Positions 1 to 64,000 of a DNA stretch of 64,000 nucleotides are shown one piece after another. The notes under the pieces are model-generated. The model did no database searches. It saw only the letters and a program-made list of their open reading frames with translations, and had not been told where the DNA came from. The DNA is from Acanthamoeba sp. SK_2022b (lineage: Eukaryota > Discosea > Longamoebia > Acanthamoebidae). The stretch spans positions 62,001 to 126,000 of the forward strand of contig JANDJZ010000046.1 in NCBI GenBank assembly GCA_027943245.1. Direction: 5' to 3'. How positions within the stretch are numbered: the first letter of the stretch is position 1; each line of letters begins with the position of its first letter. Both the position numbers and the translations under genes were made by a program.

Positions 1-2720
1 CGCCTCGCGGTACGCCTCTCCGCCCTCGTTGAGCGCCAATTTCCTGGCGCTCGTGACTCACGGCCGAGCTCTCCCCACGCTCCGTCGGTTTACCTGTAGA
101 ATGGGCGATTTGACCGCTGCCTTCCACGAAGGGCTGATCTCTCTGCAGCCGCTTATGGGCGACCATAGCATGTTCGCCACGTTGCTTCGAATCCTCACCG
201 AGGTAAGGCCCTGCGTCATGGCCGCCTCCGTTCTCTCTCTGCCTCTGAGATATTCTGAATATCTTTGGCGTCAGGCCGAGAGCTCGGGGGACCTGGAGTC
301 CACAGTATGCGCGCTCTATCTGCTGAATATGTCCGTGGAGGGCGCGGGCGGCGGTCCGCACGAGTCCAAGCAGCTCAAGACCAGAGAACGAATGCGGGCG
401 GCCTTTGAGAACGCTGGCTTGGTAGCTGTGCTGGAGAAGCTCAGCCTTAAGGTGAGTGCCAGCAACCGCAGCCCCTCCTCCCCCTCTCTACCGCGTGGCT
501 TATGTTGCCGATGTGTGTCGTGCAGCATGAAGAGGCACTCGACGAAGAGATACGCAAGTGGAACGACAGGAAGGCGAGAGACGAGGCGTTCCTGGGAGGG
601 CGGAAGGCAACCCCACGGAAGGAACAGCCCCTCCAAGAGGTGGTCGCCCCGACCCAAGAGGCGCCGCCCGACTGCAATATGTACGAGTCCGTCGACAGTA
701 GATCTTCAACGACAGAGGGAACTGTCGTTGACGGCGGATACCTCTATGAAGACGGCACCACTGCCGTGCTTACGACGCGACGGCCCGCCTCAGCCAAGAG
801 CAGGCCGGCCCAGGCGGAGCAGACGCACGACGGCTACATGGGTTCGGAGGAACAGGCCAGGCTGGGACAAAAGCCCAGCGTCGCCGAGGCCTGCGCCTAC
901 CTCGACGACGACAGCGGGCTCTACACCCAGGAAGAGGAGCTCACTCAGATCATCCGCGCGGGCAAGCCGCCCCCGGTCCATACAACAACCGACGACGGCC
1001 AGGCGGGCGCCTACTCCGCCGACGCCGGTGTTGCGGAGACGCAGAAGGCCGGAGAGAGCGGAGATCTGCTTGACTTTCTCTACCAATCGTCGCTGGCGGA
1101 GCCCCTCGCCGCTGAAGTGAGCGCCGATGCCACCGTAGCCACGGGCAGCGAGGGCGAGCTCTACCGCTTCATGAAGCAGCAACTCGACCAGGCCAACTAC
1201 ATCGGCGCTGACTCGTCTCCCCGTTCGGCCAGCGGGCCATCGCCGAGTCTCGAGAAGGCGGAGGAGGAGCAACCTGACCAGATTCGGGCCGGCGACTTCG
1301 ACACCAAGTTCGACCTGCGTTCGCTGGTCTCTGACTCGAAGAAGGGCGAGCTCTACACATGGACCGTGCGTCTTCGGACTGACCCTATCACCGGTAAGGA
1401 CGCTGCGATGCTCGTGTTTGTGGCTGCGGCTGTGTGAAAATGGTTTCGATGCACGGTAAAAACCAACAAACCCGCGTTGTATGACAGGCACGCCTGCACC
1501 GCACAATGAATTCGACACCATGTTGGTGGAGATGAACAGGACCACGCTCACCGTTACTGCCCAGGTAGCGCTCAGTCCCCCCCCCAAACTGGCCGCCTTT
1601 CTTCGATGCTCAGCGTCGTTCGGTTTTTACAATGCTGACGTGGCATGCCCGTCGCCACGTGCGTACGCAGAGCAATCCTCAATCGGAGCAGGCAGGGGAG
1701 CCCGACGGCCTGGCCTCCGACGCCCTCGGTGGCGCTGCCTCGGTGTCGATTCCGTTGAACTGCATCACCCGGGTGCGCGAGTTCAAGAAGGGAAACACGA
1801 AGGGCTGGGAGGACAAGTTCGGCTTCGTTATCACCTACAGGTGTGCTCACGCGATCAGTCCTGTTCCGACTCGCAGACTGCTGACTTTGGGCCTCCAATA
1901 TTTGCCTGCGCAGGCTTAGTGCATCCAAGAAGGCGCGAACGCTCACCTTGGTCGCCATAAGCGAGAAGCAGCAACAGTGGTGGATGAAAGCCATCATCAT
2001 GCACCAAGGTCAACCCATGTTCCCAGGTCCTATTGTGATGGATTGGCTGACACGTACACAACCAACCAACCAACCAACCAACCAACCAACCAACCAACCA
2101 ACCAACCAACCAACCAACCAACCAACCAACCTGACAACTCAGCTCTCACGCGCGATTGGAACGAGGCCTTCCAGCGTGTGATGAAGGAGTTGCGCGAGCA
2201 GATACTCGCCAGCGCGGCCGCCTTTGTCGAGGAGGCGCCGACGGCCGCCGAGGCCATCACCGCGCCGCAGCTCATCAGGAGTGTCACGAGCATGGACTCC
2301 AGCACCTTCAAGCCGCCTCTCGCTGCGGAGATGCTGCGAGAGAGCGGCAGCGTCATCGGCGGCCGGAGGAGCGTGCGGATCCAACGAACCAAGGACGCGA
2401 GCGCCACCTCGCCCCGAGAAACCTCCCCCCGGGGGACCTCTCGTCCCATCAACCAAACAGTTCGATACCTCCCTTCTCCTCCCTTGTGTGCTGACATCAT
2501 CTTTTGCCGTACTCACTTGCTTTCTCTGAAGCAGATTGGCCCCAAGGTGACGGACCTCGTGCTGGAGTTCACGCAGATCGCCGAAGTGTTGGTCCAGATC
2601 ATCGTGGACGAACTCCACAGCCCCGATTACGCGAAGCTCGTTCGCCCCACGAACCTGGGAGGCGTGGCCGGTACGCCGTTCAGCCCTCATCACACCCAAA
2701 CGCAGCACTATCTTGAGAGG

Positions 2721-2801
<81 letters not shown>

Positions 2802-4319
2802 CGTTCCTACATCGCAGGAGGGGAGAAGTACATCTCTCACGGCATTCTGTTCAAGTTCGCCCGCGACTTCCGCGGGCTCTATGGTGGCGATGAACATGCG
2901 ATGAAGGCGACCCAGGTGCGTGGTGTCCTGCTTGTGTGTTCGTTAACAGTTGCTTAGAAACAAACTGACCGCCTCTCTCTCTCATATATATATGCGTGCA
3001 GCATGAGATGAAGGGGCTGTCTGCCTACATCAAGTATTCGCTCAACTCGCGCTTCCCCGATACGCTGCACTTCCCTATCATGACCGTCATCGGTACAGTT
3101 CTTATTCAACATTGGCTTCCCCGTGCGTCTGGCCATGCCCCTGACCTGGCGTTGCTGCTTGGCTTTCAGACTACAAGGGCTACCGGCTCAGTGCCACGTC
3201 CATCCTGCCCGTGGGCTCGGACACGGTACAGCGTCACACTCACCTGGCCCTTCACAGAAACTCTGGGCTAATTTGGATACACCCACACCAGCTGATCTAT
3301 GGCTCGGCCGACGGAGGCAAGACCGTTTACAACAAGTACAAGGAAATGAGCGCTCTCATGAAGAAGGCCGGCCGCGCGCTCAACGTCAAGCCCCACTGGA
3401 TCGTCCCCATGGACAAGGAGTGGAGCGAGCGATGCGGTGTGGCGCAGGTGCAGATCTGCGGTCCAGGTGACATCGGTACGGCGCTCATCGCGATGTCATG
3501 GTGCGACGATTCATGCTCACCTACCGCCATCTCCGTGGGGGCTGCTTTACACAGAGGGTCATCTGGGAACGGACAAGCGGTTCTATGGTGCGAACAACTT
3601 GCTTCTTGATTGTTTTTCTTGAGGCGCATTCTCACGCGCCACGCGCCACCCCGCCACACCACAGTTCTGGACACGGCGAGGGTATTCCCACCCACGACGC
3701 CGGTGCAAGAGCTGAAGGGCTCGTTCCTCTACCGCCTGATGAGGCCCGAGTTTGTGAAGAACTACCGCACGCCCCTGTGCTCCGACGCCTTCTCCAGGTC
3801 AGACCTTCTCATCTGCGTTTGATTCGCTTCATTTTGCCTGCAAGCGGAGAGGGATGAGTGGGCTTACCGTCAGCTTCATGATCACCGTCGGTCCTTTGCG
3901 GCGGGCGGCAGGTGGGCGAACGATCCGAACGACCCGTCGGTGTTGCGCGAACACAACACCGAGATCAGGGAGGCCACCAACGCGATCATCGAGAAGGTCG
4001 TACCCGCGTTCGCCAAGCGCTTCGAAGACTTCTTCAAACGGATCTACCGCGGACAGGACAGCACCAGGTATCGCGTTGGCCTCTACTGGCGGATCAGCTG
4101 ATCCAGCGGTTGGCAAGGCACCTCATGGACCGATCTTTCCCTCCCTCCTGGCTTCGCGGTGCAGCAGCGAGGTGTGGCGCACCGCGCCCGACTACTCGCG
4201 GTACATGGTGATCGACATGCATAGAGCGGGCATCAATACGCGTTACATGGGCCACTTGCGCAAGCACACCACCAATACCCTGCTCAACCAGTGGCTGCTC
4301 ATGGGTGTGTGTGTGTGTG

Positions 4320-4370
<51 letters not shown>

Positions 4371-5474
4371 GTTGTTGTTGTCGTTGTTGTGCGTGTGACG
4401 ATCGTCTAACTGATTGGCTGTCATGCGTGCAGAGATGGCGTCCCGCGTGCTCAAAAACCGGCTGCGCGAGCTCATGCGCCAAGTGCGCACTGCAAAGGAA
4501 GAGGACATGCGCGACGTGATCGCCGGCTTCCTTCACCAGGTGCTCCACGATCACGCATTCTGGCGCTCGCGTCCGTCGTCCGAGTTCGACGTTAAGCGCG
4601 TCATCAAGGAGCGCTTTCCATCGTGCTTCTACTCAGATGAGGTTCGCTTGCGTGGACATCTCGCTCGTGTGTTGTGTGTGCGTGCGTGCGTGCGTGCGCG
4701 TTGGTCTAACTCTGCAGCCTTCGGCGCTGCAGGAAAGCGATAGCTGGGATCTTCGGGCTCAGATCAACTTCGGGGCGGTCTTTGGCCGCGTGAGCCGGCT
4801 GCTTGGCTTGCGCTTTACCGAACATTTCGAGGACCAGCTGTGGAGGTGGATCGACGACGGTTGCGTCGGCGAGGTGGCCAGCGTCGATGTTATCAACCAG
4901 GCCCTCATCAGCATCAGCCCCACCGTACCCTTACCCTGCTCCTCTGACAATCTCCAACATTAAACAGCGTGTCGTGTGTGCGTGCCGCAGCTGACCCCTT
5001 TGTTTCTTCTGGTTTACCTTGGCAGGTGGCGCAACTTCCGCTTGTCTCGCAGTCGCGGGCGATGAAGTTCGAGAAGCTGGCCAACAGCGCCTACTCCACC
5101 ACCAAGCACCAGCAGCTCCAGTTCCAGATCAAGGTTTCGCGCTTTAATTTTATTTCATTTTGGAGTATTTGAATATTCTTAATTGTTTTTGTTTTTTTTG
5201 TTTTCTTTATTTATTTTGTGCTGAAAACTGAAAGCGAAATCGTACGTGTGCATAGGCCAAGGACGAGTACCTGCTGGGCCTGGAAATGAAGACGGACGAC
5301 CTCGACCTGCTTGTAGGCCTCGCCCGGGTGCTCCTTGCCTGCATCAAGCTCCTGCAGGCGCAGGCCGAGAACCAGAGCCGACCCGAGGTTCAGCAGACCA
5401 TCGCCGTCAAGATCCAACGCATGATTGTCCTCGCCGAACGACAAATGAAGGTGCGTCGCTGCCACCTCCCTGAA

Positions 5475-5532
<58 letters not shown>

Positions 5533-6735
5533 CATGCACGAGCACGTACATGTGGACACTGGTCGGACAGCTCACCGCTGGCACACGCGTGCAGGAAGCG
5601 CTGAGCATCGACGACACTCGAGCCGACATTTTGTCGACATACGCCCTCTTCCTGGCCGAGCACGCCCCCGAGAAGAAGCGGAAGAAGGCGGAGCGTTTCT
5701 TCGAGCTGGCGCTCCAGGCCAGCCCCTACGACGCCGCGCTGCACCAGAGGTACCGCACGTTCATGGGCCAGGAGGAGGACAAGGAGGAGGAGGCCCCCAA
5801 GCCGGAGCCCACACCGACCGTACGCTCGCCGCCGCCACCTCCTTGTGGCACAGCTCGCGAGCGTTCATCGCCTAACCCACACACGGACATGCCCACACTC
5901 AGACGTCGGCTCCGTTCTTGTCCGGAAGGAGCCTGTCGCAGCGATTCTCTCGGCACGCGAGCGTGGACCCGGGCATATCTGTGTCGGGCCCCATCGCGGT
6001 GTCGCGGAAGAACTCGGCGACGCAGGTCTCGGGGCGGCTCAGCCTCACCGTCGCCTGCGCCCGTAACCTCGCCGCCATGGACTCGTACTCCACCCTCTCC
6101 CTCCCTCAGATGGCCCAATCATAGCTCTCGCGATACGGCCTACGACCTGGCTGACGGCCCGCTTGCCCCTCCAATCCTCCTCCACAACAGGAACGGGTAC
6201 TCTGACCCCTACGCAATCATCACGCACGGCGGCCAGACGCACCAGACAGAGACCAAGAAGAAGACGCTCAACCCGGTGTGGAACGAGACTTTCAATGTGT
6301 ACGTGTTTGCGCCCGATGATGATGACGACGACGACGATGGCGATAGTGAACATGTCCCGCTAAATCGAACGGGCCATCGATACCAATCGCCTGCTGACGC
6401 CGCCCAATCGGTGCTTGCAAACAGTGTGGTGGAGAGCAGGGAGCCGCTCAAGGTCGCAGTGTGGGACTGGGACCGCATCACCAAGGACGGTACGGCTCCC
6501 CATCGCCTGGCCGTGATGTTGTGCGATCATCGGGTGGTGAGGTCGACTCTTGCTCCACCGCTGCACATAACACCACGCATTGCGTGCAGACTTCATCGGG
6601 GAGCGGGTAATCGCCATTGCGGAGTTGCAGCGGGGGGGCATGGAGACGGAGAAGTGGTATGGTCTGTGCCCCGCCAACGGGTCCACCCCAGACCCCTCCC
6701 TCGGCGAGATCAAGCTCGCGTTCAAGTGGAGCTGA
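1..6735 (+). CDS. FH3-like / PH / CLU-domain / C2 multidomain protein (5' truncated)
   Basis: This is a large gene of about twenty exons whose 5' end lies outside the window; exon limits are approximate. The first exons (about 105-1400) resemble the ARM-like FH3 region of formins, with a charged motif around [15 protein letters not shown], followed by an acidic linker. A PH domain spans roughly 1490-2010 and ends in the expected helix with [11 protein letters not shown]. Exons from 3056 to 5740 match the CLU domain of clustered-mitochondria proteins: [34 protein letters not shown] (joined over introns) and [16 protein letters not shown]-like segment follows at about 5600-5790. A C2 domain ends the protein ([24 protein letters not shown], then VWDWDRI), with TGA at 6733-6735. 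CLU proteins bind mRNAs of mitochondrial proteins; PH and C2 suggest membrane recruitment. I infer a signalling or membrane-tethering role; the domain calls are firm, the function is not. Confidence 0.8.
2060..2130 (+). repeat. (AACC)n tetranucleotide microsatellite
   Basis: About seventeen tandem AACC units lie inside an intron of the PH/CLU/C2 gene, just before the acceptor that precedes the exon at about 2147. Confidence 0.95.
2722..2797 (+). repeat. (CA)n microsatellite in intron
   Basis: A nearly perfect run of about 38 CA units lies inside a CLU-region intron, between the donor after [11 protein letters not shown] and the acceptor before GGEKYISHG. Confidence 0.95.
4304..4369 (+). repeat. 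(TG)n microsatellite abutting a splice donor
   Basis: The run starts directly at the intron donor after the exon encoding NQWLLM, so the GT of the donor is the first repeat unit. It has one TT interruption and passes into a short GTT run. Confidence 0.9.
5477..5531 (+). repeat. (CA)n microsatellite in intron
   Basis: A run of about 27 CA units lies in the intron between exons encoding LAERQMK and [11 protein letters not shown] of the CLU/C2 gene. Confidence 0.95.
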
Positions 6736-8800
6736 AGGTGGTGCGCGATTGAGTAAAACTTTCTTTCGTTCGAGCCAAAGATTTTCGTTCATGAGAAGAA
6801 CACAGAAGTTGAAATTGGCATCAAAATGAGTGGTCCAGGTGGTACATGTGCTGGAAGATGCCCCACAGGTGGTGCAAGCCAAATTGCCAAAGCTCAATGG
6901 CATTGGCATTGTGATTTGGTGGAGATTGACACCTGTAGCGAGATCAAGCAGTAGGGCCAGCAAATCACACAGTCATGTACAAGGTTGGAAAATTGGGACA
7001 GATGTTGAATCACCAAGGGCGCCAATGGGCAAGTGGTGCATCTAACCTAGTGTTCATGGAAATGAGACACTGACTCATCTCCATGTGGGATTTTAAGTTG
7101 TTTATGTACACCAAACACTATGAACTGTATGGGTGCATTAGTGTAATCTCCAAAGAAAAGTGCAAAAGGGTGCAAGGTGCACATGTCCAGTAGGTTGAAT
7201 GAAACAATGTACAAAACCCAAAAAATGATGTAGGCAAACTGAAGGAAGTGAAGTGTTTATTGAAGGTTGCTGAAGTGGATCTACCAAGCAGGGGAGAAGT
7301 TGATGATGGGCTTTTGAGGAGTGCCCCTGGCAGTAGCAGTTGGTGAGGGAGAGAAGGATGGTGTGCAGGAGGTAGGAGTTGGGTGTGGGGGGGAAGATGG
7401 TGCTGGTGAGGAGGTAGAAGTAGAAAGAGAGACAGACCACCTGTGTTATGCCTTGACATCGCTCTGGCGCTTGAGTTTGATCTGGAAAAGCTCCTGAGCC
7501 TGAGTAATAATAAGTGAGTGATAACACTGAGCACAAAATGGAAAAGTTACAATGGAGTGAGGAAGTAGTACCTTCACAGCAGTGGAGATACTCAGCAAAG
7601 GCCAACCTGAAGTGGTGGAGATGCTGTCGCTCCTGTTCTATCTCCAGTGCAGCAAGGGCAGAGAAAGCCTCGCCTCATTAAGAATTTGGGCAGTAGAAGA
7701 CAGTTTATAGGTCAAGCAAACAAGTCCTACACTTTCAACTTCCTGGACATGCTGCAACCCAGAGCAGAAGGCTATTGATGGTGTTGTTGATGAGCTTGCA
7801 CTTGGGTTTGGCTGGCTTGAGAGCAGACATGGATGTGGTAGCTGTAATTTAGCTATAAGCAGGCCAGCATCAGAGTTCCACAAAGAGGACTGTAGTTGAG
7901 TACACTGCGCTTTTCAGGGGAAGCTGGAGTTGTATAGGCCTGCAGAAGGTACTTGAAGAACTGGTGGCCTGAAAAAGAGGTGTCCAAGAGGGCACCAGAC
8001 TTCTGGATTGGCAAAATCATCGCAGTGCAGGGCTGACGTTTGCAAGTGCACTGGTGGATCTCCACCAAGGGAAGATGGAAAGATGGAACTGAAGGAGCTG
8101 TGCCCCACAATGCACCAACCTTCCTTTCTGGCCAAGGCAATTGTCTGCCACTCTGTGACTACCTTCTTAACAGCCTGGAACTACCTGCCTCTTGTGCATA
8201 CCTTCCTGGACAGAATGCCAAACCTGTCCACATCTTGTATGAAGCAGCTCCCACCTCACACTTGCCCCTGCCCTCTACCATGGCATTATTCCTCTCTGTT
8301 CCTCCACCATCAGTGCTACCAATGCTGGCTCCCTCACTGGATGATAGGGACATGCTCAACACTCTACAGCATCATCCTGGCTATGCACCTGCATTTCAGA
8401 TTTGTGGTCAGCTTTTTGTTTGCTATAATCCTCCAAGAATGGATTTTATTCTTGCCTTTTTTTATTTTGCCTCATCCAAAGCACATCAGATTTGAGCCTG
8501 TGATTTTTTTACTCCCCTCCACAACACCATTGCTCCTGTTTTTAACTATTTCTTGGCAGGTGGATTCAAACATCACAGAAACCTGCCAGATAAGCAACAG
8601 ATCAGCAACATCAACCTTGCTGGCTGGTGGCTCATAGAAGAAGTGGCATAATCACACACCAAAATACAGTATATACCTCCACTGCTCTCTGCTCAAAATC
8701 TCCCACTTACTTTTTGTACCTTGCACAGGTCCTTCCTCTCCTCCCTCATTGAGAACTAACTTTTGGGCAGATCATCCTGCCCTTGCCCACATCCCTCAAG
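6736..8800. repeat. CpG-poor, repeat-like DNA without a clear gene
   Basis: This stretch differs sharply from its neighbours. CpG is rare, TG and CA are common, and no long open frame carries a recognisable domain. Short frames exist (for example 8040-8495 on + and 7914-8135 on -), but none extends through plausible splice sites or matches a family I know. The first hundred bases hold the 3' untranslated region of the preceding gene. The composition resembles the hAT element at 47.6-50.0 kb and the block at 40.1-41.0 kb, so I read it as a decayed mobile element or methylated repeat. No terminal repeats were found. Confidence 0.5.
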
Positions 8801-8813
8801 CACATACGTGCAG

Positions 8814-9099
8814 GGTGAATCTGACGAGGGTAGACGTGGATTGCAGAACATTGCTAGCGGACTCCAGGCCCATGTGGATTGGGTGCTGGCCATGGCCAAC
8901 CTGTTCCTCTTTTCCAACCGCAGGAAGGACGTCAACAAAGGCGTGACCAAAGACATAAGCAACGTCATGGACTCTGCCTCGGTGAATCCACCAGGAGCCG
9001 TGGACTGTCATCAAAAAGGTCTTAGTGGACAAATATGTCACTATGACAGCCGGCGAACAGATGCATGACGAAACCGAGTTGCACCTTGCTCGCTTCTGA
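8814..9099 (+). pseudogene. 3' gene fragment with frame break, unknown family
   Basis: Coding-like composition returns here. After an acceptor at 8813 the frame reads a hydrophobic then basic segment (VDWVLAMANLFLFSNRRKDV). It then needs a +1 shift near 8980-8993 to continue as EPWTVIKKVLVDKYVTMTAG and end at TGA 9097-9099. No upstream exons are visible; they would have to lie beyond the CpG-poor block. The simplest reading is the remnant of a gene whose 5' part was separated or lost. I do not recognise the family. An alternative is a real last exon with a sequencing error. Confidence 0.35.
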
Positions 9100-9200
9100 C
9101 AACTTTGCGTTTAGCCATTTTTGTGCCCTTTAAAAAAAACACAGCAGCCGCCTCTGGGGTTCTTATTGTGTACACTTGTAGATTACAAAATTAAAGGGCG

Positions 9201-10531
9201 CTACTTGCTGCGTCGCGTCGTGCAAGAAGGCGAGGAGGGCGCCACGTCAAGCGCAAGGTCGACCGCCGATGAGAGGGCGCGTCCGGCAATCCAGCTTCCG
9301 GCCCACACGCGCCTGCCGTCGCGCGGCGAGTAGAGCACGCCCCACCCGTGCGGCATGTCGTCGCGCCACTCCCCCATGTAGAGCTCTCGTGAGGCCTTCA
9401 TCCACGCGATGCCCACGCCACACCGCTCTCGGTTCTTCTCGTTGACCTGTCCCACATAGAGGTCGTCCTTCACCACCATCACGCGCCCGCTCTGGCTCTC
9501 CCTCAGTCCGAGCGCGCCGTAAAAGTGGCCGCCACCGCTCGCCTTCAGAGCAACCGCGGCACCCGACGACGACGGCGACGCCGCATCGGACGAGGCCTTG
9601 TGGAAGCGCGTCGCGTAGCCCTCGCGCGTGAGTCGCACCTCGCGGGCCATGGAGTGGAACAGCAGGCGCGTGCTCTCGGTGTCGCTTATGTGCGCCGTCG
9701 GTGCGGCGGCGAGCGCGTAGAAGGGACAGCACAGGATGGAGGCCAGCATCTTGCCCTCGCGCACCGTCACCGTGCGGTCGGACGACGCCGACGATGCCGA
9801 CGACAACGACGACGACGAAGCCGGCGTGGGCATCGTCGAGCGCGCCACCAGGAACAGCGGTGGGATGCGAAGCGCGCCGCCCTCTTCCTCGTCGAAGAGT
9901 TCGTGGAAGAGGGAGATGGCAAAGAAGAACGAGTGGAGATCGCTGGGATCGTAGCACAGGCAGAACAGCTCCCGGTCGGCGAGCTTCTGGAACCGAGAGC
10001 TGTCCCTGGCGTAGGTGGCCAGGTTGACGTCAAAGAACGACCTGAGGCCGTCGACCTCGCTCTCGACCCGGTAGGACCCCTCCTGCGACTGGGCGACGCG
10101 CTGGTTCACATCCCTGGGCGCGCGGACATGCGCGTTAGGCGCGAGACCGGACTGGGCGCAGGGCAAGGGAGAGGGAGGGGGTGAGCGGTGCCAGCGGGTA
10201 CCCGAGCGTCTGCAGGGCGTGCGTCTGGGTGAGGCCGACCGTGGTGGCGACGCTCAGCGCGGACTGGACGCTGGACAGGAGGGCCGTCTCGCTGGCCTGG
10301 AGCTTGGCCGCCAAGAACGACGACGCGACGCCCGCGTGCATCCTACGAGGGCTGCCGGGTTGTTGCGCGCGCGCGCGCCTGGCTTAGCACTCTTGGGAGG
10401 AGGGTGGAACTCATGTTGTGTCGAGGGAGGGAGGGGAGGCACCTTCCACTGCCGCTACGGCTGCGGGGCAGGCTCTGTTCGACGAACGACGTGACGAGCG
10501 AAGTGATCTCCACGCCATCCATTCCGTACAT
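9201..10531 (-). CDS. MORN-repeat protein
   Basis: Three exons (10531-10443, 10342-10202, 10113-9201) join in frame to 380 residues. The C-terminal third holds MORN-type units: LYVGQVNEKNRERCGVGIAW, ELYMGEWRDDMPHGWGVLY and VWAGSWIAG. MORN repeats bind membranes or act as scaffolds. The middle contains a low-complexity Ser/Ala stretch and a short acidic patch (FDEEEGG). The N-terminal region is hydrophobic and alanine-rich but not a clear signal peptide. The start at 10531 was chosen because it is the first ATG of an exon that splices cleanly to the next. The tyrosine-kinase-like gene lies 102 bp upstream on the same strand. The fold call is good; the cellular role is unknown. Confidence 0.7.
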
Positions 10532-10633
10532 TCCCTGAATGGTTGGGCCCTGGTCAGCGCGCCGTTTCGCCTCCCACCTGCAACCACCGACCGCCGGCGG
10601 GCGAGGGGGCGAGGGGGGTGAAGAGGGGGGGGT

Positions 10634-13600
10634 CTATCGTACGATCTTGAAGGGGAGCGGGTCGGCGGTCCGCTGTCCGATGGTGATGCATGGGATGGAG
10701 GGCTCCCGCACGCTCGGCTCCCGCGAGTTTCGACCGCTGCCGCTGCTGCCGCGGGGAGTGACGGGGTCGCTCGAGCCCAGCAGCGCGCTGCTGTTGGCGG
10801 CAGCGGGCAGCTTCCAGGGCTCAAAGTAGGCGACGTAGAGTCGATGCCAACTGAAGTGGCCGTCGTTGCCGCCCGACGACGGGGACGCCTTGTGCTGTGG
10901 CCACAGAAGGCTCCGCGTGGAGAGCTTGGTGGCAAAGTGGGCGAACAGCTCGGCGTCCCGGAAGGCGCCGTGGCCGCCGGCCGAGGAGGCCTCGTAGCTC
11001 TGTCGACGCCGGCGGGTCTCGATCTCGCCGCTCTCGTTCTTGGTCAGCGTGCTGCGGCGTCGGCGGCGCAGCACCGCGCCCTCGGCGCCCGCCGCGCGCT
11101 GGCGCTTCTTGAAGAGGAAGCGCCACAGGGCCGGCGAGCAGTAGAGCTGCCGCCACTGCCGCGACGCCATCGAGAGACTGCAGAGCGATGCGGCGTCGAG
11201 GTAGTGGATGATGAGGAAGACCTCGCGCTCCGACAGCAGCGCGAAGGCGCCGTCGTAGCCGCCCGCCGGCGAGAGCGACGAGCGCCGCTGTCCGAGCATG
11301 CCCGCGTTCTCGCGGTCGCCCCGGTTCTTGCCCTCGACGGCGAACCACGCCTTCTTGGGCGGCTTGTCCCCGCCTAGTCCGTCAGGCGAGGCCGCGCCCT
11401 CTTGCGCGCCCGGCTTGAGGCGGAGGCTCAGGCGTCCGCTCAGCTGCGTGCCGCCCTGTTGGCCCTGGTAGCGCCAATCGGTGCGGTCTGGGCCGGGCGC
11501 TGTGGGGTGGTCGTCGCCGCGGAACGCCATCGACCTGGGTCGAGGCCGCACGGGGCTCGTCGCGGGCGTCCTCTCCTGTGAGACATCGCCGCCGCAGCCG
11601 CCGTCATCATGGGCGTCGACGGACGAGGTGGCGGCGAGGTTTGTCGCAGCCCGCCCGGCGCCGAGATTGACGCTGGATCGGCCGCGCGCAGCGCCGACCG
11701 AGGCGGAGATGCTCCCATACGATCCCGCGGCCGGTGCCCCTCCTCGGCCGTTGCCGATGCTTTCGCTGATGCGTCCATAGGCACCACCGCCGCCGAGGGG
11801 GCTGCTGGCGGGGGCGACACTCCCGTTCGTCGTTCCGTCGATCTTGTCGTACATTCCTCCGCTGGGTGCGGGCCCACTCGACGGAGGCTGAGGCTTGAGC
11901 TGATGCCGTTCGTGCTTCTTCTCCGGTGAGTCGGTGATGATGCCCTTCTTGATCATCAGCTCGACCAGCTCGTTGGCACGCCGGGCGCCGTCAGTGTGCC
12001 CGGCGCCCGGTCCCTCGAGCTCGGCCAGCGTCTTGCCAAAGGCCGCGGGAGGCTTGGCGGGTTCGGCAGGCAGCGGCGGCTGCGCGTCGGCCACGTAGGA
12101 GTCGCAGATTTCTTTCATGCGGCGACAAATGACGTCAAAGTCGGGACGCATGTCATCGCTCTCGCGCCAGCAGTCCCTCACTAGTGCCGCAAGCGAAGTC
12201 GGCGTATGGGCAGGGAGCTGTAAGAGAGAGAGAGAGAGAGAGACGCACACGCACACACACTTCTCAGTCCTACCGGTCGATCATCTCCAAAAAAAAGCAC
12301 GTTCGGAGTTAAACGGAGTCGCATGCGCACCTGAAGCCGGTCTCCCTTGAGGATCCGCAGGCCCGCGGTGACAGCGTCGTCGTTCCCGAAAGGCTCGGCG
12401 CCGTCCGTCAGGATCTCCCACACCACCACGCCGAACGACCACGAATCTTTGGGGAGGGGGCGAAGAGCGAAGAGCGAGTGAGAAAGGCAGTGCGATTGAC
12501 GAACCGGAGCAAGGCGAATGCGGGGAGCTTACCGCTCTTTAGAGAGAAGATGCGTTGGTGGGGATTGATGGCCTCGGGAGGCATCCACTTGAGCGGGCCC
12601 TCTCCCGTGGACGACGCGTAGACTCCTTCCTGTCCCAGCCTCGACAGTCCAAAGTCTAGCACAGACACAGACGGTGAGAACAGGGCATCAGCGCCTATTG
12701 TGTGCGTGCGTGCGAGAGAGAGAGAGATGGCAGCCATGTTGGCGACAGCGTGATACCTCCCACTTTGGCGTCGTACTCCCCGTTGATGTTCTTGGTGACC
12801 ATCACGTTGCGGCAAGCGAGGTCCCTGTGCACGACGCCCTCCCTATGGAGGTGGCACACCCCTGAGAGTCATGGAACGGACACAAGGAACACCCACGTTA
12901 GCGCCCGTCCACAAGGAAGGGGCGACGTTGCGATGGCCGCGGAGTTTAAATGAAAGGAGTTACCCGCGGCGATGCCGAGAAGCAGGTGTAGCTTGGACTT
13001 GAGCGGGATGGACTGGCTCTTGACGAGCTGGCGCGCATCGCCGAGAGGCAGATACTCGGTTACTATACAGATGTTGGGGACGCTGCTGCAGGCGCCCAGG
13101 AACTGCACCACGTTGGCATGCGGACGAATATTCCTGTCAATGGGAGGAAAACGCGCCGACAGTAGAGTCAGCAGGAGGAAAGAGGGGGCGTAAGATCGCG
13201 CAATTGGGTTGAGTGGTGTGTAAGGCGTGGGTAGATCAACCGAGAAGCGGGTAAAAGCTTTAGGGCGGCGTACATCCACACGCGCGACTCCTCGCGGAAT
13301 TCTTGGAGGAGCTGTTCCTGGATGGCCTTGTCCTTGAGCCTCTTCACCACGCACGGGCTGTTCCGCCATTTGGCCTGCGACGAGCCATGGAGAGCGGAGT
13401 GGAGGCGGTGATGGATCGTCTTAGGCTATCGCTGGTCGAGTCAGCGCGCAATGGCCAAGGGGAGCGACGTACCCGCCACACGATGCCAAAGTTGCCGGAC
13501 CCGATCTTTTCCTCGAGCACGAGTTCGTCGAACTCGATCTCCCACTTGGCCCGCAGGATGCGGCTCTCGATACGGTCACGTGGCATGAACGAGCGGCTGG

Positions 13601-15232
13601 GCTGCGATGACGAGAGCCTCAGCTCGACCACGGATTCCCCGTGCTGTTGTTGTTGCTGCTGCTGCTTCGCTTTGCTGCCCTCGACGGCCGAGTAGGAATG
13701 CGTTGAGGCCAATTGGACGACCGTGGGCGTAGGCAGCGTGGTCGTGTTCGAGTGATTGGCCTGAGCACCGCCGCTCGCACTTGGCTTGGAGGCGGTGGAT
13801 TCGGTCTCGCCTGCCGACGCGTCCTTGGGCAGGTAGCTCAGCGCAAACGCCCGCTGACGACCGGCGCCGCCGGCTCCATTGCGGCCCGAGAGGCCAGAGT
13901 CGATGGCCTCGCTCTCGGGTTTGTCGTAGGGCGCCGGCGAGGCGTAATGATGGCTCGGTGGCGGAAGGCTGAGCTTGCGCTGCCCCGTTACCAGCGAGCC
14001 TCCCTCGCTCGCTAGCGCTTGCGCCGGGCTCGCTGCTCGCCGTGGCTGCGGCGGCGTGGTGGTGGGCATCGCGCCGACCTGCGCCGTGGAGGAGCCGAGC
14101 CGAGCCCGCGTAGTGGTGGGCGAGTCGCTCATGAACCGCTTGAGCGGCTGCTGCTGGTGATGGTAGTGAGAGTGAGGGTGAGAGTGGTGATGGCCTCCAC
14201 CGCCCAGGTCTCGCCGGCCGACCCGGTGGTGTGGGTCGATTTCCTGTCGACCCAGATTGTCGACGCTCAGGCTGCGGCCCTTCTGTAGGTCGTCATCGTT
14301 GATGGCGCTGTAGTGCGACGAGGGGAAGTGCAGCAGTGGCGAGACGATGGGAGAGGGCGGCGGGGTCGAGGCAGGGATGGAGAGGGAGCCCGTCGACGCG
14401 GCGACGGGCGAAGAGGAGGAAGCGGTGGTGTGCGCCGGCGACGTGCGCGTGGAGGTGAAGGCGGGCGACGGCGGCGAGCAGGAGGAGGAGAGAGAGGAGG
14501 GCTGCGATGACGGCGGGGAGCGCAGGTAGGAGCCCGCTGGCGATCCGGGGGACGAGGAGAGGAGGTTGGGATGCTTGTCCCGGAGGTGTTGGATCTTTTT
14601 TAATATCTTTTTTCGAGGTCCTGCAAGGCGCAGCGGACCGGAGAGAGAGCGCGTGGACTGCGTGAGACCACACGATTATTTGAATTATAAAATTATTGTA
14701 CAAAATAGGAAAAATAAACCGCCCTGGAATTTTTGTTTTAATTGAAAACCCAAAAGAACGAGCCATTGGAATATTATTCATAAAAGAACACCCGAGAGCT
14801 GCATACGTAACGCCTTAGTATGACTGCTAGTTGTGGCCCAGATAAGTCTGAGAGCCAAAAAGGGGAAGGGGTAATAGTCGATGGGTGGGTGCGGTAGGTA
14901 CCGGTGGGGATGTTCATGTTTCGCAAATCGGTGTCGTTGAGCATGAGGAAGGACTCGAGGTCGATTTCCTCCTGCGTGAAGACCTCTGTGTACTTGTCCA
15001 GCCCGCCCGCGCTAAGCACCCGCACGATTTCGTTGGCCAACACGAACTCGCCCGACTCGTCCACCCCATGGGGTTGCTTGTCGTCTTCTCTCTTTTCCAT
15101 TTTGCTTCCAGCTTGAGGCGATGTGATGGGGATCGACAGAGCCGAACGAGCTGCAGCAGGGCCATCATTATCGGCTCGTCTGGGCAGGTAGCGAGGCGAT
15201 ATCAGGTCATAATGCCCGCCTGGCGTTGCCAT
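10634..15232 (-). CDS. SAM - tyrosine-kinase-like - F-box protein
   Basis: Eight exons (15232-14902, 14620-13473, 13374-13274, 13133-12964, 12861-12757, 12655-12533, 12446-12331, 12217-10634) give 1225 residues in frame. A SAM domain lies at about residues 65-125, ending PRKKILKKIQHL over the first intron. A long Ser/Pro/His-rich linker follows. The kinase domain has the glycine loop IGSGNFGIVWR, the lysine in CVVKRLKD, the catalytic loop HRDLACRN typical of tyrosine kinases, DFGLSR, KWMPPEAI and CWRESDDMRPDF. All key residues are present, so it should be active. The C-terminal tail is disordered and includes an F-box-like motif (LSEREVFLIIHYLDAASLC, then WRQLYCSPALWR). If functional, the F-box would bind Skp1 and couple the kinase to SCF ubiquitination; this is inference. 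It shares a 509 bp divergent promoter region with the BAR-SH3 gene. Confidence 0.85.
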
Positions 15233-15741
15233 CTTGGTCGTCGTCTTTCAATCCAACCACCTGATTAACAGCGCTCTGCCACCTCTCGATAGATTGGCTT
15301 CCTTGGCAATGGTTTTTTTGAATACGAAAGTCTGCGTGCTCCTGTGCGTCCCTCCTGGTCCTGTTGCGTGGTGCAGGTGTGGCGCACATTAATTACCCTG
15401 GGCGACCAAGGATAAAACCGGACAAAGCTTGTGCGCAGCTGGTTCGAGGAAGGAATCTGATACCCACAACGGCAAGCTTGGTTACCAAACAACTCCTGCA
15501 CGCACCACAGACGCCTGACTGGACCACCAGCACGTGGTGGCTGCGCCCACCCATCCAATGCGTTGGCTCAAGAACCGGGCGTCGACGCCGGCCGCCATCC
15601 TGGCCCGCAGCGAGCAAACACCAAAAACAGCCCTTGTCTCTAAATGGTTCGGGCCACGCCTCTCTCCTTAACAAGGAGCCAAGCTGACGGCACCTGAAGA
15701 GAAACAGCCGAGAAGAAGATACAAAGATAAAGAGCATCAGC

Positions 15742-17426
15742 ATGAGCTCCAAGGCTTCATTCAGTATCGGCGGCCTGAAGACGGTGGCGGGTCGCACGAA
15801 GCAGAAGGTGCTCCAGAAGATCGGAAAGGTGGAGGAGACAGTAGACCTCGCCTTCAATCAAGAGCATGACAAACTGGTGGCGCATAAGAAGATGATGAAG
15901 AAGATGGTCAAGAACTTGAAGGAGTATGGAAAGGCGCTCCGCAGTACGTGTTGCTCGTCCTGTGTGCGTGTGTGTGTTACGCCTCACTTACCCGCCCCTC
16001 TTCAGCCATCAGTACTTCCCACACCGTGCTGGGAGAGGGCATTGCGAGTTTCTACGACCCTTCCAACAGTCTCTACCAAGTTAACGTGAAGAATCAGCAG
16101 ATCATCTACGAAATTGACGCTGCCAGACAGAACCTGGTGCCGACCAACCATTTATGTGGAGTGGCCGTGCGCCAGAGGATCTTACTTTGCGGGCGCTTGG
16201 TTTTCCTCACGCAGGAAGATGCAATGGACGCTGACATAATCGTGCCTATGACGGCTTACATCGGCCAGTACAATGAAATCCTGAGTCGATGCAAGGAGAG
16301 GAACCGTCGCCGTATCGACATGGATCGCTTTAAGAATGAAGTGCGCGACCTCACCCTGCACCCCTCAGAAAAGCACCCCGGCAAGCTTCCCACGGTGCGT
16401 GTCAAGGAAGCCACTTTAATCCATCAGATCAGTGTGGCAAGCAATTATCAACATTTATTTGCGATGATCTAATTAAATGCGCAAGCCAGGCTCAAAGGAA
16501 CTACGCCCTGGCCAAGGCAGCGTTCGAGGAGCTCAACAGTGAGCTGTTGCGCGATATCCCCCTCCTCTACAGCGATCGACTCCAGTTCTTTGACCCCTGT
16601 TTTGCCACGGTAAGCGCCAGCAGCTACGCGTTTGGTCCCGAGGGGCCCGGTTTGTGGTGGCTGACTTACTGGTGGTGCGTTACACACCCGGCTGGGTAAA
16701 CAGCTCATCGCTGCTCAGTCGATGTACTACCAGACGGCGACCAACTTGTTCAACGAGGTCCTGGCGCAGCTCGGCCACATCGACCGCACGGCCGTACACA
16801 GGCATCCCCGCGTCATCACAGAGAACAGCTGTGCCAGCAAGAAGGTCTACTCCAAGGACGAAGACGATAACGACTCTGCCACTTCACACTACCAGGCCTA
16901 CAACACAAACTCGGCCGTGCCGCTCAACACTCCTTCGCCTTCCTCCGGCGGCGGCCTCTACGGTGGCCGTTCGCCTGCACCGCAGCACAACAACGCCCCA
17001 GGAGGCGGCTACGGTGCTCCCGGCGGCTACGGTGCTCCTGGCGGCTACGGTCAGGCGCCACAGCAGCACAACAACGCCCCAGGAGGCGGCTATGGTGCTC
17101 CAGGCGGCTACGGTCAGGCGCCGCAGCAGCACAACAACGCGCCTGGCGGGTTTGGCGCGGCGCCTACGCCACAGCTATCGGCCAGTGGTCGATCCCTCCC
17201 CACTCCTGGCCCTCGCCCTCCTATGCCTGGCCGGCCCTCAAACCCGCCGGCCGTGCGTCTGCCGCAGGCAAGAGCCCTCTATCCGTTCCAGGCCTCGGGC
17301 CCGCAGGAGCTGAGCTTCAACCCGGGCGAGATGCTTACCATCCACAAGCAGGCCGGCGAGTGGTGGGAGGCTGAGTCCAACGGCAGGCGCGGGCTCATCC
17401 CAGCCAACTACGTGCAGCTTGCGTGA
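15742..17426 (+). CDS. BAR-domain / SH3 protein (amphiphysin/endophilin type)
   Basis: Five exons (15742-15943, 16006-16136, 16215-16394, 16490-16609, 16704-17426) give 451 residues. The first 250 residues form a helical BAR domain with basic N-terminal segments (KTVAGRTKQKVLQKIG, HKKMMKKMVKNLKEYGKAL). A Gly/Gln/Asn-rich linker has near-identical repeats of APGGGYGAPGGYG with QAPQQHNN. The final 55 residues are a complete SH3 domain: ARALYPFQASGPQELSFNPG, EWWEAESNGRRGLIPANYV. BAR domains bend membranes, and SH3 domains bind proline-rich partners such as dynamin or WASP-pathway proteins, so a role in endocytosis or actin-driven membrane remodelling is expected. It is divergently arranged with the SAM-kinase gene. 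Confidence 0.9.
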
Positions 17427-18137
17427 GAGGGGACAGAGGTAATCAGACAAATACGTGTAACGAGCATTTGCGCTCGACCTGTGGTTTTCTCGCACTTTGA
17501 TAGCAACAAACCCACCAAGTCTCCGGAGCACACCGCTTCATTTCAAACACAGAAGAAGAAGAAACAGCACCTATCGACCTCTTCCGTTTCCCGCAACAAC
17601 ACGCAAGTAGACGCCGAGAAGGCCGCCTTCCACGGACACCAGCCCGCAGAAGCAGGCTCGAAAGAAAGAAAAAGCGAGGGAAATGCTCTTGGCCAATAGG
17701 AGTTTGATTTAGAGAAATTTCATATCTTTGAACGAATCGGAGTGCGAGGCCGTTTTACGTTTTTTCTGCCCCCCCCCCGATTTCATTTTGTCTTGGTTTC
17801 ATTTCGCGTCCCTCATCACCGCTTCATCACCGCGACCGTGGGTACTCGTGCGTCATTACGCTCAAGTGCTTGGGCTATTAAATTGTATAATTATTTAATT
17901 ATAACCTTTAATTATACGCTTTCTTTTACAGGGCAGGCAAGCCAACTGAACTGCGTCCTTTCGATCGAGAAGACCCCTTTCTTCTCCCGACCGAAACCGA
18001 ATCTTCGGGCCTTTGACTCGGACCGTTAGCCAACTATAACTCCGAAGGCGGCAAGCTTGGCCTCTGCCTCTCGATAACTACGGACTTTGGCTCCGATCAC
18101 AAGCGAACACAAACACATCACTACAGAATAAGCCACC
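17427..18137. other. Intergenic: 3' UTR of BAR-SH3 gene and upstream region of homeobox gene
   Basis: I see no coding exon here. An AT-rich island at about 17875-17930 stands out against the GC-rich surroundings and may mark a promoter or poly(A) region. The final 120 bases before the ATG at 18138 are likely 5' leader. Confidence 0.5.
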
Positions 18138-18833
18138 ATGGACGACATCGATGTGGAGGAGCTTCATCAACACGACTCCAATCCCGGGGCTCTCGACGGC
18201 GAGACCTCGATGCAGCACCAGCAGGCCGGTCACGCGGCGTCGGCTTCGGCTTCGGCCGCCGTGAGCTCGGTCGCTTCGCCGCACGCCCACGTCCACCACC
18301 AGCAACCGCACGCCCACCCGCAGCAGCAACAGCAGCTCGTCCACCCACACCACCACCAGCACCACGACCACCACGCCGCGCTCCAGCACCAGCAGCACAT
18401 GCACACGCAGGCCTTCCAACAGCACCAGCACCAGCAGCACCACCAGCACCAGCAGCACATGCACACGCAACATGGCCAGCCGCAGCCTCAACAGCACCAG
18501 CAGCATCAGCAGCAGCAGTTCCACCATCACCACCAGGCGCACGTGCACCAGCAGCTCCATATGCAGTACGCCGCGGCCGCGCAGCCCGATGGCGGTACCG
18601 CAGGACTTGGGGTGCACTCGCCCCAGTCGCAGCTCTGGCCCGGCCCGGCAGCCCAGCACCAGCACCAGCACCACCACGGCAACGGCATGGTCGGTGGTGC
18701 GCAGCACCCCCACCTCCATCACCACCCCCAACAACAACAGCAGCAGCCGCCCCAGCCCCAGCCCCACCCTCACGGGGCCCACCAGCACCACCAACACGCG
18801 CTGCATATCCAGTATAACGCCCAGCTGGCCTCC

Positions 18834-18866
<33 letters not shown>

Positions 18867-20924
18867 GCGCACATGCTCGCCCAGCAGCAGGCGGCGGCAT
18901 CGGCGTCGGACGGGAGTGGAGCAGACGACGACGACGACGACGATGATGACGAGGGCGGTAAGAAGGGAGGCAAGCGCAAGCGGCAGATGAAGTCGCCCGA
19001 GCAGCTCGCCATCCTCGAGAAGGAGTTCTCCATCTCGCCGCTGCCCAACAAGGAAACCCGCTACCGCATCAGCGCCCTCATCGGCCTCACCCCGCGTCAG
19101 GTTCAGATCTGGTTCCAGAACAAACGTAAATCTCCCCGCGCAATCGTTGTCGCTTTCGTTCTTTTTATCTCCGAGACCGCTCTTCGCTTTTCGTTCTTGG
19201 CTCCCTCCCCACCAAAGGATAGAGCGCTGATTGGACTCTACAATGCAGGGGCCAAGGTCAAGAACGCGCAGCGCAAGCGGAACCCCAACTTCAGCTTCCA
19301 GGGGACGCAGGCGCAGAGTGGCCAGAACGGCGGTGCCCCGCAGGCGCCGATGGCCGCACCTGGGATGTCGGCCGTGCCGCCCCACGCCCTCCCCGCTGCC
19401 GTCGGGAGCAAGGGTTCGCCCAAGCGCAGGAAGGTCGAGGAAGGCGAGGAGGTGCACTCGCCCCAGTTCCCGCAACAGCAGCAGCAGCAGCAGCAGCAGG
19501 GCCACTACCCGCATGCCCACCAACACGGCCAGCAGCTCATGCACCAGCATCAGCACCAGCACGGGCATCCTCATCAGCACCAGCACCAGCATCAGCACCC
19601 GCACGTCCACCCACAGCTTGCAGCCCAACAGCAGCAACAGCACGCCCAGCACCTCCAGCACGCTCAGCATATGCAGCACTCGCCGCATCTGCACGCGCAT
19701 CCCCATCCGCAGCTGGCCCCGCAGTACTACGCGGCCCAGGGCCTCCAATACTACCCGCCCCACGCTCAGCTCTCCCAGCAGCAGCAGCAGCAGCAGCCTC
19801 AGCAACACCAGCAGGGCCAGCAGACTCAGCAGCAGGTCCTTCACCACCAGCGAGTCAATCAGTTCCACCACCACCAGCAGCACCAACACCAACAGCAGCA
19901 GCAACAGCAGCAGATGATGATGCAGCGGCAACGAGAGGCCGAACAAACGGCGCTGGAGAAGCCAAAAGAGGAAGGCCAGGCGGCGCCCGCGTCGGTGCCC
20001 CACGCCAGCAACGAGCAGCAGGCGGCCACCGAAGAGCCGCAGCCGCAGCAGGGCGGGCCGACGAGTGAGGCCGCCGGTGTCCCAGCGTCGGGTGAAGCCA
20101 AGGCCGAGGGAGCCAGCGGAGAGGAACAGGAAGACGAGGAGTACGACGAGGAGGTCGAAGGCGAGGGCGAGGAGGGAGAAGGCGAGGGCGAGGAGGAAGA
20201 GGGCGACGAGGACGGCGGCGAGGAGGGAGAGGAGGCCGGCGGTGAGGCGAACGGCAACAGCATCTCGAGTCCGGCGGGCGACGTCGCCAAGGCCAAGGAG
20301 GCCAAGCCGGACGAAGGCGTCTCCGCCGCCTCCCTCGACGAGGTCCGGTTCCGAGTCAAGACCGTGTGCAAGAAGGCCAAGAAACTGGCCGACAACCGGT
20401 ACGGCCGCGCCGCATGGGCGTTGGGGTTGGCGTGGCTTTGGATCGACTGACTACCCCTCCCGTGCCACAACACAGAGAGGACGACCAGTGGGAAGACGAG
20501 TTCGAAGACATCGGCCAGGAGCTGATCCAGGAGGTCGAGCTGCTGCGAGAGAAGCTCGCGCCGCACCTGGCGTCGGCCGGCGACAACACCAACAACACGG
20601 CCAACGGCGAGAGCAGCGAGGCCTGTCTGAACCTTCTCACGGCCTTCACCGAGAGCCTTGCCCACGAGTGGCGTACGCTCTGCCTCCTCCCCCCCAAAAC
20701 CCAAACGCGCCTATGTGCACGCGGTGCTGACCCTGTCACGTGTGGTCGTTGCAGCCGTTGAAGTGGGGTCGGCCAAGGCCGAAGAGACGCGACAGGCCGT
20801 GGACAAGGAGATCAACCGCCTGTGGACGGACTCCTTCGCCCAGCTCCAGCCGGTCATGCCGCCCAAGGTCAGCTCCCGATGGACGCAGACAGCCAGCACG
20901 CTCAACGTGACCGAGAGCAGCTGA
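18138..20924 (+). CDS. Homeodomain transcription factor with long Gln/His tracts
   Basis: Four exons (18138-19125, 19249-20398, 20476-20672, 20755-20924) give 834 residues. A homeodomain sits at about residues 278-338: KRKRQMKSPEQLAILEKEFS, then LTPRQVQIWFQNKRAKVKNA. The first intron interrupts helix 3 inside WFQNKR, and the splice restores it exactly. An acidic run precedes the homeodomain. On both sides lie very long Gln- and His-rich stretches, typical of amoebozoan regulators. A Glu-rich block follows, then a charged helical C-terminus (EDDQWEDEFEDIGQELIQEV). The protein should act in the nucleus as a sequence-specific DNA-binding regulator; targets cannot be told. CAG/CAC coding repeats make length polymorphism likely. 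Confidence 0.9.
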
Positions 20925-21193
20925 AGACTCACACGCCCTACGCGCACGCCGCGTGGAGCTACCCCGGTCCGATTTTCGTTCTATTTTTCTTTGTGACCGC
21001 CGCGGTCGCAAACCCCAGAGCGTGGGAGGTGTATTCCCTCCTTCGCCCCTCTTGTACTCTTTACCCCGTGAGGTAGCTCTCGGCGTGTGCAAACAGGATA
21101 ATTTTGTTATTTCTATTAATAAATTTTAAAGAAAAAGAATAATAGGCAAACCTACGAAATCTGGTTTTGTTCGCTTTCAATTTGAGATTAGGG
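20925..21193. other. Intergenic spacer with AT-rich core
   Basis: The spacer between the homeobox gene and the RMND5 gene holds no coding exon. An AT-rich stretch at about 21100-21165 may combine a poly(A) signal area and a core promoter. Confidence 0.5.
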
Positions 21194-23134
21194 ATGAAGG
21201 GAGCGGGACACCAGCCCCAGCTCGAAGCCATAGGGAAGGACCTGGAGAGGCTGACCAAGCGACACAAGGTAACACACAAAAAGACCGAAGAGCAGATAGA
21301 CAAGCTTATTGCCGACCTGTCGCGATGCATCGAAAAGATGGACGCAGCCCAGGCGCAATCTGGTAGTCCTCCGCTTCATTTATTCCGTTTCGGTCCAGTA
21401 GATCCTGATCGTGTGATGGCGCAGAGGGGGCAGAGATGGGCGTGCAGATGGCGTTGGTAACGCTCAATCAGTCGGTGAAGCGTGCCGATGCTGCTACCAA
21501 GGTGGCGGCCGAGCAGCGTGAGTACCACAAGATACTCGCCAAGTTCAACAAGACCATCGAAAAGGTCGACCACCCACTCGGCCCTCCCCTCTTCTCCCTT
21601 TCCTCTCCTCTTTCTCCCTCCCTCACTCACGCCTTGTCTTGCCGCCTCTCCCTCTCCTCCCCCCTTGGCCACTTCAGCAATTCCCAATGAACATCACCAA
21701 AGCCTACCGCGACATCGAAATGGACAAGGTAGACGCAAGCCAACGCGCACGAGCACGAGCACGAGCACGAGCACGTTCAGTTGCTAAGAGAGTGTCGGTG
21801 TGGGCGGCGGTGGTTGGGGTGGCTGCTGTATAGGATCTGGTGAACGGGGTGGTCAACGAGCACCTGTACAGGGAGGGGTTCGTGGAGACGGCGCGCAAGT
21901 TCGAGGAGGAGGCCGGCGTGGAGATCGACCAGAAGCTCAAGCAGCCCCTCAGCGAGCTCCACGCCATCCTCCGCGCCCTCCGCCTGCGCAACCTCCAGCC
22001 GGCCATCCAGTACCGCGCCGCACTCCCCGTTTCCCACAGCCACCGGCGCTGGCCCACTGACCTGTCGTGTGGCTGCGGTGTTAGGTGGGCCGAGAAGACG
22101 AAGGCGGTGGCGGCGGCGGGGGAGGCGGGGGACAAGCCGGCGCACCTCCTATTCGACCTGCGGGCGATGGAGTACCTTCATCTCCTCAAGCAGCACAAGC
22201 GGAGGGAGGCCCTCGAGTACGCGCGGACGCACTTCCCCGCACACGCCCACACTCACATGTCCGGTAACAGGACTCGCCGCCTTCTCCCCCACCACTCCTC
22301 CCCAACTCACTGCGCTGTCGGCTGACCCCCCTCCCCCCGTGGCCGCTCCGCCACGACCATGACGACAGTGATACAGCGGCTGATGGGCTGTCTGGCGTTC
22401 ACGGAGAGCGGGCTGGAGCGATCGCCCTACGCCTCCTTCTTCACCGGGTCCGGCCGCTGGCACTCCCTGGAAGCCGTACGGCTGCCCCCACAGTGCCTCC
22501 TCCCGCCAAACCACCCTGACCAGAACCGCCCATCTCCTCTCCCTTCCCGACGCGCACACAGATCTTCGTGAGGGAGTACTGCGCCCATCTGGGGCTGCTG
22601 GGCGAGAGCCCTCTCACCACGGTGTACGCACGCGGCTTTGTGCGAGGAGTTCATTGGAGGATTGGTGGGGGGGGGGTTGCTCGCTGTACTGATGAGCGCG
22701 CAATGGGCATGGTCTGACCAGTGTGGACGAGGGCTGCAAAGTGCTGCCGAAGTTCGTCAAGCTGGCCGAGGTCATGGAGATGCAGGGCCGCACCCACGAA
22801 TGGCTCAACCTCGCGCAGCTCATCGTGCGTGGCCTCCCTCCCTTACCCCCCCCTGGTCGGTTTGAAGTAAGACGGCTGACCGGCGATGTGGATGCTGTCC
22901 GGGCGGTGGGAGTAGGTCGACGACTCGGGGCACAAGTACCACAGCCTGTTCGTGTGTCCCGTGTCCAAGGAGCCCTGCACGCCCGAGAACCCGCCCATGC
23001 TCCTCCTCTGCGGCCACATCATCTCGCAGGAGTCCCTCCACAAACTGCCCGTCCGCTCCCACTCGCACCGATTCAAGTGCCCCTACTGTCCCATGGAGCA
23101 AAAGGTGGCCCAGGCCACGCGCGTCTACTTCTGA
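21194..23134 (+). CDS. RMND5: RMND5/Gid2-type E3 ubiquitin ligase subunit of the GID/CTLH complex
   Basis: Nine exons (21194-21362, 21434-21564, 21678-21728, 21834-22009, 22085-22263, 22369-22475, 22562-22623, 22722-22824, 22916-23134) give 398 residues, close to the size of animal RMND5. The order is an N-terminal coiled region, LisH ([20 protein letters not shown]), CTLH/CRA ([39 protein letters not shown]) and a degenerate RING at the end ([34 protein letters not shown]). The missing early zinc ligands are normal for this family, whose partner MAEA supplies the other RING. The ligase degrades metabolic enzymes and other proteins marked by N-degrons. The first exon could start one Met earlier at 21167. 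Confidence 0.92.
21744..21777 (+). repeat. (GAGCAC)n short tandem repeat in intron
   Basis: About five GAGCAC-type units lie in the third intron of the RMND5 gene. Confidence 0.8.
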
Positions 23135-23237
23135 GATGCTCCGATGACCGCCACCACCACCCTCTCACGCCGACCACCACACATCGACGTTCTGTACAAA
23201 GACCTCCTCGTCCATTGTCACATATCACATGCCATTT

Positions 23238-25117
23238 TCACTCGGGGCCCACGTTGTCGAGCGCGCTCTGTACGAGCCGAGCGGCGGTGGAGGGAAAGGC
23301 GGGCGGCAGGGCCAGCTGGGCGATGGCGTGCCGGAGCCGCCGGCGCGGGCCCAGCCGCAGGCCCAGGTGGTGCTCCAGCTCCTCGTCCGTCAGCAGCAGC
23401 ACGTCACCCAGTGACACCTCCTCCGCGACGAAGCGCGGGTGGTGGTGGTCGAGCCGCAGCGCGCGCAGGAGGACTAGCAGGGCGTCCTCCTCGTTCGGCC
23501 TGTCTTGGCCCTTCCCGCCGCCTTCCGAAAGGCATCGTTGGAGCGAAGGCGGCGCCGTCTCGTCGCCTCCCTCTCGCTTCTCCACCTCCTTCGCGTGCGG
23601 GTCGACCGCATCAGGCACCTCGTGGACTCGCTCGGGCGTGACGCTGTCTTCCTCCGCGCTCGGGCTGTGGTCCTCTGTGTTTTGTGAAACCTGCGCGCAG
23701 CGAAAGGCCCGTGAACCCAAGGGACAAGAATGTGGCGCAAGGAAAAGGGGGCGTGTCGGTACGATGAGCGAATGGAATGTGAAGTCATCATCTCCTCCGT
23801 GTTGACTGTTTTCGAGGCGGTCGTCGTGTTCGATGGCGGAGAGTTCGTGAGCGTTCGCGATCAGCGACGGCGTCTGGGAGATGAACAGATCCTCCTCGGT
23901 TTCTTCCTCCTCCTCGTTCCTGTCGTCCTCCTCCTCTTCACGGTCCTTCATGTGCCCCTGTTCACGCTCGCTCTCCTCTTCTTCCTCAACTACACTGTCG
24001 TCATCATTCTCTTCTGCGTTCGCACAGTTTTCGGCCAGCATTGGGCAGTATGATGACGGCTGCGAGCACGGGATGAGTATCTCCTCCCCTTCTTCTTCTT
24101 CCTCCTCCTCTTCATGATCATCATAGTCTTCTTCGCCCTCTTCACGGAGTTCGACACCGGTAAGCCCTATTGTGCGGCCACTCGCGTCATCCTGGTCGTC
24201 TTCGCTCTCCGAGTGGTAGGCCAGGACCACCATGGGTGACGTGCAGGGCAGGCCCCTGAGCGCTGCCCGCATGCCTCTGGCCCGGGAAAAGCCCACTCCC
24301 CGTACCGCGTCCGGCGTGAAGTCAGCGTCATCGTCGCCGCCTTCCTCCTCCTGGTCGCTCTCGACGTCGTCTTCCTCGTTCTGAGACTGAAGCAAGACAA
24401 GCACACATCACATAAGCGCACATCCAGACCATGCGATTTCGGGAAGCGAAAACTCACCCATGTGGACTGAGTCACCACCTCATCACCATCATCGTCATCG
24501 CGATCGTCTGCCTCGCAGGCGCTCGGCCTTTGGCTCAAGGGCAGCGGAGATCGGGCGAAGGAGGCGTCGGGAGTCCAGTGAAGCGAGAGGGAGGGGGACG
24601 GCGGAGGCGACACGGCGCGCTGTCGCGCCTTCAGGTTGCCCTTGGCCGCTGCGAACGGAGGCGTCCTGGTTCACACATGAGAGTTCAAAAAGATTAATGT
24701 CACACAGAAGAAGAGCGCGAGATCCAAAGAGATGCCAAGTTACCTGGAGACGCATCTCGCAGTCATCTTCATCTGCTGCTTGAACAAATTGCAAATCTTG
24801 GAGTGTTGCAGGCTGCTCCTCCTCACCGACCTACCGCAGGTGCATTGCGTGCACTGGTCTTCTTCGTTGCCCATGGCTCGCAAGAGGCTTGCCTCACGCT
24901 TGACAGCAACCGACGTAGATTGTTGCCGAGCAGGTGCTCTGTTGTGCAGATCAAAGCTGTTCTCCTTGTCCAACTCGTCCAGCATCGACGATTTTTCGAA
25001 ATCTTGGGTAACATGGATCTGCTTGCCCTTGGACAGGCTCAGGCTAAGCTTCTTCGAGGAAGACACCGGAGCGTGTCCCACGGTGCTCCCGTATATCTCT
25101 CGCCTCGTCTTGTCCAT
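23238..25117 (-). CDS. Acidic protein with C-terminal SAM domain
   Basis: Three exons (25117-24744, 24665-24458, 24386-23238) give 576 residues. The N-terminus has a Lys/Ser segment (SSSKKLSLSLSKGKQI) and a CxxCxCG element (QCTQCTCGRS). The centre has several long Glu/Asp runs broken by hydrophobic islands. The last 100 residues form a SAM-like domain: LLVLLRALRLDHHHPRFVAE, EEVSLGDVLLLTDEELEHHL, then GLRLGPRRRLRHAIAQL. The LGPRRRL turn is diagnostic of SAM. The domain usually oligomerises or pairs with another SAM protein, and the SAM-kinase gene lies 8 kb away, but no partnership can be claimed. It converges with the RMND5 gene, leaving 103 bp between the stops. Confidence 0.75.
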
Positions 25118-25221
25118 CTTTGTGTTTCTTCTTTGTGTTTGAGTTGAATTTTATTTCGTGGTATTTGCGTTTTGGCGCGAAACCGCCTAACGGTCGTCCT
25201 GTGGTGTTTTGTCGACTATGC

Positions 25222-25495
25222 TTACTGCTTCTTGGCCAAGTAGTCGTCCGAGGGGAGGAGACCGCGCCACTGCCGCGTCTTGGTGTGGTACGTGGTGGCC
25301 ACCCGCACCGCTGTGGCGGCCGCCACGAGGACTAGGAAGCCGGGCGAGACCACGCACCGGTAGAGGGCGAGCGAGATCAGGCAGAGCCACCACAGGAACC
25401 ACCCGTACAGGATCCGCGACGGCTTCAGCTCCACCGCCTCCTTGCCCTGATGGGCCAGCAACACATCGCACTCAACGTAAGTCGTGTGTGTGTGT

Positions 25496-25541
<46 letters not shown>

Positions 25542-27063
25542 GAGGGAAAAAAACCTGGCTGGAGCTTGGGAAGCGCTGGTGCTGCTTGAAGTAGTCGAGG
25601 AGGTCGTCCTTCTGCTTCCAGCACTCAAAGATCCACTCCCTGAGCTTGTCCGTGTCGTCCATGGGGATCTCCGAGATCGGGTACCGCCTGATGTGCAGGT
25701 GAACCTCCTTGGGCGCCAGATCCATCAACGCTCGCAGCGGGCTCGGCTTCGGACTGCACGACGACGATTGTCCCCCCCCCCGCAATCAGCAGTGTTGCGT
25801 CGTGTGCCGTGTAGTGTGCGAGGAGGAGGAGGAGGAGGAGGAGGCCCGAACCTATTGGTGTAGTAGAGGGTGAAGTCGTAGATGGCGTCGATGTGCGTCC
25901 CGAGCATCTTGACGCAGGACACGAAGCCGGTCACGCGCGGGACCAGCAGGTTCCGGTAGGACGGGAGGTTGTGCTCCTCTGCGTACTGTAGAGGAGCGTG
26001 AGCTCGGGAGGAACACGCAATGTTCACGCACGCATGCACGCACGCGACGACTGAGGGCGCCCAAAAGACGCGGCATACCTTGATGCTCCTCTCGTGCTTC
26101 ACCCGATTGAAATCCGTGCCCTCGGGGAAGAAGGTGAGCCACAGCGGGGTGTCGTCCCGGTTCCACGACTCGATCCTGATCATTTTTTTGTGCGCAAATC
26201 AACACAGCACGCGCGCGACGTCGTCGGTCGTGGTGGTGGTCAGCACAAACGACCTACTCTCCCGATACGTGAACCACTGAGCGCACCTGTGGAAGACCGT
26301 GTGCTTGTCCTTCTCCCAGTCTCGCTCGAGGAAGAGGAACTCCAGGTCATCCATGCCGTTGCCCAACGCAGGCACGTACGCCAGTTCCTGCTCGTTCGAT
26401 GACCGATTGGTTGATTGGTGAATTCGTGACGGTCTAAGCGATCCCCACGCCCAACGTGCAGAGAGAGAGGAGAGAGAAGAAGCACCTTTTTGAGGATAAC
26501 TTTGAGGTCGCCGACCATTCCCTTGCGCCAGGCGATGGGCCACCAGCACATCCAATCTACCTACACGTGGCGTGTATCGTGCAAGCGTGAGCTGGCGTGT
26601 GATGTGTGTTTGCCAATCATGCGTGTCGAGCGTGCAAGTGGTGGCGCGGGAACGGGAGGCGACCTCAGAGGGGTGGTTGGAGATGATGAACACCCGCTCC
26701 TTGGGCGGCACGTCATCGCCAGACACGAACCACCGCTTCTTATTCCACACCTCAAGATAAAAGATGAACAGTGCGTGCCTGAGGTTGATTAGCAACAGAT
26801 CGACAGCTGCAAACCATACAAAAAATATCAATTGATAAATAAATAAAAATCGAATCGATTGTGGGGGAGTACCACATCTCGATGAATGTCGAGTTCAAGT
26901 GGCGCCAGAAGCGCGTAGAGATGGACCATAGAACGATCAGTAGGGGGCTATGGAACGAGCTCGATCCAACGAGTAGAGAGAGGAAAATGAGTAGCAGAAT
27001 ATACGCGCCCCTGAGGACACGTATCGTAGAATCTAACCACCGAGGCAGCAAGATTGAAGACAT
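25222..27063 (-). CDS. 1-acyl-sn-glycerol-3-phosphate / lysocardiolipin-type acyltransferase (PlsC family)
   Basis: Eight exons (27063-26873, 26778-26664, 26560-26486, 26387-26287, 26175-26079, 25985-25852, 25753-25555, 25470-25222) give 386 residues. The NHx4D catalytic motif reads NHPSEVDW and is rebuilt exactly across the intron at 26663-26561. The second motif is LTFFPEGTDF, followed by LLVPRVTGFVSCVKML. Length and spacing follow LCLAT1/AGPAT5-type enzymes of the ER or mitochondria. A hydrophobic N-terminal helix (LRGAYILLLIFLSLLVG) and a C-terminal pair of helices (ILYGWFLWWLCLISLALY, GFLVLVAAATAV) anchor it. It transfers a fatty acyl group from acyl-CoA to a lysophospholipid; the exact acceptor cannot be told. 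The acceptor of intron 1 was set at CTCAG because it aligns to the family without gaps. Confidence 0.88.
25486..25540 (+). repeat. (GT)n microsatellite in intron
   Basis: A GT run with one GG interruption lies in the last intron of the acyltransferase gene, so it reads (CA)n in the sense strand. Confidence 0.95.
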
Positions 27064-27183
27064 TTTTGTTTACAAGGTCGTGGACCACGATTTTGCTGAT
27101 TAATGTGTGCAAAAGGATTTTTCGATTATGCGTTCTTGTTCTGTTTTGATAGGTCCGGGGTGTGTCCGCAGACCGTACACCGC

Positions 27184-27923
27184 TCAGCCCTGCACCCTGA
27201 AGTGGATGGCTGCCACGGCGGGGAGCAGGTAGTTCTTCTTCGCCCACACCTCGGTGCTGAATCTCTTCCTGCCTTCCTGGTCGCTGGAGTGGTTGGAAGA
27301 GAAGAAAGAACTGGTTAGCAGTTCGATCTCTCCTGGCGAGTTGCGATGCTACGTACTTGTGCAGCTTCTCCGTCACTATGCGATCCGGCTGCCTGAACAA
27401 TGCGAACACGTAGCGATGCTCACCTGGTTGTGGAGTGTCTGAGCTAAGGTATCCCCTCGTATCAAACGAGAGGCATACACACCTGTCCCTGAGGCAGGGG
27501 CAGGAGCCATGTAGTGGGTGATCACATCTCCTTCTTGGACGCGGCTGCCCGGAATGTTGGTTACGAGCCAATGGCGCCTTTGGGCCGTTCACACCGCGCA
27601 ATGAGCATGGTGGAGCGACACAGCTGCTTGGGCTTGATGACGTACATCTCACGGTCACTGGCGACATGCCGCGACGGCTGGTCGGGATCGACCATGGCTG
27701 TCATTGGGTAAGATGGCAACCACGACAGAGCCGAAACAAGACAAGGCTGAGGTGTACCGAGAGTGTATAGCACGTTCTCGTCAGCGTCCCAGTCTACAAT
27801 AGGCGAGTCCTTGGCTTCGCCGATCCTCAATTCTTGTCCCTCGGTCACGTTGATGTCGCCATACCTGAGTCTTAATGTGATGGCGGGCTTCAGCGTTGAG
27901 AGCACGTTCTGGTAACCGCTCAT
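27184..27923 (-). CDS. Phosphatidylethanolamine-binding protein (PEBP/FT/RKIP family)
   Basis: Five exons (27923-27758, 27697-27646, 27577-27483, 27423-27357, 27283-27184) give 159 residues, near the 160-190 usual for the family. Hallmarks are LYTLAMVDPDQPSR (joined over the first intron), REMRHWLVTNIPG, HYMAPAPASGTGEHRYVFAL and the C-terminal AKKNYLLPAVAAIHF. The DPDxPSR and GxHRY boxes form the anion-binding pocket. PEBPs are small soluble proteins that bind phospholipids or regulate kinases and transcription factors. The ATG at 27923 is the simplest start. An alternative first exon ending near 27970 (MPTTNLEQVGGNV, with introns of 36-50 nt) would add about 30 residues and may be the true N-terminus. 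Confidence 0.88.
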
Positions 27924-28239
27924 GTTTGAGGGTGGGTAGTAAGACTTACAGTTTTGCAGCAACTACGTTGAGTGTACACCCCTCAGCGGGCGGATCGTCC
28001 TGCCTCGTCACATTTCCGCCAACCTGCTCGAGGTTGGTGGTCGGCATTTCGGTGCACGCGAGCGTGGAGAGCCAGTAGAGTGACCAGAGTTATCCTTCCT
28101 CGTCGCCGTGGTGTTGTGACCTCCTCCCAAACCAGCCAACTCACCCCGCGCGAGCGACTCAAGGCCTTTCACCATCCCAGTGCGACAGCGGGAAAGGGGG
28201 GGGGGGATAGAGAGAGAGGTGGGCAAAGCTTGTTCAGGG

Positions 28240-31200
28240 TCAGATTGCCTCTACAACGCTCCGCAGGGCAGCTTGGGCGTGTCCGGCCTTGCCCGCGCAG
28301 GCCATCGCCTTGGGCAGCCACGAAGTCGCCTTCGCTTTAGTGCTCAGCTCCGGATGCGTCTTCAAACTGGATCGCAGGGCTGCGACAAAAACACAACAAG
28401 CAATGAGTCGCGCTTCTCTCGGTGCCTTGACGCGTACAGTGTAGGCTTACCTTCGCTTGCCATGAACCAGAGCTCAGAGATCTCGCCCCACAGGGACTCG
28501 TCGCCGTGGCACAGCACAAACAGCTTGTAGTAGTCGTCCACCAGCAGGTCGAGGAGCGCCGACACGCTCTGCGCCTCGGCGGTTGACTTTGGCACGCCTC
28601 GCCTTCGCAGCTCCGGGCCAAGCTCGGCCCAATGGTGCGCCAGCGAGGCGGCGGTGTGGAACTTCAGGATGAAGAAGGCGGCCACCAGCGTGTGGGCCAG
28701 CACCAGGGCCTTCTCGGTGTCGCGCGTGTCGGCAGGCGGCGAGTTGAAGTCCACCAGTCGCGCCACGTCCGACAGGACTGGCAGGTAGCACACGAACGTC
28801 ACCGGGTCACTGTACACAGCGCGACAGGCAAGTTGACGATGAGCGCAAGTACAACAACAACAACAACGTGTCACAGCGCTCGAATGGGGCACGCACCGAT
28901 GGTTCACGAGGCCCTCCTCGAGGCAGACCAGGTTGAGCAGAATGCCTAGGCACGAGACCAGAGGGCCGTAGTTCTCCTCCTGCGCGCTCTGGCTGCTCTT
29001 CTGTGCCAATACCTCCTCGCCCATGAACGCCAGCAGTCTGTACGCACATTGAGAGGGACACACAAGCAAGCCGATGCAAGTGAGAGCGCGCGTAGTGAGG
29101 GTAGACGTGTGTGCGTGTGTGTACCTGATGTGACCGTCGGCATCTAGGAACTTGTCCCGGGCGTCGTCCTCCTGCGTGAGCGGAACCAATCCGGGCAGGA
29201 GGAAGGAGAACGGGTCCACGCCGACACGAGCTCTGACGAGAGTTTTGAAGCCGAGGGAGAAGGAATGAGCTCGAGTGATCCAATAGAGCCCACATGGCGC
29301 GTGGTGGAAGCAAAGAGAGGAGTTACCTGTCCGTGTTGAGGTTGATCATGAAGGGCAACACCCGTAGTAGGCTGTCCTTCAGGGTCTCGGTGTCGTGGCT
29401 GATCCAGAGGCCCAGCAGGCGCATGGTAGCCACCACGACCAGATCAGTGGCCTGCACCTGCTGCCCGCCGCTGGGCTGCGGCGCCGACGGGCCTCCGCGG
29501 CCCGTCTCGGCCTCGCCCCCAGGAGCATCGGCGGCAGGCGTTGTGAGGTCCATGCTCTCCAAGTCCTCGAGGGTAAGCCGCACGCTGCCTCCCTTGCTCG
29601 CCTCGGCGCCCGCCTTGCCCTTGCCCTTGCCCTTCACGTCCGCCTCGGCAGCCTTGGCCCCTCCTTTCTTCTCCTTCTTGTGCGCCTCCTGCTCCCTCTC
29701 CTGCTGGACGTCCTTCACGAAGTCGAGGATGGTCTCGAACACGTCCGAGAGCATCTTCCTGATGTTGACCAGCGCCTGGAAGTTGAGCGAAGCCCACGAC
29801 CGCGGCTCGCCGTCGGCGCCCTTCCCCTGCTTACTCGCCGCCCTCCTCCTGTTTCTCGCCGCGATCGCATCGTCGTCGTCGCCATAGTCGTCGCCGCCGC
29901 CCATCTCGCCGTCGGCCGTCGCGACGAGGAACGTGATGGCGTGCTCCAGGATCTCGTAGTAAACCGACAGCATCGCCTCGAATCGGGCCTGCAGGTCGTC
30001 GGAGGGCGAGGCCAAGAGCTCCACGAGCGGATCGGCGGGACCCGCAGGAGCCGGCGTCGCCGACGTAGACGATGAGGACGACGACGAGGTGTCGTCGTTG
30101 GCTTGCTGGCTCTCTCCTTCTTCGCCTTCGTCTTCTTCGTCAGAGAGCTCTTCGGTGACGTAGCTGACCGAGTCGGCGGAGGCCGGCAGCGGCAGGGCCG
30201 GGGCGTATCGCATGGCCTCGCGAGGAAGCGGGGTTGCCGACGGACCACCCTTCTTGCCCTCCTGCTCCCACGTGCTGACGCCGGGCGCTCCTCCGGCCTT
30301 GGCCTTTCCCTTCCCCTGTGCCTTGGCCCTGACCTCCTCCTGGGCCTCGAGGGCCGCGTCGCGCGTCATGATCTCGGGGTGCATGTACGAGTCCAACAGG
30401 AGGCGGACCTCCACGCCTGTCTGCAGCATCATCACCTCCACGAATCGACCCTCGTTCTGCTCGCCGCCCGTCGTCTTGCCTGTGCCTGGGGCGGGGTGTC
30501 CGTGCGCAGGTGAATGTCAGTGGCCAGCCACGCTGAGAACCAACGGAGAGCGGGGGAGCGGGAGCAGTACCAACGTCGAGTGGAGGCACGGGCCCCACGG
30601 CCCACGACTCGCCAAAGTAGCGCAGCATGTGGGCGCATAGAATAAGGGCGTGCTCCTTCTGCAGCCGGCCGATCTTGCTCACCAGCACGTAGAACAGCCC
30701 GACGCGCACGTCTTCGATCCACCTGGCGTGCTGCTTGGCCATCTCTGCCCGCTCTCGCGTGTTGCTGAGCTCTTCGCGCTGCTGCTGCCGCGGTGCACGC
30801 TGCTCAAAGCTCAACTCCAAGATGGCAGGCAGCCGCTCCAGGACTACGAACTTGAGGGCGCGCTGGTTGCGGCGGAAGAGCGAAGCGAGGTGATCGAGCA
30901 CCGCGGCAGCCGAGTCCGGAGAGAGGCTCTCGTGGGCGGCGCGCATGAGCTGAACGAGCTTGTCCGACAGGTGGAATCGCGCCTTGAGCAGCTCTGGCGG
31001 CTCGCCCTCGGTGACGCCCAGCAGGACGGCAGCGAGGCCATCGCTTTCGATCACCTTCCTGGCTCCCTCTGGTGTGTTGGAGACGGCAATCAGACACTGC
31101 AGCGTGTCTCGCACTACCTCCTGCTCGCTGTGCGACCTGGTTGTGTGGTGGGTGGTGGGTGGTGAGGGCAAGTCAGCGCCTGCGCTCAACGCTATGTGCG

Positions 31201-31619
31201 AGAGCCGATGTGTGTACCGAGGGTGGACGAATGACACAAGTGAGGGAACAGTTGCAATGAACTGCGCGTTGCTGGCAAGGTTATCATCCGCAGAAAAAGC
31301 GGCCAGGATACTGAGGGCCAAGCCGCGATAGGAGAAGCCCTCCGCTCCACCAACCTCTGCAGTAGCCGATTTTAAAGTGAGATTAAGATTAAATCTTCAT
31401 TTTTGAGCGATTAAACGATTGAGAGGGCAGATGTGGCCACAACGTACTGCCTTCGGTCTTGAGCATTCTGTGAAGAAATGAGGGACCGATGGACTCCCAA
31501 ATCAAGCGCATCGTGGGGCCCGGCTCGGCTTTGATGAATTTAGTGGTGAGATACAGTCCCACGAACTTCTCCTCATCGCTGTTCGCCCGTAGTAGCCGCA
31601 AGCACTGTTCCAAGTCCAT
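28240..31619 (-). CDS. NCDN: Neurochondrin family protein
   Basis: Eight exons (31619-31448, 31356-31236, 31127-30571, 30485-29327, 29232-29125, 29037-28897, 28809-28451, 28379-28240) give 918 residues in frame. The start MDLEQCLRLLRANSDEEKF matches the neurochondrin N-terminus. Further family segments are YRGLALSILAAFSADDNLA, VRDTLQCLIAVSNTPEGARK and VVLERLPAILELSFEQRAP. Exon 4 contains an amoeba-specific insert rich in Lys, Ala, Gly and Glu (KGKGKGKAGAEASKGG), longer than in animals. Neurochondrin is a cytosolic armadillo-like protein linked to signalling and endosomal trafficking in animals; its role in amoebae is not established. The Asteroid gene ends 124 bp upstream on the same strand. 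Confidence 0.88.
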
Positions 31620-31743
31620 CTCTGATCTGCGTGCAGCGAGCGTCTTGGGAGCTCGTGTGGTCACATAAAAAAAAGAATAATAAGAATCAAATCTTCTCTG
31701 CGGAATTGAAAAAGACCAGAAAATGATGCGAAGTTTTTGGCCG

Positions 31744-33987
31744 CTAACCCAGCAGAGAGAAGGGGTTGTGCGTGGGGAGCCGATCGGGCTCCTCCCGGTC
31801 GGATTCCTCTTCTTCGCCGTTTTCTCGGTCTCCCTCCTTCTTGTTGCCCCCACCATTACCGGTGGCCACGTTTTTCGTTCGTTTCTTGTTGCTCTGCTTC
31901 CTCGCCTCCAGCTTGAAGATGCACGGTCCCGCTCGCTCGTTTTGCCTCCTGCTCTCGGGGTTGGGCCGCACCCTCGCCAGGATCGCCTCCTTCGCTTTCA
32001 CGAATAACACGTTGTCACCCTCTCCCTCTCCTCCTTGTCCTTCTTGGCTATCGTCATCTTGCACCAGTTCCTTTCCCTCGTCCTGAGCCTGCTCGCGCTC
32101 GCCTTCCGTTCGCCGTTGGCGTGGTGTCGCTCCACCGCCGCCGCGTAGTCGGCGCTCGGCTCGCCGGGCATCCCAGCGGCGGCAATACTCCCCGAGAAAG
32201 GCGAGACCGTCGTAGTAGCGCGACGGCGGAGGCAGCGGGCCGAGCGGGTGGCCGCACAGCTGATGCAGGAGCAGGCCGTGCTGCAGCCCAGTCTGGAGCA
32301 GGCCCGCCAGGCACACGAAGCGCTTTCAGTCGACGCCCTGCATCTTCCAATCCCATGCCACATCGTCCGCCTTGAGCGCCAGGCCCGCCGCAGCACCACA
32401 ACCATACATGTGATGTCAGCTGTTGGCGCCATGGGCGCACTGGGTGGCGCAGCCAGTCGTACGTCATTCGCTTGGCCCACAAGCGGCTGCTTGTCCTGCA
32501 GGCGCACCAGATGGCGCAGGTAGGCATCGAGCTCCCACTCATAAAGCAGCGGTTCCGCGCGCCCGAGTGTCGTCGTCGTCGCTCCGCCTTGGTCATCAGC
32601 CTGCTCGCATCGCACAGGGTTATGAGCAATGTTAAACTTGACTCGCAGGGGGGGCACCTACTTGGGCGGCGCCGCTGTCGATCTGCTCCACGAGCAGGTA
32701 TCGCAGAACTGCGCAGGGCAGGACCAGCCCTGAGGGCAGGTCGGCAGCCGACAAGTCCTCAGCCCGCATGCTGGCGAGGAAGGCGCGACGCCGCTCGGAC
32801 TCGGCCATCGAGCGAAGGCACAGGATCGGCGGCACTGATCGAGGGTTAGGCCGTGTACGCGTGAGCGCTCATGGGAGCGAGTGATTTATACCTTGTGAGG
32901 CATCGGCCTCGGTTCGCTTCTTGAGGCTGACGGTGCTCCGCTTACGATAGCTGCGCTGCGTTTGCATCAGCTCGCTCACGCACAGCGTCGGTCCACCGCC
33001 TCGCCTGTTCTGCTGTGGCTTCTTGTGCGCCTCCTTGGCGTCGCCGCAGCTTGGGCTTGGTTGGGGCTCCTTGTCGTCGTCGACCTTCTTCACCTTCTGC
33101 TGCTCTAGCTGATGGCCCACCAGCGCGCGGTACATCGTGGCGCGCAGCTGCTGAAAGATCAAGCCGGGATCGAAGAGCGCGTGGTCGATCACCGACACGC
33201 CTGCCCAGTGCTACGCACGCACCAGCTGTCTCAGCGAAGCTGAACATGTAGACGGGCGGCAACATCAAGCAAGCGCCATTGGGATCGAGTGTACCTCTCC
33301 GTCGACTATGACGGACATATGCTGGGCGGCGAATCGACCTTCTCTGAACTCGAGAGCCAGCTCTTCGTTCATCCCGCTGTCGTGCTTGAACGTGAGCTCG
33401 CGCGTGTGTTTGTCCGCATCGGGTTCTACCTCGTATCGAAGACGCGGACAAGAGAGTCAACGAGTGACATACTTACACTACTCGGCCAACATGTGAGCAT
33501 TAAGAGGGGGTAGAAAGCGCATACCGGTCGAATGAAGTGAAAGTGTATAGACATCGACAGAGCGCGTGAGCACTCGGTGTAGGTAGTTACGGTCTTCCTT
33601 TCGAATGTATCGCATGAGATACATGTACACATCTACGTCCCTCTCCTCTGACGATATTGAGAGGGGAAGAGAGAGAGATAGCACCGGTGCCTATGGCGTG
33701 AGAGACCCGCCGACCGGTATAGCTTCGAAGGGCAACGAGGGCTAGAGACGTGTACCGGGCGGGAATCGAGAGAGAAACTTGGCGACCTTCCTGATGATCT
33801 GGGCGACGTTGTCGCCGGTGATGATGTTCATCTGTCTGTAGAGCTTGATCAACCCCGCTTCCTCACGTGTGTAGTCGTTCCCTTAAATCAACAGACCCCC
33901 ATCAGTGCACCGTGAACTCGAGAACGAAAAGGAACGCAAGCGCACCTACGAGGCTGGCGAAGATGGGCATCCACTGCTCGATTGACG

Positions 33988-34058
<71 letters not shown>

Positions 34059-35193
34059 GTCACTGTGGTTGGGAGGATAGCCCAATGCGCGGCTACGCGG
34101 TAAGACGTCAGGTACCTTTTTGTCAAAGCTGAACATGCTCGCGGTGAGGTCGACGCGGAACGTTTGGCAGGTGATGACCCACTTGCCGGCCTGGCTGGCA
34201 CGCCTGATCTGGAGCGAGTCGAGCGGCAAGTAGCAGGCATCGCCCATGTCGAATATGAGGAAATCAGAATCCTGCGACACGGCACCTGAGGAAGCGATGA
34301 CGACCAGTAAGCAATGAGTCTACACACAGGAGCGCACGCTACGGAGGCACCAACGGTTCAGGCCGTAGCGTGAGAGAGTGCGCGTCCTCACCGATGCATT
34401 CCGAGTGGGTCGCGCAGTAGTAGGCGATGTCTCGATCGGCTTCGAAGTCGGAGAATCGAACCTCGACCTTGCGCTTCTGCAGAGTTGACAGAAACGCCTC
34501 CTGTTGGCGAGAAGAGAGTAGGGGAGCGAGACCGTGAACCGTTGCACGCAGGGAGTGAATCTAGAGGCACATGGGAGGAAAGGGGGGGGGGGTAGCGTAC
34601 AACAGCGAGAACGGGCAACAGGGTCTTGGGAGGACCCTCTGTGCTGTCACGCTCCTGGAGGGAGTGTAGCACGGAGGTGGCGTACTTGGCGTCGCGCGCC
34701 CGTCGTTCGAGCGACGTGGCGCGCTTGAGTGAGTCCACCATGCCATCAAAGCAGAACACCAGCTCGATCCCACAAGACTCGAAAGCCTCCACCCATTCCT
34801 CCACCCTTTGCTCGAACCTTTCGGAGGCAGTGAGTAGCGCCCGAGTCGTCAGCACCGTGGGAAGCACATGCGGACCAAGAATGAGAGGAGAAGGTAGTAC
34901 GTACTCTGCGTACTGCCCGCCAAGCAGCCAATTTAGGCCGGAGTCTTCGTAGAGGTAGTGGAGCAGACTGTTGCCATCTACGCACACCGTGCTGCGCGTC
35001 TTGTCGCTTCCTAAATAAATCATTGTTTTTTTATTTTTCATAATTATTAAATTAAATAACAATTCGTCGTTCTTGGGTTCACACCACACGTACGTTGGAC
35101 GGCAGCCAAGGCGAGCAAGCGTATATCGACGGGATTGGTGGAAGCGCGGCCACCATACTGTCGCATGAAGGCCGACAGACCACGGACACCCAT
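31744..35193 (-). CDS. ASTE1: Asteroid (ASTE1)-type XPG/FEN-like nuclease domain protein
   Basis: About ten exons; boundaries are approximate except the ends. The start MGVRGLSAFMRQYGG is the XPG N-terminal signature as seen in Asteroid homologues. It continues with TVCVDGNSLLHYLYEDSGLN, GIELVFCFDGMVDSLK, FEADRDIAYYCA, SQDSDFLIFDMGDACYLPL and a family-typical second half (GNDYTREEAGLI). Metal-binding acidic residues are visible in VDG, FDG, EADRD and DSD. Human ASTE1 is a structure-specific DNA endonuclease acting in shieldin-dependent end processing; extension of that role to amoebae is inference. The C-terminus is a basic, Lys-rich tail (KLEARKQSNKKRTKN) with a Glu/Asp patch, a likely nuclear signal. 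Confidence 0.85.
33989..34058 (+). repeat. (TG)n(AG)n compound microsatellite in intron
   Basis: About 25 TG units followed by ten AG units lie inside an intron of the Asteroid-type gene. Confidence 0.95.
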
Positions 35194-35430
35194 CTGCTCG
35201 CACAAAACAAACAACACAAGGAAAAAGGAAAAAGGAAAAAGAAATTGGAAATCCTGAACTTGCAGGCGAGTATGTATTATTGGGAGGTGAAGGTGACAGG
35301 CGCTGCATGAAGCGTGGTGATAAGAATAAAGATAAGATAAATATATAAGAGACAAAAATAAGTATTGCGTTGATCGTGATGATGGGAGTGTGAGTCCGGT
35401 CCGCATCGAAGCTAGCACCGGGGCTTGAGT

Positions 35431-37186
35431 CTAGCACGGCGGGTTGACGATCTGCCCGCCACCCGATCCGCGCATCGTCCTCGCCACAACTTGGCCGGTT
35501 ACTCGCCCGTTCTGCAGCGTCACATCGGCGCCCGCAGCCAGCAGCGCGCCTAGCCATTGTGTTGTGTAGATCACATGAGACCAGCGATGCTATGCTGCTT
35601 TGAAAATATTGAGGAAGGCGCGAGGTGTGGACGTACCGGGCAAGTTGAAGGCTTGGACGACCACCAGATCGGTGCCGCCGCAGACGTTCCAGAGCACGGA
35701 GCGCGGCGAGACAGGGCCCAGGTCCACGGCGAAGTTGGAGAACACGAGAGAGGTCGTGCTATCGCCGCTCTCGCGCATAACGTTGATGATCACTTCGCTA
35801 CTGGGCTGGTTTTCGAAGCCCACCAACCGGAGGCTCGTCGCCACGGACAGGTCCCTCGCCCTCACGCTGAACGTCTGTCGGGGGTTGGTCAGCACACACA
35901 CACACACACACACAGCAGAGCCTGGCACGAAAAGAGGGACGAACCTCGACATCGTTGCCCGAGGCGGTGAGGGTGATGCCGCCCGACGAGTCGACGGACG
36001 CCTCGGTGGACTGGCCCTCTTCGACAGAGCTGCAGAGGGTCTCGCTTTCGTCGAACAACTCCCGCATGGCCTCCTCGAAATCGATGCCGCTCAGTTCGGT
36101 AACGTCGCCCACCTGCGTTCGTGTCGGCAGCTTGCGTGAGCGCATGCACACACGCGGATCAGAGTCTGAGCGTACCTTGAGGCTGCCGCTGCCAAACGAA
36201 GGCGCGCTGAGGATTTGGACGTCGGACGAGGCGAGGAGGTTGCCGCAGAAGAGTTGGCCGTTGGAGTAGTCGTGCGTGCCGCCCTGCACGATCAGCGTGA
36301 AGCGCTCACTCTCCGCGGCGGTGCACGCGGCACCCGAGGCCGCCTGATTGACGCCGAAGCCGCGCAGGCGCAGTCCCCCGCGCACGGCCGCCGCTGACTC
36401 AAAGTCGCCGTTGATCATGTCGAGCGAGGGAGTCCCCCCGGTCGAGGAAGAGTTGCCCAGAACGAAGGCGCTGAAGTCGGCCGCCTGTCCCAGGCGAGCG
36501 TTGTTCGGAGGGCACGAGGTGGGCGAGGGCGAGGGCGATTCCTCGGGAACGGGCGACGGACAGCCGCAATGGCTGGGCTTGGTGGGCGGAGGCGAGGGCG
36601 AAGCGGACGGGCACCCGCAGTCGCAGTGGCACTCGCACTCACAGTGCTTGGGCGGGCACTTGGGCGGCCGCGAGGGCTTGGGCGGGCTCGGCGTGGGCGA
36701 GACCGAAGGCTTGGCCGGACTCGAGGGCGAGGGCGACGGAGAGGCGGGGGATGAAGGGGAAGACGACGCTGAGGGCGACGCCGATTCCGGAGGAGAAGGC
36801 GACGCCGACTCCGAGGGGGAGGGCGAAGCCGACTCCGAGGGAGACGGAGAAGCCGGAGCTGAGGGGGAAGGCGACGGCGACGGCGACTCGGGCGGTGAGG
36901 GTGACGGCGACTCAGGTGGAGAGGGCGACGCTGACTCCGAGGGCGACGGCGACGCTGATTCGGAGGCCTTGGGTGGGCACGTGGCCGAAGCAGAGGGCGA
37001 TTCCGATTCCTTGACCATGCACGACGCCGACGGAGAGGGCTTGTGTTGCTTCGAGTTGTGCCACCAGCCGCTGTCTTGGCCATCCGTGTCGTCGCCGGCA
37101 CGGATCGGGGAAGCCTGCCCGAGCAGCAGGAGGGTCATGAGGGCCAGCAACCCAAGGTAACGAAGTTTAAGGTAATGATGATCCAT
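35431..37186 (-). CDS. Secreted choice-of-anchor A domain protein (Jonah-type cyst wall lectin candidate)
   Basis: Four exons (37186-36176, 36112-35945, 35874-35637, 35549-35431) give 511 residues. A signal peptide is clear (LGLLALMTLLLLGQASPIRA). Next comes a Ser/Pro-rich spacer of about 150 residues built from SPSPSES and SPSPPES units, containing a Cys-rich insert (CPPKHCECECHCDCGC). The rest is a choice-of-anchor A domain: it starts LGQAADFSAFVLGN and ends with LWNVCGGTDLVVV, ALLAAGADVTLQNGRVTGQV. Acanthamoeba Jonah lectins carry this domain and bind cellulose in the cyst wall; this gene has one copy, as in the single-domain form. Assignment to Jonah itself is inference from domain content. 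Confidence 0.82.
35890..35912 (+). repeat. (CA)n short run in intron
   Basis: Twelve or so CA units sit in the second intron of the choice-of-anchor A gene. Confidence 0.8.
36520..37020 (-). repeat. Coding minisatellite for Ser/Pro repeats
   Basis: The first exon of the choice-of-anchor A gene contains degenerate 12-30 bp units such as GAGGGCGACGCCGACTC (plus strand) that encode SPSPSES and SPSPPES. The unit pattern suggests expansion by unequal exchange, so the spacer length may differ between strains. Confidence 0.8.
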
Positions 37187-37332
37187 GCGTGTAGGTAATG
37201 GTGCGAAGTTGAGGTTGAAGTTGTGGTTTGAGCAGAGATATCGTTGTTGGTGTTGTTGTTGCTCGAGCTTAGTGTGTCGTAGTAGCTGTCGAGCTGGGAG
37301 AGTGATGAATCCAAGGTCGATACTCGGGTGGC

Positions 37333-37340
37333 TTTTATAG
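37333..37340 (-). promoter_or_regulatory. TATA box for the choice-of-anchor A gene
   Basis: On the minus strand CTATAAAAG lies about 147 bp upstream of the ATG at 37186. It stands alone in GC-rich DNA, and the strong TATA consensus would suit a highly expressed, developmentally induced wall-protein gene. Confidence 0.6.
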
Positions 37341-37891
37341 GCGGGAGGGTCGCGGCTTCAAACCAGCGGAATGGGCCAGCCTTCGCCCAACCGCGTGGAA
37401 ATTCACCCAGCGCGGCGCCCGACGAGTGCCTCGCCCCCTCATGCTGCGTGGTGGGCATCCAGCGATGGGCGGCCGAATTCGGGCCGCCCCTCCGGCTCGC
37501 TGTAACTCAGGATAAAGGGCCCTGTACCTGGCGATCCCCGAGGGGCTCTCTCCACGGCACCGAAACCAATTTGATCTCACCTCACCACTCTGTCCCGAGA
37601 GATCAGTGGGAAAACGGACAGGTCGGGGGGTGATTTGAGGCCCAGCGCCTCATGGCACGAAATTTGATCGCAGTCCCATTAGGCTTGTTGCACACCGACG
37701 GGGCCCATCGGTGACCTAATTCGGTGTTCAAGCTCCCGGTGGTGGGCAGTGCCACTACCTTAATGGATGGTAGGAACAACCCCCCCCCCAATGCGATGCT
37801 GCGTGCCAAAGGAGCTAGTGCGGTGTGGGGAGCCTTTGTGTGTTCATTGTTCAGTCAGAATTTACTGGCTTACCTCCGTCGGTGCTTGTGT
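37341..37891. other. Intergenic region without recognised feature
   Basis: Between the promoter of the choice-of-anchor A gene and the stop of the ZZ/EF-hand gene I see no coding exon. The distal part is presumably the 3' UTR of the ZZ/EF-hand gene. Confidence 0.5.
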
Positions 37892-39669
37892 TCAGAAGAC
37901 AGACCCGAGAGCCTCCAGCCAGGAGATCATCGTCGGGTCTTGTAGCGCCCACGCCCTGCGATAGCCGACCATCAGTGAATGAATGGTGAGTCTCACACTT
38001 GCCCTCTCTTCTCTCTCTCTCTCTTACAAACGTGGGTGAACGTGTTACCTGAACTCCTCGTAGGTTATCTTTCCGTCGTTATTTACATCGGCGGCGGCAA
38101 AGGCCTTCTCCACCATCTCCTCAATGGCGACCTGGTACATGGAGTCCATGATGGGCGAGAGGTCCTCGTTATTGAGCGGCGCATCCTCGGGCTGTTTCGT
38201 GATCGAATCTGCTTGCGCGGACGCACGCGGTAAGCCAACACGTGCGACCATCAGCACAAGAGCGCGTGCGCTGCGGCAGTCGGCCCAGCACTCGGCGGGA
38301 GGAGCGCGGCGGGCGGGTTACCCTCTTGCGTTTCCGCGTCGGGCAGGCCGACAAAGGCCGCCGACACGGGGTTCGTGTTGTTGTCGTTGTAGTTGAGGAT
38401 GAGTTCTTCTTCGATCACCTTAACGGCTTCCCGCACGGCCTCCATGGACAGGTAGAAGTAGGCCTTGAACATTTTGTACAGCTCCTCCTTATCAATGTCT
38501 ATTAGCGCAAACCAAGCCAAGAGTAGATGGCCGACGGTTAGCACGACGTGGACCAATGCTGCGAGCCAAGCAAAGCTAAGCAAAGCCAAGCAAGCGTACA
38601 GCCGTCGCCATCTAGGTCGTATCCCTTGAAAGCGTCTATCGCGGGCGGTCATGCCGGTCAGTGGATCGGAAGAGTGGAGCATAGGGACACGTGTAATACC
38701 GAGTGGCAAAGGGCGTAGGTGTACATTTGATCTTTTCTTCCGGCGTTCCCTTGCACAGCACCGACAGCCCGCAGACGAGCTCCGAGAAGTCGATCGTTCC
38801 GTTTCCATCTATCGCATGTGACGCAGAATGTCATGGTTAGCGGCGCGATGAAAACTGGATAGTCGTCGAGGCAAAGCAAGAGAGAGAGAGAGAGGCCAGC
38901 AAATGGGAGTGCACCTTGGTCGAAGAACTTGAATATCCGATCGGTGATGAGGTTAGTCTCTACTCCCAGCGGGCCGAGACATCGCTCGAAGGTGTCCTTG
39001 TCTATCCCGTTCTTGGAGGTGGCAAGGGCCTTGAACTGTTCGAACAGCGCCTCCAGTTCCACCTCGTCAACTGCCGTCATCGCCCAACAGGGAAGTCGGT
39101 GGTCAGTATCAAGGTAGCGCAGAGTGAACAAACGGGCAGAATGCGTGGCCTCACGTACAGTGCGTCTTCCGCTTGAGTTCCTTCACTTCGGCATGCGAGA
39201 TCTCGCCGATGGCACCGCCTGGATAGAGAACGGGCAGGAGAGCACCCGGTGGGATGGCCAGTGCTGGTATGGGGATCTTGATCTTCAAGAAGACATGTGT
39301 CTTGAAGTGATTGTCCTTGGCCTCGCACGTCTCGCACAGATCAAAATCGGCACCTGACAAATAAATCAAAAAGAAATACGAATTAGAGTAAATGAACAAC
39401 AGTCCAAATTACTCGAGTAAAATGAACGTACAATTGGCGCACATGTAGCGAATGCCTCTAATAATGTCACCACAATCGCCGCATATGATGCCACGATGCA
39501 CCGTCTGGTTGGTGCGCTGCTTCTTCTGTCGCTGCCGCATCTTCTTGCGGACGACGGCGGCCCCAAAAAAGGCCACAGCACCTCCTAGGAGCACCCACCT
39601 CCACTGCAGCTTGTCCAGCAGCGTGTCAGCCACCGAGGCCTCGCTCGGCACCACCACGGCAGCTTCCAT
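37892..39669 (-). CDS. Membrane-anchored ZZ zinc-finger / EF-hand protein
   Basis: Eight exons (39669-39432, 39353-39159, 39070-38915, 38808-38725, 38635-38600, 38498-38322, 38208-38049, 37955-37892) give 369 residues. A single transmembrane helix is near the start (WVLLGGAVAFFGAAVV), followed by a basic stretch (RKKMRQRQKKQR) that predicts an N-out/C-in orientation. A ZZ finger follows: HRGIICGDCGDIIRGIRYMC, then CADFDLCETCEA. The C-terminal half has calcineurin-B-like EF-hands with canonical loops DGNGTIDFSE, DLDGDGYIDKEE and DVNNDGKITYEE. It should be a calcium sensor on a membrane whose ZZ finger binds a protein partner. I know of no named family with exactly this order. Confidence 0.8.
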
Positions 39670-39789
39670 CTCTCTTTGTGGTTTTGTTTGGTACGTTCGA
39701 AGTTTTTTTAACGAAACGCAAACCTTCTTCGTTTCGGAAAACGAAAAGCGTGAAGCAAGCATAGGCTTGTTTGCCTGCAGAAAAAAAAC
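39670..39789. promoter_or_regulatory. 120 bp bidirectional promoter region
   Basis: The ATGs of the ZZ/EF-hand gene (-) and the NDUFB2-like gene (+) are only 120 bp apart, so both core promoters and 5' leaders must overlap here. The segment is richer in A and T than the flanking exons. Confidence 0.7.
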
Positions 39790-40078
39790 ATGGGAGGCGG
39801 AGGTGATCATCACGTCTACAAGGGCCTCGACGCGAAGCTGCCTTATGGTGGGTTCCATCCCCCTCCGGTGAAGCGCATCCACAAGAACGTAGCCCTTTTC
39901 ATCGGCACGTCCATGTGGTTCTGGATCTTTTGGAGATTGAAGCATGATTGGCGCCACCTCTTCGTACATTCCCATCTCTCGCCTACCCACGCCTGCGCTT
40001 TTTTAACCCTACCCCCCCACCCAGACTTCCCACCGCCCGTACGAGATTACCCACGAGGGGGAGGAAGCGCATCATTAA
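39790..40078 (+). CDS. NDUFB2: NADH dehydrogenase (complex I) beta subcomplex subunit 2-like protein
   Basis: Two exons (39790-39963, 40025-40078) give 75 residues. The sequence resembles plant NDUFB2: a Gly-rich start followed by HHVYKGLD, one hydrophobic helix (KNVALFIGTSMWFWIFWRLK), then HDW, a PYE motif and a His-ended C-terminus. The subunit is a small single-pass accessory protein of the membrane arm of complex I in the mitochondrial inner membrane. It has no cleavable presequence, as is usual for this subunit. Confidence 0.75.
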
Positions 40079-41042
40079 TCGCGTCATCCATATGCCTGAG
40101 GTTACAGTGGACAGGAATGATGCTGAACAAAAATTCTGCACTTACCCATCCTTCAATGCAAAACTCGTAATCTTTCTCATGCGCCCTTTTCTTCTAGCTC
40201 TTTTGATTGTTCGAAACTGCATAATATTTATAAAAAATATGAAATTGAGGGGACAGTGGTAACTCTTAGACTGTCAGACATGCATAAAGCACCAGTCTTA
40301 GTGACATACATGCATAAAGCACCCTGTCCAATCTCAACCATGCCATCTGGCTTATGGAGGCAGCACCACAATGACCATCATCTTTAGTTCACTGTACAAT
40401 CATATTGTCTTTTTACACCATGTGTTTACCTGTGCAGTAAAGTACCTGGAAGCACTCATCAAGTATGGGGAGCTAATCTGCAGCAGCTGTCCAAGCTTGC
40501 CCAGGCCATCAAGGATAGCAAAGTCTGGCCACTGCTGGCTGCCACCAGTGGTGTGGCTGCTACTGGCTGTGACTGACCACCCACTGACCACTGCCTGGCT
40601 GCCACTAGCCATAGCCTGGCTGCTGCTGTGCACTGGGACCAGTTTAACCACTACACCAGCAGCATTGAGGGGAGGGGGTGATTGGCCACTGGCAAGCATC
40701 TTCACAGCCATCCCCAGTTTTTGCCTGGCCCAAGGATGTCAACCTCAGCATCACCACTCATTGCAACCACCTCTGCACTTGTTTGGCTGCTACTCTATCT
40801 TCAAGCTAATGAGCAAAAATGTCTATCTGAGTGTTCATTTTGAGTCTATGTCTTTGCCTTCCTTCTCCCTGCTTTTGATGTACCTCACTTTCCTCATCAT
40901 TGGCCACACCCATAAAGCCATCTATCAGCCCAAATTCAGAACTGCCAGGCACACTCCAAGGTTTTGTTCCAACATTGGATTTCAATGCGTAAGGTCCTGT
41001 AGCGCTCTTGTCGTCAAGGACAAAAGAAGAAATGAAAAAAAT
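40079..41042. repeat. CpG-poor repeat-like block
   Basis: From about 40090 to 40980 the sequence lacks CpG almost entirely and is full of CTGGCTGC/CACTGG-type words, unlike the coding DNA on either side. No domain is visible in any frame; the long frame running into the TMEM19 gene from 40371 is not credible before 41043. A pair of near-identical short stretches (CATGCATAAAGCACC at about 40279 and 40308) lies near the left end. I take it as a decayed mobile element. Confidence 0.5.
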
Positions 41043-42350
41043 ATGTTTAGTTTCGTAGCTTGTTGTGGAATGGAGTGGTTGTGGCACGGAGCGGTGTCAG
41101 TGGTGTTCAGTGTAGCCTTTTCGTATGCGGGCTACCGTAAACGATCGTTAGACGCCTCGGGCGGGCTAGCGGCGTTCGTGGTGGGCTTGCTGACATGCCT
41201 CGCCGGCTACCGATTCGCAGCCGTGCTCATCCTATTCTTCATCTCTTCATCTTTCCTCACCAAGCTCAGTCCCCAAAAGAAGCGAAAGATCGAAGCCGAC
41301 TTCAAAGAAGGCGGGCAGCGCGACTGGCTGCAAGTGGTGGGCTTGCCTCAGATAACTTCTTATTTATTTTTTTTTATATTATTTTATTTCTCATATTATT
41401 GGATTGCAGGTGGCGAACTCTTTGGTGGGCACGCTGCTGTGCGTCGTGTGGCTGCAAATGGTGGGCGTGGGCGACCGCTACTACCTCGATTTTAGTGCCC
41501 GGCCAGTTCCCAGCCTGATCCTCGCCGCCTTCTTGGGGTACACACTGGCGCCTAGGCCTTGTCGTAGAGCACCTTGACGTCCGTCGGAGGGAGAGGGCAG
41601 CTGATGAAACGACAACGTTCCACGCAGGCACTACGCATGCTGCAATGGCGACACCTGGGCGAGCGAACTCGGTGTGCTGGCCAAAGGCAGTCCCGTCCTC
41701 ATCACCACCTTCAAGCAGGTGCGACAATCCCGTGCCCCGCCGCAAACGGTGCCCCGGGTGAGCTGAGCACCTGATCATATTTTCTGCTGCTCGGTGGCAT
41801 ACCGCAGGTGCCCAAGGGAACGAATGGAGCGCTGTCGCTCCTCGGGACTGCCGCCTCGCTTGCCGGAGGTCTGTTCCTCGGCGTGGTGTTCTTCGTTTCC
41901 AGCGCCCTCTTTTGCGAGGCGCCCACCTCCGTTGCGCAGTGGCCGGTCATCCTCGTCGGCGGCTTCGCTGGCTTTGTTGGTTCTCTGGTACTGCGCCTGC
42001 CCACTTGTTCCCACCGCTTCCTGGGACAACTCACGAGGACCCGCTACCCCATTCCAGCTGGACTCGCTGCTGGGCGCGACCCTGCAGTACTCGGGCTTCT
42101 GCTCTCGACAGCAGAAGGTGGTGTCTACCCCCGGGCCTACTGTTAAGCACCTTACTGGGGCCAACGTCCTCACCAACGGCCAGGTAGGGCCACCACATGG
42201 CCTTATTTCGTTTGTATTGATCTTCTCTTCTCTCTCTTGACCTGATGACGCAACGTTGTGGGTTGGCAGGTAAACTTTGTGTCGGCGCTGCTGACGGCCC
42301 CAATCACCGCTGTCGTCGCCCACGCTGTTATGGCCTGGCCAGTATCGTAA
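41043..42350 (+). CDS. TMEM19: TMEM19 / DUF92 family membrane protein
   Basis: Six exons (41043-41333, 41410-41537, 41628-41718, 41808-41987, 42058-42183, 42270-42350) give 298 residues. The family pattern is clear: [74 protein letters not shown] and [13 protein letters not shown]. Six or so hydrophobic helices are spread over the length. The DUF92 family includes plant VTE6, a phytyl-phosphate kinase, and the conserved acidic and glycine-rich motifs are kept; the substrate in amoebae and animals is unknown. An upstream in-frame extension into the CpG-poor block was rejected. Confidence 0.88.
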
Positions 42351-42416
42351 AATTGGTCATTAATAAATAAATTAAAAGAATAAATAAAAACCAACCAAAA
42401 GCAAGAGGAGAGAAAG

Positions 42417-45400
42417 ATGAACGTCCCCTACGCGAGTGGGTCCTCGTCTCTTGGAGGCACTGAGCCTAAAGGGAAGGAGAAGCTTCACGCCACTGCGTCG
42501 CCTGCACTCACGATCCGTTCACCAGCCAAACAGGAACTGCAGGCCACCAAGGCCAAAATGGAGGCCCTTGCCCGCCGGTGCTTCTCTCTCCCTTGCGTAT
42601 CGCTCAATCTTTCACGCTTGCATCCCGCGGTTCCCCTGCTGCTCATCTCACAAATCTCCATCTATGCCACAGATACTTTCTGCAGCTCACCCAGGGCTGC
42701 GGGAATTCCGAGTGCACCAACAAGTTCTGCATGTCGTGTCCGGGTACACAGCGCTCGCCCCTCTGCCTCGCCCGCTAGCTCACTCACTGGCACGGGCTGT
42801 TGGGTCGGGCCGGGTGATGCAGGCGGAGTGCGGCTCACGCCCGAACAAGCCAAAGTGTGGAGCGTGCAGCTGGCGGCACGGCCGCGGCGCTACCTGTGCA
42901 TCGGCGAGGAGGAAGGCCAGCCGTCCGTGGCCAAACGGCTCTTCCCTCCCTCGGCGCTCAAGAAGGCCAACCTCGCCCTGCCTTTTGCTCTTCCCCCCAA
43001 GGAGTTGCCTGCAGTCTCTGCGTCGTCGCCTTCGTCGCCGGCATCGCATGCCGCCTCTGTAGACTCCTCCGCGCCGCCGCCCGCTTCCTCCTCCCCCTCC
43101 TCCTTCTCGCCCTCCTCTTCTTCATCATCGCCGTCTCCCTTATCCCGTTCGCCATCACCGTCGCGAGCGGCCTCTGCCTTTGCCTTTTCGTCTGCCAGCT
43201 CGCCAGTCAAGCCCAGCCAGTTCCTCTTCTCCGTGGTGTCCAAGTCCACGCCTTTCTCGGCCCTCTTCTCCAGCGTCGTCACGCCCGAGGAGGGTAACAC
43301 CTTCATCATCCACTCGTGGTCGCCCAAGAAGGAAAAAGGCACGTCGCGTCACTCTCTCGGCTTCGTCTCCACCTTTGGCCCACACGCGAGGCTCACTCCT
43401 CACCTCCTGGTTTAAACGGCGTTTTGACTGGGCTGTAGGAGCGCGCGAGAACGAGGTCATCGTCACGAGCCTCAGCTTGGAGCTCATCGAGGAGTTGGTG
43501 GCGGCGGCCAAGGACGGAGACATCGGCAAGCTCAAGGAGATCGTCAGGGACGGGTTCAGCGACTCCTACGTTCTCAACAACAGCTTCATTAAGGCATCTG
43601 CGGGCCCCTCCCCCATGCCGCCATCCGTTTTCCATCTTCCAGGAAACGCAGTTCACTCATCGCCCCCCCCCCTCTGCAACATGCTGTCGCAGGAGCTGGA
43701 CGCCGCGGACGAGGACGACATCTCGGTGGTGGACCTGGAGGCCGCCGCCCAGGCCTACCGCCTCGTGATTGAGTTGGCACGATGACCTCTCACCTTTCCC
43801 TCTTGGCATTAGGCCACACGCAACCTCGCCTCATGGTTTTCGGACTATATAGGAACGCGCGCCCATTCTCCACACGCTGGAGAACGCCACCGAGTTGGTG
43901 GTGTCCCGGCTCGCTCTCAGGAAGCAGTCCATCACCTGCGTCAAAGACATGCGTCAAATCATGATCCTTCTCGAGGTACGCCGCAGAGTTTCACTTATTA
44001 TTATTTTATTATTTTCTTCTTAATAAATAACATTGTGGTTGGTAGAACCCGTTGATCCTCCACGGCGAATCCTACGGAGGGATCACACCCCTGCGGAAGC
44101 TAGCGCAAGCCATCGTGGGCCTTCCACCGCATCTCCAGGCCACACTGACCCACTGGTTCACCCTGTACGTACTGAGGGGCTACCTACCCCTCGATTGCCG
44201 GATGGCGATGGGAGGAAGTGGGTGAGGATGACTAACAGCATCGGCCACGACGCACCACACAAGATATTCCGAGAAAAAAGTCAAGGAACTGGTGGAGATC
44301 CTGCATTCCTTCGTCAACGCGCACATGCACCAGCATCACACGCGCTCACAGGACAGCATACTTCATCACGGCATCACCATGCTCCGCCTCCTCTGTACGC
44401 ACCTCCCATCCTCTGTAGTCTTTCACCAACCATAGCAGATGCCCTTTAACGTCATCTGTTTCTATGTCTGCTCAGACGAGGCCAACCAGAGCGTGGGCCG
44501 GGTGGCGTACACGAGCTTCTACAGCGAGACCGTGTGCGAGAAGGTCAACATCAAGGACGATTACCGCAAGTGGATGCAGACTCGGTTCGCACACTGCTCT
44601 TCCCCTCTTCCCACCATCACCTCTCGAATCGACGTTGGCACTATAAGGTATGCCGACGTGGCACTGACAGCCGAGCTGCTCGCGGACAGGCATGCGGACA
44701 CGCTGGAGGAGCGGAAGAAGGACCTCTTTGGTGACATCGAGAGCGCACCCAACAAGCCCGCCGAAGGCAGCGCGGCCGAGGGGAGGAAGGAGATGGTAGC
44801 CGACGACGAGGCGGTGGACGAACGAGCCCCCGAACATCCCACGTGGGTGTCCGAAGACTCGGACGCGTCGCCCGCCGAGAGTCGCGCCACGACGGACGCG
44901 GGCCGCGACCAAGCGACGCCGGACGAAGACCAAGGCCGCAGTGCCGAGCGCTGCGTCGACGTGGACCGGAGCGAGGAGCGCGGGAGCAAGGCTCGTGTGC
45001 GCAGCTTTGCCGAGGAGGATGCTCCAGCGGGCAACAGCGCTGCTGCTGCTGTACCACGGCCGGACAAGGAGGAAAAGGGCAAGGAGAAGGCCCAAGCCTC
45101 GAATGACGACGGCGAAGAGAAGGAAAGCGAAGGCAAAGAGAGAAGGGGCGACGAGCAGAGCGACCACGAAAGCGAAGGGGTAGCGTCGGAAGACCAAGAG
45201 AGCGAAGAGAACGACCAGGCGCGGAGGCGCAGGAAGCGAAAAGAGAAGAGGAGGGCGCGCAGCTTCCTCGACAACCAGGATGCCTCGCACGCAAAGGCCG
45301 AGTTCTTCTTCTGCGACTACCCCTTCCTGCTCGACCCCACTACCAAGGCCCGCATTATGCACATCGACGCGGCCATGCAGATGAGCTACGAAGTCGAGGT

Positions 45401-46720
45401 AACGTTTAGTTTTCCAGCAATTTGCGTTTCCGGCCAAGCTCCTCACCTTTGTCGCCACGCCAGGACGCAATCGCCAAGCTGTCCTTCCTCGGAATGCTGA
45501 AGGAGCAGTCGCTGCCGGTGTTCATTCCCGCCAGCGTGCAGCGCACAGCGGTGCCGCACCTGATCCTCGAGATCAGACGCCAGGAGCTCATCTCCGATAC
45601 GCTCTCTCAGGTACGCGGTGTTGTCGCACCTGCCGCAGCCCAGCGAGTGGACAGTGCCAAAGGCGAGCTTCGACATTGATCGCCTTGTCTTGTCCCCATG
45701 CCGTCCTTCAACAGATCTCGGCCAAGTTGCGGGACTTGAAGAAGCCGCTCAAGGTCAAGTTCGTGGGCGAGGAGGGCATCGATCAGGGTGGCGTGCAGAA
45801 AGAATTCTTCCAGCTGATCGTCGAGGAGATATTCGACCCCAAGTTTGGTGCGACGCTTCTCCTCTCTCCTCCCCTCTCCCCCAATTTCTTGAGGACCTGC
45901 GCACGCTCGCTCACCGCCTGTTGCATTTCCAGGAATGTTTTCCTACGACGAGGAGACGCGGCGTGTCTGGTTCAACCCCTTCTCGCTCGAGACCGAGAAG
46001 CAGTACCAACTGATCGGCATGGTAAGCTCGGGACACATTGGCGATGCGTACCTGGGCCGGAGCGGGGGACTGACCTCGCCTCGATCTCACAAACCAAACA
46101 AACAGATCCTGGGGCTGGCCATCTACAACGGAGTCATTCTCGACCTGCACCTGCCCGTGATCGTGTACAAGAAACTGTTGGGCCACACGCCCACCTTCGA
46201 CGACCTCAAGGAGCTCCGCCCGGCCTTGGCCAAGGGCATGCAGCAGCTCCTTGACTACGACGGCGACGACGTGGAGGACGTGTTCTGCCTCACCTTCCAG
46301 GTACACTCGACTCCTGTGGCATCGCACGCGCCAAGCAATCCCCAGCACATGCATTCGCTCACGCTGCGCTGTGTAGACGGAACACGACACCTTTGGCGAG
46401 AGGGTCGTGTACGACCTCAAGCCCGGCGGGGAAGACATACCAGTCACCAACGCCAACCGAAAGGGTACAGCCTTGTCCAGCCTTGTTCTCTTTTCTGTTG
46501 TTCTGGTTGGTTCTTATTAGTCCTTATTGTAAGGATTTTGTTCCAATTTGCCCCAACTATTCTTATCTCAACGTGTATTATCCGTCCGCAATGCAGAATA
46601 CGTTGACCTCTACGTAAAGTACATCCTTGAAGATTCGATTGCTCCGCAGTTCAGCGCATTTGCTCTGGGCTTCAAAACCGTTTGTGGTGGCCCGGTGCTT
46701 CAGGTTTGTACGCGCGCGCG

Positions 46721-46773
<53 letters not shown>

Positions 46774-47269
46774 TCGATCTGTGCTGAGCGCGTAACAACA
46801 TTCGATGCAAGCAGCTGTTCCGGGGCGAAGAGTTGGAACAGCTCATCTGTGGCAGTGCCGACCTCGACTTCAACGAGCTCGAGAAGATCGCAGTCTACCT
46901 AGAGGGATACAACGCGCAGCATCCCACCATCAGGTATAGATGATCCCCGCGCTAAGCTGACGCACGCCCATCTTTTGTAGCATCGCTCAACCAAGTTGTC
47001 GCAGAGCGTTCTGGGAGGTGGTCCACGAGCTATCGGTGGAACAGAAGAAATACCTTCTCGCCTTCGTCACTGGCAGCGACCGTGTGCCGATCAAGGGCAT
47101 CTCAAAGCTTACTTTTATCATCCAGCGCAACGGCCCCGACACCGACCGGCTGCCCACGTCCTTCACCTGCTTCTCGCGCCTGCTTCTGCCTGAGTACTCT
47201 AGCAAGGAGAAGCTCCAGAGGATGCTCACCACCGCCATTGACAACGCTCGTGGCTTTGGCCTATGTTGA
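42417..47269 (+). CDS. UBE3A: UBE3A-like HECT E3 ubiquitin ligase with AZUL zinc finger
   Basis: About sixteen exons. The N-terminal region holds an AZUL zinc finger, [20 protein letters not shown], joined over the first intron at 42577; in UBE3A this finger binds the proteasome subunit PSMD4. A Ser/Pro/Ala-rich linker and a Lys/Glu/Asp-rich insert (about 44760-45260) are longer than in animals. The HECT domain runs from about 45290 to the stop: [49 protein letters not shown] positions, and the catalytic cysteine in LPTSFTCF at 47168-47170. It ends NARGFGLC instead of the usual terminal acidic or Leu residues. It transfers ubiquitin through a thioester on that cysteine. Only 66 bp separate it from the TMEM19 gene. 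Confidence 0.92.
46711..46771 (+). repeat. (CG)n(CA)n compound microsatellite in intron
   Basis: About nine CG units run into about twenty CA units in a HECT-domain intron. A long CG run is unusual and can adopt Z-DNA. Confidence 0.95.
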
Positions 47270-47300
47270 ACAGAGCTTTGCGTGAAGAAAGGGCGTAGGC

Positions 47301-47516
47301 AGTATTCCAGTAACCGTAATAACGTGGTGTTTTTTTTCTCGTGGCGTCTGGTGGTAAACAAACCACACCAAGAAAATTTGTGGTAAACACCGACAAGCGT
47401 GCTTTGTGGTTGGCTGGTGTTGTGGAAGCGACATTTTGCTTACCAGTTTTTTTCATAGATGATTTATGGCCAAAAGCCAAAAAACAGTTGAATAGCAATA
47501 TTACGGTTACCGGAGT
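47301..47516 (+). repeat. Left long inverted arm of the hAT element
   Basis: This segment is the inverted counterpart of 50012-50253. Matched blocks include AGTATTCC at the outer end, a GTGTTTTTTT tract, CCACAAATTTTC, CCAACCACAAAGCA (both reverse-complemented here) and the inner GGTTACCGG. Its own two ends are also inverted copies of GTAACCGTAATA. It begins 31 bp after the stop of the UBE3A-like gene. Confidence 0.75.
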
Positions 47517-47761
47517 ATAGGAATAACGCCGGGTAGTAAAGTCGCGGCTTGTGGCTAAGTCGCGGTTAAGCCGCAGGAAAAAACCACGGCTCGCCGTGGC
47601 TAACCGCCAAGTCATTGAATTTTTTTTTTATTAATGGGGGGCACAGCTATATAGGTCTGAAGGGGAAGACCTGGCAGGGTTGATCGCCATGATTTTCAGT
47701 CCAATTACACTGGAAAAGGGTGAGAGTTCATAGAGGTGAAAAAAAACTGGAATGTGGGAAT

Positions 47762-49857
47762 TTACTGGGGTGCATGATGAGCATTGCAAGCCAGGAACAT
47801 CAGCTGGGAGACAGAGTTGCCAGCCAGAGAGCTGCAATGCTTACTGACCAGCCAGCCTCCTTTAGAGAACACACGTTCACAGGGAACAGAGGAGGCAGTG
47901 ATGCACAGATACTGCTTGGCCAGCTTGGAGAGATGAGGATAGAGGACTGCATGGGTCTTCCACCAGTCCAGGGCAGGGATCTTGGTGCGTAGATCAAGAG
48001 GGGCAGTATTGTGGTAGTGGCAGATCTCTTGCTTGAGGTGTAGCATTGCTGCTGTGGTAGACTCAGGAGCAGTAGGGAATAGAGATGCTGACCTGTTGAC
48101 CAGAGCTTCCCCAAAGAGCAGGCTTGCTTCCTCTCTTTCCTTCTGACTCATCTGAGAGCAAGCAGGAGAGGGAGGGGCTACAGTAGTACCAAGCTGAGGC
48201 TCTAGCTCCTTGTAGGCAAGATCACGAGCTTTCTGAGCCAGGGCATCCCCTCCAGAAAGGAAGGCAAAGTCCTTCATGCATGCATCCAGGTAAACTGCCA
48301 AGAGGAGGTGGTTGGGGATGTTGCTTATAATGGTACCCCAACAGTCAGAGAGATCTGCCCTCAGAGCTTCCTTGAAGGTATAGGTGAGGGGAGTATCATC
48401 CTCTGAAGGTGCAAGCTTAGTGAAGAGGATGGTAACAACCATTTGCATCACCTGGCTAATAGTGGATGCAGACTGGGAAGAGATAACCTTGGTAGCCTGG
48501 CGTAGAGGGAGGAGGACTGTAATGATATCTGCCACCACTACCCACTCATAGTTGGTGAGAGCAGGAGGAGGCACTTTCCTGGTAGTCCTCTTCTGGCGCA
48601 GCTCCTGTAGGGCAGAAGTGACAGCAGCCCTGGACTTTTGTAGGCAGATCAGCATCTTGCAGCAGGAGCTCCACCTGGTCTTATTGTCAATCTTCAGCTT
48701 CTTAGTACTCTCCTTGGAGATAGCCAGTTGCTTGCTGAGCTCCAGAGCTGCAACAGGAGATTGCCTGAAGAAGCTTGCTATAGCTTTGGCCTTCTGGAGT
48801 ATGGGAACAAGAGACTCATGCTGTAAGCTCAGATGTACAGAGTGATTCAGTGCATGGGCTACGCAGAGAAGCCAAGGAGCAGGAATAAGTGGAGCAGCAG
48901 CACTACAGTTTGCTGCTCCATCAGTAGTCACACAAACCACAGAGGGAGTAGGAATGTGCCAACTTGAGGCTGCCTTCTTCACTTGCTTGTAGTTTGCTGA
49001 CTCAGGCTCCTTCACTGCCACAACAGAGAGAAGAAAGGACTCCAGCTCCCATGCAGGAGTGATACCATGCACTACAGGTAGTGAGTAAAGTAGGGGTAAA
49101 GCAAGAGGAGTAAAGGGCATACCCATGATTGCAAGGAAGACCACATTTGCCAGGCTGGTCCAACTGTCAAGACATAAACCAAAGAAGGGGATACCATTGA
49201 TCTTCTTCTGCATAGCCTCCTTGAGCTCAGCTTCACGCTCACCAAGAAGACAGGCACACAGAGTACGCTGGCTTGGTACTGCATATTGAGGGTGGAGATA
49301 TGCAACAAAGGCACAAAATGCTGCACTGTCAACAAGGGACAAAGGAACACCACTTGATATTATAAACTGGCTAAGCTGGCAGTGCGCCTCTTCCTCAGAG
49401 AAGGAGCCTTGGCCTGTGAGTAAAGTATAAGAATCATTCCTCCAGCTGGACACAATGTGTGGGAGTGTACCTTGATCAGGATGTTCAGCATTTATATGGA
49501 GGTGCAGGGTTGATGTTTTGTGGCTGAACTCTTTACCACACTTCTTGCAGCGGTTTGAATGCTCCCCTTCAATAAAGTGACTCCAAACATCACTCTTCCT
49601 CTTCTTGCTCCTGCATCACAGTTATGCTCAGCTGCACCAACAATACATTCTTTATTTTGATGTTTAGATTACCTGGAGATGATTGAAACCACTTCATCTT
49701 CAGGAGTGATTAGCTGCCTAGACACTTCAACCCTAGACTGGCATGTGCGCCTGTGCTGAGGAAGGCTTGGTGAGCATTCGTCTCTCTCCATCCTTGCTGT
49801 GCCACTTGCGTGCAGAGAGACACACTCAACGTGCACAGTTGCTGCACAATCGTGCAC
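47762..49857 (-). CDS. hAT transposase with BED zinc finger
   Basis: Two exons (49857-49673 and 49610-47762) give 677 residues without an internal stop. A BED-type zinc finger is near residue 80: SDVWSHFIEG, then CKKCGKEFS and HLHINAEH provide the Cys and His ligands. The central RNase-H-like region includes IPFFGLCLDSWTSLANVVFL and VVCVTTDGAANC, where the aspartates of LCLDSW and TTDG match expected catalytic positions. The C-terminus is the hAT dimerisation domain: LDWWKTHAVLYPHLSKLAKQ, ASSVPCERVFSKGG. The intact frame suggests recent activity. The apparent intron near 49470 was rejected because read-through keeps frame. Confidence 0.88.
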
Positions 49858-50011
49858 ATTTTTGACATTCCAGACTTTTTGAGGCTAACCATGGTTTAAG
49901 GTCGGTCGGAGGACTTTTTTCTATGGCTGCCACACCCAGCGTTATATAGGAATAAGTAACCTGCTGTCACCAAGAAGGAACTGGACCAGATAAAATGCAG
50001 TCTTCATATGT

Positions 50012-50253
50012 TATTCCTAGATGCCAGTAACTGTAATAATGTGGAGAAACTTGTCTTTGGGTTTTGGCCCACAAGCCTTGTTTTAACGCCCCAGAAGAGC
50101 ATTTGACTTACTGCAAAAAAACCATAAACAAAATCATGCTTACAGCAAACGAGCCAACCACAAAGCAAGCTTGCTTTGAGTTACCACGAATTTTCATGGT
50201 GCAGTTTGGTTGTCGCCAGCAAGAGTGCGAAAAAAACACCATCGAGGAATACT
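50012..50253 (+). repeat. Right long inverted arm of the hAT element
   Basis: It mirrors the left arm with an estimated 70-75 per cent identity by eye and small indels. Its outer end GGAATACT is 29 bp from the 3' end of the tRNA-Ala gene. Confidence 0.75.
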
Positions 50254-50272
50254 TAAAATTGCGCAGAAGATT

Positions 50273-50276
50273 AAAA
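50273..50276 (-). terminator. RNA polymerase III terminator of tRNA-Ala
   Basis: TTTT on the minus strand lies 6 bp after the discriminator base, as expected for Pol III. Confidence 0.75.
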
Positions 50277-50281
50277 TGAGT

Positions 50282-50354
50282 TGGAGGAGAAGGGTATCGA
50301 TCCCTTTACCTCTCGCATGCTAAGCGAGCGCTCTACCATCTGAGCTACACCCCC
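50282..50354 (-). tRNA. tRNA-Ala (AGC)
   Basis: The minus strand folds as a 73 nt tRNA without an intron. The acceptor strand starts GGGGGTG, followed by TA and a D arm with GCTC/GAGC. The anticodon arm is CTCGC-TTAGCAT-GCGAG with AGC as anticodon, and the T arm is AAGGG-ATCGATA-CCCTT. The T loop has ATCGATA where GTTCGAN is standard, so B-box agreement is imperfect (GGATCGATACC). One U-U mismatch and one G-U pair occur in the acceptor stem. The G3-U70 pair that identifies alanine is present. A TTTT terminator follows. Confidence 0.92.
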
Positions 50355-50443
50355 TCACTATTACTATGATGTGTCTCATTCAGTACCGTTGCCAATTAGC
50401 CGACAAACAAAACAGACACAAGCGCTGCTTTTGTATCAATCGC

Positions 50444-50757
50444 ATGGAGAACGTGCCGGACGAACTGGCAGTGAGCATCTTTCAATGGTTTAACAGTGTG
50501 AGTGACCTGGTTTGCTGCTCCATGGTGTCTCGGAGGTGGTAAGCAATCGCTTCCAGCAGTGACCTCTGGACGCCCCTTTTCGTCCGTCGGTTTGGCGGCC
50601 TGCCCGATCCACATAAAATGCAATATTTATGGATGGTACACACTGTCATCTTCTCTATTCTTTCCATCATCTGACCGTTGCCAATGGTGAGGTGGGTAAG
50701 GAAAATGAGAAAATCAGGCTGTGGGAGAAGCGCATCGCGAGAATCGAACGCTCTTAA
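50444..50757 (+). pseudogene. F-box protein gene with in-frame TAA
   Basis: The frame opens MENVPDELAVSIFQWFNSVS, DLVCCSMVSRRW, a clean F-box. TAA follows at 50540-50542, and the same frame continues AIASSSDLWTPLFVRRFGG, which completes the usual F-box C-terminal helix. A later exon (about 50700-50757) reads ENEKIRLWEKRIARIERS before a stop. Either one base has mutated, or an 18-21 nt segment starting GTAAG and ending CAG is removed as an intron. Removal would delete the conserved Trp and part of the helix, so a nonsense mutation or sequence error is more likely. F-box proteins select substrates for SCF ligases. Confidence 0.5.
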
Positions 50758-51556
50758 GAGCTCCCCAAGTAACCCCAAGTACGTCTTGCGGCCCCCACGT
50801 ACTTTTTCGGCCGCCTCCGCCTCACGTTCGATCTTAGTGCTCTCCTTACGCTTGTGCTGAAGCATCAGAAGGGCGAACTGGAAGTATCTTTCATCACACG
50901 TCAGTCGTCACCCCGCACACTTCTTCCTACTCCTGGTCCATTGTCTCATACCTACCATCAGGCAGGCATATGTGGGGCTCCCTTGCTTGGGTCTTTCCTG
51001 TAGTAGTGGCCTACAGCGTGGGCCTCCGGCAAGCTCTGATAGCAACTGTGCTGGTGCGAATGCCCTTTGTACCCCTCTTTCATCTCCGCACAAATAATGC
51101 TCACACCTCCTAGCTCAGTGTCGCGCTTCTGCACGTATGAATCGTACTACGACGAGCTGATGCTACAGCCCAGGCCCAACAAGGATCGTCTGCGCTCTGT
51201 TGCTCGCTGCTTCGTCTCAGGTACTGTCCCGCCGTCTTTGGAGCGCTGGTGATGACTTGCCCCATTCAGGCCTCGCCGTATGCGCCGCGACCGCGTTGTT
51301 GAGCTGGGTGTCGGGCGCCGGTGCGAACGCATCGATCCACAAATCGATCGAGACAGTCAGGACGCTCATCGTTACTGGGTAGCGAGGCCCTTTTGTGTCG
51401 ACAGGTCGGCAATAAAGTGTCACACCGAGCTGGCTGTGTCATGTCGTTCATCGTAGTTGACGCCATGGTGCGGCTTCGGGAATGCTCACCTCTCGTTCCT
51501 TCAGCACACCTACCCGAGCGTTACCAACGCGAAGCCTGAGCTCAACAAATTGAAAG
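50758..51556. other. Region of uncertain coding content
   Basis: Short frames with coding-like composition occur, for example a hydrophobic stretch around 50970-51110 (GSLAWVFPVVVAYSVGLRQA) and an exon-like piece at about 51115-51220 (FCTYESYYDELMLQPRPNK). They do not join into a model I can defend. This may be the 3' half of the F-box gene or a separate small membrane protein. The end of the region is the promoter of the KAR5/GEX1-like gene. Confidence 0.3.
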
Positions 51557-54009
51557 ATGACAAGCCCCAAGCAAAACTACGCGCAGATCCTCATTCTGGT
51601 TATCACGCTCTTGTGCGTCTACTCGAAGGCTCAGTACCAACTCGATCGTGCGGCGCCGAGTCGAGAAGCCCGCGGCAAGAGTATATTGTTCCTCTTGCTC
51701 CTTCCCAGCTCGTTCGCTGACAGTTATATGGTTGGTGCCCAGGTGTTCTGGACAGAATCTACAGAGACGTAGAGCTCAGCCAGTCAGTGCACAGCCTGTG
51801 CTGGAAGCAAGCTGTGGATAACCTCATCCAAGGATGCAAGGCCATGGACGGTAAGGACTCACTTGAATTTTCTACTCGATCAGCTATGCGCTCACTCTGA
51901 CGGCCACAGATGAAGAGCGAAGCAAGTTTGCGATGCAACTGGCCAACTGCCATTTAGAGCGCTCCGGCCTCTCCGTGCACCCGTGCACCAATGACATGGA
52001 ACTCATTGAATGGTATCCCTTTCCTCTTACTCCCTTCGTACATTTACCGCTCCTCATTTATCAGTTGTCGCGCAGCACCAGACCGATCGCCAACAACCCG
52101 ATCGCATTCAACGCCTACACGGGTGAGCTCTCCCCCTGGTTGCATTAGTGGCGTCTGAGTGACTGAGTGGTCTTTGGTGTGCAGAATTCCTACTGCATTC
52201 GGAGAACATCTGTTACTTCGTGCAGAGTGTCTACTTCCAGGAGAAGACGGAGCAGACCATATCTTCCTTGGCCTTTACCGCCACTGCAACGCTCGAATCC
52301 ATGGAGGACCTGCAGGAACTTTCATCGAGCATGAATCGAATGCTGTACGGAGAAATATCATATGCTCACTTCTCTGTGTGTTGTGCACTAATTTCCCCTC
52401 CAGCTCGCACACGGTGCAGGCGCAGAACGAACTGGCCAGCAGCCAGGTGGCCCTTCGCGAGACGATTGACGAGATCAAGGACGATCAGCTCGAGGGCTTG
52501 CAAACCCTGCAGGCTCACTTTGGAAAACTCCAGCTCCTTTCAGGTATCACGACCCTCCGCCACAATTCCACGTTCAGGCTAATATGACGACGTGTTGTCG
52601 TGATGCCAGGCCACATACAAGCAGGCGTAGAAGCCACAATAGAGGGCCAGCAGGCGATTCGGGATCGACAGTCGGAGTTTCGCGATCAGCAGGAGCGCAT
52701 GCACGCGCAAGGGCTCGATTTCTTCAAGCACCTGAGTAGCGAATCTGCCTTTGTACGCGAGCAGATGCAAGTACGTGTTATTCATCTCGATCACCGATAT
52801 TAGAGGGAACTGGGTCTGATGGACCGCGTTATGGTTCTCCTCCACAACCAAGTATTCCACCAAAGCGCAGGGCATGCTGCTGGAAGAACAAAAATCTATA
52901 ATGCAGCGGGTGCAGAGCATCAAAGAATTTCAAGGCCAGCTCGTGGAGTCACAGCAGGAGTTCTTTGATCAACAGCAAAAGCTCCACGACAACACCAAAC
53001 AGGTCCATTCCAATCACCATCTGAAAAGCGGTTTTCTGGAACGTGTGCGGTTGATTCTCACGCTCAATCAATCACAGCAATTGCTGGAGATTATCACCGA
53101 CTCTACGACAGCTAGCCATCACCTGCACCAGCTCGTCCAGACACAGACATCAGCTTTTCAGAATGCGGTGGACAATATCGGCGAGCTGGCCACTAAGTGA
53201 ACTGCACTTCCTTCTCAAACTCACGCTCTTGGCTGCTCTCACCACAGTTAACCAACAGGTCTGAGAACACTATTGCGGCCATCCAGGAGCAGCACTTGCG
53301 GCTGTCTTCCCTACAGGCCGAACTGATAGGAAGCGTGGAGAAGGTCGCGGAGTTCCAGAGATCGATACTGGGTAGGCTCCGCCTTGCTTGTCCATTTGTG
53401 CGCCGGTGTGGCCCAGCCAGCTCATCATGCGCCTTCACAGGAGAGTTCTGCGACGTCAAGTCGATCGGCTTCTACAGCGCATTCCTCATCGCCACCTTTG
53501 TGCTCACGTCGTTCTCTTTCTCGGGTTCTGCGCGATGGCGGATGCTTATTGGTATTGCTGACCCTCAGCCTTAACCTTGATCCGCTTGTCGTCTCACCGC
53601 CCCATTATTCGCTACCAGTTGTCGTCGCCGACGCACTCATCGAGAAGCTGCTACGCTCGTACAATTTGCGCTTTTTTTGGTGGGACAGCACCGACTCCCT
53701 CATCATCACCGCCCGCTGGGTGCCTTCCCCGCTGGCCAACTTGTTTGAGGCGCGGCACACGTGGGGCCACCTTGTTTCTCTGACCACTCCTCTTCTCTCT
53801 TTGGCGAATCGGAATAGGTGAGCGTGCTTGCGGCCGCACTGGTGCTATTCTGCTGCACGGTAGGACACAAGGACCTGGCCCAGGACAACAACCGGCTGCT
53901 GCTGGCCATGGAGGAGAGGAACGCCCGCATCCTCGACCACCTGCGACATCAGGAAACCCTGTGGAGCATGCAGCTGAAGGAGATCGCCGACAAGCACAGA
54001 CGCGCGTAG
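51557..54009 (+). CDS. KAR5/GEX1/Brambleberry-like nuclear-fusion (karyogamy) protein
   Basis: About twelve exons; the first are 51557-51680, 51743-51850, 51910-52012 and 52076-52122. A signal peptide starts the protein (YAQILILVITLLCVYSKAQ). The family cysteine-rich domain follows: LCWKQAVDNLIQGCKAMD, DEERSKFAMQLANCHLERSG, then NNPIAFNAYTEFLLHSENIC, each joined across introns in frame. Long coiled coils come next (SSQVALRETIDEIKDDQLEG, EEQKSIMQRVQSIKEFQGQL), then C-terminal hydrophobic segments (SIGFYSAFLIATFVLTSFSF and VLAAALVLFCC). Kar5 in yeast, GEX1 in plants and algae and Brambleberry in fish act at the nuclear envelope during fusion of gamete or pronuclear nuclei. Middle exon borders are approximate. 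Confidence 0.82.
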
Positions 54010-54956
54010 ATCCCCATCAACACTGCCCTTCTCTGAAAGGCCCCTGTAGATAAGCGTCGCGCAACTGTTGTTCAAACAGCTCTCCGCACAACTGTTGCTT
54101 GAAGAGCCGTAGTGTGTGATTGGGCAAGTTAAAAAACAACATTGCAGCGCATTGATTCGCGTTCTGCAGTCGTAACTGGCCAAGTGACCCCCCAGTCACG
54201 TCGTGTCACCCGGAAGGGAACGCCCAGCAAGGGGGAAGTGGCAACGACAGAGGCTTAGCCTCTTGGCTTCCGGATGATCCGAGACTGAGGGCAAGGGTTT
54301 CCCCGCAGCCAAGCACAGAGTCTTTTCTGGGCCGAGTAGAGCAAGCCACCGTGTTTGCCTTTGTTCGTTGACGTTAGCGGATGGGAGCGACAGGCTTCGC
54401 TGTCCCTCAGCTGCGCTGGGTTCCCTGCAAGGAAAGGGCGTGGGGTTGTCGCCCGCACTTGGCGCAGGGCAAGGGGATTGGCGCCGTGTTGGCCACGAGT
54501 CCCACCCGTGCCAGCCGGCCTCCAGAGGCGAGAATGAAGCGAATGCCTGCCCGGCCTAATCAATAGCAAACCGGGAGGAACTGCAACACGACCGCGGCCC
54601 AAACCCAGATTAGCCCGCCAGGAAGGACCCGTGTGGCGCTGATCGCGGCATGCTGCTGGCTGTCATGTCAGCGCCCTTCATGTCAACACGGTCAGAGCGA
54701 CCTTACGCGAACCTCTCGGCCAGTTTATTTTGGGCGACGTCGCGCTGCCATTCGGGAAGGCCCAGGGCGAGCGACATTCCCCGACAGGTCCGCAGACGGC
54801 CAAACCGCAGACCGGGCCCGCTGCGCCCGTGACCCTCTCTCGCCCTGCTCAAACCTCACTTGCACTTGCACGCGAGAGAACGACCGGCCCTCCCCTCAGC
54901 ATCGCATCAACAAGTTCAGACCGTCCAAAAGACGTCGAGCAAGGAGGCGAGAAGGG
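54010..54956. other. Intergenic region
   Basis: I see no defensible gene. The frame of the downstream CBS protein stays open from 54633, but the codon content there (Arg, Pro, Ser, Cys mixture) does not resemble the acidic and basic N-terminus that follows 54957. No structured RNA was recognised. Confidence 0.45.
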
Positions 54957-57900
54957 ATGGAGGCGATGAAGAGACTGTCGAGCATGTCCGCCTTCCACCA
55001 CCACCACGGCAAGAAGGTGGTGGACGACAAGCAGCAGAGCAAGAAGGAAGATGAAAGCGAGACGAGCAGCGAAGAGGAGGAGGAGGACAGGAGCGAAGAA
55101 GAGGAAGGGGAGAGAAAGCAAAAGAAGCTGAGCAAGAGCAAAAGCTTCAAGCTGAAGCTGCTGAAGAAGATGGGGCGAGGAAAGAAGGTGGCCGGCAAGG
55201 AGAGCGCAGGCAAGAATGGGGTGGCGGGCGACAAGCGCCAGATGGAGCGGGAGAGGCGTAAGGACGAGATGATCAAGAGCTACGACAAGAAGGCGCAGCT
55301 GGACGCAGCCACCACCGCCTCATCGTCTCACATCAAGGAGATTCCTCAGACCGTGATGTGCGGGATGAATCTTCCGGGCTACAAGTCACACATCAAGAGG
55401 AGCGCTTCCTCATCATCTCCCGGATCATCATCTGCTGGCAGCGCTGCTAACAACCGTGGACGGCGAGGCGGCGCCGAGGAACGCCGCCAAGTAGCGAACA
55501 GCAACCCGCTTCTGATTAACGATGAAAACGAGCGACGTCGAGCCGAAGCCAAGGAGAGGCATCGCGAGCTATGTAGCCTCGGGGGCGTTCTCGGTCAGAA
55601 AAATCGTTCGCCTTCCCCCTCGTCATCTTCATCCGCGGCCCAACCAAAGATCGAAAACGGCGGAGAAGCGGCCAAAAGAGATGCGAAAAGCGAGAGGCGC
55701 AGCAGCGGCTTCCTTCTCGGCGGCCGCGTGCGCGACCAGTCCACGGCCCGCCAGCCCAGCAAGCAGCAGGCGCCGTGGGTCAAAGGCGAGAGCCAGCCGC
55801 CCGCCGGCTCGGCCAGGTGCTGTGTCGACAGCGGCGACTACGTGGAGCGCGGGGAGGAGGGCATCGACCTCATGGAGCTCCAGCGCCAGTTCCAGCAGGG
55901 CGGCGGCGCCGACGACGACGAGCGGCGCGTGCGCCTGGCCGAGGACCGGATCAAGGGCGCCGCGCGCCTCCCGTGGTGGGGCCTCAACGCGTCGTCGGGC
56001 AAGGAGGGCCGCCGCAAGGAGTGGGAGAGGTTCTTCTCCGGGTTCAAGGTCTGCGAGCTGTGGGAGGACGACGAGGGCAACGACGAAGACTACGACGATG
56101 ACGACGACGAAGAGGATGGGTGCCGCGGCAAGAAGGTGGCCTACCTCACCGAGGAGACGACCGTGAAGGAGGCTCTCGACGTGATGAGCGAGCGCGCCCT
56201 CAACGCGCTCCCGATCTGCCTCAAGGAGGTCGACTCGACCTGCTGCGGCCACGAAGGGGGCAAGGCCAAGGCGGCCGCCGACGGCTCGCACGAGGAGGAC
56301 GAGGTGCGCGAGCGCGCACTGCGCCACCTGCGCAAGTGGCGCAAGGCGGAGCTGGTGCGCGAGCGCGAGCGGAAGCAGCGGAAGCAGCGCGGCAAGACCG
56401 TGCTCGGGTGGATCGACCTGCGCGACCTCCTCACCTTTGCCGTGTTCAAATTCCCGCGGCCGCCATCGGCCGACATCGGGATCGACGAGGTGCGGCGGCA
56501 GGGCATGGAGTTCACGCAGCACAAGATTCGGGAGCTGGTCAACATCTACGGCATGAACGGCGGGCACGTGGTGAACGAGGAGGGCACGGGCGGGCAGGGC
56601 CGGCACCGCATCGCGGCCAACGACCGCATGCCCGCCGTGTTCCGCATGCTGCGCAGCGAGAAGGGCCTCCGCGTGCTGCCGGTCTACGACCAGAGCCAGC
56701 TCCCGCCGGAGAGCCGCTGCCTCGTGCGGGTGCTGGACACCAACGCCGTGGTCAAGTGGCTCCACCGCGTGGTCCAGGACAACCGCTCGCGCTCCCAGTT
56801 CGTGCGCGAGCTGGCCAACCGGCAGGTGCGGCACTGGGGCGCGTTCGCCGACGCGATCCTGGGCAAGGAGCTCATCTACTTCGAGACCGAGGAGATGATC
56901 AACAACTTTGACCACTTTCGGGCCAGGAAGCGCGAGCGGCGGATGAGCAAGCTCATCATCCCGTTCGGAAGCACCGACGGCGGCAGCACCGTCGAGGTGA
57001 CCAAGAAGAGCTGCAAGACCCCGTCCCCGCCGCCCACGGCCAGCGACCACCCGAAGGAGAAGATCGATCTCAACAAGCACCTCTTCACCATCTCGGCGGA
57101 CCGCAGCGTCATCGACGCCTTCAAGATCATCTACAACTACAAGGTGTCGGCGCTGGGCGTCCTCGAGAAGAAGGGCAAGGAGAGGAACGTGGACGACGAG
57201 AGCAGCAGCGACGATGAAGATGACGATGACGACGAGACCGAAGAAGATGATGAGGACAGCGATTCGTCTTCGTCATCGTCGTCTTCGTCGGGCGAAGACG
57301 AGGAGCAGACCAAGTTGCAGCGAAAGAAGAAGGAGCGGGACCAGGAGAAGGCCAGGGGGCCCAGCCTCAAGGAGGCCAAGGCCATGGTCGAAGCGGCGCG
57401 CGACAGTTCCAGCGAGGACGAGAGCAGCAGCGACGACAGCGAGACAGAATCGGAGGAGGAGGAGGAGGAGGAGGCCAAGGCGAGCGACATGACGACGGCC
57501 ACCAACGGCCTGGACCACTCGAACCAGCTCATCGACAACCCGCCGCCCAAGCGGACAGCCGACTCGCAGACGCTGTCGTCAGGGTCGCACGCCAAGCCCA
57601 GGCGATCCCAGAGCGACCCGCTGGGCCTGAGCTCGTCGAAGAAGGCCAACGCGCACGACGCCTCGGACACGGCCAAGACGAGGTCGGAGGCCAAGGAGCG
57701 GAAGCCGCTGTGGTCGCGATCGAAGAAGCCGACGGCGAGGATCACCCGCGAGGAGATGGTGGTGCGGGCGGCGCAGGACGGGAAGCTGATCTCGCACCTG
57801 AGCTCGAGCGACCTCAAGCACTTTGAGCCCTACGCGATGATGCGATGCCTCCACATGTCGATCAAGGAGTACCTCTCCTGCTTCAAGGAGAAGAAGCCCC

Positions 57901-58130
57901 TCGTCACCTGCCGCCGCGACACCACCCTCCTGCAGCTGCTCGAGAAGATGGCGCGCGAGGAGGTCAACCGGGTGTGGCTCCTCGCCGACGAGGACGACGA
58001 CGAGGACGACAACGGACACGACCGGAAGGCGAAGCAGCAGGGCTCCGAGGCCAAGCCCAAGGACAACGGCGGACGGCCCATCGGCATGATCTCCCTCGCC
58101 GACGTGATCGCCGAAGTCACTCGCCTGTAG
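54957..58130 (+). CDS. Four-CBS-domain protein with long disordered inserts
   Basis: This single-exon gene encodes 1057 residues, a rarity among its intron-rich neighbours. Four CBS motifs are seen: residues about 393-495 (VAYLTEETTVKEALDVMSER, then TVLGWIDLRDLLTFAVF), 545-605 (RIAANDRMPAVFRMLRSEKG), 705-740 (HLFTISADRSVIDAFKIIYN) and 980-1057 (LVTCRRDTTLLQLLEKMARE, GRPIGMISLADVIAEVTRL). The third CBS is split from the rest by an acidic, Ser-rich insert of about 200 residues. Two Bateman pairs recall the AMPK gamma subunit and suggest binding of adenine nucleotides, which is inference. The N-terminal 390 residues are low complexity with His, Glu/Asp and Lys runs. The start at 54957 was picked as the first Met of the acidic-basic region. 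Confidence 0.78.
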   Translation: MEAMKRLSSMSAFHHHHGKKVVDDKQQSKKEDESETSSEEEEEDRSEEEEGERKQKKLSKSKSFKLKLLKKMGRGKKVAGKESAGKNGVAGDKRQMERERRKDEMIKSYDKKAQLDAATTASSSHIKEIPQTVMCGMNLPGYKSHIKRSASSSSPGSSSAGSAANNRGRRGGAEERRQVANSNPLLINDENERRRAEAKERHRELCSLGGVLGQKNRSPSPSSSSSAAQPKIENGGEAAKRDAKSERRSSGFLLGGRVRDQSTARQPSKQQAPWVKGESQPPAGSARCCVDSGDYVERGEEGIDLMELQRQFQQGGGADDDERRVRLAEDRIKGAARLPWWGLNASSGKEGRRKEWERFFSGFKVCELWEDDEGNDEDYDDDDDEEDGCRGKKVAYLTEETTVKEALDVMSERALNALPICLKEVDSTCCGHEGGKAKAAADGSHEEDEVRERALRHLRKWRKAELVRERERKQRKQRGKTVLGWIDLRDLLTFAVFKFPRPPSADIGIDEVRRQGMEFTQHKIRELVNIYGMNGGHVVNEEGTGGQGRHRIAANDRMPAVFRMLRSEKGLRVLPVYDQSQLPPESRCLVRVLDTNAVVKWLHRVVQDNRSRSQFVRELANRQVRHWGAFADAILGKELIYFETEEMINNFDHFRARKRERRMSKLIIPFGSTDGGSTVEVTKKSCKTPSPPPTASDHPKEKIDLNKHLFTISADRSVIDAFKIIYNYKVSALGVLEKKGKERNVDDESSSDDEDDDDDETEEDDEDSDSSSSSSSSSGEDEEQTKLQRKKKERDQEKARGPSLKEAKAMVEAARDSSSEDESSSDDSETESEEEEEEEAKASDMTTATNGLDHSNQLIDNPPPKRTADSQTLSSGSHAKPRRSQSDPLGLSSSKKANAHDASDTAKTRSEAKERKPLWSRSKKPTARITREEMVVRAAQDGKLISHLSSSDLKHFEPYAMMRCLHMSIKEYLSCFKEKKPLVTCRRDTTLLQLLEKMAREEVNRVWLLADEDDDEDDNGHDRKAKQQGSEAKPKDNGGRPIGMISLADVIAEVTRL

Positions 58131-58506
58131 CCCCTGCAGTTGTTTTGTGTGACACGATCAGTGTTAGAACGGTGACCTTATGTTGGCGCTGCCAGCAATC
58201 GCACAAGGCGGGCCAACCGCGCACTCCTGGGGGGAGGGAATATGGTGGCGGACCCACAAAGTTTGTCCGCGCTTCACGCAAGCGATTGGGTCAATCACCG
58301 CGTTGTCGGCGATTGGGCCCGGGGAAAAGTAACAAAAGCGGCCAAACGGCCCGAGCGTCACAAGAAACCAAGACAAGGAAGGATGGAACCTGACCGCCTC
58401 CTGTGCACCGATGTACATGCCCATAACGCCTAATCAATCGTTTGCATTTTCGGTCACGATTTACTAGAAAGATTCTTAATCTGCGACTTTACCGTGGGTG
58501 GGATCT
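58131..58506. other. Intergenic region upstream of the selenoprotein gene
   Basis: No gene is apparent. An upstream exon of the DEP-GPX gene cannot be excluded, because its first DEP domain begins within ten residues of the chosen start. Confidence 0.4.
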
Positions 58507-60580
58507 ATGAAGGTCGGTGTACTGGCAGAGCGGGCGAGGGACCCCGAGAAGGGGGTGTCGGTCCAGGACCGGCGCCACCTCTTCCGTACCTACCCCAAGA
58601 CCTTTGTGGGTACTGTTTTCCTGTGGCCTTTTTCATACACGCCCGTGCCGAGAGCCTCTCCCTCTGCATCTTTCGTAGCCACGCTCACCGCTGGCTACAA
58701 AAACCTGTGCAGGCTCAGAGATGGTCGATTGGGTGTACAAGAACGTTGTGGGCCTGCGGTTACGCAGCCAAGCCGTCGAGGTCTGTCAGCAGCTCATGGA
58801 CACGGTGCGGAGCCTCCTCACCCCTTCCACCCTTCCTCCCCCCACGCGCTTTCTCGCGATGGTGCGGCGATTGGTGTCATGTTCGATCGACTCACGCTGC
58901 TTGTCGTGCTTCTTGTGGGGCTGATCGGTGGGTGGCCCAGGGGCTCTTCCGCCCAGTTAGTCGACGCAGGCTGGGGAAGCCCTTCTACGATGCGTCTGTC
59001 CTGTACCGCTTCACTGTACGCACGCAACACACGCACAGACAACCGTGTGCGCACATGTAGGTGGCTCTCTCTGATAGGCGGTCGTCCCATCACCTACCAG
59101 GTGGACTTCTCTGGAGGCGAGTGTGACGACGACGAGGACGACAGCGACATTCTCGGAGAGAACAACAAGATTTCGTCAGACCAGGTGAGTGAACGATTGA
59201 AGCGCTCATGTCCAGCTGAGCTTCCTCCCGGAGAGCCTGACTTGACCTGACCCGATCTTTGCTCGGGCCTCGTGGACTGCAGCTCGACGACATCCTCGTG
59301 GCGTTCATCAGCGGCGTCGAAATCAAGAAGAGGCGACACTTCTTGCGCTCCTACGACAACTGCTTCGTCGGTCCGTAATGGAAGCTGTGCTGTCTTGCCA
59401 GCATTTGGTCGGCCACCGCCCGCATGTGACTGACCGTGGCTTGCGCAACCGCGACGACAGGCTCCGAGGCCACGGACTGGATCGTGGACAAGTTCAACGT
59501 CTCTCGCGTGCAAGCTGTCGAACTGGGCCAAAAGATGTTGAGCATGGTGCGAACAACGTCATTGAGTCGCTTTGTCGGTCCTGTGAGGTCCCTCAAAAAG
59601 TGGCGCGACTCACGCTTTTACCCTAACATCTTCCAGGGCTTCTTCGAGCACGTCAGCGACCAGAACAAGCCGTTTGAGGACGCCAACGAGTTCTACCGCT
59701 TCGTGGTAGGCGCGAACCTCATTGAGTGTGGCTGTCTCCGAGCCTCATAACAAACTCTCTCGTTTCCCTTTTCTTTACAGGACACCCAAGCGACAGGACC
59801 GCAAATCACCGATAAGACCACCCTCTACGACTTCAACGCTCTCGACATCGATAAGAACCCGGTGTCGCTCAGCGAGTACGCCGGTCGAGTGGTGCTGGTC
59901 GTCAACGTAGCGTCGTTCTGAGGTTTGACCCCGAAGAACTACACGCAGCTCCAAGAGGTGCGCCATCGCCACGTCTCTCAGGCGATCCTGTGCCTGTGTC
60001 AAGAAGAGAGAGAGATATATGCGCTCATCGCCTATCTCTTCGTCGAACTTAGTTGGTGGAGACTCACGGAGCATCGGGATTCACCGTTCTGGGTTTCCCG
60101 TGCAATCAATTCGGCAAGTACGGCGTCTTCCTCCTCTCAGCGCATGTGCGTGGCTCTGATATTCGCGAGAGACTCACCGTTACCACCGCTGTCTGGGTGG
60201 GCTGTCTGCAGGCAAGAGCCGGGCACAAACGACGAGATAAAGGAGTTCGTCAAGAAGTTCAACGTCACCTTCCCCCTGTTCGACAAGGTCAACGTAAACG
60301 GACCAAACGCCCACCCGCTCTTCAAGTGGCTCAAGGACGAGTGCGTTCTCCCTCTCCTCCCCCCCCCCCGTCCAAGGCAATCTTCGCCGTGTAGTGGCCT
60401 GATCGGCCACGGCGTGTTGGCAGGCTTCCTGGATCCCTGGGTATCAAGGGCGTGAAGTGGAACTTCACCAAGTTCTTGATCAACAAGCAGGGAAAGCCCG
60501 TCCAGCGCTACGGCCCGCCGACCGACCCCAAGTCCATCGAGAAGGACATCCTCACTCTCATGGAGCAGGATTCCCTCTAG
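58507..60580 (+). CDS. DEP-DEP-glutathione peroxidase selenoprotein
   Basis: Eleven exons (58507-58609, 58713-58804, 58941-59015, 59101-59184, 59283-59370, 59461-59546, 59637-59705, 59781-59957, 60053-60117, 60212-60340, 60424-60580) total 1125 nt, or 374 residues with Sec. DEP1 includes [20 protein letters not shown] and [14 protein letters not shown]2 includes [20 protein letters not shown] and [14 protein letters not shown]4-type domain follows: [30 protein letters not shown], then in-frame TGA at 59919-59921 (residue 246) in the Sec position, [28 protein letters not shown] and [14 protein letters not shown]. Gln and Trp of the catalytic tetrad are present. The GPX exon has no Met of its own before the active site, supporting a true fusion. 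GPX4 enzymes reduce phospholipid hydroperoxides; DEP domains tether proteins to membranes. Confidence 0.9.
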
Positions 60581-61008
60581 CGAGGCTTTTCATGGGGTTT
60601 CAAGCCAGACTCGGAAGCGGATGGCCAGCGGGCCGTCGACGGTGATCGCGATGGACAGAACGCGTAGAAGAAGAGTGCATGCGAATGAAGGCGCCACCGG
60701 AAAACACAGCCCTGGTTGCTCGTGTCGGTAGCGCCTGATAAGATACGGAGCCGATTCCAACCGTCGCTCCTTGCGCTCCTTCTCCCGGACTGCCTCTCGT
60801 GACCTCTCGCCGGCTTGTTCCTCCGCGCTTGAGGGGCAAAACAAGAACAAAGTTCATTTTTCGATTGGTTGACACGTTATTTTTATTGCTTCAGCGCCGG
60901 GCAGCTTTTCACTGTAGCGGGCCCGCAAGCTTTTCTGTCGAAACCTCCCCCACCGCTTGCATCATAATCAAGAGCTGCCGGTGTGCCGCCAGTAGCACAG
61001 AACAACAG
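60581..61008. other. 3' UTR with SECIS and upstream region of the Hcp-like gene
   Basis: Apart from the SECIS element no gene is visible; the frame of the Hcp-like protein is open upstream of 61009 but shows no family similarity there. Confidence 0.5.
60685..60739 (+). promoter_or_regulatory. SECIS element in the 3' UTR of the DEP-GPX gene
   Basis: ATGA at 60685-60688 and TGAT at 60736-60739 form the non-Watson-Crick quartet. Between them GGCGC/GCGCC and ACCG/CGGT pair around one mismatch. AAAA at 60701-60704 opens the apical loop 12 nt after the ATGA, which is the expected spacing, and CAGCC/GGTTG can form an apical mini-stem (form II). It lies 105 nt after the TAG at 60578-60580. Confidence 0.85.
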
Positions 61009-61647
61009 ATGGCCGACCAGGATAACGAGACCAAATCTGCGGCAGACCTCTACCTCATGCTCGAAGGCGTCAAGGGCCCGGTAACTGAACCTGAGCGTGA
61101 GGGCTGGATCAAGTGCCTGGCGTACGATTGGGGCGTAAGGTTTGCCGTTCACGATGCTGAGTGCAAGAAGGAAGAAGAGAAGGCCGCCGCCAGGGCAGCG
61201 GAGAGGGGCGAGAACGAAGAGGCTTGGGAGCGCAAGGTCAGGCTGAGGGTTGAGTGCTCGGCCCCCTCCGTCAGCGAGCTCACCCTCCTCAAAGAGACTG
61301 ACTCTTCTTCGCCTCTGCTCTTCTACCACTCGGTCCTCTGCAAACCCGTCCGTCGGGCGGTTGTCGAGATCGTTCGGCGCTCGGACAATACGACTCTCCG
61401 CTTCGAGCTGGAAGACGTCTGGGTCTCCAGCTTCTCGTTTTCCACGCGCGACAGCGCCGGCTCGGGCAGGCCTGTTGAGTCACTGTCGCTCTACTTCCAG
61501 CACGTGACCTACGGTGTGCGGAATGGGTCCGGCAAGGCATCCACCACGACAGGATGGGACCGCGCCAACGAAGCGGCGACTCTCGCCGGTGAATCGGTAG
61601 GGCCCTTCTGGGAAGACGACACCGAGCCGGAACAGGACATGTCGTGA
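61009..61647 (+). CDS. Hcp-like (T6SS tube protein fold, PF05638-type) protein
   Basis: This single exon encodes 212 residues. The pattern is that of the Hcp family: DLYLMLEGVKGPVTEPEREG, WIKCLAYDWGVRF, a Lys/Glu-rich insert (KKEEEKAAARAAERGENEE), KPVRRAVVEIVRR, TLRFELEDVWVSSFSF, and GRPVESLSLYFQHVTYGV. In bacteria Hcp hexamers stack into the tube of the type VI secretion system and are also secreted. The insert and a Pro/Glu/Asp-rich tail make it longer than bacterial Hcp (about 160-170 residues). There is no signal peptide. GC content and codon use fit the host. No other T6SS gene is near. It may be an acquired bacterial gene now used for something else, or an Hcp-fold protein with an older eukaryotic history. 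Confidence 0.75.
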   Translation: MADQDNETKSAADLYLMLEGVKGPVTEPEREGWIKCLAYDWGVRFAVHDAECKKEEEKAAARAAERGENEEAWERKVRLRVECSAPSVSELTLLKETDSSSPLLFYHSVLCKPVRRAVVEIVRRSDNTTLRFELEDVWVSSFSFSTRDSAGSGRPVESLSLYFQHVTYGVRNGSGKASTTTGWDRANEAATLAGESVGPFWEDDTEPEQDMS

Positions 61648-61765
61648 AACTGTACATGAAAAAATAAAAAGAAAGAAGAAAGTCAAGGTGGTCAACGCAG
61701 CGTGAGCGGAGAGACAAGCAGCCAGCAATTCCAATCAACAGATCTAGATAGCATTCAACTAAAAA

Positions 61766-62964
61766 ATGGAACAGCTGCAGAAAGCCAACTTCACAGAGGT
61801 ACACAAAAAATCTTCTTCATCATGCACAAGCGATCTCTGAGCACTTATTCTTCTATTGTCCCCACGATTCACAGTACTACGAGCTGCTGGAGAAGAAGAT
61901 CGATGAGTTTGGGTTGCCTGTGACGCCGCCGCAGTTTCTCGCCGCAGCGATCGGTGGCCTAGTGGTTGTCCTGTTCCTGCTTAGTGTCATCTTCAGGGGC
62001 AAGAAGACCGGCAACTCCTTCCTCTTCCTCGGGCTGTGCGGCTCGGGCAAAACCGCCCTCATGAGCCTGGTGCCCCTCCTAACCCATCACCACTCACGTC
62101 GCTCGTGTGCTCTCCTTACACTCGCCCCCCCCCCCCTCTACCTCTTGCAATGGCAGTTGAAAAATGGAAGGGTGGTGGAGACCGTTACGTCGATGAAGGA
62201 GAACGATGTCACGTTCAAGCTGCCCTCGAACGGTCGCCAAGTTCACGTCGTTGACTTCCCTGGTTCGTTTATTTAGCAAGACTTGCCTGGCGCTTTGTCT
62301 CTCCCCTCCACTCACGTGGCTGGCCATCGGGCGACTACCTCATACAGGTCACCAGAGGCTGCGCTCGCAACTTGACACTTTCCTCCCTATTGCCAAGGGG
62401 ATCGTGTACCTGATCGACTCTGTGGAGTCCCGCTCCCAGCTCACCCAGAACGCGCAGTACGATGCGGTCCTTTTACTTGATAGAATCCGCCACTCTATCT
62501 CATCGTTCTTATCCTTCTGCTGCTGCTGCTCCTCCTCTGACTTGCCTTGTGACGCTTCCTTGTTAGGTTCCTGTTCGATCTGTTCACCAACAAGACCGTG
62601 AACAAGCGAAGGACGCCCATCCTCATCGCCTGTAACAAGAACGAGATGGTCACCGCCAAGCGCAAGGAGTTCATTCAGAGCGAGCTTGAGAAGGAGCTGT
62701 ACGTTACTCCAGCCGCCAGTTGAAGTGTCCCCTGCCCCCAGCGCTGACCTTCCGGCCTACTGCTCCAGCAACCATCTGCGCGAGAGCAGCGCGCGCGGTA
62801 CCCTGGGCGACATCGACGGCAAGAAGGGAGGTGTGGAGGAGATCACCCTCGGTGCCTCCGACGAGCCCTTCAAGATGGAACAGCTGCCCTTCAAGGTCAC
62901 CTTTGCCGAGTGCTCCGTCAAGCAGGGCGAGGTCGCCACCATTGAAGAGTTCCTCAGCAAGTAA
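61766..62964 (+). CDS. SRPRB: Signal recognition particle receptor subunit beta
   Basis: Six exons (61766-61798, 61875-62069, 62157-62262, 62348-62456, 62567-62698, 62769-62964) give 256 residues. An N-terminal membrane helix (FLAAAIGGLVVVLFLLSVIF) is followed by a small GTPase domain: P-loop GLCGSGKTAL, switch II VDFPGHQRLRSQL, CNKNEM in place of NKxD, and the SRP-beta-typical end EQLPFKVTFAECSVK. It anchors the SRP receptor alpha subunit to the ER membrane and takes part in co-translational targeting. Length and order match other SRPRB proteins. Confidence 0.93.
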
Positions 62965-63058
62965 GCCTACCGCCACAGGCTGCCGCCATTCGCTCGGTGG
63001 AAAGGTGAAGGAAAAGACACAAGAAAATAAAACAAAAGATATACAAAAGCTTCGCGAA

Positions 63059-64000
63059 ATGGCCTCCAAGAACAAGAAGGCGGTGCAGGTGGTGCCGGTG
63101 GGTCCACTGCAGTGCAATTGCATCATCTTTGGCGACCCGCAGACCCAAGGTGCCCCAGCTCCGGGGCTTTTGCTGTGCTGCCCCCCTCCGGTCCAACGTA
63201 ACTGGTCTTTTCTCTCCAGAGTGCGTGGTGGTCGATCCTGGTGGCGATGCAGACACTATAATGCGCCATTGTGGGGACTGGCACGTCTGCTACATCCTTA
63301 TCACGCACGCCCACTTCGATCGTACATCACTTCTTCTCCCCACATTTATTTTGCTGGTAGCGGCTCATGCGCTGCACCTGGTTCCCATCCAACCGTACCC
63401 CAAGACATCCTGGCCGCCGGTGAGGTGAAGCGAAGGGCCGAGGAGACGAGCTCGAAGAAGACCCTGATCGGGCTGCACCCAAGCGATCGACACATGTATG
63501 ATCATCTCGACCTTCAGTGCTGCTCCTTCGGGGTACAGCTGGAGCAGTATGTGCCATCAGCAAAAGGTGCGGTGGTGCTGCCAGCGCTTCATTAACGCAT
63601 CCGCATTGGCGCCGGACTCACAACCTGAGGATCAGCCCACAAAGGCGAAGGTGGCCACAGCGCATCCTACACACTGCCCCCACCGGATCTTGAATTGAAG
63701 GACGGGCTTGAGTTGAGCCTTGCCGACGGCTCGATCAAGTGCCGAATAATGCACACGCCCGGCCATTCACAGGTAAGTTCGCCGAGGAGAGACGACGATA
63801 CAGCCCCTCGAGTGACTGCGTGTGGGCCCATACGCAGGGATCATGCTGCTTTCTCTTACAGCACATCGGTACAAGCGCCACACTTCTCTCGTCGGGCGAC
63901 ACCCTTTTCTGCGGCAGCGTTGGGCGCTCCGATCTTCCAGGTACCGGTGTGTCTTCTTCCCAACCAGTCAGAACCCACCAACTTCTTTTGCGCGCGTCCA
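63059..64000 (+). CDS. Metallo-beta-lactamase-fold hydrolase (glyoxalase II-like), 3' truncated by the window
   Basis: The first exon starts MASKNKKAVQVVPVGPLQCN, followed after an intron by ECVVVDPGGDADTIMRHCGD. The metal motif THAHFDHILAAGEVKRR is completed across an intron (exon borders about 63323 and 63403). Later exons give SDRHMYDHLDLQ, KCRIMHTPGHSQ and GDTLFCGSVGRSDLPG. HxHxDH and the later His/Asp ligands are all present, so two zinc ions can bind. The closest type is the YcbL/GloB-like subgroup; the substrate may be an S-acylglutathione but this is not certain. The gene continues past the window. Confidence 0.85.

What the first reader, a model, noticed from the sequence alone, without database searches (positions are those of the whole stretch)
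58507..60739. Tandem DEP domains fused to a selenocysteine glutathione peroxidase
Eleven exons keep one frame from two complete DEP domains into a GPX4-type domain with UGA at the active site, and a SECIS-like hairpin with the right spacing lies 105 nt past the TAG. DEP domains bind membranes and GPCR/Ras-type regulators, so the fusion could target a lipid-hydroperoxide reductase to a signalling membrane. I know of no described DEP-GPX protein. Annotation pipelines would cut the gene at the UGA or split it in two.
Basis: partly seen in the sequence, partly recalled or inferred. Interest (0 to 1): 0.88.

Follow-up and report, generated by a model that had tools for sequence, protein, structure and literature searches.

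The report
Membrane-anchored selenium peroxidase fusion in amoeba
An Acanthamoeba-type amoeba gene appears to encode one protein that joins two membrane- or partner-binding DEP domains to a selenium-dependent enzyme of the kind that repairs oxidised membrane lipids, an arrangement we did not find described.

Summary
Eleven exons at 58507-60580, with GT..AG introns, give a 374-residue frame: two DEP domains (Pfam 3.8e-45) and a GPX4-type domain (1.1e-41) with UGA at the catalytic position, residue 246. The doubtful place is the join at intron 7. Between an in-frame TAA in that intron (59748) and the UGA (59919) there is no ATG; the only near-cognate codons (GTG/CTG, from 59862) lie inside the conserved GPX core. 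So a separate GPX would need an unseen 5' exon. The hairpin at 60685-60738 is very probably a real SECIS. It shares core and spacing with SECIS elements beside two other UGA genes of this assembly (TrxR-L, a DsbA-like gene); a covariance model built from those two alone finds it as its only match in the window (E 0.0013). The domain has the GPX4 catalytic residues and no resolving cysteine. Most likely the DEP pair, whose basic loops resemble EPAC1's, docks a glutathione-type phospholipid-hydroperoxide reductase on anionic membranes; Sec insertion, substrate and docking are inferred. RNA data, species comparison and a structure model could not be obtained. It is a new domain architecture of known parts.

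The parts
58507..58609 (+). exon 1: start ATG and first part of DEP1 (with basic segment [12 protein letters not shown])
   Evidence: first ATG of its frame, whose upstream stop ends at 58479
58713..58804 (+). exon 2: DEP1
   Evidence: DEP match C624:120700-120801 (26.2 bits, below cut-off alone)
58941..59015 (+). exon 3: end of DEP1
   Evidence: aligned to DEPTOR and P-Rex1
59101..59184 (+). exon 4: acidic inter-DEP linker ([12 protein letters not shown])
   Evidence: linker 93-128 pI 4.05
59283..59370 (+). exon 5: start of DEP2 (with basic segment [12 protein letters not shown])
59461..59546 (+). exon 6: DEP2; holds the last in-frame ATGs before the GPX domain (M173, M176)
   Evidence: DEP match C624:121448-121543
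59637..59705 (+). exon 7: end of DEP2
59706..59780 (+). intron 7 at the DEP-GPX join; in-frame TAA at 59748 if unspliced; acceptor scores above 98.3% of 4497 AG, donor above 68.2% of 3505 GT and lowest of this gene's ten donors
59781..59957 (+). exon 8: short linker and start of GPX domain, including the Sec codon
   Evidence: 1 TGA inside
59919..59921 (+). UGA, read as selenocysteine codon (residue 246, NVASF-U-GLT)
   Evidence: aligns with the catalytic position of GPX4 chains
60053..60117 (+). exon 9: GPX (GFPCNQFG)
60212..60340 (+). exon 10: GPX (KQEPG ... KWLKDE), with Gln281
60424..60580 (+). exon 11: GPX C-terminus with Trp335-Asn336; stop TAG 60578-60580
60685..60738 (+). SECIS core: AUGA, 9 of 10 stem pairs, GAAA, stem, UGAU

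Best explanation
One spliced nuclear gene of an Acanthamoeba-type amoeba encodes a 42-kDa selenoprotein: DEP1 - acidic linker - DEP2 - 13-residue linker - GPX4-type peroxidase. The UGA at codon 246 is read as selenocysteine through the SECIS in the 3' UTR. The GPX domain works as a 1-Sec, glutathione-dependent reductase of hydroperoxides, phospholipid hydroperoxides included. The tandem DEP domains hold it at anionic (for example phosphatidic-acid-rich) membranes, so that repair acts where the lipids are. Shown from sequence: domains, frame, no ATG of its own for the GPX part in the modelled frame, SECIS, catalytic residues, absence of a resolving Cys. Inferred: one mRNA, Sec insertion, use of glutathione, lipid substrate, membrane docking.
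For: Model and domains. No in-frame ATG from TAA 59748 to UGA 59919; no CTG, GTG or TTG before exon 8, and four GTG/CTG codons inside exon 8 (residues 227, 236-238) that would cut off the domain's first strand. SECIS: 9 of 10 pairs; 1 such core in 30 Mb random; model from TrxR-L and DsbA SECIS only: 1 match at E up to 10 in 64 kb, both strands, 20.7 bits, E 0.0013, rough calibration. Both training SECIS lie downstream of genes with an in-frame UGA. A tRNA-Sec that I read as eukaryotic is on C500 (72.8 bits, anticodon tca). GPX4: 86 of 151 aligned positions identical to chain 7l8m; U246, Q281, W335, N336 match GPX4's U46, Q81, W136, N137 (human numbers recalled); the only Cys of the domain is C275. 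DEP pair: DEPTOR best score, P-Rex1 in one collinear stretch 19-199. DEP1 (1-92) pI 10.08. [12 protein letters not shown] and [12 protein letters not shown] look, by eye, like EPAC1's polybasic loop RDRKYHLRLYRQ, reported to bind phosphatidic acid or anionic membranes (PMC10338474, passages); DEPTOR's DEP tandem binds phosphatidic acid (PMC8439649, passages). In the same assembly tandem DEP also precedes a protein kinase (C665; Pkinase 22.7 bits in that frame, below cut-off 31.7; later kinase motifs read by eye) and perhaps a RasGAP (C205; 17.5 bits, below cut-off 28.3), so it may be a portable module.
Against: No RNA evidence. Intron 7's donor is the lowest-scoring of the gene's ten. Mechanically, 19 combinations of an ATG and a GT in 59371-59770 could splice in frame to 59781 (chance level not computed), so an alternative 5' exon is not excluded. 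SECIS_1 is below the Rfam cut-off and folding energy is not exceptional. The EPAC1 DEP domain alone does not bind the plasma membrane (PMC10338474), so a DEP pair need not anchor by itself. DEP2 and the GPX domain are not basic (pI 6.10 and 6.66). No fusion was seen in viral or prokaryote collections, which are poor places to look; no eukaryote collection was available.
Confidence: 0.57

Rival explanations
1. Same fusion selenoenzyme, but the DEP pair is a protein dock (GPCR tail, Ras/Rap-type regulator or TOR complex), making the peroxidase a local redox switch of a signalling complex rather than a membrane-repair enzyme.
For: DEP similarity to P-Rex1, DEPTOR, EPAC2 and RGS7; in the same assembly tandem DEP precedes a kinase and perhaps a RasGAP. 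In full-length DEPTOR the DEP tandem does contact the mTOR FAT domain (PMC8439649, passages).
Against: DEPTOR's linker and PDZ, the stronger mTOR contacts, are absent here; [quoted passage not shown] No partner was identified or sought.
Confidence: 0.21
2. Two adjacent genes (a DEP-only protein and a Sec-GPX) wrongly joined across 59706-59780.
For: The join is the only place where homology does not force the frame; intron 7 has an in-frame TAA that could end a DEP protein; its donor is the weakest of ten; in-frame GTG/CTG codons exist in exon 8.
Against: No ATG for GPX before the UGA; the GTG/CTG codons lie inside the conserved core; acceptor at the 98.3rd percentile; only 75 nt would have to hold one gene's end and the next gene's promoter and start.
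Confidence: 0.09
3. The fusion is real but a second isoform exists: an alternative 5' exon or an internal start at M173/M176 gives a GPX without an intact DEP pair.
For: M173 and M176 are the last in-frame methionines before the GPX domain; 19 ATG/GT combinations could splice in frame to 59781; animal GPX4 makes isoforms from alternative first exons (recalled).
Against: None of these exons has support of its own; M176 would leave half a DEP domain.
Confidence: 0.13

Closest known systems
GPX4 (phospholipid hydroperoxide glutathione peroxidase, Sec form)
   Same: Catalytic U/Q/W/N, no resolving Cys, no long insertion relative to GPX4 (gaps of at most 2 residues), 86 of 151 positions identical to chain 7l8m
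   Different: The GPX4 chains matched have no DEP domains; animal isoforms are targeted by short leader peptides (recalled)
DEPTOR / P-Rex1 tandem DEP domains
   Same: Two DEP domains in a row; DEPTOR 85-91 bits over two stretches, P-Rex1 one collinear stretch 19-199
   Different: DEPTOR continues into a long linker and PDZ (PMC8439649, passages); here the partner is a peroxidase
Tandem DEP + protein kinase gene of the same assembly (C665)
   Same: Tandem DEP followed by an enzyme; 41% identity over query residues 9-90
   Different: Kinase instead of peroxidase
Cys-GPX of the same assembly (C598), comparable to the Hyr1-type ACA1_365760 of A. castellanii
   Same: GSHPx domain in several exons
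   Different: Cys at the active site and a Cys in EIQEFC (resolving Cys by position, recalled); none of the 34 DEP matches lies on C598
Selenoprotein fusions in algae (SELENOM-pVHL, SELENOM-ShKT, GST-MSRA)
   Same: A selenoprotein domain fused to another domain (PMC7539508, section 11 read)
   Different: Section 11 describes no GPX fusion, and 'DEP domain' has 0 occurrences in the main text

Membership tests
Sec-GPX, GPX4 type | UGA at the catalytic position with the U/Q/W/N tetrad | tested here: met
   (tetrad numbering recalled)
Sec-GPX, GPX4 type | No resolving Cys (1-Sec, glutathione type), unlike thioredoxin-type GPX | tested here: met
   only Cys in the domain is C275
Sec-GPX, GPX4 type | Lacks the oligomerisation loop of GPX1-3 | tested here: met
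   alignment to 7l8m with gaps of at most 2 residues
Sec-GPX, GPX4 type | Reduces phospholipid hydroperoxides with glutathione | not testable with these tools
   needs an enzyme assay
Eukaryotic selenoprotein gene | SECIS in the 3' UTR with AUGA / AAA / UGA core | tested here: met
   (below Rfam cut-off)
Eukaryotic selenoprotein gene | Sec machinery in the genome | tested here: inconclusive
   tRNA-Sec on C500 (contig origin not tested); SPS exons on C203, below the family cut-off exon by exon. tRNA-Sec and selB on C315 look enterobacterial; no eukaryotic EFSec was settled. PMC8038987 reports tRNA-Sec and SelB for A. castellanii (passages)
Tandem DEP module | Two complete DEP domains | tested here: met
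DEPTOR | C-terminal PDZ and mTOR-binding linker | tested here: not met
   Pfam lists no PDZ; GSHPx follows DEP2 after about 13 residues
Membrane-binding DEP | Direct binding to anionic lipid | not testable with these tools
   basic segments and DEP1 pI 10.08 only

The most novel reading that the evidence does not exclude
The protein is a lipid-peroxide sensor-effector: the DEP pair reads phosphatidic acid or a TOR/GPCR/Ras-type partner, and the Sec-GPX domain clears or senses lipid hydroperoxides at that spot, so that membrane oxidation is wired directly into growth or chemotaxis signalling and ferroptosis-like death control in an amoeba.
Probability: 0.15. Interest if true: 0.85.

Novelty: new variant of a known kind. 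Interest (0 to 1): 0.6.

Why it matters
GPX4-type enzymes are the main brake on lipid peroxidation in animals, and how they find damaged membrane is a live question (recalled). A natural fusion to a signalling-membrane module would be a ready-made experiment on targeting. It would also add a Sec-GPX to Acanthamoeba-type amoebae: the passages of PMC8038987 that I read name only one, Cys-type, GPX for A. castellanii, so ordinary annotation may have missed this gene.

Tried and rejected
Two-gene reading: unlikely, since no ATG precedes the UGA in frame; not excluded. DEPTOR orthology: rejected, no PDZ, and query DEP1/DEP2 align best to DEPTOR DEP2/DEP1. Pseudogene reading: not favoured, since the only in-frame stop is UGA at the catalytic position and a SECIS follows. 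SECIS hit on C260: noise inside a leucine-rich-repeat frame, 7 of 10 pairs. tRNA-Sec on C315: set aside as bacterial (45% of the 3091-base stretch matches E. coli chromosomes at 88.9%; selB on the same contig). Three GPX frames without introns (C339, C1037 twice, two of the three read) look bacterial to me, not tested directly. Splice scores come from only nine other introns of this gene, and intron 8's acceptor scores poorly in them too. Viral contigs: 22 of 22 loci match only from residue 193 on, i.e. GPX without the DEP pair. Prokaryote contigs: 45 stretches matched a pattern, 1 is a relative, GPX piece only. SPS on C203: no strict SECIS core in the 3159 bases held, about 2.1 kb past the last matched exon; whether it has Sec was not read. 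SelW/T-type Rdx: one match, no stop inside. Papers: no DEP-GPX protein in the listings (15 of 844 shown; 0 found; 6 of 59; 8 of 1,097; 0 found); only open-access text is held, and the three papers with all four terms were not opened.

With that, the weak donor and the 19 possible joins, the odds moved: best reading 0.60 to 0.57, two genes 0.07 to 0.09, second isoform 0.11 to 0.13, protein dock 0.22 to 0.21.

Full report
What was checked. The window is C624:62001-126000 of an unnamed 44.9 Mb assembly in 1129 contigs. The assembly holds, exon by exon on C216, a thioredoxin reductase (no match above the family's cut-off as a whole) ending Cys-UGA-Gly-stop with a SECIS core 321 nt further on. This resembles Acanthamoeba castellanii Neff, where the SECIS lies 282-355 nt past the stop and the glycine codon is GGT (PMC8038987, passages). 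Here the distance differs and the codon is GGC, so I infer an Acanthamoeba-type amoeba other than Neff; the species was not determined. The assembly also contains bacterial sequence (C315).

The gene. Eleven exons (58507-60580) join into 1125 nt with 10 of 10 introns GT..AG and one internal stop, UGA. Pfam finds DEP in two stretches (152.1 bits) and GSHPx (141.2 bits). A DNA search of the assembly finds the locus once, and in a protein search no other place matches both parts (26 matches). Introns 1-6 lie inside the stretch that aligns in one piece with P-Rex1 (19-199, weakly in the linker) and introns 8-10 inside the GPX alignment. Intron 7 (59706-59780) is the join between DEP2 and GPX.

The join. 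Without splicing, the frame of exon 8 is open upstream only to a TAA at 59748, and no ATG lies between it and the UGA at 59919; the last methionines before are M173 and M176 in exon 6, the next after the UGA is residue 369. There is no CTG, GTG or TTG before exon 8; inside it are GTG at residues 227, 236 and 237 and CTG at 238, starts there would remove the conserved beginning of the domain. A mechanical count finds 19 ATG/GT combinations in 59371-59770 that could splice in frame to 59781, so an alternative first exon is possible. By a small matrix from the nine other introns, intron 7's acceptor scores above 98.3% of 4497 AG sites and its donor above 68.2% of 3505 GT sites; the donor is the lowest of this gene's ten, the acceptor second highest. 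Upstream, a frame with CBS domains ends at 58130; downstream, an unrelated frame starts at 61009.

Selenocysteine. Rfam's SECIS_1 gives 14.6 bits at 60677-60751, below its cut-off of 35. In the whole assembly it lists three places up to E 10, all below cut-off (24.8, 24.0 and 19.6 bits), and not the window's: one downstream of the thioredoxin reductase, one downstream of a DsbA-like gene with VVSDNV-UGA-PW (DSBA domain in another frame upstream of the SECIS, 27.4 bits), and C260, which I take as noise. The first two and the window share AUGA, one base, a 10-base stem, (U/G)AAA, loop, stem, UGA(C/U), with 9, 10 and 9 of 10 stem pairs. A covariance model built from the two alone finds the window's element as its only match up to E 10 in 64 kb, both strands (20.7 bits, E 0.0013; rough calibration, two training sequences). 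Random sequence with the window's dinucleotides gave 1 core of 9 or more pairs in 30 Mb. A tRNA-Sec that I read as eukaryotic is on C500 (86 nt).

The enzyme. Against chain 7l8m (GPX4), 86 of 151 aligned residues are identical. U246, Q281, W335 and N336 are in place, and the only Cys of the domain is C275. Another GPX of the assembly that is split in exons (C598) has Cys at the active site. The passages of PMC8038987 read name for A. castellanii one GPX, of the Hyr1 type without UGA. For Dictyostelium five selenoproteins are reported, and the passages read (PMC2375036) name no Sec-GPX among them.

The DEP pair. The closest solved structures by sequence are DEPTOR (two stretches, 91 bits) and P-Rex1 (one collinear stretch, 57 bits). 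The basic segments [12 protein letters not shown] and [12 protein letters not shown] correspond by eye to EPAC1's polybasic loop RDRKYHLRLYRQ, implicated in binding phosphatidic acid and anionic membranes, although the EPAC1 DEP domain does not bind the plasma membrane alone (PMC10338474, passages). DEPTOR's DEP tandem binds phosphatidic acid (PMC8439649, passages). Of 34 DEP matches listed in the assembly (a lower bound), 2 are exons of this gene. C665 carries tandem DEP (113.6 bits) followed by a kinase (Pkinase 22.7 bits in that frame, below cut-off 31.7; later motifs read by eye, AGC-like), and C205 two DEP matches followed by a RasGAP match of 17.5 bits, below cut-off.

Mechanism and verdict. 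The best reading is a Sec-dependent, glutathione-type phospholipid-hydroperoxide reductase held at anionic membranes by its DEP pair, with a protein dock as the main rival. Domains, frame, lack of an ATG for the GPX part and SECIS are shown; one mRNA, Sec insertion, substrate and docking are inferred. It is a new architecture of known parts, as far as an open-access library can tell.

Noticed in passing
window 61009-61644 (+): The next frame downstream, 212 residues without introns, matches Pfam T6SS_HCP (65.3 bits, cut-off 23.5), a bacterial secretion-tube family, on an amoeba contig.
   Followed up: no
L041 (C356:56500-62469), minus strand: A further selenoprotein candidate: a DsbA-like gene with UGA before PW and a 10-of-10-pair SECIS core downstream.
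   Followed up: partly
L038 (C665:21500-28500), minus strand: Tandem DEP followed in the same frame by the start of a protein kinase domain.
   Followed up: partly
L043 (C205:167500-173500): Two DEP matches followed by a weak RasGAP match.
   Followed up: partly
G000 contig C315 (L010, L081): Bacterial sequence in the assembly: tRNA-Sec, selB, and a flank 88.9% identical to E. coli chromosomes.
   Followed up: partly
window 54567-58130 (+): Upstream neighbour: a long open frame (1187 aa stop to stop) with CBS domain matches (60.1 bits).
   Followed up: no
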